From the IMG/VR virus record IMGVR_UViG_3300026382_000003, positions 1 to 42,899 of that record: a stretch of DNA of 42,899 nucleotides. One strand, 5' to 3'. Under the pieces are notes generated by a model that saw nothing but the letters and a program-made list of their open reading frames with translations, had not been told where the DNA came from and did no database searches. This DNA is from a virus. A program made the position numbers and the translations under genes. Below, piece by piece: positions 1 through 42,899 of this stretch (its first letter is position 1; every line of letters begins with the position of its first letter).

Positions 1-127
1 TTCATACCATGGTTCTCTAATCGAATTAAAAATTTGTCTAGCTCTGTTCTTACTTTTAATTATTCTCACAATCATATTTAACTCCTAATTTATCTAATAA
101 CATTTTTAGCATTTCTTTTTGTTTGTC
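1..127. repeat. Terminal direct repeat, left copy (circular closure)
   Basis: The first 127 bases are identical to the last 127 bases of the window. An exact overlap of 127 is a common assembler k-mer length, so this most likely marks a circular map (circularly permuted or circularised genome) and not a biological terminal repeat. The first 75 bases hold a second copy of the 5' end of the leftward gene that is complete at 42632-42847. Confidence 0.95.
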
Positions 128-484
128 TTCATCTTTAAGTTCTTGATAAGAAAATTGATTAAACACATCATCATCAAAGAATGAATCAAAATAGTTAATG
201 TAAATACCAACTTCATAATCTTTTATTGCCTTAATGATTTTATTTGAATTGTTACAGTGGTCTTTTGCGTAATTAATCAAAACATTTTTCATTTTTTCAG
301 AACCAAGTGATAGACATGCATACATAAGGTCATTGAATTTTGGTTCCTGTGTCCACTCTTTGGCATATTCTATAATATCAGATGGTTCTAATTCAAAATC
401 TTCCATTTCATTAAATAAATGATTCCAATCAAGAGAACCACCACCAAATGCTTCACATAGAAATTCAAAACATCTATTATCCAT
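56..484 (-). CDS. Hypothetical acidic protein, 142 aa
   Basis: No family is recognised. The protein is acidic, with a predicted helical pattern, a run of acidic and aromatic residues in the middle and a C-terminus rich in Lys and Asp. The start at 484 is chosen because AAAGGA lies just upstream; an earlier in-frame ATG at 499 has no such site. Its 5' end overlaps the stop of thyX by 8 bases and its 3' end overlaps the start of the next leftward gene (across the circle junction) by 20 bases, so it is part of one operon. It contains one LGS tripeptide from the AGAACCAA word. Confidence 0.75.
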   Translation of the reverse strand: MDNRCFEFLCEAFGGGSLDWNHLFNEMEDFELEPSDIIEYAKEWTQEPKFNDLMYACLSLGSEKMKNVLINYAKDHCNNSNKIIKAIKDYEVGIYINYFDSFFDDDVFNQFSYQELKDEDKQKEMLKMLLDKLGVKYDCENN

Positions 485-1274
485 TTTTAATCCTTTCATA
501 GTTGATTTTTATTTTTTCATTAGTTAGGACCAATTCTTTATAATCATTTGGTAATACATCAATTATATTTGCACATAATTTTTGAAATTCTGGTAACACA
601 TCTTTATTGGTTCTTAATTCCAATAAATGGACTAATGACCTTAAATTAAATGAATATTGTCCTTTAAACTTAAATGCTTCTGGTAAAGCATATTTAACAA
701 TGTCATTATGTATATTATCTTGTAATAATAATCTTACATTTTCTAAAGCATCAATAATGCAGTTATTCGCTTCTTGATTGTTTGTTAATACAACATATTT
801 TCTTGCTTTTTCATAATCATATACATATACATTCTTAACTGATGTCTCTATAAAAAAACTTTTTTCTTTTTTTAAATCTTTTAACAATGTATATCTTGTT
901 GATTTTACTGTAGGACTTATTCCTATTCTATGTCTGCTTAACTCTTGCAACAAAGCTCTACTTGCTTCTATTTCAAGAACAATTAAACTATGTTCTAAAA
1001 CGCTTTCATGTTTCATTTTAAAACCAACTCTTTTGATTAAATCAAAATCTTTGTATCCAATGTGGTCGTCTTCAAACATTCTGTAACCACAATTTTTACA
1101 TTCCAAATTTCCAAAAAGATTATTCCATTGGTTTACTCCCTCACAATTTAAACAACTTACTTTTTCTTTTCCTGATATACGATGACTATCGCTTAAATAA
1201 TGATTATCGTGTGAATATCTAATTCCATTTGCTATTAGCCATAATGGGGTTACATAAATTAATTTTACTGACAT
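477..1274 (-). CDS. thyX: Flavin-dependent thymidylate synthase ThyX with a zinc-ribbon-like insert
   Basis: ThyX makes dTMP from dUMP with FAD and methylenetetrahydrofolate, supplying thymidine for an AT-rich phage genome. The family signature is clear: HESVLEH near residue 89, then SRALLQELSRHR with the RHR at 114-116, followed by a Ser and STRY. At 265 aa the length is normal to slightly long. Near the N-terminus, residues 41-62 hold CLNC and CKNC, a four-cysteine zinc-ribbon-like insertion that is not part of the standard ThyX core. The RBS AAGGAG lies a few bases before the ATG. It sits in the leftward metabolic and replication operon, 20 bases from the next gene upstream. Confidence 0.92.
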   Translation of the reverse strand: MSVKLIYVTPLWLIANGIRYSHDNHYLSDSHRISGKEKVSCLNCEGVNQWNNLFGNLECKNCGYRMFEDDHIGYKDFDLIKRVGFKMKHESVLEHSLIVLEIEASRALLQELSRHRIGISPTVKSTRYTLLKDLKKEKSFFIETSVKNVYVYDYEKARKYVVLTNNQEANNCIIDALENVRLLLQDNIHNDIVKYALPEAFKFKGQYSFNLRSLVHLLELRTNKDVLPEFQKLCANIIDVLPNDYKELVLTNEKIKINYERIKNG

Positions 1275-1294
1275 TTATTTCTCCTTTTTTTTAT

Positions 1295-1618
1295 TTAGAA
1301 GTTATTGTTTTTAATTTCGTTAAAACTTTTTCCTGTTATTTCTTTTATTACAGCATTTAATATTTCTGAATACAGCTTCTCAACTTCTTTATCTATTTCA
1401 ATTTCAACTGAATAATTAGAATTCTTATCTTTAATTTTGTAAATAGTTCGTTCTGTATTTTTCGCATTCTTGAAAATTGAAATATAGCCGCCTTTGTAGT
1501 TGCCATGGAAATATATATTGAATTTTGTTTTTGCATATTTATCCCAAATGTTATTTAATTTATTTTCAATTTTTTTACTTAAAGAATATCTTTGACCAAT
1601 CAATTTTACTACATTCAT
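1295..1618 (-). CDS. Hypothetical protein, 107 aa
   Basis: Basic protein of unknown family. The first half is Lys/Arg rich with aromatic beta-type stretches (YFHGNYKGGYISIF); the C-terminal third is helical and acidic. No membrane segment or cysteine pair. AAAGGA precedes the ATG at a normal distance. It lies between thyX and the Cas4/RecB-like nuclease in the same leftward operon. Confidence 0.75.
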   Translation of the reverse strand: MNVVKLIGQRYSLSKKIENKLNNIWDKYAKTKFNIYFHGNYKGGYISIFKNAKNTERTIYKIKDKNSNYSVEIEIDKEVEKLYSEILNAVIKEITGKSFNEIKNNNF

Positions 1619-1630
1619 TTTTATGGTCCT

Positions 1631-2380
1631 TTAAAATTTAATCTTACTTCTTTGTTGGTTTTGTTTATAATAAGGACAAACTTTTTTATAAGGACAATAA
1701 ACTTCGCATCTCATTTTAATGATGTTACCGTTGTTTAATTTTCTAATCCACAAATCCTTGCATTGCTCAGGATAAGAACCAACTTGCTCATGTGCTTCTA
1801 TTTGTTCTACTATTTCATTAAATCTTTTTTCAATTTCTTTGTATGGTATTGGTTCTAAATCAATTATTTCATAATGTGGAAGAGAGCATCCATCTTTAAT
1901 GTTAAAATCAGAACCATCTTTTAGAATTGCAAACAACTTAATATTGTAATCTAAACCAGTAAGTTCTTTCATTAAGTATCTATAAACGCTCAATTGCCAA
2001 ATATAATGATGCGTTGGTTCTTTTTTTAATTGAGATATAGTGTATTGCTTAGTCACTTTAATATCATAAAGTGCTTTTTCTTCATTATCAACAATATCAA
2101 TAGAGCCACTCAATGTCCAACCGTTTGGAAATTTTACTAAGACATCTTTTTCTATTTCTATTTCTGGTTCGTTTTTTATTAATTCCTGAATTCCTATGTG
2201 AACTAAAGAACCAATCGTTGACTGAGTAAAATTTTCATTAGGAATAACTCCATGTTTGTATCTTAACCATATTTGCAATAATTCATCTCCAAATTGAGAA
2301 GCACTTATTTGTTTTATATTTGGTTCACTGTTCCCTTGATATTGAGTTTTTTCAATAATTTTTTTAATTATCTTGTTCAT
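1631..2380 (-). CDS. Cas4/RecB-like PD-(D/E)XK nuclease with an Fe-S cysteine cluster
   Basis: A 249-aa single-domain nuclease of the RecB/Cas4 superfamily. Visible motifs are H61 in GSLVH, D95 in SGSIDIV, D106 and K108 in YDIKVT, and Q129 in QLSVYRY, the usual metal-binding and catalytic set. C207, C225, C229 and C235 form a C-terminal cluster that in relatives binds a 4Fe-4S centre. Such phage nucleases process DNA ends for recombination or replication. Next to it are the helicase-like/primase fusion and, further upstream, SSB-like and Sak4-like genes, so it probably belongs to a phage recombination module. There is no cas1 or CRISPR array nearby, so a CRISPR role is unlikely. Confidence 0.85.
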   Translation of the reverse strand: MNKIIKKIIEKTQYQGNSEPNIKQISASQFGDELLQIWLRYKHGVIPNENFTQSTIGSLVHIGIQELIKNEPEIEIEKDVLVKFPNGWTLSGSIDIVDNEEKALYDIKVTKQYTISQLKKEPTHHYIWQLSVYRYLMKELTGLDYNIKLFAILKDGSDFNIKDGCSLPHYEIIDLEPIPYKEIEKRFNEIVEQIEAHEQVGSYPEQCKDLWIRKLNNGNIIKMRCEVYCPYKKVCPYYKQNQQRSKIKF

Positions 2381-2384
2381 TTGC

Positions 2385-2981
2385 TTATTCTCCTTCTAAA
2401 TCAAATCTGCCTGAATTAAGAACGTCACATATTTTTTTAGCATCTTCTTTTGTTTTAAAATAAATGTCAGTTGGACTATAAATATGTTTTGTAGGTTTTA
2501 TAGAATATATTTTATTTAGATTTCTAAAAATTACGAATTGTTCGAGACCATACACAAATTCATACCCTCTACTATCAAGACACTCTTGGTCTCTTAGAGC
2601 TAACAATCTTGTATATCTTTTTATTTGTTTTAATGCTTTTTTTGCCGTTTCTTTATCATTCCTAAACAATCCTATTTTATCTTCACAACCAATAGGCATG
2701 TTTTTAGAAACTTTACAATTTGAAAGGTCTATTAAGTATTTACACTCTTTTAATTCAGCCTTAGGTCTTGTTGGTATTTCAAATTTAATTTCATCCCAAA
2801 AAAGAGTTTGATTGCAAAACTGTTCTTTTTTTCCGTCAAGAGTAAAAGTTTCATATTGGTTATTATTAAAAAGGACCCCAATTGGATATGGCAAATTATA
2901 CACTAATTCTTTAACTATACCCCATCCATGTTCAAAACTCCAAACTTTATCGCCTACTTTAATTCCATCAAAATAAGCCAT
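2385..2981 (-). CDS. Conserved phage protein with KOW/SH3-like N-terminus, 198 aa
   Basis: The N-terminal 65 residues (GDKVWSFEHGWGIVKEL, then PIGVLFNN and YETFTLDGK) match the small beta-barrel pattern seen in many phage proteins of unknown role, in which a GDKVW...GWG core is followed by a TxDG turn and a conserved LFW segment. The C-terminal part is a separate alpha/beta region with a Lys-rich helix around residues 108-130. I do not know its function. It lies 11 bases downstream of the helicase-primase gene with its own AAGGAG site. Confidence 0.75.
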   Translation of the reverse strand: MAYFDGIKVGDKVWSFEHGWGIVKELVYNLPYPIGVLFNNNQYETFTLDGKKEQFCNQTLFWDEIKFEIPTRPKAELKECKYLIDLSNCKVSKNMPIGCEDKIGLFRNDKETAKKALKQIKRYTRLLALRDQECLDSRGYEFVYGLEQFVIFRNLNKIYSIKPTKHIYSPTDIYFKTKEDAKKICDVLNSGRFDLEGE

Positions 2982-2992
2982 TTTGTTCTCCT

Positions 2993-5089
2993 TTAACTAT
3001 ATTTTCTTTTTAAACTTGACAACACAGTTTTTCTTAACTCTTTTTCACTAATTGGCTCTGAAAGCATAGAATTAGCTTTATACAATTCTTCTTTTATTCT
3101 CTCATAAGAACCAGTTAAATCTCCTATAAAAGCTCCAAGTCTATATAAATTCTGATTTCTTACAGAAGGATAAGTATTGCTAATAAACCATTTAATCATA
3201 CCTCCTATTCTACGATTAATTTCGTCAGTGTTATATTCGTTTTCATCAAATCTTTCTATTTGTTTTTCAATAATTTCTCTTACTTCCGTATCAGGCAAAT
3301 ACGGAGTAACATCGAACAACTCTCCTTGTTGGTTCTTAAATATTTGTGCGTTAGGATTTGTAAACCATAATCTGTCCTGATTTCTTGTAGAGATGTCATA
3401 AGAACCAACCTCTAATGCTTCGCATATGTTTGATATCAATTCTTTGTGTCTTTCATTATCAACGAAAAATTTTGATTTTGTAGGCAATAAAATTCTAAAT
3501 CTGTCACACACTAATCCTCCTTTTTCTTTTTGATGAGATTTTGTCGTATAAATTAAATAAATGTAATCTTTTAACTTTTCAATGGTTTCTTTTAATGTAA
3601 TTCCATTATCAACATCTATACCTATACAATTTTGACCTTCAATTGTTTTATCAGCTTTTCTCTTGCCATTTTCAAAATGAACAAGACAAAAATTTGATAC
3701 TTTATCTGATTTAACTAATTTTTCCATTGATTGATTTTCTCCAAAAAATGGAATTTCCATGCTAATATATTCCGTTGTTTTTTCTTTCCTATCAACTTTA
3801 GGAATTGAAACGATAATTTTGTTCAAATCAGTAAGAGGCATTGGTTCTATTGAAAAAGTTTTTATTTTAGAACCATGAATTTTAAGAATTTCATTTTTTC
3901 TGTATGCATATTCTTCTACTAACTTAATATCTTCATTAAATGTCATTCTATTAAAAACATCGGATTCTAATATCTCTGATTTTGTTGCTTTGCCAAGTTT
4001 TTTGATTATTTTGTATATTCTTTTGTGTTGTGGTTCTACATTAAATAATTCTAAATTTGTCTTTCTTACACGCTTATAAAATTCATAAGCATACTCTACA
4101 TCTTCATAAGAAATTTGTTCTTTTTGGTTTAACAAGGCATGTAATGCACTTAGTTTAAGCAATTTATCAAAAGAACCAATCTCTGCTCCAAATCTTTCAT
4201 CCTCTTTATATTTGTTCGCAAATTCTACAAGTTCATAATTAATAAGCTCAAGATACTCTTCTGCATCTACCGTAAAGTGTAATTCAGGATAATTACCAGT
4301 CTTTATTATGTTTTTAACATGTTTATTGATGTAATCTCTCACAAAAGATAAATTTGGTTTTTCATAGAACTCAGAGTCCATTTTTATTTGTATATCAGTT
4401 GGTTCTTGATAATAAATAAATGACCTTCTATAAATACCAGAACCAAGTGCCTTTACAAAATATTCATACACTTTTTGGTCTCTTTTTAACGAAGTAGAGC
4501 TACCAAAAATAAGCATATTAGCTACTATTCCATATATATTGTCGTTAATAGAAGATTTTATTATTTTTCCTATAAATCTCCCATCATAAAGTTCTTTCAT
4601 TACATTTAGATTGCTGTCTCTAATAACATCCATTATTTCTTCGTGGATTAAATTCAAAGAGCCAAAATAGCTTTTTGATAGAGCTAAAGCTCTTAAATAT
4701 AGTCCTTCTTTTGTTCCTTCTATCGTGTTTTCAAAATTTGGAATATAGTTTTTAATATTTGTTTGAAAACCATCTATTGTAATTTCATCTTCTGAAGGAT
4801 TGTGTGTATTTAGTTCATATCCTTTTTCTATCAATTTCTTATATCTAAAGTTTAAATCTTCTCCAAATAGTTTCTTGCATTGTTCATAAACAAAACTTTT
4901 TCCCGCACTACTTGGAGCTATTGTAATTCCAAAATAATTTATGTTGTAAAGTTTGTATTTATATTCAACTTTTGGTTGAACAGAACCAAGTAAAGATGAA
5001 AAAGTAAACCAAAAAGCGTTTTCTATAAGTTCTCTTTGAGAAACAAACCTTCCTTGCGAATTTATGTAGTTGATAATCTGACTAATCAT
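2993..5089 (-). CDS. Helicase-like ATPase fused to an archaeo-eukaryotic-type primase (AEP), 698 aa
   Basis: Two enzyme parts are visible. Residues about 45-330 form a P-loop ATPase of the DUF3987-like helicase type, with Walker A APSSAGKS at 58-65 and a Walker B-like NLIHEE near 146-151. Residues about 430-600 look like an AEP primase: DVD at 492-494, SH at 518-519 followed by DRFRILLP, and a later Asp/Arg motif DISTRNQDR near 565-573. A helical tail similar to PriCT domains closes the protein. The order is helicase first, primase last. It probably starts and unwinds phage replication forks. No phage DNA polymerase gene is seen, so this protein may hand primers to the host polymerase. Ten or more EPT, GS or NQ residue runs derive from the AGAACCAA word. 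Confidence 0.85.
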   Translation of the reverse strand: MISQIINYINSQGRFVSQRELIENAFWFTFSSLLGSVQPKVEYKYKLYNINYFGITIAPSSAGKSFVYEQCKKLFGEDLNFRYKKLIEKGYELNTHNPSEDEITIDGFQTNIKNYIPNFENTIEGTKEGLYLRALALSKSYFGSLNLIHEEIMDVIRDSNLNVMKELYDGRFIGKIIKSSINDNIYGIVANMLIFGSSTSLKRDQKVYEYFVKALGSGIYRRSFIYYQEPTDIQIKMDSEFYEKPNLSFVRDYINKHVKNIIKTGNYPELHFTVDAEEYLELINYELVEFANKYKEDERFGAEIGSFDKLLKLSALHALLNQKEQISYEDVEYAYEFYKRVRKTNLELFNVEPQHKRIYKIIKKLGKATKSEILESDVFNRMTFNEDIKLVEEYAYRKNEILKIHGSKIKTFSIEPMPLTDLNKIIVSIPKVDRKEKTTEYISMEIPFFGENQSMEKLVKSDKVSNFCLVHFENGKRKADKTIEGQNCIGIDVDNGITLKETIEKLKDYIYLIYTTKSHQKEKGGLVCDRFRILLPTKSKFFVDNERHKELISNICEALEVGSYDISTRNQDRLWFTNPNAQIFKNQQGELFDVTPYLPDTEVREIIEKQIERFDENEYNTDEINRRIGGMIKWFISNTYPSVRNQNLYRLGAFIGDLTGSYERIKEELYKANSMLSEPISEKELRKTVLSSLKRKYS

Positions 5090-5092
5090 TGA

Positions 5093-5536
5093 TTATCCTT
5101 TTAATAATTTAGGATTGTCGTAAGCGTTTCCAATTATTTCAACAAATTCTTCTATGTCTTTGCCTAACCTAAATGGATTACAATTAGGCATGTTTATTGG
5201 ATATGCTTTAAAGCCACATATATACTCATCATCAAATTCAACAAGACAAATATCTTGTTTTTGAGGCATTCTTTCATATAAAATAATATCTCCTTCATAA
5301 ATTTCTTTACCATTTTTATCTTTTATTCCCGTATATTGACCAATACTAGTTGGCTCAATTTTAAATATATTTTCGTATTCTTTAAAACCAAAAACATTAG
5401 TATATATCCCAAAACATTCATAAATACCTATTTGTTCTTGTTTTGCAATATAAAATTTACTACCGCTTTGAATTAAATTTCCATAAATCCATTTATTTAT
5501 TTCTTTTGAATATCCTCTAAATTTAATTTTTCTCAT
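5093..5536 (-). CDS. YopX family protein, 147 aa
   Basis: The sequence MRKIKFRGYSKEINKWIYG, the SIGQYTGIKDKNGKEIYEGD block at residues about 72-92 and the following VEFDDEYICGF strand are the hallmark of YopX proteins, which are widespread in phages and prophages with no settled biochemical role. I start it at 5536, where AAGGAA precedes ATG; an upstream in-frame ATG would add 14 Lys-rich residues unlike the family. It follows a hairpin at 5566-5588 and lies 3 bases before the helicase-primase start. Confidence 0.88.
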   Translation of the reverse strand: MRKIKFRGYSKEINKWIYGNLIQSGSKFYIAKQEQIGIYECFGIYTNVFGFKEYENIFKIEPTSIGQYTGIKDKNGKEIYEGDIILYERMPQKQDICLVEFDDEYICGFKAYPINMPNCNPFRLGKDIEEFVEIIGNAYDNPKLLKG

Positions 5537-5565
5537 TTTTTTCCTTTTTTCTTCTAACTTAATCA

Positions 5566-5588
5566 TCAGAACCAACAAATGGTTCTGA
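5566..5588. repeat. Inverted pair of the dispersed word forming a hairpin
   Basis: TCAGAACCA at 5566-5574 and its exact complement TGGTTCTGA at 5580-5588 form a perfect 9-bp stem with a 5-base loop. It lies in the gap between the SSB-like gene and the YopX gene. There is no U-run on the minus strand, so it may act as an mRNA-processing or pausing structure and not as a full terminator. Confidence 0.75.
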
Positions 5589-5655
5589 TTGTTAAATTAG
5601 AATCATTTTTAAAGATCTCCATCGCCAATAAACATTACATTCTCCTTTTATGAAA

Positions 5656-6279
5656 TTAGAATTGAATATCGTCAGTATTTGTATGACTATTACTTGATTG
5701 GTTATTTGTTTTTTCTTCAACAATAGGTTTTTTTTCAATTCTCTTAGCAAGTTTTTCTCTACATTCTTTATTATTAATACAACAAACATCAACAAGTTGT
5801 AAAGCTACACCATTAGAACCATCTTGTTTTTTATATTTTCTATGCCTTATACCAATGGTAACTTTTTTTCCAATAAGTTCTTTGAAAATTCCAACTTCTT
5901 TTTGTTGTCCAAAAATTTCTACATATCCTTTTTGTGGAATTAAATCAGTTACTCTTTTACCTATGCATTTAGCAATCTTATCAAGTAAGATGAGACCTGT
6001 GTAATATCCTCCTTTTGAATTTTTCGTTTGTCCGTCTTTATTTTTAATCATTCTTTGAACATCCCAACCTACAAGATTTATTTCTACATCATTAGGAAAA
6101 GTTCCACTTGAACCAACAAGTCCAAAGAATGTAGTTCCTCCTTGTGTTTTATCAACAAATATTTGCTCAATTGTAATATCATACACTCCTGGTTCTGGTA
6201 ATTGAGACTCTCCAAAATTTGATTGTTCTTTTTCCTGTTCTTCCAATTCCGTAATGTTTACTTGTTCTAACCAACCCAT
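5656..6279 (-). CDS. Probable phage single-stranded DNA-binding protein, 207 aa
   Basis: The last residues are acidic and end in DDIQF, very like the SSB C-terminal tip (DDIPF type) that recruits partner enzymes. Before it is a disordered Asn/Ser-rich linker (residues about 180-200). The body (about 25-175) is beta-rich with Gly and aromatic residues, as expected for an OB-fold. The neighbourhood supports the role: helicase-primase and nuclease downstream, Sak4-like recombinase upstream. Sequence similarity to a named SSB family is not obvious, so the call rests on the tail, architecture and context. RBS AAGGAG precedes ATG. The start overlaps the stop of the 62-aa gene upstream. Confidence 0.72.
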   Translation of the reverse strand: MGWLEQVNITELEEQEKEQSNFGESQLPEPGVYDITIEQIFVDKTQGGTTFFGLVGSSGTFPNDVEINLVGWDVQRMIKNKDGQTKNSKGGYYTGLILLDKIAKCIGKRVTDLIPQKGYVEIFGQQKEVGIFKELIGKKVTIGIRHRKYKKQDGSNGVALQLVDVCCINNKECREKLAKRIEKKPIVEEKTNNQSSNSHTNTDDIQF

Positions 6280-6467
6280 TATTTAACTCCTTTAGCTATT
6301 TTTATTGATTCTTTTCTAAAAGTTTTAAACATTTTTTCAAGCTCTAATGTTCTTTTCCTACATCTTCTCATTGCACTTCTGTTACTTGTTTTTGGTAATT
6401 CTTTTTTTAATTCTTCAAGTTTTTCAATAATCTCTGTCACAAGAATTTCTAAGTTTTCATTGTTCAT
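6279..6467 (-). CDS. Small basic coiled-coil protein, 62 aa
   Basis: Two-part helical protein: an acidic N-terminal heptad-like helix (LEILVTEIIEKLEELKKEL) followed by a Lys/Arg-rich helix. No known family. Its stop overlaps the start of the SSB-like gene by one base and its start overlaps the 60-aa gene upstream. GGAGGA precedes the ATG. Confidence 0.7.
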   Translation of the reverse strand: MNNENLEILVTEIIEKLEELKKELPKTSNRSAMRRCRKRTLELEKMFKTFRKESIKIAKGVK

Positions 6468-6639
6468 TTTTTCCTCCTTTCTTTTTATCTAATTTTATAT
6501 CTAACAACTTAGCTAACCTTACATCGTCTTTAACCATAATATAATCATTATCATACGAAATAGCTAAACATTCTCTTATCTTTGCTTTAATTTCTTCTTC
6601 TTTAATTTTTAAAACTAATTCAAGCATTTCTTTATCCAT
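6457..6639 (-). CDS. Small acidic/basic helical protein, 60 aa
   Basis: Unknown family. A helix rich in Glu and Lys (residues 2-25) is followed by a short middle segment with YDNDYIMVKDDVRLAKLL and a Lys-rich tail. The start has AAAGGAG upstream. It overlaps both neighbouring small genes, which points to translational coupling. Confidence 0.68.
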   Translation of the reverse strand: MDKEMLELVLKIKEEEIKAKIRECLAISYDNDYIMVKDDVRLAKLLDIKLDKKKGGKNEQ

Positions 6640-6811
6640 TTAAACTCCTTTCAATTTTTTGTTTAATTGTAAGTTTTATTTTTCTACAATCCTTACATTT
6701 GACCTCCTTAAAAACATTTAAAATTCTTTTCTTTTCTTCTTTAGCTTCAATTAAAGAACCAAATACTCCTATTGAGAGTTGGTTCATGTAAAGAACAAAG
6801 TAACTTTTCAT
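6632..6811 (-). CDS. Small protein with a CxxC pair, 59 aa
   Basis: Starts at 6811 because AGGAGGTAAC sits just before this ATG. The N-terminus is aromatic and beta-like, then a Lys/Glu helix, then KCKDCRK, a single CxxC that could bind metal in a dimer. No recognised family. It overlaps the next small gene by 8 bases. Confidence 0.68.
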   Translation of the reverse strand: MKSYFVLYMNQLSIGVFGSLIEAKEEKKRILNVFKEVKCKDCRKIKLTIKQKIERSLNG

Positions 6812-6832
6812 GTTACCTCCTAAAACCAAACT

Positions 6833-7087
6833 TTATTCTTTATTTAATTTTCTTTGATATTCTTCAAGTTCCATCCATGCTTTTATTGCTTCTTCGTCAT
6901 CATCAAAAACTCTAACTACCCATTTGTTTTTCAACCAACCAAACACATAATAGAACCAAGCGTTTTCTTCTTTTAATGGATGAAAACAACTTGTTCTTGT
7001 TTTAGTTGGTTCTTTATCTAATCGTTTAAATTGTTTTTTTAGATACTGTTTATGCTCATAAGGAATTCTGTTTACATCTAATTCAAT
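6833..7087 (-). CDS. 84-aa protein with an ATT start codon
   Basis: The open frame from 7087 to 6833 encodes a well-formed protein (begins IELDVNRIPYEHKQYL when read literally, and later has NAWFYYVFGWLKNKWVVRVF and an acidic helical tail), but contains no early ATG, GTG or TTG. AAGGAGG stands 6 bases before an ATT, the correct distance, and an in-frame TAA lies just upstream, so ATT (read as Met) is the natural start. ATT starts are known in bacteria (infC, pcnB) where they allow IF3-dependent control. The gene fills what would otherwise be a 270-base gap in the operon. It carries one EPT and one WF from the dispersed word. Function unknown. Confidence 0.72.
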   Translation of the reverse strand: MELDVNRIPYEHKQYLKKQFKRLDKEPTKTRTSCFHPLKEENAWFYYVFGWLKNKWVVRVFDDDEEAIKAWMELEEYQRKLNKE

Positions 7088-7103
7088 CTTTTACCTCCTT
7101 TTG

Positions 7104-7610
7104 TTAAATATTACAATTTTGTCTTAATTCTCTTAATATTTCTTCTTTTTCCTCTCTCCATTTAATTAAACTTTCTGCTTTCTTTGCTAAAACATCAATA
7201 TTTCTAACTCTGTCTTCTATTTCATCAATTGAATTAACTTTAATTTTAATGTCTGATATGTCTCTTGTTTTAATGTTTAAATCAAATCTTAAACCTTCTT
7301 CAACTACTTCATACACATCATCTTTACTCCATTTTTTATTAACCAAAATATCTTCTGGTTTATTTTCATCAAGTTCTTTTAATCTTTTAAGTTTATTATT
7401 AATTTCATCAATCTCTTTCTCAAGAACCTTTTTAACAAAATTTATTTCTTCTACCGTTGGTTCTTTTTTAGCAAAAACTAAATCATTAAAAACTACTAAC
7501 GATTGTCCACATTTTGTTTTTATAGCCAATTTTCTGTCATCAGTCATATCAAAATGTAAATCTTTATCTATTAAAAGATTGTCTAATTTTGCTCTTAATT
7601 TAATACTCAT
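7104..7610 (-). CDS. Hypothetical coiled-coil protein, 168 aa
   Basis: A beta-rich N-terminal 45 residues (LHFDMTDDRKLAIKTKCGQ) are followed by a long Glu/Lys coiled-coil helix at about 50-80 and a second at about 140-165. No known family. It starts one base after the Sak4-like gene stops, with AAGGAG before ATG, so it may be a partner of Sak4 or of the SSB-like protein two positions downstream. That link is inference from position. Confidence 0.75.
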   Translation of the reverse strand: MSIKLRAKLDNLLIDKDLHFDMTDDRKLAIKTKCGQSLVVFNDLVFAKKEPTVEEINFVKKVLEKEIDEINNKLKRLKELDENKPEDILVNKKWSKDDVYEVVEEGLRFDLNIKTRDISDIKIKVNSIDEIEDRVRNIDVLAKKAESLIKWREEKEEILRELRQNCNI

Positions 7611-7611
7611 T

Positions 7612-8286
7612 TTATTCTCCTTTTATTTTGTTAATAATTTTTTGCATATCATACAACTCTTCAGTGTCTTTAATTACATTAGGAATTCCAAAATCTTTTA
7701 ATCTATTCTTTCCTATACTATCCTCCGTTGGTTCTGATATAAGAATTCTATGTCCTTCACTATCTACAACCAAATGTCCTACAAAATCAAAGTAACTTGG
7801 TATCATCATTTTGAATTTATTTGCCTTATACATTGGAAATTTTTTAAGAGTTCCTCCATCAACTATGTCTTCTTCAAGACATGTAACAATTATGTTTTTA
7901 TTTAATTGCAATATATCTTCAAGCCTTTGTCTTGATACCGTATCAAAATCTCCCCATAACTTCATACTATCTTTTTTATCAGGATACATTTTTGATAACG
8001 CTACAAATAACATTTCTCCGTATCTTGTTAGTGAGTCAATAACAATAGTTTCATATTGTGTGTCTTCTTTAAGATATTCTAATACTTTTCTAAACTCTCC
8101 AGCATCATTAATTGGAACAACATCTATGTCTTTATTTTTTACAGACGCACTACCTTTTTCTAAATCAAGAACCAATGCGTTCTTTACAGAACCTGCAAGA
8201 TATGTTTTTCCAATCCCAGATTTTCCAAAAAGAAGTGCTTTTAAGTTTTTTGCGATTAAATCTTTAGGTTTAATTGGTTTTATCAT
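7612..8286 (-). CDS. Sak4-like RecA-fold ATPase (single-strand annealing recombinase)
   Basis: A 224-aa P-loop protein with Walker A GKSGIGKT at 21-28 and Walker B IVIDS at 81-85, followed by LTRYGE. The length, single domain and the order LLFGKSGIGKT...LDLEKG match the phage AAA/Sak4 family (PF13479 type). Sak4 proteins anneal single strands for phage recombination and work with the phage SSB; an SSB-like gene lies four to five genes downstream, as expected. The ATG overlaps the stop of the upstream 59-aa gene (ATGA), and the RBS AAGGAGG lies inside that gene. Confidence 0.87.
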   Translation of the reverse strand: MIKPIKPKDLIAKNLKALLFGKSGIGKTYLAGSVKNALVLDLEKGSASVKNKDIDVVPINDAGEFRKVLEYLKEDTQYETIVIDSLTRYGEMLFVALSKMYPDKKDSMKLWGDFDTVSRQRLEDILQLNKNIIVTCLEEDIVDGGTLKKFPMYKANKFKMMIPSYFDFVGHLVVDSEGHRILISEPTEDSIGKNRLKDFGIPNVIKDTEELYDMQKIINKIKGE

Positions 8287-8462
8287 GTTTCCTCCTTATC
8301 TTCTTCTTTAAAAAGTTCTAAATCGTAATATCTATCAATCTCTTTTAATTGATATTCTAATTCTTTAATATTCAAGCCAAGCAGCAATTCTTCAAGCAAT
8401 CTTTCTTTACCAATTAGTTTTTCAATTTCTTCTGCAATACTCAATAATTCTTCTCTTGTCAT
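8283..8462 (-). CDS. Small Leu/Glu-rich helical protein, 59 aa
   Basis: Open frame beginning MTREELLSIAEEIEKL with AAAGGA upstream, ending in an ATGA overlap with the Sak4-like gene. The protein is a continuous amphipathic Leu/Glu/Lys helix of coiled-coil type, with an acidic end. No family recognised. Tight coupling to the Sak4-like gene suggests a partner or regulator, by position only. Confidence 0.72.
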   Translation of the reverse strand: MTREELLSIAEEIEKLIGKERLLEELLLGLNIKELEYQLKEIDRYYDLELFKEEDKEET

Positions 8463-8496
8463 TTTTTATCCTTTTATTTCTTTTTTTTTAATTTAC

Positions 8497-8850
8497 TTAC
8501 TGTTTATATATTCTATTGAATTCTCTGATTTTATTAAAGATTTCTTCTTTGTTCATTTTTTCATACATCTTAAACAATTCGTTAGCTATAGAGTCAATAT
8601 ATTCAACTAACTCTCTTTCAACCTTTTTTGATTTTCTTTTAACCTCTTTTGCAAAAATTCTAAAGTTTTCATTGCTCATAGGTATATATCTTTCAAAATT
8701 TTTATCTTTCTCAAATGTTGTGAAAGCTACACTATAACCTCTTGGTTCATTTCTGCCAGAAAAATAATTCATACCTCCAAGAGAATATATTATTTCAATT
8801 TTCATCCATAAACCGTTTTCTTTTTGTTTATACCAATCTTTGATTTTCAT
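8497..8850 (-). CDS. Hypothetical protein, 117 aa
   Basis: The N-terminal half is beta-rich with aromatic residues (YSLGGMNYFSGRNEPRGYSVAF), and the C-terminal half is a Lys/Glu helix. It resembles small early phage proteins that start MKIKDWYKQ, but I cannot name a family. Overlaps the next upstream gene by 4 bases (ATGA type). Confidence 0.75.
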   Translation of the reverse strand: MKIKDWYKQKENGLWMKIEIIYSLGGMNYFSGRNEPRGYSVAFTTFEKDKNFERYIPMSNENFRIFAKEVKRKSKKVERELVEYIDSIANELFKMYEKMNKEEIFNKIREFNRIYKQ

Positions 8851-9155
8851 TTTTTATTCCTTTTACATTTTTCTATTTCTTCTTGTAAATTTCTAATCAA
8901 ATAAGAAAAATATTCAATACAATCAGTCATATCATCAAACAATTCATCAATACCTATTTCATACACTCCAACAGTTTTTTCTTCATATTCATCTATTCTT
9001 TCGTGGTACCTTATTGGTATTACCAACTCAAGAATGAATTGGTCTTGATTCCTTTTTATAACTTCAGGTATAATTGTGTCTTTTTCTTCTTTGGCTCTTT
9101 TAACGGCTTCATCATAATTTTCTGTGTTCACGACAAAGTGATATTTTTCGTTCAT
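8847..9155 (-). CDS. Hypothetical protein, 102 aa
   Basis: Acidic alpha/beta protein with no recognised family; the C-terminal 40 residues are a Glu/Lys helix beginning at the DDMTDCIEYF segment. AAGGAG precedes the ATG. Overlaps both neighbours by 4 bases, so it is translated as part of a run of short early genes. Confidence 0.72.
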   Translation of the reverse strand: MNEKYHFVVNTENYDEAVKRAKEEKDTIIPEVIKRNQDQFILELVIPIRYHERIDEYEEKTVGVYEIGIDELFDDMTDCIEYFSYLIRNLQEEIEKCKRNKK

Positions 9156-9334
9156 TTGTTCTCCTTTTTATATCTCCATAATGAAGTGATTACATCATAA
9201 TCTTTATAATCATGAGTTATTGTAATAACATTTTGTGCAACGACTTCCACTTCATATCCTTGACTAACCCATTGTCTTATTTTTTTCTGAGTATCTGAAA
9301 CGGATTCACACATACAAACAAACTCTTTTTTCAT
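9152..9334 (-). CDS. Small protein with N-terminal cysteines, 60 aa
   Basis: Begins MKKEFVCMCESVSDTQ, with a CxC close to the N-terminus, and then a compact alpha/beta pattern. No family recognised. AAGGAG precedes ATG and it overlaps its neighbours by 4 bases. Confidence 0.7.
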   Translation of the reverse strand: MKKEFVCMCESVSDTQKKIRQWVSQGYEVEVVAQNVITITHDYKDYDVITSLWRYKKENK

Positions 9335-9543
9335 TTTATCTCCTTTTTAGATTTATTTAATTTTTCAAATTCTTTTATATAGTCATTAATGTTGTTGCTC
9401 CAATAATCTTTATTTAAGTTTTTAAAGACTTTTATTAAATCTTCCTCATTTTTGATGAGGTTTAACAATTGTTCCACTTTTTTAAGATTATTTTCATAAA
9501 AAATCAATCCTAAAAGTTTTAAACACTTTTCCTTTTTTTGCAT
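9331..9543 (-). CDS. Small Lys/Leu-rich helical protein, 70 aa
   Basis: Almost entirely helical by composition, Leu, Lys and Asn rich, with no membrane segment. Unknown function. AAAGGA precedes ATG. First of the overlapping short-gene cluster after the winged-helix regulator. Confidence 0.7.
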   Translation of the reverse strand: MQKKEKCLKLLGLIFYENNLKKVEQLLNLIKNEEDLIKVFKNLNKDYWSNNINDYIKEFEKLNKSKKEIK

Positions 9544-9592
9544 GTTTTATCCTTTCAAAAAAAAATTTCATAAATAGAACCAAAAGAGAGGA

Positions 9593-10048
9593 TTATTGTT
9601 TAAGTTTTAATTTATACAGTCTATATTGTTCGACCAAATTTGGTATCTTTCTATTTTTTACTTTTCTATAATTAATAACGATTTGTGGATTAACCATATA
9701 CTTGTCTTTTGATATTTTTACAATTAAGTCTTCTTTTTCAAGAGCTTTTAACCATCTATACAATGTTCTTATGCTTATGTTCAGTTCAGAAGCTATCCTT
9801 TCTTTATCTATTTCAACAATGTTTTCTTTGTTCATGTATCTAAACAGATATTCAATCAATACCATTTCTTTTAGTTTAAAAGCATTAAATAAAGTTAAAA
9901 ACAAAGAATACTTATTCCCTAATTTAGAACCAACAAGTGTGAACTTACAATGATATGGTTCAGAATAGTAATACTTCCTTGGTTCTTTAATAACAACTGT
10001 CTTACCTATTAGGTTAGTTGGTTCTACATATTCAACTTCATATTTCAT
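9593..10048 (-). CDS. Winged-helix DNA-binding regulator, 151 aa
   Basis: Residues about 75-120 hold a clear helix-turn-helix (DKERIASELNISIRTLYRWLKALEKEDLI) followed by a wing. The N-terminal part is beta-like and the C-terminus is basic. I start it at ATG 10048: the longer frame from 10099 would begin upstream of the -10 box of its own promoter (10088-10093) and could not be translated from that transcript. It is the first gene of the leftward early operon, so it is a good candidate for an early-operon regulator or for a replication-initiation protein of the same fold. Confidence 0.8.
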   Translation of the reverse strand: MKYEVEYVEPTNLIGKTVVIKEPRKYYYSEPYHCKFTLVGSKLGNKYSLFLTLFNAFKLKEMVLIEYLFRYMNKENIVEIDKERIASELNISIRTLYRWLKALEKEDLIVKISKDKYMVNPQIVINYRKVKNRKIPNLVEQYRLYKLKLKQ

Positions 10049-10080
10049 TGTTCCGTTTTCCCTCTTTCTTTTGTCCTTTT

Positions 10081-10133
10081 GTGACACATTATAGCACATT
10101 TTTTAATTTTGTGTCATCCCGTGTCACAAAAAA
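10081..10133. promoter_or_regulatory. GTGACA/TGTCAC operator-like repeats over the early promoter
   Basis: Three GTGACAC/GTGTCA units lie around the promoter: GTGACAC at 10081-10087, GTGTCA at 10111-10116 and GTGTCAC at 10121-10127. The last two form an imperfect palindrome TTGTG..CACAA over the -35 box. The same TGACA/TGTCA half-sites recur at 36761-36812. A phage winged-helix protein is the likely binder (inference). Confidence 0.6.
10088..10117 (-). promoter_or_regulatory. Extended -10 promoter of the leftward early operon
   Basis: On the minus strand ATGACA (10117-10112) is followed after 18 bases by TGC-TATAAT (TATAAT at 10093-10088), a strong extended -10 element. Transcription would start near 10081 and give a leader of about 30 bases before ATG 10048. 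Confidence 0.8.
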
Positions 10134-10166
10134 TCTTGTAAACTACCGAAAATACGAAACTTTAAA

Positions 10167-10195
10167 TTGAGTATAATAATATATATTATACTCAA
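10167..10195. repeat. Perfect 11-bp inverted repeat with internal TATAAT
   Basis: TTGAGTATAAT at 10167-10177 and its exact complement at 10185-10195, separated by 7 bases. A run of Ts follows on the + strand. It lies between the early promoter and the 51-aa gene. It could be a terminator for the leftward genes at 10.2-11.5 kb, an operator, or a symmetrical promoter; the sequence does not decide between these. Confidence 0.65.
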
Positions 10196-10215
10196 CTATT
10201 TTTTTTATCATTTGC

Positions 10216-10371
10216 CTATATTTCTTTTTCCGTATGTTTTCTGTATTCATTAAAAACTTCCAAGCACCACTCATTTAAGAACCAATCAAACTTCGTGTAA
10301 TGCTTCATAGGTTTTTTAAACAAATATAAATTAAATATCAATTGTGCTAATAAGAATTTCAATGTTTCCAT
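10216..10371 (-). CDS. Small aromatic protein, 51 aa
   Basis: Open frame METLKFLLAQLIFNLYLFKK with AAAGGAAAG in front of the ATG. The first 20 residues are hydrophobic enough for a short membrane-associated helix, followed by a Trp/Phe/Lys-rich tail (FDWFLNEW). Function unknown. The WF pair is one of the reading frames of the AGAACCAA word. Confidence 0.65.
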   Translation of the reverse strand: METLKFLLAQLIFNLYLFKKPMKHYTKFDWFLNEWCLEVFNEYRKHTEKEI

Positions 10372-10458
10372 TTTTCTTTCCTTTATTTTTTTCTATTTAA
10401 ACATATTCTTTGCAGAACCAATTGTCGTTAAATTTGTGTAGTGAGATTTTAGGTATCT

Positions 10459-10725
10459 TTACTGTTGAGATTTACCTTTTATTTTGTTTCTTATTTTTCT
10501 AATTAGTTTTGGTTCTCTTATAGGGAGAAACCATAAATAAATTGACACTAATGCCGAAGCTATCATGCCAGTTGCTAAACCACTATATGTCCCTGCTGTA
10601 AGGAATACTATGACTCCTAAAGACAAAAGGTCAATTAATGCATTTAGAACCATAAATTCTCTAAGTTTGTGTAGGATAATCAACAAATTAAATGCCATAA
10701 ATATACCACTTATTATTACCATCAT
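10459..10725 (-). CDS. Small membrane protein, two or three TM helices, 88 aa
   Basis: Hydrophobic segments at about residues 2-18, 30-50 and 53-70 with a strongly basic C-terminal tail (REPKLIRKIRNKIKGK). This resembles a small holin or antiholin, but it lies away from the lysis cassette and is transcribed leftward, so a membrane or superinfection role is equally possible. AGGAGA precedes ATG. Confidence 0.72.
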   Translation of the reverse strand: MMVIISGIFMAFNLLIILHKLREFMVLNALIDLLSLGVIVFLTAGTYSGLATGMIASALVSIYLWFLPIREPKLIRKIRNKIKGKSQQ

Positions 10726-10772
10726 TGGTTCTCTCCTATTGTGTAGAAGTTTTACATTAGTAATGCGTAAGC

Positions 10773-10808
10773 ATAAAAAAATTAAGTTAAGGCTTAAAGC
10801 CCTAACTT
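10773..10808 (-). terminator. Rho-independent terminator, leftward
   Basis: On the minus strand a stem AAGTTA-x-GGCTT pairs with AAGCC-x-TAACTT (one internal mismatch), followed by AATTTTTTTA. The hairpin starts inside the last codons of the 164-aa gene, so it ends that transcript. Confidence 0.75.
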
Positions 10809-11288
10809 ATCTAAGAGTTCTTCTTTAGTAATAGTCTCTACCGTTGGTTCTATTTCTTTGGTAGTAATTGAAAAATATTTGAAATCTTCACTGAACCAGA
10901 TTTTACTCATTGTTGTTTCAGTGTCGTTAATCATCCATTCAGAGCTGTAACCGTTAGCAAATGGTTGCAAAGAAACATTGTAAGTTTCAAGTAGTTCTAC
11001 TATGGCTAATCCTACGATTTCATTAGGTAATTTAATTTTTAGTTTTTCATTAGGGAATAATGGAATACTGTATTCTCTGATACCTAAGTCTACTCCTGCT
11101 TGTTCATTCCATACGCTAATTACTACTTTTAGATTATCATCGTATAAATCACAAAATACTCTAAATCTATTTCCATCCACAATACTTTCTTTTACTATAT
11201 CAGAGCTCATTGGTTCTGAACTTAATTCTCTTACAAAGAAATCTCTTAAGTTATTTACTTTACTTACATTTCTTTTTACTACTTTCAT
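10794..11288 (-). CDS. Hypothetical protein, 164 aa
   Basis: Acidic alpha/beta protein with no recognised family. It has a beta-rich central part (FRVFCDLYDDNLKVVISVWNEQ) and a short amphipathic C-terminus (ETITKEELLDKLGL). Start 11288 is chosen for the AAGGAG site; the ORF extends further upstream without a second RBS. It is followed at once by an intrinsic terminator, so it is probably expressed as a separate short leftward transcript. Confidence 0.75.
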   Translation of the reverse strand: MKVVKRNVSKVNNLRDFFVRELSSEPMSSDIVKESIVDGNRFRVFCDLYDDNLKVVISVWNEQAGVDLGIREYSIPLFPNEKLKIKLPNEIVGLAIVELLETYNVSLQPFANGYSSEWMINDTETTMSKIWFSEDFKYFSITTKEIEPTVETITKEELLDKLGL

Positions 11289-11360
11289 TTTCACTCCTTT
11301 TCTTGTTTTTTTTATCACAACTACTACTACAAGCTACCTATACTACACAAAATTCGCCTT

Positions 11361-11480
11361 TCATTTAGTAAAGGCAAATTCTCTGATTTTATAGACTCTG
11401 TATCCTAATTTTTTCATTAGTCTCACTTTTCCGTTTATCACTATGCGTTGGTTCTTATGGTTTACTATGTAGTAAATCAT
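11361..11480 (-). CDS. Small basic protein, 39 aa
   Basis: MIYYIVNHKNQRIVINGKVR and on, beginning after AAAGGAG. Basic, beta-like, no family. An upstream in-frame ATG (11549) has no ribosome site and would run through a hairpin-forming sequence. It is the first leftward gene next to the divergent control region. Confidence 0.6.
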   Translation of the reverse strand: MIYYIVNHKNQRIVINGKVRLMKKLGYRVYKIREFAFTK

Positions 11481-11549
11481 CTTTAACTCCTTTAAGTGTT
11501 TTTTCATTTCATGAGAAATGAATGAAAAAAACACAAAGCTCATACACAA

Positions 11550-11791
11550 GAACCAACACTTAGAACCAACACAAAAGAATTCTTTTTTCTTGACACAGGG
11601 GAAGGGTCAAGGCTTTAGAGAGAGTGGGTAGTTAGTTTAACCCCCACAAAATTTTATATTAAATTTCAACCTATGCTCTTTCAACAATTAAGGAGAGAGA
11701 AGAAAACCGAGAGGAAAAAAGGAGCTAAAAACCTCTCATGAAAATTGTAGTATAATTTTTCATATAGAACAAATAAAAAAGGAGATTAAAA
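11550..11791. promoter_or_regulatory. Divergent control region with GC-rich inverted repeats, candidate pac/cos region
   Basis: This 240-base gap separates the leftward and rightward blocks, directly upstream of the small terminase. It holds two tandem AGAACCAAC words 13 bases apart (11549, 11562), a CTTGAC/GTCAAG inverted repeat (11589-11611), a GTGGG/CCCAC inverted repeat (11624-11647) in an unusually GC-rich patch, and GAGAGG/CCTCTC (11709-11737). Sites just before terS are common places for packaging initiation; that role is inference. Confidence 0.55.
11751..11756 (+). promoter_or_regulatory. Probable -10 box for the rightward late block
   Basis: A perfect TATAAT 35 bases before the small terminase ATG. 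No good -35 hexamer stands at 16-18 bases upstream, so the promoter is either weak, activated, or read with an altered sigma factor; the phage does encode a sigma region 4-like protein. Confidence 0.5.
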
Positions 11792-12436
11792 ATGGATATC
11801 AAAAAAAGACTTGAGTATGCTTCGTTGGTTCTAAAGCAATTTAACGAAGAAGATTATTTAGAACCAAGTGAATTGGTTAGTATTAGCGAAGATACTGGAG
11901 TTAATGATTTAAGCAAAATAGCAAAGACCATTGTTTACATAAGGAAAAGATTTAACGAAGGAGCTTCAAGATATGAGGCTTTTAAGAGTGCTTTTCCTGA
12001 AAGATGTGTCGTAACGGATACTGATGCCCCTCTTGGTTCTAAAGATAAAAAAGTAGGAGATGAGCTTGGTAGAACGACGATAGAGCTTAAAGCTAAAAGA
12101 CTTGAAAACTCTAAATTGTATAAATATATAGTTTCTACATTGCATACTTCTTTGTATGTTACATATGCACTTGATAGAATGAAAGTGTTGGATTTGTCTC
12201 TTAAAAAGATTTTTGATGAGAGAACCAAGGACAGAGATAGAATCGAATATATGAAGGTATTTTTACAAGAAACCAGAAAGCCTGAAAAAGCTCAAGAGCT
12301 TGAACTTAATGTAAACATTCAAAATAATGATGTAAGCATTGTTCAAATTGAGGATAAACTTGATAAAATAGCGAGTAGGCTTCAAGGATTGGATGCAAGT
12401 AAAGTAATAGAGCTATCTTCAAAAAAAGAAGGATAA
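11792..12436 (+). CDS. Probable terminase small subunit, 214 aa
   Basis: The first gene of the rightward packaging, lysis and virion block, two kilobases before the large terminase. The protein is mostly helical, with a potential helix-turn-helix region in the first 80 residues (ISEDTGVNDLSKIAKTI) and a long Lys/Asp/Glu helix in the C-terminal third ending in a coiled-coil-like segment. This fits a small terminase that recognises the packaging site, but there is no unambiguous family motif and the call rests mainly on position. Strong AAGGAG site. Confidence 0.6.
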   Translation: MDIKKRLEYASLVLKQFNEEDYLEPSELVSISEDTGVNDLSKIAKTIVYIRKRFNEGASRYEAFKSAFPERCVVTDTDAPLGSKDKKVGDELGRTTIELKAKRLENSKLYKYIVSTLHTSLYVTYALDRMKVLDLSLKKIFDERTKDRDRIEYMKVFLQETRKPEKAQELELNVNIQNNDVSIVQIEDKLDKIASRLQGLDASKVIELSSKKEG

Positions 12437-12438
12437 AG

Positions 12439-12810
12439 ATGATTAAGGGCGGACAAATGAAGCATATAAATGAATTCAATATAGCTGATTATATAGTTGT
12501 AGGGTTCTCTCTTTTAGCTTCGGGGATTGGTTCTTTTGTAAGAAGAGACTTATCTTCCTTTTCAATCAAGAGAAAACTTACGATGTTAGCTTTAGACCTC
12601 ATTGGTTCTGTTTCAATAGGTATTACTGTATTTTTGCTTGTATATGGTTGGTCAGAAAACATGATATTAAGTGCTGGAATAGCTTCTGCGTTTGGACATA
12701 TAGGGACTAGGGGAGTATATCTCATGGAACTTATGATTGCTGATAAGCTAAATTCTGAAGCCATGAGAAAAGCTGTAGAGGAGTATTATAACAAAGAGAA
12801 AAACAAATGA
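12439..12810 (+). CDS. LydA-like holin, 123 aa
   Basis: Three hydrophobic segments (about 16-30, 50-70 and 75-95) and the family signature AGIASAFGHIGTRGVYLMELM near residues 80-102, typical of LydA/Phage_holin_3_3 holins. The C-terminus is charged and cytoplasmic-looking. It forms membrane lesions that release the endolysin encoded just downstream. An alternative start lies 18 bases on, as in dual-start holins, but the second ATG has only a poor RBS. Confidence 0.82.
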   Translation: MIKGGQMKHINEFNIADYIVVGFSLLASGIGSFVRRDLSSFSIKRKLTMLALDLIGSVSIGITVFLLVYGWSENMILSAGIASAFGHIGTRGVYLMELMIADKLNSEAMRKAVEEYYNKEKNK

Positions 12811-12896
12811 GTGAAATATATTTCTTTGTATATTATAGCACTTTAAGCATAATAATAGGAGTATGCATTTCTGTATATATCATTAAGGAGCAATAA
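12807..12896 (+). CDS. Single-TM micropeptide in the lysis cassette, 29 aa
   Basis: Starts inside the holin stop (ATGA) and encodes MSEIYFFVYYSTLSIIIGVC..., a single hydrophobic helix with a short charged end. The stop TAA overlaps the next small ATG. Its coupling to the holin suggests an antiholin, a spanin-like accessory or a regulator; no family match is possible at this length. Confidence 0.55.
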   Translation: MSEIYFFVYYSTLSIIIGVCISVYIIKEQ

Positions 12897-12973
12897 TGGA
12901 GGCTTTAATTACGGTATTATTGATAGCAATATTAATTTTAATCTTACAGATAGTGTATTTAACCTTATCATAA
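12896..12973 (+). CDS. Single-TM micropeptide in the lysis cassette, 25 aa
   Basis: MEALITVLLIAILILILQIV followed by YLTLS, an almost uninterrupted hydrophobic helix. AAGGAGCAATA before its ATG is an excellent ribosome site, nearly the same as the one before the endolysin, which argues that it is really translated. Probably a lysis accessory membrane peptide. Confidence 0.6.
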   Translation: MEALITVLLIAILILILQIVYLTLS

Positions 12974-12983
12974 GGAGCAACAA

Positions 12984-13409
12984 ATGAGCTTTTCATTTGG
13001 CAAAACATCCCTTAAAAGACTTGAGGGAGTTCATCCTTCATTACGGTTGGTTCTTGAAGACGCAATTAAGATTAGCAAGGTAGATTTTGGGATAGCTTCT
13101 GGCGTAAGAACCGCTGAAGAACAATATCAGAAATATATAAATGGATTAAGCGAGATTGATGGATATAAAAAGAAATCAAAGCATCAGATACAAGAAGATG
13201 GATATGGTCATGCGGTTGATGTTTATATTTGGGACGGAAGGAACAAAAAAGGAATATTTGACTACACAAAAGAAAATGGATGGATGTGGTTAGAAGTTGG
13301 TAGAGCTATTCTTAGGGCTTCAAGATTACGAAACGTTCCTATTACTTGGGGGTTAACATTTAACATTGGTTCTGGTTATGACATAGGGCATTTTGAATTA
13401 AAGGATTGA
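12984..13409 (+). CDS. Endolysin, M15 (VanY-type) zinc peptidase, 141 aa
   Basis: Small single-domain peptidoglycan peptidase. Zinc ligands fit the M15 pattern: H67 in SKHQ, D79 in GHAVDV, and H136 in DIGHFEL; SGVRT at 39-43 is the usual substrate-binding segment. It cleaves peptide cross-links in the cell wall. There is no signal peptide, so it depends on the holin upstream. AAGGAG before ATG. Confidence 0.9.
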   Translation: MSFSFGKTSLKRLEGVHPSLRLVLEDAIKISKVDFGIASGVRTAEEQYQKYINGLSEIDGYKKKSKHQIQEDGYGHAVDVYIWDGRNKKGIFDYTKENGWMWLEVGRAILRASRLRNVPITWGLTFNIGSGYDIGHFELKD

Positions 13410-13410
13410 T

Positions 13411-13593
13411 ATGGAACACAAAAAAGAAAAATGGATACAAAAAGCTATTAAGAAAAAAGGAGCTTTTACCTCTTCTTGCAAAAGAAAAGGTTTTAAAAAG
13501 GTTACCTTAGCATGTATTAATCTTGGGCTTAAAAGCAAAAATTCTCTTACAAGAAAAAGAGCTAGACTTGCAAATACTCTTAAGGAACTTTAA
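13411..13593 (+). CDS. Small very basic phage protein, 60 aa
   Basis: Lys/Arg-rich throughout, with two cysteines and a pattern WIQKAIKKKGAF...RKRARLANTLKEL common to short proteins encoded near terminase genes of many phages. Role unknown; nucleic-acid binding is plausible from charge. The stop overlaps the large terminase ATG. Confidence 0.75.
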   Translation: MEHKKEKWIQKAIKKKGAFTSSCKRKGFKKVTLACINLGLKSKNSLTRKRARLANTLKEL

Positions 13594-15092
13594 TGATAGT
13601 AGAGAGAAAAAGATATGATGAACCATATATTCCTAAGCATAAAGAGACATTGAAATTCTTTATATGGTTTAATACATTTTTTAAGGAAGAAAATAAAAGT
13701 GCTGAAGCACATTTTCAGTTAGTTGACCACTTGCTGTCAAAAGATAAGCATAAAGTAGTTATGTGCCATAGAGGATTAGGGAAATCTGCTCTCACGAAAT
13801 ATAACATTCTTCGTTGGCTCTCACTTGGGAAAAAGCCTAATTTTGGAGAATTTGATTATATTCTTATTATTCAAGACAGTGTATCTATGGTTGAATCTAC
13901 TTTTGAAACTTTACTGGCTCTAATTGAACAAAGTGAATTAAGCAAAATTCTTGAGATTAGAAAAAAAAGATTAGGAGATGACCCTACTTTATATATTTGG
14001 CATAAAGAGCTTAAAAAGATGTTCTATCTTAAAGGTCGTGGTTCAGGACAAAGTTTAAGAGGAACCAACATAGCAAATAAGCGTCCTAATATAGTTATCC
14101 TTGACGATATAGAAAACGATGAAAAACATTCTACAAAAGAGTCAAGAACCAAATTGAAAAATTGGTTTAATAATGTGGTTAGACCGTCTATAAATCCTAA
14201 CAAGTATGAGTTTATTTTCATTGGAACTCCTATACATGAAGATTGCTTGTTATTGGATTTAGTAAGAAGTAAAAGCTGGAAAGCAATAGTATTGCCAGTT
14301 GCTGAAGATTTTCCGCCAGAAGATTGGAATAAATTAGTAACTTCATGGTCTGATAGATTCACTCCTGATTATGTTAGAGAGATTTACGAAGATTTAAAGG
14401 ACCAAGGAAAAGAGACATCTTTTTATCAAGAATATATGCTTCAAGTTACACCTAAAGATGATTTATTATTTAACATGGAAAATATTAATTACTATGATAT
14501 TAACGATATGAAAGATAAACTTGAGTCATTAACTTATTATGTGTCAGTTGATTTAGCCGTATCCGAAAAATCATATGCTGACTATACCGCTATATCAGTA
14601 ATAGGAGTTGATGAAAACAACAATTGGTTCTTAGTAGATGGATTTTTTGGAAGAATTAAACCTGATGAAACTATAGACAAAATCTTTACTTTTGTGACAA
14701 GATGGAATCCATATGCTGTGGTTCTTGAAAAAGTAGCCTTTCAGTTGTCTATGAAAACATTTATTCAGAACGAAATGGTTAAGAGAGGAAAATTCTTTAA
14801 CCTTCAAATGGTTAGTAGAACCAAAGCAAAACTTGCCGTTTTTAAGGCATTGCAACCAATTGTTGAAATGGGAAGATTGTGGCTTCCTAAGACGCATATG
14901 AAAGAATTTGTTGATGAATTAAAGCATGAAATGAGCTTGGTTACTAATGACGCTATATTAGCTAAACATGACGATTTGTTAGACTCAATAGCACAATTGA
15001 CGCTTATTGATGTAATTTATACGGAACCAATAACTTCTTCAAACATTGGAGATGTAACTGATGAAGAATATAAAAATCCATACTTGTTTTGA
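13593..15092 (+). CDS. terL: Terminase large subunit, 499 aa
   Basis: The ATP-driven DNA packaging motor and nuclease. Walker A HRGLGKSA at 59-66, Walker B IVILDD at 167-172, and a C-terminal RNase H-fold nuclease with D320 (SVDLAV), D330, an E379 region and D460/D461/D464 (KHDDLLDSIAQL). Length and motifs fit podovirus-type terminases. It overlaps the small basic gene upstream by one base and is followed by a new promoter at 15.1 kb. Confidence 0.95.
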   Translation: MIVERKRYDEPYIPKHKETLKFFIWFNTFFKEENKSAEAHFQLVDHLLSKDKHKVVMCHRGLGKSALTKYNILRWLSLGKKPNFGEFDYILIIQDSVSMVESTFETLLALIEQSELSKILEIRKKRLGDDPTLYIWHKELKKMFYLKGRGSGQSLRGTNIANKRPNIVILDDIENDEKHSTKESRTKLKNWFNNVVRPSINPNKYEFIFIGTPIHEDCLLLDLVRSKSWKAIVLPVAEDFPPEDWNKLVTSWSDRFTPDYVREIYEDLKDQGKETSFYQEYMLQVTPKDDLLFNMENINYYDINDMKDKLESLTYYVSVDLAVSEKSYADYTAISVIGVDENNNWFLVDGFFGRIKPDETIDKIFTFVTRWNPYAVVLEKVAFQLSMKTFIQNEMVKRGKFFNLQMVSRTKAKLAVFKALQPIVEMGRLWLPKTHMKEFVDELKHEMSLVTNDAILAKHDDLLDSIAQLTLIDVIYTEPITSSNIGDVTDEEYKNPYLF

Positions 15093-15121
15093 ATTTAATT
15101 TTTGTGTTATAATTCACAAAA
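15084..15121 (+). promoter_or_regulatory. Promoter with an overlapping palindromic operator
   Basis: TTGTTT (15084-15089), 18 bases, then the extended -10 TGT-TATAAT (TATAAT at 15108-15113). A hyphenated palindrome TTTTGTG / CACAAAA (15100-15106 and 15115-15121) covers the -10 box. It sits in the only gap after terL and would drive the tail-fibre, portal and capsid genes. The TTGTG/CACAA half-site is also seen near 10.12 kb. Confidence 0.7.
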
Positions 15122-15137
15122 CCGATAAAGGTAAACA

Positions 15138-15821
15138 GTGGGAATAGATATAAGCAAATACAAAATATATGTAAGAGACTATGGAGTAGAAGATACGGAC
15201 TTAGCTACAATATTAAATGATGTAATTAGGGAAATAGCTTTCAAAACAAGAATATTTAAGACTATTATAGGTTTTGAAATATTTGATGGAATAAGAGTTT
15301 ACGACTTTGGTTCTATTTATAGAATAAACCTTTCGGAAAAGAGAGATTTGATGACATTAGATATAATAGAACCAACGCTAAATGATTTACTTGAAGCCAT
15401 TGATAACAAAAAAGCATTAGATATACAGGTAATTAAAACCACAGAACCTGTTTCAGAAAATAGTCAATTAATTGATGTAACCGATATAGTTAATGAAAAC
15501 GGCAAAACTATATTTGACTTATTTGAACCAGTGAATGATTTGCTATTTGAATACAAAGGTCCCTCTTATAAGGAGCCAATAAAAGCGTATGCTATTGGTT
15601 CATATGTCCCTGATGTAACATTGATTGCTCCTGACATTGAAGAGATAATTAAACCTGCCTTGATAGCTGGAGTAAAATACTATCTATCTTCTAACTATAC
15701 AAATGCTCAGAATTTACAACCAATAGTTTCCGATTTTCAAAAGTGGAATAATGAGCTTAATATTTTAATGAGCAAATACCCTTATTATAATTCAAAATTA
15801 CACAAAAAGGCTTGGCTATGA
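15138..15821 (+). CDS. Probable head-tail adaptor or tail protein, 227 aa
   Basis: Starts with GTG after AAAGG. Alpha/beta protein with no recognised family; its C-terminal part (EEIIKPALIAGVKYYLSSNY) resembles the helical region of adaptor-type structural proteins. It lies between terL and the tail fibre, directly downstream of a promoter. The stop overlaps the fibre ATG (ATGA). Confidence 0.6.
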   Translation: MGIDISKYKIYVRDYGVEDTDLATILNDVIREIAFKTRIFKTIIGFEIFDGIRVYDFGSIYRINLSEKRDLMTLDIIEPTLNDLLEAIDNKKALDIQVIKTTEPVSENSQLIDVTDIVNENGKTIFDLFEPVNDLLFEYKGPSYKEPIKAYAIGSYVPDVTLIAPDIEEIIKPALIAGVKYYLSSNYTNAQNLQPIVSDFQKWNNELNILMSKYPYYNSKLHKKAWL

Positions 15822-17140
15822 CGATACAACAAATGTTTGATTATCTCAAAACATATATAGACAAGAAAATTTCCTCTACAAATGAAATTCTTTCTAGCTT
15901 GCTATCAGATAACAAGGTTAAGACGGTTGGTTCTAATATAGAAGACATAAAAAGCGTTGCTGACAACATAACTGATATCAACACAACTGCTGGTTCTATT
16001 GTTAATGTAAACACTGTAGCTAAGAATATAGATAATGTTGATGCTGTTGCAAACAATAAGGATAATATTAACACTGTTGCTAATAGTATTTCCAATGTAG
16101 AAACTGTTAGTCTTAATATTGGTAATGTAAATAGTGTAGCTAAAGATTTGGCAAACATTGACAAAGTAGCTAACGATACTGACAATATCGATGTAGTTGC
16201 CACAAACATATCTAAAGTAGATACTGTATCTACAAACATTAACAATGTCAATATAACAGCAAAATCAATTGAAAATGTTAACACTTATGCAAAAACATAT
16301 CAGGGAGCTAAACCTGAAGACCCAACAAAGAGAAATGATGGGAGTCCTCTTCAAGTAGGAGATTTATATTTTAATACTACAATTAATAAGATGAAAGTGT
16401 TTGATGGAACTACTTGGCAATTAGCTTCATCGGCTGTAAATGGAATAGTAAAAAAACAAACATGGATTGGAGATGGTTCTACTACTGTATTTAGTGTAAC
16501 AGACGGATATGATTCTAATTATGCTGAAGTGTTTGTTAATGGAGTTAATGTTACGCAAGATGTGGATTTATCAGATGGGCAGAACATAAAATTTAACTCT
16601 CCTCCATCCAATGGTGATGAGATATTAGGAATATTTTTTGGTTCTTTTGTATTAGCTGATTGCTATACAAAAGCTGAAGCTAATGACACTTTTGTTAATA
16701 AAAATGAATATAGAGATATAGATGTTTTAAATAAAATCAAAAATGTTGATGGAGAAGGAAGTGGGTTAGATGCTGATTTGGTTAGAGGCAAAACCCCCCT
16801 TTATAGGGAACCAGATTTTGATAGTGGCTGGTTTTCTGCCCCAGATAGCAATACTGCAATTATGTTAACACATAACTTAGGGAGTGCTCCTAATGATATA
16901 AGGCTTTTAATTAGGAACAACCAAACTGGCTCTATTAGAATAACAACAACACAATATATTATATACAGCGATAATAATGGTTATTATGGAATGTCAATTT
17001 CAAGAATTACCGACACTCATATATCAGTTTATAGTGGAGATAAATATAGACTTGGAGGAAATTTTGCAGTAAGATATAATGGAAGCACAGACGAAGCCCC
17101 AACTAATCGGGTTTCAGTAAGAGTATTAGCTTGGAGATAG
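15818..17140 (+). CDS. Tail fibre with hendecad-like repeats, 440 aa
   Basis: Residues about 35-155 are a series of about eleven-residue repeats of the type NI-x-NV-x-x-VA-x-N (for example NIDNVDAVANN), typical of trimeric fibre shafts. Then a DPTKRNDGSPLQVGDLYFNT segment used in many fibres, a beta-rich part with WIGDGSTTVFSV, a GSGLDADLVRG joint, and a C-terminal receptor-binding beta domain. ATG 15818 is preferred to the TTG six bases earlier because of AAAAGG spacing and the ATGA overlap. Confidence 0.85.
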   Translation: MTIQQMFDYLKTYIDKKISSTNEILSSLLSDNKVKTVGSNIEDIKSVADNITDINTTAGSIVNVNTVAKNIDNVDAVANNKDNINTVANSISNVETVSLNIGNVNSVAKDLANIDKVANDTDNIDVVATNISKVDTVSTNINNVNITAKSIENVNTYAKTYQGAKPEDPTKRNDGSPLQVGDLYFNTTINKMKVFDGTTWQLASSAVNGIVKKQTWIGDGSTTVFSVTDGYDSNYAEVFVNGVNVTQDVDLSDGQNIKFNSPPSNGDEILGIFFGSFVLADCYTKAEANDTFVNKNEYRDIDVLNKIKNVDGEGSGLDADLVRGKTPLYREPDFDSGWFSAPDSNTAIMLTHNLGSAPNDIRLLIRNNQTGSIRITTTQYIIYSDNNGYYGMSISRITDTHISVYSGDKYRLGGNFAVRYNGSTDEAPTNRVSVRVLAWR

Positions 17141-17151
17141 GAGGAACGATT

Positions 17152-17700
17152 ATGTTTATATATATAGATAAGACAACAAAAGAAATAAAATGTGTAGCAG
17201 AAAAATCTTCAATAGTAATCGAAAATACAGAAGTTGTTGAGTTCAAAGGACATGTCCCAGAAGAACCAACAAATTATAAGTTTATGGATGGTAATTTTAT
17301 TTTAAATGAAAACAAAGTTTTAAAAAAAATAAAACAAGAAAAAATACATGAAATAAATAAAATAGCACAAGAAAAAATCGTATCAGGATTTATTTCTAAT
17401 GCACTTGGTTCTTCTCATTTGTATCAATCAGAACCAACAGACCAACTTAATCTTTTAAGTGTAGTTCAAACTGCTCAACTAACAAACGAAAATCAACCTT
17501 TCAAATGTTCTCCAGACAATGGAAAAACATGGGAGTATAAAGAACATACTCCTGAGCAATTAGCTCAAGTCTTAAAAGATGGTAAGAATATTAAAATAGC
17601 TATATTAGAGAAAGCTAATCAGTTAAAACAACAGGTTAAGAATGCTACCTCTATTAAAGAGGTTAAATTAATAACTTGGGAAGGGGAACGATATGAGTAA
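17152..17700 (+). CDS. Fibre-associated DUF4376-like protein, 182 aa
   Basis: N-terminal small beta domain (MFIYIDKTTKEIKCVAEK), then EEPTNYKF, and a C-terminal helical region (EKANQLKQQVKNATSIKEV...ITWEGE) matching the DUF4376/tail-fibre assembly chaperone pattern. AGGAGG before ATG 17152 sets the start. It lies between two fibre genes, as chaperones do, and has a paralogue at 18120. Confidence 0.78.
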   Translation: MFIYIDKTTKEIKCVAEKSSIVIENTEVVEFKGHVPEEPTNYKFMDGNFILNENKVLKKIKQEKIHEINKIAQEKIVSGFISNALGSSHLYQSEPTDQLNLLSVVQTAQLTNENQPFKCSPDNGKTWEYKEHTPEQLAQVLKDGKNIKIAILEKANQLKQQVKNATSIKEVKLITWEGERYE

Positions 17701-18106
17701 GACTTGGAATGCTTCGCAGATGATAAATGGGGGCGATTCATTGTTGGAGGCGATAAAAAAGATAGATGGTGTTGGTTCAGGGCTTGATGCTGACTTATTA
17801 AGAGGACTACCTGCTGATTTTACTTGTTCTAAAAATACAAATGGTTATACAAAACTACCTAATGGTTTGATTATTCAGTGGCAAACTTTTACATCAACAT
17901 CAGATACTGATGAAAATTTTACCTTTGCCTTAGCTTTTCCAAATGAATGTTTTAAGGTGTTTATAACAAATATAAGAAATTCAGGAACTGCTGAAATAGG
18001 TATGGCTTACGGGGTTAAAGAAATGACACGCACGGGTTTCACTGTTGATAGGGATGATAATATAGATGGCAATTTAGATTTTGCAGTGTTAGCAATAGGA
18101 TGTTAA
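17693..18106 (+). CDS. Tail fibre tip, gp53-like C-terminal domain, 137 aa
   Basis: A short leader with the same GSGLDADLLRG joint as the long fibre, followed by NGYTKLPNGLIIQWQTFT and a compact beta sandwich ending in FAVLAIGC; this is the gp53-like fibre C-terminal domain. It probably binds the host surface. Shared joint sequences suggest exchange or assembly of the two fibre proteins on a common base. Confidence 0.82.
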   Translation: MSKTWNASQMINGGDSLLEAIKKIDGVGSGLDADLLRGLPADFTCSKNTNGYTKLPNGLIIQWQTFTSTSDTDENFTFALAFPNECFKVFITNIRNSGTAEIGMAYGVKEMTRTGFTVDRDDNIDGNLDFAVLAIGC

Positions 18107-18119
18107 AAGGAGATAAATA

Positions 18120-18665
18120 ATGAAATACGTACATTATGATAAAGAAACAGGAAAATTAATAGGATATTACGACGATGTAATTCACCAAGTAATACCAAAG
18201 CCAAACATCCAAATAACAGAAGAACAATGGCAAGAAGCTATTGACAATGGTTACAATTATGTAGATGCCAAAAACAAGACTTTAAGTTATAAAGATTTTA
18301 GAACTAAAGAAGAAAGATTGAATGATGCTAAGAAAAACAAAATAAATTACCTCAAGCAAACAAGAGATAAATTTGTCAATGAAATAATTGTAACATTAGA
18401 AACAGGTGAACGGCTTGATGGAAATGAATTGGCTCAAACAAGAATGAGTAGGGCTATACAAGCATTACCTGATGATACAACTACATTAGATTGGATAGAT
18501 GCTAACAACAATACTGTTCAATTAACTAAACCTAAATTCTCTGAAGCATTGGTTCTTGCTGGACAAGAACAGACAAAAATTTATGTAAAATATAACGATT
18601 TAAGAGCAAAAGTAAATAATGCAACAACTATTGAAGAAGTAGAGGCTATTAAATGGAAAAACTAA
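18120..18665 (+). CDS. DUF4376-like fibre assembly protein, 181 aa
   Basis: Paralogue in layout of the protein at 17152: an N-terminal YVHYDKETGKLIGYYDD domain and a C-terminal helical DUF4376 region (NDAKKNKINYLKQTRDKFVN ... NNATTIEEVEAIKW). Each follows a fibre gene. AAGGAG before ATG. It ends within the start of the DUF1353 gene. Confidence 0.8.
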   Translation: MKYVHYDKETGKLIGYYDDVIHQVIPKPNIQITEEQWQEAIDNGYNYVDAKNKTLSYKDFRTKEERLNDAKKNKINYLKQTRDKFVNEIIVTLETGERLDGNELAQTRMSRAIQALPDDTTTLDWIDANNNTVQLTKPKFSEALVLAGQEQTKIYVKYNDLRAKVNNATTIEEVEAIKWKN

Positions 18666-19000
18666 GATACTCAGACTTTAAATTGCAACCATTAAGAAAT
18701 CACAAGTTTAAATTATTAGAACCAGTGAAGAATAAGCATGTATTGGTTCCTAAAGGATTTCATACTGATGGAGCTTCCGTTCCTCGAATCTTTTGGTCTC
18801 TTTTTCCTCCAAACAGAACAGATTATCTTCCATGTGCAATTATTCATGACTATCTTTGCGATTTAGAAAGATATAAAGAAGCAGACAAATTGTTTGAAGA
18901 ATGCTTAAGAGAGATTGTTATCCCTAAATGGCAAAGATGGTTAATGGTTAGTGCAGTGGTTTTATATCACAAAATAAAATACAGAAAGGATTACAAATGA
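18653..19000 (+). CDS. DUF1353 protein, 115 aa
   Basis: Clear DUF1353 signature: VPKGFHTDGASVPRIFW at residues about 32-48, then AIIHDYLC and YKEADKLFEEC. These proteins are common in phage late regions near lysis or tail genes; the biochemical role is not established. It overlaps its neighbours on both sides. Confidence 0.88.
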   Translation: MEKLRYSDFKLQPLRNHKFKLLEPVKNKHVLVPKGFHTDGASVPRIFWSLFPPNRTDYLPCAIIHDYLCDLERYKEADKLFEECLREIVIPKWQRWLMVSAVVLYHKIKYRKDYK

Positions 19001-19488
19001 TGCCATTAGTGGAAATGTTAGCTTCAGCAGGATTAGAACTTGTTAGTAAGTTTATAGATGCTGGTAAAGATAAGGCTATTGATGTTATTAAAGAAAAGAC
19101 AGGAATTGATTTTTCTAAAAAAGAACCAACCGAGCAAGACATTCAAGCTCTTAAGGAATTTCAGGAAAAAGAAAGAGATTTTATACTTAAACAGTTAGAG
19201 ATTTATGCTCAAGATAAAGCAAATGCAAGACATATGCAAGAAGTAGCTCTAACGCAAGATGGTTGGTTCGCTAAGAACTTTATATATCTATTTGCTTTCT
19301 TTTGGTCTATAGTCTCAGGAGTTTTTATTTTTATGGCTATGATGTATGACATACCTCAACAGAACCAACGCTATGTTGACACGATAATAGGGTTTTTAAT
19401 GGGAACAATAATAAGTGGAATTATTACTTTTTTCTACGGAAGCTCCCTTGGCTCTAAAGAAAAAACAAAACTATTAAAGGAAAAATGA
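18997..19488 (+). CDS. 3-TM holin-like membrane protein, 163 aa
   Basis: An amphipathic N-terminal half with a Lys/Glu helix (QALKEFQEKERDFILKQLEIYAQDKANARHMQ) and two strong membrane segments near 95-115 and 127-146 with a basic tail. This matches the Holin_3TM family (PF11351 type), proposed for phage or gene-transfer-agent release. It is the second holin-like gene of the phage, apart from the LydA-like one. Confidence 0.8.
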   Translation: MMPLVEMLASAGLELVSKFIDAGKDKAIDVIKEKTGIDFSKKEPTEQDIQALKEFQEKERDFILKQLEIYAQDKANARHMQEVALTQDGWFAKNFIYLFAFFWSIVSGVFIFMAMMYDIPQQNQRYVDTIIGFLMGTIISGIITFFYGSSLGSKEKTKLLKEK

Positions 19489-19859
19489 TGGCTTATGATA
19501 TAGAACAAGTAAAAGCTGTATACGATGAACTTACGGCTAAGGTAAAAGCCGATTTAGATGAGCAATTCAACAAAGGTAGATTAAAAGGGACTGACTATGC
19601 TAATGTGTATTCAACTTTAATGAACACATGTTTACAATTAGCTTTTCAAGCTCCTTTAAATGAAGAACAAACAAAATTATACGAAAGACAAAGACAAGGT
19701 TTTGATGACAACTTTAAGTTTAAAATGTTCGATTCTCAAATGAATGCTTGGAGTATTATGTTTAGTTCAGGAATGTTAACAGCCAAACCTTCAATAGTTT
19801 CAAATGATGAAGTTTCTAAACTATATAACAACTTCAAAAAAGAATTTGGAGTCGTATAG
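19485..19859 (+). CDS. Hypothetical virion-region protein, 124 aa
   Basis: Helical throughout, with Gln, Asn and Met in the middle (DSQMNAWSIMFSSGML) and no membrane segment. AAAGGA precedes the ATG. It sits in the structural gene cluster between the 3-TM holin and the gp13-like gene; no family recognised. Confidence 0.75.
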   Translation: MMAYDIEQVKAVYDELTAKVKADLDEQFNKGRLKGTDYANVYSTLMNTCLQLAFQAPLNEEQTKLYERQRQGFDDNFKFKMFDSQMNAWSIMFSSGMLTAKPSIVSNDEVSKLYNNFKKEFGVV

Positions 19860-19889
19860 TGCTTAATATGTTACAAACAGGAAGGTTTA

Positions 19890-20342
19890 ATGTATAAAAA
19901 AGTATCTGAAAAAGAATTTAAAGCTATTATTGACTCTGTTAAGTTCAAGCATAAAGACAGTATGGAAGCAATGCTTTATGGATGTAGTAATGTAAAAGAG
20001 TGCTATCTTAAATCAATAAATTCAAAATATGGAAAATACAACAAATACTTTATTGTTTATGATGATAGAACTAATGAACCATTGGTTCCTATAATACTTC
20101 AAAGAGATGGGCATATAGTATTTTATGTTACTCAAAATTTAACAAGAACCAATGCTCTACAGTTTGTGAAAGACATAAAACAATTAGCGAAAGAAACGAT
20201 AGAGAAGGTTGGTTCTATTTTTGTGAATACGGCAAATTTTTATAAGGAAGCTCATAAATTGAATAGATTAATAGGTTTTAAACCTATAGGCTATTACAAC
20301 ACATATACAAAGTATGTTTTAGAGGACTTTTTAAATGGGTAG
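19890..20342 (+). CDS. GNAT-fold/T7 gp13-like internal protein, 150 aa
   Basis: Pattern of an acetyltransferase-like fold: an N-terminal Lys-rich helix, a beta hairpin FIVYDDRTNEPLVPIILQRDGHIVFYV, a helical central part and a closing strand KLNRLIGFKPIGYYN. Related phage proteins (DUF2833, T7 gp13 type) are part of the internal virion or assembly module and lack clear enzymatic proof. Position in the structural region agrees. It overlaps the next gene by 8 bases. Confidence 0.6.
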   Translation: MYKKVSEKEFKAIIDSVKFKHKDSMEAMLYGCSNVKECYLKSINSKYGKYNKYFIVYDDRTNEPLVPIILQRDGHIVFYVTQNLTRTNALQFVKDIKQLAKETIEKVGSIFVNTANFYKEAHKLNRLIGFKPIGYYNTYTKYVLEDFLNG

Positions 20343-22011
20343 CAAATCTCATGATATTTACAGTCTTCAAATGATAAATATTTGCAATCAAAATGTTGAT
20401 TTATACAGAAAAAATCTTGTCCAATTCTCTGTTTTTAGTAAAAAAGGAACAAATATATTTAAGGGGCTATTAAAAAATTCTCAAAGACCAGTTAATTTAA
20501 CGATTTTTGAAAGATTAGGTTTTACAACGAAAGTCCTTATGACAAAAGAGATATTAACAGATAAAGCCGTTTTTAACTTTATTAAAAACAGAATAGATAG
20601 TTCAATAGTGAAACTTGTTACATGGTGCTTTATTCCATATAATCACTTAAATGTTATAGAACAATTAAAAGACAGGTCTGATTTATCAATAGATACAACT
20701 GATATTGAGATTTTTACCATTCATGTAGATGGAAACGAAATCAAAATAAAAATGCCATCTATTAGAAAAGATGGAATGAAATATTACATAATGAAAATCT
20801 ATATGGGACAAGAACCAAGTGAAGTTCCAGCTATGGGACATGATTTACAAGGAATAAATAATGGAGAATACATATATTGTTCATCTAAAAAAAATAAATA
20901 TTACAATTCTCTAAATCCTGATGATGTAACTTTACAGATACCATATGAAGAAGACGAAAGAGCTACAATATACATTAAATATACTGATGAACAAGGAAAT
21001 ACAAAAGAATGGATAGGATTTGATGATATAACAAGAGAAGCTACGACTACAGAAGTTCTTGGTATAGTATTAAAAGACAATGGTCGTATTATTAACGAAA
21101 CAAACAAAATGCATGTAGCATTATCAAATTTAGGTATCAAATATAAAGACATTGAAGACAGCTTATACAAAGATACTCTAAAGACTTTTTTTATTACATA
21201 TGCCACTAAAAACAAAAAATATCACTTTTTCTCAAGGTATTTAGAAGGCATCTATAATAGATATAATAAGGTTTCCATTAAAATAGGCGGCAATACATTT
21301 ATGTATTATTTTGGATACAAAAGAAAAAATAATCTCGAAGAACCAACGGAAGAATACTTTTTAGCTATTAGCACATCAGATGGGGAATACATAAGATATG
21401 AAGAAGGAGACAGAGAGTTTTTTTATTTCATACCTTTAAATTTAGTCGATATGCTAACAGTCAAAGAACGATATCAATTTATAAAAGAATGTCTTGTAGC
21501 CGTAGCTTATAGCCATGATGTAGTTCATACAAAATGGCATGAGTCAGGATTTTTTCATTTTGCTCTAATGGTGGCCGCTACTTTCCTAAGTGGTAATCCA
21601 GCATTAGCTATATCGCTAACAGTAGCCTCAGAAATAATAGCATCAACCAATATATCCCCTGAGCTAAAACAAGCTATCATTATTGCTACTTCATTAGCGA
21701 TTGGTTCAGTTGATGGAAAACTATTTGATAAAAGCATAACAATAGTTGATGTAGCTAACATATCTGCTAAATTAGGTGAATATTACTTCAAAAGTAAAGC
21801 TGAAGATATTTATTCCCAAATAAAAGAATATTTAGAAAAAGAAAGACGATTGATAAAAGCTATCCAACAAATTAAGAACCAAAGCATATTCGTTCCTATG
21901 GAGCAAGTTGGTTCTTATTATGACTTACAATACAGTTTATTATACAATTACAACGACTTATATTACAATACGATAAATGAGCCAACAATAAATGATAAAA
22001 ATCTCATATAA
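20335..22011 (+). CDS. Structural protein, probable tail or internal component, 558 aa
   Basis: A long beta-rich N-terminal part with many Tyr, Asp and Lys residues, then hydrophobic helices at about 400-465 (FHFALMVAATFLSGNPALAISLTVASEI) and a Tyr-rich C-terminus. No certain family. Located directly before the portal gene, so a tail, injection or internal head component is likely. Hydrophobic segments suggest that it may enter the host membrane during ejection. Confidence 0.6.
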   Translation: MGSKSHDIYSLQMINICNQNVDLYRKNLVQFSVFSKKGTNIFKGLLKNSQRPVNLTIFERLGFTTKVLMTKEILTDKAVFNFIKNRIDSSIVKLVTWCFIPYNHLNVIEQLKDRSDLSIDTTDIEIFTIHVDGNEIKIKMPSIRKDGMKYYIMKIYMGQEPSEVPAMGHDLQGINNGEYIYCSSKKNKYYNSLNPDDVTLQIPYEEDERATIYIKYTDEQGNTKEWIGFDDITREATTTEVLGIVLKDNGRIINETNKMHVALSNLGIKYKDIEDSLYKDTLKTFFITYATKNKKYHFFSRYLEGIYNRYNKVSIKIGGNTFMYYFGYKRKNNLEEPTEEYFLAISTSDGEYIRYEEGDREFFYFIPLNLVDMLTVKERYQFIKECLVAVAYSHDVVHTKWHESGFFHFALMVAATFLSGNPALAISLTVASEIIASTNISPELKQAIIIATSLAIGSVDGKLFDKSITIVDVANISAKLGEYYFKSKAEDIYSQIKEYLEKERRLIKAIQQIKNQSIFVPMEQVGSYYDLQYSLLYNYNDLYYNTINEPTINDKNLI

Positions 22012-22020
22012 AGGAACAAT

Positions 22021-24018
22021 ATGGATAAAGAACAAATACAAGCATTCTTTCAAGAAGCATCAGAGTTTAAAGGAGAAATAAACAGAAAAATACAAGAATG
22101 GTTAGATTTATATGATGGAAAACCTTTAGGGAACGAAGTAGAAGGTAGAAGCACTATTGTGTGGAAACTCATAAAAAAGCAAGGAAAAACATTATCTGCT
22201 AACCTGGCTAAACCATTTCTTTCTTCTGCAAGAATAGTTTTCTTAGAACCAAGAACCAAGAACGATGTCATTAAAGCTAAAATAGACGAAAAACTCTTGA
22301 ACTATTTTTGGGATAAAGAATTTAATAAAGTTAAATTTATCAATACTCTAACAGATGTTAAAGTGAAGGAAGGAACAGCGTTTATATATGTTTCTTGGGA
22401 TAAAGAAGTGATTAAAAACGAACAAACGGTTTCCGTTCAAGACCCAAGCGTTCTTGATAGATTTGCTCAAAAAGGAGCAAAAGTAACAGAGCTTGAAGAT
22501 GGTAAATATAAAATAACTTTTGAGAAGGTTATTAAAAATAGACCACATGCTCAAATTATTCCGAACGAAGATATCTTCACAGACCCAACAGCCTATAGTA
22601 TAGGGGAATGTAGATACATTATAGTAAGATATCCTACTACCAAAGAAGACTTACTGTCAAATCCTATCTATGATAAAGATATTGTGGAGAAGTTTTTTAA
22701 CAATCTAAATGCTTCTATTGGTTCTGAAATTGGAGATGATTTACACAACAGAGAACTATGGAGGTTAGGAGTTGAAAACAATACAGATAAAAGTCAAGAC
22801 AAAACATATGTGTATGAGTTTTGGTATAGAGAGAATGGAAAAATTAAAATTAAATTCTTTCTTTATACATCATCATCTGAAGTAGAAATCATTGGTTCTA
22901 AAGATTATGATTTTGATTGGTATCCTTTTATAGAAGTTCCTCTTTTTAATAAAGAGTTTTCTATTTGGGGAGATTCGTTGGCTGAGCTTATTGCCGATGA
23001 ACAAAAATTTATGACCTCAATTATTAGAGGGGTAATAGACAATATGTCTATGTCAAATAATGGAACCAAATTTGTTAGAAAAGGAGCATTAGACCCTATT
23101 AACTATAAAAGGCTTATAAGTGGACATCCAGTTGTAGAAGTTAATGCTACTGGAGTTCCTTTAAATCAAGTTGTTGTTGATGGTCATTTTAATGAATTAC
23201 CTTCAAGCGTTTATAATATGTTACAAATTGTTGAAACTCAAGCTGAAGGATTAACTGGTGTAAATAAAACGATGGCTGGGATTTCTGGTAAAGAACTTAA
23301 TTCTCCCGCATCTAATTTTCAATCAATGATGAACCAAGCTCAGGTAAGGCTATTAATGTTTACAGTAAACTTACAAGATGGTTTAAGAAGAATGTTTTGT
23401 AAATGGTTACAAATGGCAATGAAATACTTATCTGATGAAGAAATGGAAAAGATAACGGGGATAAACATTCCTGAACTTAAAGCCAAAGAAACAATGAAAT
23501 TAGCTAAAGAATTTGGAATTGACGAATTACCTGAAGATGTTAAACAAAAAGCGATGCTTCTTATTGCTAAAGAAGTAGAAGACATGTTTAATAGAAACGA
23601 TAGCAAATATGACATTAAATTCAGAGTTGGAACTGATGGATTAAAGGCTATTAAAATTAACCAAATCAATATGCTCATGCAACAAGCCGCTCCTTTGGTT
23701 CAGGTAGGAGCATGTCCGCCAGATGTAATCCAAAAACTTTTAGCAAAACTAACAGAGCTTCTTGAATATCCTGACTTAGCCGATGAAATATTAAATTATC
23801 AACCTAACCCTGACCCAATGGTTCAACAAGCTACACAAGTTCAATTAGCTAAAGAAATGGCTGAAGCTAAAAAAGCTGAAGCATTGGCTCAAAACGCAAT
23901 AGCAAGAGCAAAACAAACTGAGGTTAAAGCTCAAAAAGAAGCTCTTAGCATTGATGCCGATTTAGCTAACAAGTATGCCGAGGTATTAAAAAAAATAAAA
24001 GAGGAAGAGGATGATTAA
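22021..24018 (+). CDS. Portal protein, 665 aa
   Basis: Typical of the portal family found with N4-gp56 capsids: DLYDGKPLGNEVEGRSTIV at about 29-47, AKPFLSSARIVFLEPRTKND near 66-85, and a helical C-terminus rich in Ala, Lys and Glu (EALAQNAIARAKQTEVKAQ) from about 600. It forms the dodecameric vertex through which the terminase packages DNA. Tandem AGAACCAA copies at 22245 and 22252 encode LEPRTK. AAGGAA precedes ATG. Confidence 0.9.
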   Translation: MDKEQIQAFFQEASEFKGEINRKIQEWLDLYDGKPLGNEVEGRSTIVWKLIKKQGKTLSANLAKPFLSSARIVFLEPRTKNDVIKAKIDEKLLNYFWDKEFNKVKFINTLTDVKVKEGTAFIYVSWDKEVIKNEQTVSVQDPSVLDRFAQKGAKVTELEDGKYKITFEKVIKNRPHAQIIPNEDIFTDPTAYSIGECRYIIVRYPTTKEDLLSNPIYDKDIVEKFFNNLNASIGSEIGDDLHNRELWRLGVENNTDKSQDKTYVYEFWYRENGKIKIKFFLYTSSSEVEIIGSKDYDFDWYPFIEVPLFNKEFSIWGDSLAELIADEQKFMTSIIRGVIDNMSMSNNGTKFVRKGALDPINYKRLISGHPVVEVNATGVPLNQVVVDGHFNELPSSVYNMLQIVETQAEGLTGVNKTMAGISGKELNSPASNFQSMMNQAQVRLLMFTVNLQDGLRRMFCKWLQMAMKYLSDEEMEKITGINIPELKAKETMKLAKEFGIDELPEDVKQKAMLLIAKEVEDMFNRNDSKYDIKFRVGTDGLKAIKINQINMLMQQAAPLVQVGACPPDVIQKLLAKLTELLEYPDLADEILNYQPNPDPMVQQATQVQLAKEMAEAKKAEALAQNAIARAKQTEVKAQKEALSIDADLANKYAEVLKKIKEEEDD

Positions 24019-24046
24019 TAAAATTCCACAAGAAAAAGGAACATAA

Positions 24047-24259
24047 ATGAAAAAAGAAACAATCTTTAGACTCTTAGAGAACGAAGATTTTAAAGAAATA
24101 ATTATTGATAAGTATCTTGGCTCTGACATAAAAGATATCGTTTTTAACGAAGATTTAGATAATAAGGTTGTTATTGACAAACTGAAAGCAAGACAAAATT
24201 TAAGAGCTTATTTTGATGAACTTATAAATTCTGCTACAATTAGCGAAGAAGAACAATAA
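24047..24259 (+). CDS. Small acidic protein between portal and scaffold, 70 aa
   Basis: Acidic helical protein (ETIFRLLENEDFKEIIIDKY ... SATISEEEQ) with its own AAGGAA site. Similar short proteins often lie at this place in related phages. Possible assembly role; no family known. Confidence 0.7.
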   Translation: MKKETIFRLLENEDFKEIIIDKYLGSDIKDIVFNEDLDNKVVIDKLKARQNLRAYFDELINSATISEEEQ

Positions 24260-24279
24260 TAAAAAAAAGGAGTATTGAT

Positions 24280-25389
24280 ATGGTAGACACAAACACTTTA
24301 GCTACTCCTGCTCCAAATACGGAGCTGGACGCTAACGAAACTATTAGTTCTAGTGAAAATCATTTAGAAGAACCAACAGAACAAAATATTGAAAACGAAA
24401 ATCCTCAAACAGAGGATAGTAATACTGAAACAGAACAAACTAATAACTTTCATCAAACAGAAGAAAGAGATGAATATGATGATGTTTGGGATAAAGATTT
24501 AAACGAAATAGACTTAGCTAATTTTTCTGAAGAACCAACAAAACAAATAGAAATTGAAACACAATCTTCTTTTGAAGAAGACGATAATAAAGAAGATGAA
24601 CTATCTACAGTTGGTTCTAAAGAACCAGAAGAAAAAGACAATAAAGAACAACAAGGAATCATTATAACGAAGCCTCTAAAGTATAGAGGTAAAGAAATAT
24701 GGGTAAGAAGTGAAGATGAAGCTATTGAACTTATGCAAAAAGGCTTAGATTATTCATTTAAAATGAATAAAATTAAGCCTCTAAGAACTATAGCTTCAAT
24801 CATTGAAGAATCTGGTATTACGCCTGAAGATGTTAAAGCATTAGCTGACGCTAAAAATGGTAAAACAGAAGCTATCAAATATCTTGCTAAAAAGTTTGGT
24901 ATTGAACTAAATACTGATGACGATTTATTTTTTGACGATGAACAAATAGATAATGATTATAGACCCGTAGTTCAAGAAGAAGACCCAATTAAAGAGTTCT
25001 ATTCGGATTTAGCTCATAGAGACCCTGAATTAGCTGGAAAAGTATCAAAAATATGGAACATGATAGATGATACATTTAAGGTTGAACTATACAAACCTGA
25101 TGTTTTCCCTGCATTCGTTGGTTCTGTCCAAACAGGAGAATTTGAACAGGTTTTGCCAGAAGCTATTAAAATTAAAGCTCTAAATCCAGCATTAAGTTGG
25201 CTACAAGCGTATCAATATGCGGCACAAAATATTGGTTCAATTGAGAACCAACCAAAAGAACCAAGCTCTGTGGTTAAGCCTAAAAGACCACAGAAACAAA
25301 GAAAAAGAACAAAAACAATTGAAGAAACTTACGATGAGATTTGGAATAACAAATCTCTTGAAGAATTAGAAAAAGAAATATTCGGATAA
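24280..25389 (+). CDS. Scaffolding-like protein, 369 aa
   Basis: Highly acidic and low-complexity for the first 125 residues, then a globular helical region (KYRGKEIWVRSEDEAIELMQKGLDYSFKMNK) and a basic tail (VVKPKRPQKQRKRTK). The position directly before the major capsid gene and this charge pattern are typical of scaffolds that organise capsid assembly. Four EPT tripeptides from the dispersed word sit in its disordered regions. Confidence 0.82.
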   Translation: MVDTNTLATPAPNTELDANETISSSENHLEEPTEQNIENENPQTEDSNTETEQTNNFHQTEERDEYDDVWDKDLNEIDLANFSEEPTKQIEIETQSSFEEDDNKEDELSTVGSKEPEEKDNKEQQGIIITKPLKYRGKEIWVRSEDEAIELMQKGLDYSFKMNKIKPLRTIASIIEESGITPEDVKALADAKNGKTEAIKYLAKKFGIELNTDDDLFFDDEQIDNDYRPVVQEEDPIKEFYSDLAHRDPELAGKVSKIWNMIDDTFKVELYKPDVFPAFVGSVQTGEFEQVLPEAIKIKALNPALSWLQAYQYAAQNIGSIENQPKEPSSVVKPKRPQKQRKRTKTIEETYDEIWNNKSLEELEKEIFG

Positions 25390-25401
25390 AGGAGGTAAAT
25401 T

Positions 25402-26487
25402 ATGGCAACACTTACTTATGGTAAACAAGGTTCAGGATTAGGTGCGGCTCAACAAGCATATGTTGACAAATTAATGACTACTGAGGTAGCTCAAAAAACA
25501 ATCTTTGATAAATTCGCAACAATCCAAAAAGCTCTACCACAGAACAATGGAACCAAAATCACATTTAGAAAATGGGTTCCAATGAAAGACTTAATGATTG
25601 CCAACTCAATTTATGAAAATTACACTGGAAATGATGTAGCTAATGGTGAAGGAATAGCTACATTAGTAAACAAAGATGCTTATAAAGATTTTATCTTACC
25701 AGAAGGTAGCTCAGGAACAGAAAAAGGCGATATGAAAGTTGTAGAACAATCTACTGACATATTCCCTATTGGTGCATTCATGACTGTAACCGAAGAAATA
25801 AAAACATTCCACGACATGTATACAATTGCGGAAAATGTTAGACAATATAGCGATGTAGCGTCTCTCATTATAGACGGATTTTACAGAGATATTATGATTA
25901 ACTCTGCTGGACATCTTGAAGATATTACAGGAAATTCAGAACCAGAAGACAACGCAACAAGTGGTTCTATGTCTAAAGCAATCAGAAAAATATCTTTGCA
26001 ATTAAGATTATCTGGTGCTAAATATGTAAACTCTATCTTGTCTTCAAGTCCTGATTATGGAACAGTTCCTGTATGGGCAAGATACATTGGTATAGTTAAC
26101 ACACTTGCAGGAGATGCTTTAAGAGATAATCCTGATTTTATTCCACTTGAAAAATATGCAACTGGAACAGTGAAACCATTAGATGGCGAAATTGGTATGA
26201 TTAAAGATGTAAGAATCATTGAAAACGAAAATATGCTCATAGAACAAGAAACTGACGCAAGTGGTAGCACTAAGAACATTGGATATCTTTTAATCCTTGG
26301 TAAAGAACATACGGCTAATATACCTTTAAGAGGCAAAAAAAGAATTGAAGTAATCGTTAAAGGATTAGGACAAAATGGTGATGACCCATTGAATAGGGTA
26401 GCTACTATTGGTTGGAAATCTTGGTTAGGAGCTTTAACGATTTACCCAGAAAGACTTGGTTTAGTTAAATTCCATTTTGACATTTAA
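25402..26487 (+). CDS. Major capsid protein, N4-gp56 family, 361 aa
   Basis: The MATLTYGKQGSGLGAAQQAY N-terminus, the TKITFRKWVPM strand and the C-terminal GWKSWLGALTIYPERLGLV motif are the hallmarks of the N4-gp56-type major capsid protein. AAGGAGG before ATG is the best RBS of the block, as expected for the most abundant protein. It is the largest gene of this region without one exact copy of the dispersed word. It ends in the hairpin at 26486. Confidence 0.92.
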   Translation: MATLTYGKQGSGLGAAQQAYVDKLMTTEVAQKTIFDKFATIQKALPQNNGTKITFRKWVPMKDLMIANSIYENYTGNDVANGEGIATLVNKDAYKDFILPEGSSGTEKGDMKVVEQSTDIFPIGAFMTVTEEIKTFHDMYTIAENVRQYSDVASLIIDGFYRDIMINSAGHLEDITGNSEPEDNATSGSMSKAIRKISLQLRLSGAKYVNSILSSSPDYGTVPVWARYIGIVNTLAGDALRDNPDFIPLEKYATGTVKPLDGEIGMIKDVRIIENENMLIEQETDASGSTKNIGYLLILGKEHTANIPLRGKKRIEVIVKGLGQNGDDPLNRVATIGWKSWLGALTIYPERLGLVKFHFDI

Positions 26488-26528
26488 CTAAACAGTGAGA
26501 ACCGTTTGTTGGTTCTCACGATTTAGTT
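26486..26528 (+). repeat. Two-tier RNA hairpin at the capsid gene stop (first of a pair)
   Basis: AACTAAA pairs with TTTAGTT, then an internal CA/GA loop, then GTGAGAACC pairs with GGTTCTCAC, with a 7-base loop. It starts at the capsid stop codon and its upper stem contains the inverted dispersed word. There is no U-run behind it, so it looks like a 3' stability or attenuation element for capsid mRNA. Confidence 0.8.
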
Positions 26529-26554
26529 AAATACAATAAAAAAAAGGAGAAAAC

Positions 26555-26872
26555 ATGGCAAAAGCTAAAAGCGATAAAGTAAGAATCATAGTGAAACCAG
26601 CTACAGATAACGCCGATAGAGAAGGTTTCGTTAAAGTTAATGGAAAAATTATTCCATTTGATGTCCCTGTGGTTGTAGAACCAAGAGATGTAGCCGCTAT
26701 TGAAAGAATAAAAGAGCCAAGAAGAGTAAATAGCAAAACAGACCCAAGAGCTATAATGGAGCAATTAAGAATAACCCAAGAAAAAGCTAACAGGATTGCA
26801 AGATTGCAAGAAAAAGAGAACTTAAATACATCTGTTAGATTTGTAAACAAATACTTCGTTAAAATTGTCTAA
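26555..26872 (+). CDS. Capsid-associated small protein, 105 aa
   Basis: N-terminal beta part (VRIIVKPATDNADREGFVKVNGKIIPFDVPVVV), a joint EPRDVAAIERIKEPRR and a C-terminal basic helix. Small proteins of this type follow the capsid gene in related podoviruses; role unknown, possibly a decoration or head-completion factor. It is bracketed by two matching hairpins. Confidence 0.65.
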   Translation: MAKAKSDKVRIIVKPATDNADREGFVKVNGKIIPFDVPVVVEPRDVAAIERIKEPRRVNSKTDPRAIMEQLRITQEKANRIARLQEKENLNTSVRFVNKYFVKIV

Positions 26873-26911
26873 ACAATAGAACCACTACTCCTGTTGGTTC
26901 TATGATTTAGA
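26868..26911 (+). repeat. Two-tier RNA hairpin (second of a pair)
   Basis: TCTAAA/TTTAGA outer stem, CA/GA internal loop, ATAGAACCA/TGGTTCTAT upper stem, 10-base loop. It has the same CTAAA-CA ... GA-TTTAG outer architecture as the hairpin after the capsid gene and again begins at a stop codon. The repetition implies a selected RNA structure. Confidence 0.78.
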
Positions 26912-26942
26912 TAATTTATCTTCCATATAAAAGGAAACGAAA

Positions 26943-27350
26943 ATGAGCAATACACTACTTGATATAAGCCTTGATAATAATCCTTTTTTAAATAGTAATT
27001 TCAAACCAAGACAACAACAAGAATCAGTTTTACCAACTTCACAAGCTCCTTCAATTTTTAATGAAAATTTTTATCTTAAACAAAAAAGTCCTGTGTATTC
27101 ACTATTAAGTAAAATACATGAAAACCAAGTGATACAAGAAAACAGTTTTACAAATAAATATCTAAAGCCATTAAACATGGGAATAACAACATTTGGAACG
27201 CTTGGTTCTTTATGGTTAGGGTTTAAGCAATATAGCTTAATGAAAGACCAATTAGCAATGGCTAAAGAACAATGGAACAGAACCAAACAAGAGCTTGACA
27301 GAATACAAGCTGTCAGAAAAAAACTAACTGATTCCTACATGAATTCTTAA
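26943..27350 (+). CDS. Small internal/ejection protein with a membrane segment, 135 aa
   Basis: Disordered N-terminal half with Asn, Gln and Pro, one hydrophobic segment near 80-95 (MGITTFGTLGSLWLGF), then a coiled-coil helix (DQLAMAKEQWNRTKQELDRI). This layout fits the small ejection proteins of podoviruses that help build the channel through the host envelope. Confidence 0.65.
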   Translation: MSNTLLDISLDNNPFLNSNFKPRQQQESVLPTSQAPSIFNENFYLKQKSPVYSLLSKIHENQVIQENSFTNKYLKPLNMGITTFGTLGSLWLGFKQYSLMKDQLAMAKEQWNRTKQELDRIQAVRKKLTDSYMNS

Positions 27351-27361
27351 AAGGAAATAAT

Positions 27362-29110
27362 ATGCAAAATCCATATATGGAAACCTTAGTTCAAGGTAGC
27401 TCTGTAGCAAACAGAGGAATGGCTAATACATCTAATATGTTAAATTCTGTAGCAAATATTTTTAACTCATCAGCTTCATTGGCTCTTAAGTTGAATGCTT
27501 TATTGGAGCAAGAAGAAGCAAAAAAACAACAAGAATTGTTACAAGTAGCACAATTCATGCATACTGTTCAACAAGATGAATTTTTGAACAAAATGAAAGA
27601 AAAACAATATGAACTAAACAAACAAAAAACAGAAGCAACTATTGATTATCAGAATGCTCTTACTGACTCAATAAAAGAAAAACAAAATATTTTATCGTCT
27701 CTTCAAGAAAAAGGTATTAAAGTAGGTATTGATGGTCGTCTCTATGATAAGAATGGTTCTATATATGAACCAACAGCGATAGAAGCAAGTATTATAAACT
27801 ATAAACCTCCTAAACAAACACAACCAAAACCATCAGACATAGATGCATTGAACGCTATCAATTGGATGAAAGAACATAATGCCGTTATAGACTACAAGAC
27901 AGGAAAGGTTTTTAATAAAAACACTGGACAAGAATTGTCTCAAGTTCCATTAAGCGTTTATAGATATTACAAACTTGGAACATATAAAACATCAAACAAA
28001 TCAAACAATGCACTTAATATAGAACCAACGGTGCTTTCAAACATTTCTAAATCAATCAGTAACATATACATGGATAACTCAAATCCTTTAGAAAAAATAA
28101 CAAAAATGAATAAAGTATCTACGGTAAATAATGTTAACTTGTCTACATTGGCTTTATATGCTAAAAAGAATAATCCTGAGCTATATGGATATATTGTAGA
28201 AACATTGAAAAGTGCATACAGAGAATCATTGTTAAATGGTAACACAAAAATCGCACAAGAGCTTGGTTCTCAATTAAGAGCTATTAATCCTAAAGCCTTA
28301 GAAGAGGCTGACAATAGTGTAAAAGTTGATTTTTCTGTTAAAACAAAAATTGTTCCCCTAATAGCAACAAATGCTGAATATTCTGATAATGAGATAGCGT
28401 TTGGAGGAAGTAATCAATTTACAAGAGTCTTTAACAAAAAAGAATTAGTCTCTGTTCTTAGAGAGAATCCAAATTTAGCATTAATGGTTGGATTAACTAA
28501 CGATATCAACAAAGAAGCAAGATTGTTTAATCTTTCAAGATGGTTTAAGAAAACTAAAAAAGCAACTATATCTAATATGATAAATAAAAACTTTGGGCTT
28601 GATGATATAGATTATGACTTCTTGGTAAAAGAAGGAGTTATATCAAAAGAATCGTTAAAAGAAATGAAAAAACTTGCAAAACAATATAATGATGTCTTCT
28701 TTAGCTCATTGTCTGGTTCTTCTTACGAAGAGCCAACTATTAACAATAAAACGGCTTTATTCATAACACAGTATTCGCCTGACACAAAAACAACGGTTCC
28801 TAAGTTAAATGAAATACAAACTCTCTCAAATAAAGAGTTAAAAGGAAATATAAACAAATATAATGAAATAAAACAAAAAATAGTTCAACTATTTAAACGA
28901 GACAACTTAGATACAGCATATAAAAAGGTTCAAACTTACTTAAGACAAAGATATGCTTATTATTTAACATATGGAAATTTAGACCCTGTAACGGCTTATA
29001 AAAACGCAAAAGAGGAAACATTTAAACATTTTGATAGAAAAACGCTTGGTAAAGCATTGCTATTCACTTATTTCTTGATAAAAAAAGAACATAACAATAT
29101 AAACAGATAA
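27362..29110 (+). CDS. Internal virion/ejection protein, 582 aa
   Basis: Begins with a glycine- and asparagine-rich helical region, then a coiled coil (residues about 45-115, Gln/Glu/Lys rich) and a long mainly helical body without a known enzyme motif. Position before the giant virion protein and after the small membrane one is that of ejection proteins of podoviruses. Confidence 0.68.
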   Translation: MQNPYMETLVQGSSVANRGMANTSNMLNSVANIFNSSASLALKLNALLEQEEAKKQQELLQVAQFMHTVQQDEFLNKMKEKQYELNKQKTEATIDYQNALTDSIKEKQNILSSLQEKGIKVGIDGRLYDKNGSIYEPTAIEASIINYKPPKQTQPKPSDIDALNAINWMKEHNAVIDYKTGKVFNKNTGQELSQVPLSVYRYYKLGTYKTSNKSNNALNIEPTVLSNISKSISNIYMDNSNPLEKITKMNKVSTVNNVNLSTLALYAKKNNPELYGYIVETLKSAYRESLLNGNTKIAQELGSQLRAINPKALEEADNSVKVDFSVKTKIVPLIATNAEYSDNEIAFGGSNQFTRVFNKKELVSVLRENPNLALMVGLTNDINKEARLFNLSRWFKKTKKATISNMINKNFGLDDIDYDFLVKEGVISKESLKEMKKLAKQYNDVFFSSLSGSSYEEPTINNKTALFITQYSPDTKTTVPKLNEIQTLSNKELKGNINKYNEIKQKIVQLFKRDNLDTAYKKVQTYLRQRYAYYLTYGNLDPVTAYKNAKEETFKHFDRKTLGKALLFTYFLIKKEHNNINR

Positions 29111-29122
29111 AAAAGGACACAA

Positions 29123-32100
29123 ATGGCTAACAAAAACGCCCTTCAAAACGCCTTCTTTAATGCCATATCTGAACTTGCAAAAGAAAAAGAACAACAAGTT
29201 AATGAAACATACTTTGAGAACGCAAAACCAGAACTATCAACTATTCAAAAAACATTTGTTCCCATTGCACAATTTGCGTCAGGAATTAATACACTTGGCT
29301 CATCTTTAACAAAAACAATAACGCCAGAACAAGTAGAAGCCAATCAAATTATACAATCACAAGAAACATCAGGAATTCCTGAATTCTTAGGAAATTTTGC
29401 TCTTGGTGGAGCAACTTTTAAAGCATCATCGCTTGGCATTAGTTATTTACTAAAAAACAAAATATCATCTACTCTTTTAAAAGGGTTATCTACTGTAGCC
29501 GTAGATTCTACATTAAATGCCGTTCCTATTTCTTTAACGCCTACAAACGATGGAAAAGATGTAAAAATTGACAAAGATGCTTTCTTAGCAAATGAGTTAA
29601 CAATGACTGGTTTAGCATTGCCTTTTGTAGCTAAAGATGTCGTTAAAGTAAAACCAAACATTCCTAAACAAACCATTTCAACCCTTGGTTCTAAACTAAA
29701 TTCACTTAACAAAGAAGATATTTCAAATAAAGCTAAGACTATTTTTGAAGATTTAAAAGAAAAAGTAAAACAAAGAAGAGAATCCGTTTTTCAAGAACCA
29801 ACGAAAGACATGATAGATTTTAATGCTAACGAAAAAGCTATTTATAATAAGTTCAATTTACCTAATGAAGTTGGTTCTAAAGAAGAATTATTTAAAGATT
29901 TAAAAGAAAATCCTAAAAAGTTTCTAGAGAAGGCAAAATATATTTTGATGCATAACAATGAAACATATTTTGACGATATAAAAATAGATAAGAACCAACC
30001 TACAAGTGGAGAAATTATAAAAGATGGCAACAAAATAATTCTTTCAATAAATCCTAACAAAATCAAAAATCCTGATGATTTAATTGACATATTAGACCAT
30101 GAGGGGACTCATAATAAAACATTTGAAAATTCAAACATAGAACCAACAGCCGCACTTTTACACGAGTTTATTGCTTATTCATCAAACATTATAAAAGATG
30201 TAGAAGATGGAAACATAGATAAAGCAAAAGAAAAATTAAAACTTTTTAAACAATATTCTGATAATGCCGAACAATATGGATACACGAAGCAAGATGGAAA
30301 AGGACTATACGATTTATTAAAAACTTATATTAAAGAGCCAACAGAAAAAAACAAAAACAAAATATTAGGATTAATAACCGATATAAACAGAAATTCTAAA
30401 CCTCAAAAAGACATGATTGATTTCGTTAATGAAAATCCAAAATATATTAAAACAGAACTTACTGAATATGACAAAAAAATAAGAGCAAAAGAGTTTAAAC
30501 AAGCATTAAAATCAGGAGATACTAAGTATATAAAAGAAACATTAGAGGATATTCTTGATACAAATGTCCCTAATTTTGAACTTGGTTCTAAAACGGAATA
30601 TAAAAATGGAAAATTAACGATAGCTAAAAATTCAAATTTAAAAACTATAGTTAAAAAAATGGATGACATTATTTCAACCATTAAAACAAACGAACAATAT
30701 GAAGGGAAAAATGTTCTTTCTTTTGTAAACAGAATTCTTAACAAAAAAGAACCAACTAAAAGTGACAAGAAAACTATAGAGAAATTAAAAAACGATATTA
30801 TCGATATGCAAAATGGTAAATTACAAATAAATGAAGAAAAAGCTAAGAACAATAAATTCTATAACAAATACAAAAAACTATCTAATGAGGATATCATTGA
30901 TGCTTATGAAACAATAAAAGCCTTTACTGAAGGAAAACCTGATATAAATAAAGATAAATTAGTAAAAGCTCTTCATTTTTATGAACTTCATAAAAAAATG
31001 AGAGCATTTGAAAAAGACAGTAAAACAACTTTAGAAGGCAAAACTTCATTAGAACCAGCCGATAGGTTTGAGAACGATATATTAGAACAAGTGCTAAACA
31101 AAGATTTTCCTTATATGGATGAAAAAGATAAAACCACATTAGTATCTCTTGGGAGAGAAGAAGGGAATGTAGTAAATCCTAAAATAAATAAGAACAAAAT
31201 TTATAATGATTTTGTTAAAAAGTTAAATGCTTTTATTTTTAACGATAAAGATGAGCTTGGCTTTACTTTAAAAGACAAAATAAGACATAGAATAACTGAG
31301 TTCTATAAAGAAGAATTAAAAAGAAAAAACAAAAAACTAACAAATAATCAAATTGAAGATATTCTTAAAAAAGAAAAAGAAAAAATAGATGAAATAGTAA
31401 AATTAGGAATACAAAAGCATCTAAACAAAATAAAAGATGAGTTTAAAGAAAAACCTACTGAATTTGCTTATTTTAAAGTAGAACCGACGGGCGAAGTAGT
31501 AATAGACAGATTAAATGTTTCAAGATTAGAGAAAGATATTGACACATTAAAGCCACAACAAGCATTAAAAGATGAGATATTGTTATCTAAACTTGGAAGA
31601 AAAGAGTCTAAGATTGCCAATACGCTTGAAAATAGAGTCTTTTACAACAGAAGAAAATATAAAGAAAGAGTAGAAAAGTTTATAAAAAACAGACTTACAT
31701 CTCTTTATAAAGAAATGGTTAAATTATTTAAAGATGAAAAACTGAAAAAACAAAAAGAAGAGCTTAAAAAAAGGACTAGTATTGGTTCTTTAGAGACTCT
31801 TAAAGAGTCATATAAAAAATTAGCAAACGATTTAAGAAAAGGTAATATTTCTCTATTAGAGATAATGGAACCAACCGAGAAAACTATCAACTTAGACAAA
31901 CTTTATAGTATTTTTGCAAAATACAATAATCACAAAGTGAAAAAAGAACCTATTGTCGACAAAAAAGTGATAACGATTTCAAGAGGGTTAAATAAAAAAA
32001 CTTCAGAAAAAGCAAAATCTATAAGAGAGAAATTACAAAAAGAAAAAGAAGAATTAATTAAAAAGCAAAAACAAAAAGAAAGAGAAAGAAAAAAAGAAGA

Positions 32101-34996
32101 ATTTAATGAATTAGTCAATAAGTTAAAAGAAACAGATTATGAATACATAAACAAGAGATATGACTTAAAAACAGTTTATACGGAAAATGTTAGAAAAAAA
32201 TTAAAAGAGGCATATTATAAAATACCTTCTGCAATTTCCTTCTTTAAAGAACCTCGATGGAAAAAGATTAAATACAATGAATCAATAGCATATGAAAACT
32301 TAAAAAACAACATCAATAAATATGGAACTACCGATATGAGAAAACTAACTGAAGTGGCTGGTGGTTCTGAAGACTTGCATTTATTGGCTTTAATACATGA
32401 AACAATACACAATATCAATTCAGACCTTCCTGAAGAAAAAGTAGTTAAATATGCAAACATTCTGATGAATAAAATGTTAAAAGATTTTCCTGAATTAAAA
32501 GAAAGATGGAATTTAAGAAAAGAATTTGAAGACTTCTTAAATCTCTTTGTCAAAAGAAAAAGACTAAAAAAAGAGGAAAAAGAAACTTTAAAAAATCTAT
32601 ATACAATGCTCTTAGGGTTCATTTATGTAAACAAAGACCTAAAAGACATACTCTTTGGTTCACAAACATTATGGAGTAGAGTAGAGGCAATAGAAAAAAG
32701 TTTTAAAGAAAAAGTGCTAAATACGCTATATAATGAAATAAAAGACACAGAACTATACAAAAAAGCAAAAGATTACCTTGAAAAGGATATGCCAACCGCA
32801 ATAAAAGAAATCCTGTTTGAAGCTAACATTTTAGAACCAAAAGAATCAGTAAAAAGACTACAAGAACTAAAAGAAAGATTCTTAAATGGAACAAACTTAT
32901 TCAAGTCCGCTGGTTCTAAATTAATTAAAGAATTAGAGAAAGATTATTCAAGAGATGAATTAAGAACAATAATTAAAAGTGGATTATTGCAACTTAAAAC
33001 AATTATCAAAGATTTAAAAGGCAAAGATATAACAACCGAAGAATTGATTAATCTTATTAAATCTGGTAAATACAATCTTTCAAAATTAAATGAAACGCAA
33101 AAACGACTAATTAAAGCATCAGTAGAATTTAGATATACAGATGGAGAAAAAGCAAGTGAAAAAATATTCTCTTATGAGACTTTCAAAAAGAACCAACGAA
33201 AAATAGGACTAAGTTTTGAAGATTTTACCTTGTTTAGAGCAAGATACATTATTGAAAAGAATGAACTATTAGACAAGATTAACAAAGACTCATTAAAAAG
33301 ATTTTTAAATTATCATGATGAATTTTTATCTGAAGTTTTAAACGCTAAAACATTAATCTTAGGATATGAACCATATATAATCAAAGGTTTAAATAGGTTA
33401 AAATTTGCATTTACTGAAAAAGAAAGAACAGAATTAAAAAGTAAAGGTTTTAAAGAAATTACAGAAGGACTCTTTGTAGTACCACATAATGAAGAAGAAT
33501 TTGTTTCTCAATTGACAATAAGTAAGTCTTTTAACAAAAGAACTGGTTTAAATAAAATATTTAATGTTAATTCTAAAGAATACGAAGAATTCTTACAAAG
33601 CGATTTATACAAAAAGAACAAAGACCACTTAGTTACTATACATAAAGATAAAAACACTGTAGAAATTATATATATCCCTAAAAAAGAACATTTTAAAGAA
33701 ATATATTTTGAATCAGAACCAACGGAGACATTGCATCAGATGCTTGGTTCTGTAATAGATAAAGCAATGTTTAAAAAACTCATTAAAAATAAGGCATATA
33801 AAGAATCTTTAAAAGATATAGTGTCATTAGAAAAGAAAAAAGGTTTTGTTAAAGCTACAAAAGAACAACAAGCATTATTGAAATCTATTTTTAAAGATGA
33901 AATAAATGATTTACGATTATCTAAAAAGAAAGACATTAAAGTAGAATTCTATGTTGATAAGACATATAAAAACATGCTCTTATATAAACATTTTGAATTT
34001 AAAGATGAAAAATTAAATACTATTTATCAAATTTACACATCACTAATAAAAAGATTAAAAGGTAATACAACATATAAAAGTGCAACGGCTTTTACTTCAG
34101 CTATATTTAGTGGAATAACAGGATTAGTTTCTCTTGGAGTTAACCCTAAATATGTTCCAAAATTAATAATGCAAACACTAAAGGAATGGAAAGAATGGAG
34201 AAAATTTGAAGACAAATTCAATGAAATCCTTTACAAACAAGGATACAACAAAGCAAGGGAATATTTAAGAACGATTAAAAAAAGTAATGTATTTGCTGAG
34301 ATTTTTTATGATGGTAAAATAGGAAATCTATCATCCGATATTGAAATTCTGTTTGGTTCGACTAAAGATGAGAGAGCTTTATATCAGGGCTTAAAGGCTA
34401 TAGACAAAAAATATGGAACCAATAATGCTGACAAAATACTAAAATTGATTAAAACTGGTCTTTTGGATAAAGAAACTATAATAGGGCAATATCTAATCAA
34501 TTACTATTCAAACATAGACTTATTTACAAGAGCATCGGCATACAAATACTTAAAAGTAAATTATGGAAAAGAAAAAGCTATAGAAATGATAAACAATCTA
34601 TTTGTTGACTTTAAAAAAGAACCAATAGGTTGGATAAAAGATATTGAAAATAGCGGTATTCCTTTCCTTGTGTTTATGCTTAGAATGCAAGGAGGAGTTT
34701 TAAAAACAATAAAAGAAAAGCCACTAACTATGGGTATGATAATTGGTTTATACTTTATGTTGGCTGATGATAAAAATGACGACTACTCTAAAAATGGAAT
34801 AAGGATAGACAGTTGGTTCTTACATAGAACATTAATGGACCCACTAACATTTAAGTTGTCAGTTTATAATCAAATAATGCATGGACATATTCTAAAAGAG
34901 GTAGAGCAAATGATTCTTCCAAAAGAATATATCCTGATTTATAAAGCTATACAGAACCAAGAACCAACTGAAGTTATAGGAGTTTATACTAAATAA
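29123..34996 (+). CDS. Giant polyvalent-type virion/ejection protein with two HExxH motifs, 1957 aa
   Basis: The largest protein of the phage, very rich in Lys and Glu. HEGTH at about 326-330 (ILDHEGTHNKTF) and HETIH at about 1092-1096 (LALIHETIHNI) are zinc-peptidase-like motifs. Long helical coiled regions lie between about 560 and 1060. The C-terminal 350 residues have hydrophobic parts (AIFSGITGLVSLG, FLVFMLRMQGG, MGMIIGLYFML). This architecture fits the large polyvalent or T7 gp16-like proteins ejected with phage DNA. Eight EPT tripeptides from the dispersed word lie in apparently flexible parts. Its stop overlaps the stop of the convergent sigma-like gene by 8 bases. Confidence 0.78.
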   Translation: MANKNALQNAFFNAISELAKEKEQQVNETYFENAKPELSTIQKTFVPIAQFASGINTLGSSLTKTITPEQVEANQIIQSQETSGIPEFLGNFALGGATFKASSLGISYLLKNKISSTLLKGLSTVAVDSTLNAVPISLTPTNDGKDVKIDKDAFLANELTMTGLALPFVAKDVVKVKPNIPKQTISTLGSKLNSLNKEDISNKAKTIFEDLKEKVKQRRESVFQEPTKDMIDFNANEKAIYNKFNLPNEVGSKEELFKDLKENPKKFLEKAKYILMHNNETYFDDIKIDKNQPTSGEIIKDGNKIILSINPNKIKNPDDLIDILDHEGTHNKTFENSNIEPTAALLHEFIAYSSNIIKDVEDGNIDKAKEKLKLFKQYSDNAEQYGYTKQDGKGLYDLLKTYIKEPTEKNKNKILGLITDINRNSKPQKDMIDFVNENPKYIKTELTEYDKKIRAKEFKQALKSGDTKYIKETLEDILDTNVPNFELGSKTEYKNGKLTIAKNSNLKTIVKKMDDIISTIKTNEQYEGKNVLSFVNRILNKKEPTKSDKKTIEKLKNDIIDMQNGKLQINEEKAKNNKFYNKYKKLSNEDIIDAYETIKAFTEGKPDINKDKLVKALHFYELHKKMRAFEKDSKTTLEGKTSLEPADRFENDILEQVLNKDFPYMDEKDKTTLVSLGREEGNVVNPKINKNKIYNDFVKKLNAFIFNDKDELGFTLKDKIRHRITEFYKEELKRKNKKLTNNQIEDILKKEKEKIDEIVKLGIQKHLNKIKDEFKEKPTEFAYFKVEPTGEVVIDRLNVSRLEKDIDTLKPQQALKDEILLSKLGRKESKIANTLENRVFYNRRKYKERVEKFIKNRLTSLYKEMVKLFKDEKLKKQKEELKKRTSIGSLETLKESYKKLANDLRKGNISLLEIMEPTEKTINLDKLYSIFAKYNNHKVKKEPIVDKKVITISRGLNKKTSEKAKSIREKLQKEKEELIKKQKQKERERKKEEFNELVNKLKETDYEYINKRYDLKTVYTENVRKKLKEAYYKIPSAISFFKEPRWKKIKYNESIAYENLKNNINKYGTTDMRKLTEVAGGSEDLHLLALIHETIHNINSDLPEEKVVKYANILMNKMLKDFPELKERWNLRKEFEDFLNLFVKRKRLKKEEKETLKNLYTMLLGFIYVNKDLKDILFGSQTLWSRVEAIEKSFKEKVLNTLYNEIKDTELYKKAKDYLEKDMPTAIKEILFEANILEPKESVKRLQELKERFLNGTNLFKSAGSKLIKELEKDYSRDELRTIIKSGLLQLKTIIKDLKGKDITTEELINLIKSGKYNLSKLNETQKRLIKASVEFRYTDGEKASEKIFSYETFKKNQRKIGLSFEDFTLFRARYIIEKNELLDKINKDSLKRFLNYHDEFLSEVLNAKTLILGYEPYIIKGLNRLKFAFTEKERTELKSKGFKEITEGLFVVPHNEEEFVSQLTISKSFNKRTGLNKIFNVNSKEYEEFLQSDLYKKNKDHLVTIHKDKNTVEIIYIPKKEHFKEIYFESEPTETLHQMLGSVIDKAMFKKLIKNKAYKESLKDIVSLEKKKGFVKATKEQQALLKSIFKDEINDLRLSKKKDIKVEFYVDKTYKNMLLYKHFEFKDEKLNTIYQIYTSLIKRLKGNTTYKSATAFTSAIFSGITGLVSLGVNPKYVPKLIMQTLKEWKEWRKFEDKFNEILYKQGYNKAREYLRTIKKSNVFAEIFYDGKIGNLSSDIEILFGSTKDERALYQGLKAIDKKYGTNNADKILKLIKTGLLDKETIIGQYLINYYSNIDLFTRASAYKYLKVNYGKEKAIEMINNLFVDFKKEPIGWIKDIENSGIPFLVFMLRMQGGVLKTIKEKPLTMGMIIGLYFMLADDKNDDYSKNGIRIDSWFLHRTLMDPLTFKLSVYNQIMHGHILKEVEQMILPKEYILIYKAIQNQEPTEVIGVYTK

Positions 34997-35249
34997 AATC
35001 AAAGAGTTTTTTGTTAAGTATGCTATATGCTCTTATTTTTCTTAAAGCCGAATTTTCTATTTGTCTTACTCTCTCTCTTGTTACTCCCATGATATAACCT
35101 ATTTCATCAAGGCTTAAACCAGTAAGTCTATTTTCTGGTTCTTTATATCCTTTTTCTTTTAAGCACTTTATCATTCCATCGTATGTTTTGTGCTGCTTAA
35201 AACACTTGGAAGCATCAATAATTATTTTACTATACTGTTTCTCTTTCAT
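34989..35249 (-). CDS. Sigma-70 region 4-like protein, 86 aa
   Basis: The C-terminal half holds LSLDEIGYIMGVTRERVRQI followed by ENSALRKIR, the sigma region 4.2 signature for binding a -35 box. There is no region 2, so it cannot be a full sigma factor. It may be a DNA-binding regulator or a protein that replaces or blocks region 4 of the host sigma factor. Start at 35249 with AAGGAG; an earlier ATG is Lys/Leu-rich and has no RBS. Last gene of the three-gene regulator cluster. Confidence 0.82.
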   Translation of the reverse strand: MKEKQYSKIIIDASKCFKQHKTYDGMIKCLKEKGYKEPENRLTGLSLDEIGYIMGVTRERVRQIENSALRKIRAYSILNKKLFDFI

Positions 35250-35868
35250 AATCAAACTCCTTTTCAAGTCTCTTTTTTGCTCTATATGCAACTTTATAAT
35301 CACATCCTACTATCTTTGCTACTTTAGATACGGTAGCGTTAGGATAAGTTCTAAAATATTCAATGCATTTTTTCGTTTTTGAACCATCCCTAATTTTTGC
35401 ATTGGCTCTCCATAATTCATAGATGCCATGATATTTTAAAACTTCAACCAAATCAGAAAATCTCATTCTCATCTTCATAGCTACCTTAGAAAGGTTATAA
35501 TTGTTTCCTATGATTAACCTAATCAATTTGGTTCTAAAACTTTTGTCTTTCCAAAAATCTTTCTTTCTTCTTTTAACTTTTTTAAAATCATACAAAGCTC
35601 CTATTCTTGATACGCTTTCTTTATTTAACCCTACTATTTTAGCTATCTGTTGATTTGAAAGACCAAGTCTTCTTAACTCTAAGACTTTATTTGTTCTATG
35701 TTCCTTCATGGAAAAACCATAGTAATTCATAATGCCTCTAATAGAAGCAATTGTTTCTTTTGAATTAGTTAGTTCGTTGTATTTTAGAACCAACTCCTTG
35801 TAAGAATAAAGATTATATTTCTCAATCAAAGATAAAAGGTATTCGTAATTCTCTCTCGTATATTTCAT
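35230..35868 (-). CDS. DNA-binding protein with several helix-turn-helix units, 212 aa
   Basis: At least two HTH segments, LGLSNQQIAKIVGLNKESVSRI near 68-89 and NATVSKVAKIVGCDYKVAYRAKKRL near 177-201, and a possible third around 20-52. Basic throughout. Probably a phage transcription regulator of the homeodomain-like resolvase/transposase-derived type; there is no catalytic domain. Overlaps both neighbours, in one operon with the wHTH and sigma-like genes. Confidence 0.78.
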   Translation of the reverse strand: MKYTRENYEYLLSLIEKYNLYSYKELVLKYNELTNSKETIASIRGIMNYYGFSMKEHRTNKVLELRRLGLSNQQIAKIVGLNKESVSRIGALYDFKKVKRRKKDFWKDKSFRTKLIRLIIGNNYNLSKVAMKMRMRFSDLVEVLKYHGIYELWRANAKIRDGSKTKKCIEYFRTYPNATVSKVAKIVGCDYKVAYRAKKRLEKEFDYERETV

Positions 35869-36395
35869 TCTTCAATCTTTTTTGAATATTTTGAAATGAT
35901 TTTTTCTGTTTTTATATCAAACATATAGCATCCAATTTCATTTTCCCATATTCTTTGTGCTTCCCTTAAATCTTCATCTTTTTGGTTGGTTACTCCAAAG
36001 AGAAATGGATTGTATCTCCATTCATTGTTTATTTTAGCTATGATTTCATAATCTTTTAATATTCTGAAAGCTCTTGATACGCTTTCTTTAGTAGAACCAA
36101 GTGCTTTTGCAATATCTTTTTGTTTAGGCATAGCTATTGTTCCATCTTTCTTCATATAATCCCACAAATAAAGCCATATTTTCATAGCTAAAGGTTTATT
36201 TGATAAATCCATTAATATTTGTTGCATATCCTTTTTATACATTTTACACCATCCCCTTTTTGATTTAATCTTTTTTGTTAGTTCTATGTACTCAACAAGA
36301 ATTTCATCTGTAGTAATATCTTCAATTATTATGCGTTTCCTGTGAGTAGCCTTTTGATAATGTTTACATTTTTCCAAATTGTTGATATAATTCAT
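35865..36395 (-). CDS. Winged-helix regulator, RepL/Crp-like fold, 176 aa
   Basis: Central segment KPLAMKIWLYLWDYMKKDGT followed by the HTH MPKQKDIAKALGSTKESVSRAFRILKDYEII (about 93-123), the pattern of Crp-type wings and of RepL-like plasmid initiators. It is preceded by a strong promoter with an overlapping palindrome at 36447-36462, so autoregulation is likely. Crp-like readers prefer TGTGA/TCACA-type sites, which resemble the palindromes at 36.76-36.81, 10.1 and 15.1 kb; this link is inference. Confidence 0.8.
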   Translation of the reverse strand: MNYINNLEKCKHYQKATHRKRIIIEDITTDEILVEYIELTKKIKSKRGWCKMYKKDMQQILMDLSNKPLAMKIWLYLWDYMKKDGTIAMPKQKDIAKALGSTKESVSRAFRILKDYEIIAKINNEWRYNPFLFGVTNQKDEDLREAQRIWENEIGCYMFDIKTEKIISKYSKKIEE

Positions 36396-36433
36396 TTTAG
36401 AAGTCCTTTTCTTCTTTTTTTCTACTACTCACA

Positions 36434-36462
36434 ATTATACTAAAAATTGATTTTAAAATCAA
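36434..36462 (-). promoter_or_regulatory. Promoter of the regulator operon with operator palindromes
   Basis: Minus strand TTGATT (36462-36457), exactly 17 bases, TATAAT (36439-36434). The -35 box is half of the perfect 16-bp palindrome TTGATTTTAAAATCAA (36447-36462). A second related site, TTGAT TAAC ATCAA, lies directly upstream at 36464-36477. Confidence 0.82.
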
Positions 36463-36760
36463 CTTGATTAACATCAAAAGATAACTTAAAAAGTTAACAT
36501 TTCGAACTAATAAAGTTGTATTTGAATGTTAACTTTTAAAATCAGTATAATGCCCGATTTTATGGTATTGGAAGTAACTTTTTCAAAATGTTATTATTGT
36601 AAATAATTTATAAAAAAAATATTTTACATTATTGGTTTTGAAATGTTTTTTTTGTTTTTTATCAAGTTCATCCTGATATCTTGTTGCACATTAGGATTCA
36701 ATTTTTAAATCACTTCTAAAATTTAATGTTATAAAGTCAAAACTAATTAGGTAATGATAA

Positions 36761-36815
36761 TGACATTTTTGTCACCCTATAGTTTTCTATAGAGTGACAT
36801 TTTTGTCACCCTAAT
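36761..36815. repeat. Direct repeats TGACATTTTTGTCACCCTA with internal palindromes
   Basis: Two identical 19-base copies, 34 bases apart (36761-36779 and 36795-36813). Each holds the palindrome TGACA-TTTT-TGTCA, and the spacer contains CTATAG TTTT CTATAG. Operators or iterons, similar in half-site to the early promoter at 10.1 kb. Confidence 0.78.
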
Positions 36816-36898
36816 ATAAGAAAAAAAGAAAGAACTTATATAAATAATAAGAAGTTGTAACTGTTTTAATAAAATAAGAACAAATATGCCTTCGGCAC

Positions 36899-36925
36899 AG
36901 AACCAATGAACGCATTGTTGGTTCT
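36899..36925. terminator. Hairpin from inverted dispersed words after the SF2 helicase gene
   Basis: AGAACCAA (36899) and TTGGTTCT (36918-36925) face each other one base from the helicase stop, with inner ATG/CAT complementarity. A second small stem TGCC-TTC-GGCA lies directly beyond on the minus-strand side (36889-36899), then a T-rich stretch. Likely a leftward terminator. Confidence 0.6.
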
Positions 36926-36926
36926 A

Positions 36927-38462
36927 TTACCAATTCTCAATAAGTCCATATTTTTTAATCGTTTCTTTATAGAACCAATCAGGGAAGAAGCCTATACTTG
37001 CCAATTTTTTTCCACTATTTAATATGTTTCTTATTCTTGTCTTATAAGCCTTAATAGTAGATGCCTCTTTATTATATTCAGATAATTTTTCTAATACATC
37101 CTCCATATTTTTAATTATCCACTCTACTGTTTTAGTTTTTAGCATCCAACCATATTTTCTTCTGTGATACTCATTGGCTATTAGAACCAACAACCTAACA
37201 TCGTTAGTAGCATTAAATAATTCTCTAAGTTCATCAATTGTTAGAGTTGCTAATGATTTTCTTTCAAGCTCTTTAAGATAAATTTTGTAATTTTCAATCT
37301 TTTCTCTTGTTATTTCTGTAATCCCTTCGTTGGTTCTATTGATTAACTGTTCAACTATTGTCTGTTGAAGTTTATTTTTCTTAAACTCTTTCTTACTCTT
37401 AAACGGAACAAAATCTTCAGGTATTCCCATTCTAATCAAACAGTCTGTAATATCGTAAAATTCTGTAATTTTTTTATTTTCATATATTCTTGAACCTCTA
37501 CCTACCATTTGAAAAAACAAAGGGTATGACTTAGTAGGCCTAAGATTTATAACAGTATCAACATTAGGAGCATCAAAACCTATAGTTAGTGATGTTACTG
37601 ATACTAATGTCTTAATTTTTCCGTTTTTAAAATCTTTTATTATTTGTTGGTTCTTATCTTTGTTCTGTTTAGAGTGAACCACTTGTGCTGTTGGTTCTAT
37701 TTCTTTGATTAAAGAACAATATTCCTCTGCCATAGCGATATTTGAAGTAAACACTAATGTTTGTCTTTTATTCAGAACCAACGACTTAGCAAACTTAACA
37801 AACCATTTTTTGAATTGTTTATCAGAATATAGTTTTCTAATGTCCTCTGCACTATAGTCTGCAACGCCTTTATCAATTTTTTCAAAATCCATTGTTGTTA
37901 CTATTCTTGGAACATAATATTTGATAGGCGATAAATAACCTTTTTCTTTGGCTTCTTTTTGAGAAATAGGGCAAAATGTATTGTTAAACATTTTAATTCC
38001 ATTAAAATCAAAAGGAGTAGCTGTTAAACCAATTATTTTATTTGGTTGTAATTTGTTAAGAATTAACTTAAATCTTTCTCCTTCAATTCTTTTGTGATAT
38101 TCGTCTGCTATTAATGCTATTTTGCCTGTTGGTTCTAATTTAGCGTTTTTAAGCCTGTTATAGAGCGTTTGGTCCGTTGATAGTATGATAGGACTATTTT
38201 TGTTAGTTTTTTCGTTATCGCTTAAGATAGACACTTCTAATGAAGTGTTCTTAAAATGTTCTTTCAATTGCTTAATAAGTTGAGAGATATCACTGACAAT
38301 ATATATCCTATAACCAGAACCAACGAGCTCTTTGGCTATATGAGGAATAAGAAAAGTTTTACCTAATCCCGTAAAAAGTTCAACAACTAATTCTTTTTCG
38401 TTAGAGTTAATAAACTCTTTAGTTTTTTCAATTACCTTTTTCTGATAATCTCTTAATTTCAT
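36927..38462 (-). CDS. SF2 (DEAD/DEAH-like) helicase, 511 aa
   Basis: Walker A TGLGKT at 31-36, motif II DEYH at 120-123, motif III TATP at 147-150, and the C-terminal motif VI QMVGRGSR are all present. The family (UvsW/RecG-like SF2) remodels replication forks and recombination intermediates. Start at 38462 after AGGAG; an earlier ATG (38480) adds six residues and lacks an RBS. C-terminal 150 residues are an unrecognised helical domain. Confidence 0.88.
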   Translation of the reverse strand: MKLRDYQKKVIEKTKEFINSNEKELVVELFTGLGKTFLIPHIAKELVGSGYRIYIVSDISQLIKQLKEHFKNTSLEVSILSDNEKTNKNSPIILSTDQTLYNRLKNAKLEPTGKIALIADEYHKRIEGERFKLILNKLQPNKIIGLTATPFDFNGIKMFNNTFCPISQKEAKEKGYLSPIKYYVPRIVTTMDFEKIDKGVADYSAEDIRKLYSDKQFKKWFVKFAKSLVLNKRQTLVFTSNIAMAEEYCSLIKEIEPTAQVVHSKQNKDKNQQIIKDFKNGKIKTLVSVTSLTIGFDAPNVDTVINLRPTKSYPLFFQMVGRGSRIYENKKITEFYDITDCLIRMGIPEDFVPFKSKKEFKKNKLQQTIVEQLINRTNEGITEITREKIENYKIYLKELERKSLATLTIDELRELFNATNDVRLLVLIANEYHRRKYGWMLKTKTVEWIIKNMEDVLEKLSEYNKEASTIKAYKTRIRNILNSGKKLASIGFFPDWFYKETIKKYGLIENW

Positions 38463-38559
38463 AATATACTCCTGTGACATTAAAGTCTCTAATACATTGC
38501 TTATACCCTATAACATAACCTTCTTCGTATTCGCCAGATTTTCCAAAAGATAATCCAAT
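38428..38559 (-). pseudogene. Possible gene remnant upstream of the SF2 helicase
   Basis: A frame reading GLSFGKSGEYEEGYVIGYKQ and then CIRDFNVTGVYYEIKRLSEKGN looks protein-like, but has no ATG, GTG or TTG start and no ribosome site, and it runs into the helicase gene in another frame. It may be the decayed end of a small gene, or chance. The rest of the 38463-38625 gap shows no gene. Confidence 0.3.
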
Positions 38560-38625
38560 AAAAAAAGAACACTATTGAAACAAAAAAAGAACATAAAAAA
38601 TAGTAATACAAGAAAATCCGTTAAT

Positions 38626-39078
38626 TCAATTTCTATTATGTTCTTTTTCATATTTATCCTTTAAATATCTTGCTATCAAATAAGCATCACATATTCCATC
38701 TTGCAATCCACCTCTCTTACCTTTACACTGAAACGTTGGCTCTAATTCAAGAGCCTTAATACATGATTGTTTTTTACCAGAACCAATCAATCCAAAATGT
38801 TTTTTCCATTCTTGAGAACGAATAAATTTATATTTTAACCCTAATGCATCCAAAACTCCTTGTATCCAGCCAAAGTTCTCTCCAAAAGAGAACATACTCT
38901 TTACGCCTTGTTTTGGCATAGAATGGACTAATTCAAGTCCTATGATAATATCTACAATAGAATACGTTTTTAAACAATTTATGTAACTTTTTTTATCAAA
39001 GCTCACAATCGTTGGTTTTGGTATCGTTAATAGAACCAACGCTCCTTTTTTTCCTGGGTCAATGCCTCCAAAAATCAA
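38626..39078 (-). CDS. RuvC-like Holliday junction resolvase, 150 aa
   Basis: RNase H-fold nuclease with D7 (GGIDPGKKGA), E49 (GLELVHSMP), and D127 and D131 near the C-terminus (QDGICDAYLIARY), plus the family segment GVKSMFSFGENFGWIQGVL. It cuts branched DNA before packaging and fits the recombination set of the phage. The start codon is TTG, six bases after AAAGGAT. Confidence 0.9.
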   Translation of the reverse strand: MIFGGIDPGKKGALVLLTIPKPTIVSFDKKSYINCLKTYSIVDIIIGLELVHSMPKQGVKSMFSFGENFGWIQGVLDALGLKYKFIRSQEWKKHFGLIGSGKKQSCIKALELEPTFQCKGKRGGLQDGICDAYLIARYLKDKYEKEHNRN

Positions 39079-39154
39079 TACTATCCTTTAATGTTTAATT
39101 TACTTTTAAAATAATTCTTTTCTAATTCATTCTTTTCTAATTCCAAGAATTTGC

Positions 39155-39349
39155 CTAATAATACCTCTCTTTTTTTTTCTCGTCTTTTAGCATATTTTTA
39201 TATGCTTTTATAGTTGCTCTTAATTGTTCTATTTCGTTTACAAGCATCTCAAGATATTTAAATTTTATTGATAATCTATCATTAGAATCAATCTCCAGTT
39301 TCCATTCTTTTACCGTATCTATTATTTCCTGAACCGTTGGTTCTCTCAT
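39155..39349 (-). CDS. Small coiled-coil protein, 64 aa
   Basis: Starts MREPTVQEIIDTVKEW, so the dispersed word lies in the first codons, and continues as a Glu/Leu/Lys helix ending in KKKERYY. Unknown family. AAAGGA precedes ATG. Confidence 0.7.
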   Translation of the reverse strand: MREPTVQEIIDTVKEWKLEIDSNDRLSIKFKYLEMLVNEIEQLRATIKAYKNMLKDEKKKERYY

Positions 39350-39373
39350 AAGAAATCCTTTATCATATGATTG

Positions 39374-39580
39374 TTACTTTAGAAGTAGTCCAATCTTTTT
39401 AATTTTGTGTAATGGACACTCAAATAATATTGTAGAACATTTACTACTTTTATTAAGAGAAAAAACTTGAATGATATTTTTTGCTTCATCTACCATTACA
39501 TGAAGTTCTATATTTTTAAATTTTTCAAAACAATATTTTTTACCGTTTATTTTAAAAAGACATATTTTTGTTACTTTCAT
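39374..39580 (-). CDS. Hypothetical small protein, 68 aa
   Basis: Beta-rich, Lys-rich, with four cysteines spread out (no CxxC). AGGAGA precedes ATG. Overlaps the gene upstream by 29 bases. Unknown function. Confidence 0.65.
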   Translation of the reverse strand: MKVTKICLFKINGKKYCFEKFKNIELHVMVDEAKNIIQVFSLNKSSKCSTILFECPLHKIKKIGLLLK

Positions 39581-39905
39581 TTTTTACTCTCCTTTTTTTA
39601 TTATGATTATCAAAAATTCGTTTTATCTTCTTTATTAAATTAGGATATTGTTCTACTAGTTGTTTTGAAAAATGAAACATTACATTTACTGTGATGCGAT
39701 AATGTTTAACATATCTTATTTGCGTTCCTTCGTTTAATTTTTGCATATTTTCGGAATATGTATGAAAATATATAGAACAATTAGAGATATCAATATAATG
39801 GCAAACACTGTTTAAAATCTCATTGTCTCTTAATTTGTTATAAATAAATTCATCAAGAATGTTAAATCTTTGATACAATTCATATAATTCTTTTTCAAAA
39901 TTCAT
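39552..39905 (-). CDS. Hypothetical protein, 117 aa
   Basis: Mixed alpha/beta protein with many Tyr, Phe, His and Ile residues and a Lys/Arg/Asn-rich C-terminal tail. No family recognised. Overlaps the genes on both sides, so part of the same leftward operon. Confidence 0.7.
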   Translation of the reverse strand: MNFEKELYELYQRFNILDEFIYNKLRDNEILNSVCHYIDISNCSIYFHTYSENMQKLNEGTQIRYVKHYRITVNVMFHFSKQLVEQYPNLIKKIKRIFDNHNKKRRVKNESNKNMSF

Positions 39906-40434
39906 TGTTACTCCTTTGTTTTAGAATGTTAAATGGAAATCTATTTGTTAATCTATAAAATTCAATTAATCCTTTTTCATCGGGATAAATTGACTCTATT
40001 ATCTCTAAAGTTTTTAAAATTGTTTGGTTTGTAACCTCAAAACCTTCATCAATTAGGCTTTTAAACATCTTCTCTATTCTTGAAGGTTTTATACCTAAAT
40101 CAAATTCGTTGGTTCTTTTAAATTTTTGATAGAAATAAACTCCAATTAAGCCCATTAACAATGGTTGACAATCTTGAGAAATTTCATCTTCCAATTTTGA
40201 CAATCTTTTAAAGAAAAAATTTACTACTTTTTTATTTCCAAATGATGGACGCAATCTTTTAAGTTTTTTATAAATAGAAAAGATGATAACATCATCATCG
40301 TCTTCTGCTTCTGCCATATCACATTTTAAATCTTTTGTTTTTGGGTCAATTAAACCTAATTGATTTAATCCTTCCATCAAAAAAGATAAAGAAAATAGAA
40401 GTAAAGCTCTTTCTTTTAATTGTTTTTTTGTCAT
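39895..40434 (-). CDS. Hypothetical helical protein, 179 aa
   Basis: All-helical composition with an acidic DDDDV segment near residue 46 and a basic C-terminus. Hydrophobic stretch LLLFSLSFLMEGLNQLGLI near the start is more likely a buried helix than a TM segment. No family. AAAGGA precedes ATG. Confidence 0.72.
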   Translation of the reverse strand: MTKKQLKERALLLFSLSFLMEGLNQLGLIDPKTKDLKCDMAEAEDDDDVIIFSIYKKLKRLRPSFGNKKVVNFFFKRLSKLEDEISQDCQPLLMGLIGVYFYQKFKRTNEFDLGIKPSRIEKMFKSLIDEGFEVTNQTILKTLEIIESIYPDEKGLIEFYRLTNRFPFNILKQRSNNEF

Positions 40435-40451
40435 CTAAATTTTCCTTTTTT

Positions 40452-40772
40452 TTATTTTCTAATTTCCCTCCATTCATTGTTTATGTCTTTTTCTAAGTAA
40501 ATAACCTTAGCATCTATTGCTTCAGGATGAGTTTCAAGGTAATTGGCTACAAGCATTGCATAACCTGCTAAATCTCTCCAATTGTCTATGAATTTAGAGC
40601 CTCCATTAATTATTCTTGCTAATTTATGAGCTATCATCTCAAAACCTTCATTAACAACAGGGTCTAATTCTTGAACATTTTCAACATGATAAATGTTTTT
40701 TATTTTTTGACTTATTCTTGCTATTTCTTTAAAGTCTCCATAAAATTTTTCTCTTTCTTCTATGATTTTCAT
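40452..40772 (-). CDS. DUF6378-like phage protein, 106 aa
   Basis: REKFYGDF near the start, MIAHKLARI at the centre and DNWRDLAGYAMLVANYL form the signature of a small family usually annotated near dNTP metabolism genes of phages. Function is not established. It lies next to the MazG-like gene, which supports a nucleotide-related role. Confidence 0.78.
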   Translation of the reverse strand: MKIIEEREKFYGDFKEIARISQKIKNIYHVENVQELDPVVNEGFEMIAHKLARIINGGSKFIDNWRDLAGYAMLVANYLETHPEAIDAKVIYLEKDINNEWREIRK

Positions 40773-41074
40773 TATAACTCCTTTATTACTTTCATTTTAC
40801 TTAGCTCTTCTTTATAGTCTAAACCTTGGTCTATACAGTTTTTGACAAACAAATAAAGTTGACCAAATACAGAACCGCCGCTGATGTAAAAATAAGTAGC
40901 TTTTCCTTTTAACCATTTAACAAGCGTTCTCCTACCATCAAAGATATATCTAAAATCTTTGTTTTCGTAAATTAAGACAATATTGTTATCCTGATTTACG
41001 ACAATTTGAAAAAGATTGGGATTTGCAACTTTTAATTGTTTAGATGCTTCTTTTTTTAAGAACTTTAAAATCAT
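40772..41074 (-). CDS. Hypothetical protein, 100 aa
   Basis: Start at 41074 after AAAGGA, overlapping the MazG-like stop (ATGA). A basic helix, then a beta hairpin (FQIVVNQDNNIVLIYENKDFRYIF), then YISGGSVFGQLYLF. No family known. Confidence 0.7.
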   Translation of the reverse strand: MILKFLKKEASKQLKVANPNLFQIVVNQDNNIVLIYENKDFRYIFDGRRTLVKWLKGKATYFYISGGSVFGQLYLFVKNCIDQGLDYKEELSKMKVIKEL

Positions 41075-41613
41075 TTTTGTCCTTTTAAACATTTATCATA
41101 ATTAGCCTTATACCATTTAGCTTTTGCTTCAGGGGATTTGTCTTTTACGAATTTACCATTAATAATTGAGCCAGTTCTACTATTGATTTCTTTTGAAACT
41201 TCATTTAAAACGCATTTTGGGTTATATCCAAGTTTCATTATAGAACCAACAACAAACACGATAATATCTGCAAAGCAATCTACAAGTTTTCCCCTTTCAA
41301 TTGGTTCATGGTTTTTGAAATGTTGAAAAATCGTTTTTGCTCTTTCTCTTGCATATAAGCTTTCATATCCAAGCATTTCAACCAGTTCTTCAAGAATATG
41401 TAATATTTCCGTTTCAAATTCAAAAGGTTGCTCATCTAAAAGTCTATCTTTTTGAAATTTAATGATACCGTCTAATGTGTCTTTATTATCGTTTTTCTTT
41501 GTAATAGAATTCATTTTTTCAGCTATATCCCTAATATCATTTGGTAATGTGCTATATCCTTCTTCTTCAAGAATATCTGCAATTTCTAATAATTTAATAA
41601 GCTCTTTTTGCAT
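41071..41613 (-). CDS. MazG-like nucleotide pyrophosphohydrolase, 180 aa
   Basis: The EELVE motif near 73-77 and DCFADIIV near 115-122 are the metal-binding pairs of the all-alpha NTP pyrophosphatase fold. The KLGYNPKCVLNEVSKEINSR and KDKSPEAKAKWYKANY segments match the phage-type MazG/HisE-like branch. It may clean the dNTP pool or cut alarmones. AAGGAG precedes ATG. Confidence 0.85.
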   Translation of the reverse strand: MQKELIKLLEIADILEEEGYSTLPNDIRDIAEKMNSITKKNDNKDTLDGIIKFQKDRLLDEQPFEFETEILHILEELVEMLGYESLYARERAKTIFQHFKNHEPIERGKLVDCFADIIVFVVGSIMKLGYNPKCVLNEVSKEINSRTGSIINGKFVKDKSPEAKAKWYKANYDKCLKGQK

Positions 41614-41707
41614 ATTTTCTCCTTCCTAAAATAATTGAGATTTTATACCAAATGGATAATAATAAATTCACTATAACCAAGAACATTTTAATTCTTAAAT
41701 AAGTCAT
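41594..41707 (-). CDS. Single-TM small peptide, 37 aa
   Basis: MTYLRIKMFLVIVNLLLSIW, then a basic tail (LGRRKYAKRAY), with AAAGGATTC before ATG. One clear membrane helix. It overlaps the upstream and downstream genes by about 20 bases each, and bridges an otherwise empty 70-base gap. Short, so moderately supported only. Confidence 0.5.
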   Translation of the reverse strand: MTYLRIKMFLVIVNLLLSIWYKISIILGRRKYAKRAY

Positions 41708-41990
41708 TTTGAATCCTTTTGTTTTGGTTAGTTCGATTATCTTTATTGTTGCTCTTTGTTTTAATCCATTCTTTTAATCTTTCTAAGTGTTTTATTTTCT
41801 TGTTTAGCAATTTATGTATCTGACTTACTAAATTCCAGTTAGTTGGTTCTATTTCATATGTATGCTTATGTAGATTTCTCTTTAAGAGCTCTATATCTTT
41901 TTTAGTCTTTTGAACCAACCTTTCTGGGTTTATGTTATGATATTTGCAATATTCATCTAATGATACTCCATAAAGCTTTTCATAAGTCAT
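41688..41990 (-). CDS. Hypothetical helical protein, 100 aa
   Basis: Basic helical protein with a central EIEPTNWN turn made from the dispersed word and a Lys/Asn/Gln-rich C-terminus. No family recognised. Overlaps the next gene upstream by 4 bases. Confidence 0.7.
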   Translation of the reverse strand: MTYEKLYGVSLDEYCKYHNINPERLVQKTKKDIELLKRNLHKHTYEIEPTNWNLVSQIHKLLNKKIKHLERLKEWIKTKSNNKDNRTNQNKRIQNDLFKN

Positions 41991-42199
41991 TGTTTAACCT
42001 TTTTATACCAGTTTTTCCATTCATTAAATGAATGTTTTATTGACTCTATTTCAGTGAATGATAAGTTAAATTCAACCGCTAAAACATTCCACTCTTCATA
42101 TGTTGGTTCTTCTGTTAAGACTTTAAACATATTGGCTTTTTGAATTACAAAAATATCATTACCGTTAGTGTCAATTCCAAATATTGTCTTAACTTTCAT
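41987..42199 (-). CDS. Hypothetical small protein, 70 aa
   Basis: Start at 42199 after AAAAGGA. MKVKTIFGIDTNGNDIFVIQ begins a small beta part, followed by an acidic helical half (EEPTYEEWNVLAVEFN). Unknown function. ATGA-type overlap with the 100-aa gene. Confidence 0.7.
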   Translation of the reverse strand: MKVKTIFGIDTNGNDIFVIQKANMFKVLTEEPTYEEWNVLAVEFNLSFTEIESIKHSFNEWKNWYKKVKQ

Positions 42200-42410
42200 G
42201 TTTTTTCCTTTTACATTCAAATTCCACTATTTTATATTCATCATCATTGTTAAAAATAATCAAATCATCATATTCCTCAAATATTCCGACATTTTTATAT
42301 TCATTTTTTAATTCTTCAAAATATTCTTTTGCCTCATTTTTTGAAGTAAAACAACCCTCAAAAATCAATCCTTCACATTCAATATCCCCTATTATTGCAT
42401 ACATTTTCAT
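42189..42410 (-). CDS. Hypothetical acidic protein, 73 aa
   Basis: MKMYAIIGDIECEGLIFEGCF and on; acidic alpha/beta with three cysteines. GGAGGA before ATG. The pattern of a strand, helix (TSKNEAKEYFEEL) and strand is typical of small early phage proteins, without a name. Confidence 0.7.
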   Translation of the reverse strand: MKMYAIIGDIECEGLIFEGCFTSKNEAKEYFEELKNEYKNVGIFEEYDDLIIFNNDDEYKIVEFECKRKKHES

Positions 42411-42635
42411 TTATTCCTCCTCTATTTCTCTTTCTAAAAATTCTAAAACTTGTTCTTTTGTTGTAAAAACTAGCTCTTCTGAGAACCAACCAATATTTCC
42501 TATCCAATATTTTATTTCAGGTTTTCCATATATATCAACATCAATTTTTATATTAACAACTTTACTTTTTATGATTCTATCGTTGTGTATTACATAGCAT
42601 TTGTCATTTATGTTCAATTTTGTTTCTATTTTCAT
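42411..42635 (-). CDS. Hypothetical small protein, 74 aa
   Basis: Start at 42635 after GGAGGAT and overlapping the stop upstream (ATGA). A beta barrel-like core (NDKCYVIHNDRIIKSKVVNIKI) and a Glu-rich C-terminal helix (TKEQVLEFLEREIEEE). No family recognised. Confidence 0.7.
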   Translation of the reverse strand: MKIETKLNINDKCYVIHNDRIIKSKVVNIKIDVDIYGKPEIKYWIGNIGWFSEELVFTTKEQVLEFLEREIEEE

Positions 42636-42847
42636 TTCATCCTCCATTTCATATTATCGTTTAATATTTCGTCAATTTCAAAAGGTTTGCTTGTTTCGTA
42701 AACGTATAACACAGAACCACCAGAAGCTCCAAAACTTAAAAGATAAACTTGCTCTTGTTGATTTTCTAATGCTTCATACCATGGTTCTCTAATCGAATTA
42801 AAAATTTGTCTAGCTCTGTTCTTACTTTTAATTATTCTCACAATCAT
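42632..42847 (-). CDS. Hypothetical small protein, 71 aa
   Basis: Small alpha/beta protein (LLSFGASGGSVLYVYETSKP) with no recognised family. Its first 25 codons lie in the terminal repeat, so a partial copy occupies bases 1-75. The upstream gene on the circle is 56-484, overlapping by 20 bases. Confidence 0.72.
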   Translation of the reverse strand: MIVRIIKSKNRARQIFNSIREPWYEALENQQEQVYLLSFGASGGSVLYVYETSKPFEIDEILNDNMKWRMK

Positions 42848-42899
42848 ATTTAACTCCTAATTTATCTAATAACATTTTTAGCATTTCTTTTTGTTTGTC
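42773..42899. repeat. Terminal direct repeat, right copy
   Basis: Exact second copy of bases 1-127. Bases 42828-42899 repeat the 3' end of the leftward gene that is complete at 56-484. On the closed circle the two genes overlap by 20 bases, so the leftward operon runs unbroken across the contig junction. Confidence 0.95.

Follow-up and report, generated by a model that had tools for sequence, protein, structure and literature searches.

Two-tier RNA hairpins that carry a dispersed genomic word follow the capsid and SSB genes of an N4-like phage and may act in 3'-end processing

Introduction

The gene that follows the major capsid gene of an uncultured phage is flanked by two similar hairpins, which raises the question of whether they are RNA elements and what they do to the capsid message. 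The DNA analyzed, referred to here as the window, is an IMG/VR virus record of 42,899 bp with about 29% GC. The relatives of its portal, capsid and terminase genes are N4-like phages, and the source phage is an uncultured, N4-like, AT-rich virus. A sequence-only reading had described the two hairpins, regarded their structure as selected and proposed that they protect the capsid mRNA 3' end, bind a phage protein or mark mRNA segments. Judged from the sequence, their position and shape favor mRNA segmentation or 3'-end protection.

Genes of the source phage

The genes adjoining the hairpins are the following:

25402 to 26487, plus strand: major capsid gene (MCP; PHROG 1357 major head protein, E 7e-35)
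26555 to 26872, plus strand: gene for a 105-aa protein, between hairpins H1 and H2, without a family match
26943 to 27350, plus strand: gene whose start lies 25 nt past H2
5656 to 6279, minus strand: single-stranded DNA-binding protein (SSB) gene, upstream of hairpin H3 (PHROG 743 SSB, E 8e-10)

The SSB protein has the C-terminal tip DDIQF, and the best Foldseek match of its low-confidence predicted structure is the ssDNA-binding protein PrgE (E 2.8e-4). The gene at 24280-25389 carries the PHROG 2120 label, tape measure; its position directly before the capsid gene suggests that it encodes a scaffold protein. The 1957-aa protein encoded at 29123-34996 was considered as an N4 virion RNA polymerase, a reading that was rejected because searches against PHROGs, Pfam and PDB sequences gave nothing.

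Three hairpins of common design

Three hairpins were found, one of which (H3) the sequence-only reading had overlooked:

26482 to 26532, plus strand: H1, two-tier RNA hairpin 3' of the major capsid gene; outer stem 11 bp, CA/GA loop, inner stem 10 bp, terminal loop of 5 (UUUGU)
26862 to 26917, plus strand: H2, two-tier RNA hairpin 3' of the 105-aa gene; outer stem 12 bp, CA/GA loop, inner stem 9 bp, terminal loop of 10
5552 to 5602, minus strand: H3, a third copy, 3' of the SSB gene; found at the same place in relatives L016, L017, L023 and L024

All three share an outer stem of 11-12 bp, a 2x2 internal loop CA/GA and an inner stem of 9-10 bp containing AGAACC/GGTTCT, an inverted pair of a word dispersed through the genome, and none has a U-run. 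For H1 and H2, the sequence-only reading had correctly described the common outer stem CTAAA/TTTAG, the CA/GA internal loop, the inverted word in the upper stem, the absence of a U-run and the compensated differences GTGAG/CTCAC versus ATAG/CTAT. The stop codons TAA 26485-26487 (H1) and 26870-26872 (H2) sit within the 5' strand of the outer stems, and the true structures are larger than it had stated. H3 lies 53 nt beyond the SSB stop in the source genome.

The minimum free energies of H1 and H2 were -26.3 and -23.1 kcal/mol, and none of 200 shuffles folded equally well for either. The folding z scores of H1, H2 and H3 were -8.4, -8.0 and -8.5, respectively. When all 54-nt windows on both strands were scanned, H1 ranked 1st, H3 2nd and H2 about 4th. 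The distance from the hairpin end to the next ATG is 22 nt for H1, 25 nt for H2 and 15 nt for H3 (start at 5536), and these gaps are occupied by the ribosome-binding site. The gene downstream of H3 is YopX-like and was annotated at 5093-5578; TTG 5578 falls within H3, and the start is probably ATG 5536 instead.

The sequence 3' of the upper stem is GAUUUAG, and H1's outer stem is followed by ACAAUAAAAAA. A stem with an immediate U-run, as in intrinsic terminators, was found at none of the three hairpins; a loose terminator scan flagged H1, merely because 5 of 8 positions are T. Rfam gave no match at gathering score within the window.

The pattern AGAACC N3-20 GGTTCT occurs 5 times in the window against 0.00 expected in shuffles, and four of the five pairs lie at gene 3' ends. 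The fourth of these differs from H1-H3 and was not matched by the covariance model described below:

36899 to 36925, minus strand: inverted word pair after the helicase gene; single-tier, outside the CA/GA class

Another strong fold was seen at 36756-36809, where two GTGACAAAAATGTCA copies surround a CTATAG stem. This double hairpin lies in a long intergenic region near two HTH-protein genes and is possibly an operator or origin. The same region contains an inverted repeat, AAAAAGTTAACATT...AATGTTAACTTTT, at 36486-36540.

Covariation and selection on the RNA

Copies of the hairpin were gathered from capsid relatives at 59-90% identity and by pattern scans. In relatives, they lie 3' of the MCP gene, of the next gene and of the SSB gene, and their orientation always matches the gene direction, minus strand included. 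The covariation alignment held 22 copies, from the window and relatives, and 20 pairs. Paired cells amounted to 99.3%, as against 30-52% when the partner was slid by 1-3 positions, and 11 of the 20 pairs had changed on both sides. None of 500 shuffles reached any of five covariation measures; the rows are related sequences, and the shuffle counts are therefore not probabilities. The CA/GA loop was kept in 21 of the 22 copies, and the word pairs in the stem were nearly invariant whereas the flanking pairs varied.

The coding strand of the 22 copies contains 27 G·U cells and 2 A·C cells and the other strand the reverse, so it is the mRNA that selection keeps. Together with the double-change pairs and the shuffles, this asymmetry bears out the earlier view that the structure is under selection. 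It is thus established that the hairpin structure exists, that it is selected as coding-strand RNA, that its places are conserved and that no promoter would fit between it and the next gene.

A covariance model built from two copies, a check proposed with the sequence-only reading, recovered copies in both the source phage and its relatives. H1 and H3 were used, since MAFFT placed H1 and H2 out of register, and the model found H2 and the relatives' copies. T7 gave no match to it, and neither did about twenty further N4-like phages. Pattern matches in two low-word phages, L028 and L029, are located inside genes and look like chance, even though that in L029 has an E value of 0.0065.

Two further observations were made among the relatives. 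The related phage G004 has an extra two-tier hairpin (L034:3681-3734) with a UU/AA loop and a partial word, away from the capsid and SSB places. In L010, the contig from 4737 to its end, after the hairpin, resembles reverse-complemented capsid sequence; this is probably a fold-back chimera that arose at the hairpin during assembly or amplification.

The dispersed word and the search for a host

The word in the stem, AGAACCA/TGGTTCT, occurs 141 times in the window where about 4 are expected, a density of about 3.3 per kb. The occurrences are divided 72/69 between the strands and, within genes, into 63 sense and 62 antisense. Because it is strand-equal both overall and in genes, AGAACCA is a DNA word, and the sense and antisense counts rule out an RNA-level function of the dispersed copies. 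Codon and dipeptide usage was considered as the origin of the word and is insufficient: GAACCA was found 46 times and GGTTCT 40 times, as against 22.7 and 8.3, respectively, expected from dipeptide and codon use.

The word is also conserved. In comparison with the relative G002 (80% nucleotide identity), 89 of 119 sites were intact (75%), versus 24% of control 7-mers; in other relatives the values were 58-88% versus 20-25%. Word density in relatives ranges from 1.9 to 6.5 per kb.

Like an uptake word, AGAACCA is short and over-represented on both strands. No enrichment of the word was found among 369 Gammaproteobacteria, the only group sampled in number, or in 12 other genomes. A scan of GTDB contigs with the pattern AGAACCAACN{3,16}GTTGGTTCT gave scattered, chance-like taxa among the matches listed and no word-bearing host among them. 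One bacterial-bin contig had a higher word count, L171 of a Bipolaricaulota bin; it seems to come from a phage, with homology to L066, and was rejected as a host.

Dialects in divergent phages

More divergent phages, with capsids about 20-25% identical, were reached by pattern scan. In L069, hairpins built from AGAACCA follow both the capsid gene and the small gene after it, and in L044 and L061 the capsid gene is likewise followed by an AGAACCA-word hairpin. In divergent word-bearing phages, a phrog_2130 protein occupies the place of the 105-aa gene. Furthermore, two phages use other words. In G025 (L273 / L275-L278), 61.6 kb contain 157 copies of GATCCAA, and the hairpin that follows its capsid gene is AGAUCCAACUUUGGAUCU. 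G027 (L195 / L281) contains GGAGCCA 38 times in 14.1 kb, and the hairpins after its capsid gene and after the next gene both use GGAGCCA. The two words are dialects of GANCCA. In the post-capsid hairpin of the GGAGCCA phage (L195:7350-7420), an internal loop CUGA is opposite UGAUGA, as in the box C/D kink-turn.

Among the remaining N4-like phages of the panel, most lack a word of this kind and carry an ordinary hairpin or terminator after the capsid gene; some have a moderate AGAACCA excess. A broader and rather unlikely reading is that an N4-like lineage keeps its own dialect-bearing genome word and that inverted pairs of it serve as the RNA hairpins by which its capsid and SSB messages are ended or processed. 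On that reading, genome marking and late gene expression would be linked through one recognizer, which could be uptake-like, Chi-like or a DNA-binding protein of the phage. The dialect-matched hairpins also bring a wider question within reach of a test: what accounts for a conserved word of 7-9 bp that recurs every 300 bp on both strands in some phages, and whether it is driven by the host (uptake, Chi) or by the phage.

Processing, termination or binding

By analogy, the most likely function of H1-H3 is 3'-end processing. That they are RNA-level 3'-end or processing hairpins on polycistronic phage mRNAs, with a mechanism of the T7 RNase III type, is given about an even chance; that they cut or end the message at their sites in some way is probable. 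H1 and H2 would form in the transcript directly past the stop codon, and H3 shortly past it. Since the stop codons sit in the outer stem, the terminating ribosome should delay the folding of H1 and H2. Host RNase III would bind the double-stranded hairpin of about 23 layers and cut the strand where the central CA/GA loop interrupts the helix, the most likely point being just 5' of GAUU. The upstream message (capsid, 105-aa gene or SSB) would keep the upper hairpin as its 3' cap, and the cut would free the ribosome-binding site of the next gene. Cleavage, RNase III as the enzyme and stabilization of the message are what we infer. Capsid and SSB products are needed in large amounts; that the 105-aa protein is also required in bulk is a guess.

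The main rival to 3'-end processing is partial termination. The upper stem would form behind RNA polymerase over a weak GAUUUAGU hybrid and end a fraction of the transcripts after the capsid gene, like T7 Tphi, with the outer stem merely reinforcing it. In other N4-like phages of the panel, the MCP gene is often followed directly by a GC-rich hairpin and a U-run, and inverted DUS pairs are terminators in Neisseria (PMC2397512). In part of the divergent word-bearing group (L061, L271 and L273), the inverted-word hairpin at this very place is single-tier with a U-rich tail and looks like a terminator, which is a counterpoint to processing, and H1 itself was flagged by the terminator scan. However, H1-H3 lack a U-run, and they conserve two features that termination does not need, the CA/GA loop and the outer stem of 11-12 bp. 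A stable outer stem is dispensable for a terminator but required for an RNase III substrate of about two helical turns. Moreover, a complete terminator is unlikely because the 15-25 nt to the next start leave no room for a promoter and the next genes would otherwise be silent; termination would be partial at most. Partial termination is considered rather unlikely.

The possibility was also considered that a phage or host protein reads the stem word, the CA/GA loop or both and so regulates the messages for capsid and SSB; this protein might also be the one that recognizes the dispersed word in DNA. The stem word is constant save for one A-to-G change whereas the flanking pairs covary, the internal loop is nearly invariant, and word-dense phages of other dialects use their own dialect in the post-MCP hairpin, all of which such a site would explain. 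However, the strand neutrality of the dispersed word in genes means that its recognizer reads duplex DNA, from which A-form RNA would differ, and there is no known candidate protein; a binding site is improbable. That H1-H3 act in the DNA, as cruciforms or as sites of recombination or replication, and only resemble RNA hairpins is an already disfavored reading; it draws on the clear conservation of the stem word in DNA but is very improbable, given that the coding strand keeps G·U and avoids A·C, that the orientation always follows the genes and that the hairpins are always 3' of particular genes.

Comparison with known systems

The processing interpretation leans on the likeness to the RNase III sites of T7. 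When R0.3, R0.5, R1, R1.1 and R1.3 were folded, with cut positions that we take to be those of Dunn and Studier 1983, all five formed two-tier hairpins, and the cut fell in the 3' strand of the central loop. The cut is at UAU^GAU in three of the five and not in the other two; H2 and H3 read AU GAUU at the corresponding loop position, and H1-H3, like those three T7 sites, have GAU on the loop's 3' side. Like the T7 sites, H1-H3 are intergenic hairpins whose two tiers, roughly 10+10 bp, enclose a central internal loop, and they lack a U-run. The R1.1 RNA is described as a hairpin of 60 nt whose internal loop is 4/5 nt, and RNase III uses its site in vivo (PMC6121014). The loop of H1-H3 is symmetric, whereas the T7 loops are larger and asymmetric, and the stem of H1-H3, unlike that of the T7 sites, is a genome-wide word. 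The resemblance does not extend to sequence kinship, as two covariance models gave no match in T7 500-7000. If H1-H3 are processing sites, a phage group unrelated to T7 has reached the same cutting and protection of the capsid message.

The post-MCP intrinsic terminators of other N4-like phages occupy the same gene position as H1. For the most part they consist of a single GC-rich stem plus a U-run and, unlike H1, are neither two-tier nor built from the word. REP/BIME 3'-stabilizing elements are gene-end hairpins able to protect upstream mRNA and occur in many copies in bacterial chromosomes; their sequence is different, and the source phage has just three such hairpins.

A parallel in construction is found in Neisseria and the Pasteurellaceae, whose DUS and USS words are genome-dispersed and have dialects (PMC2397512; PMC3630211). 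Closely spaced inverted DUS are terminators in Neisseria (PMC2397512), and these inverted-DUS/USS terminators and H1-H3 are alike gene-end hairpins made from two inverted copies of a dispersed short word. In Pasteurellaceae prophages, USS accumulate up to about 750 per Mb (PMC6776037); the about 3,300 per Mb found here is only roughly comparable, being for the 7-mer AGAACCA and not for the longer USS. H1-H3 differ in that the word is carried by phages, with no word-bearing host among the genomes searched, and in their extra outer stem, internal loop and lack of a U-run. By this analogy, they appear to work like a word-pair 3'-end element, the word itself being a candidate uptake sequence.
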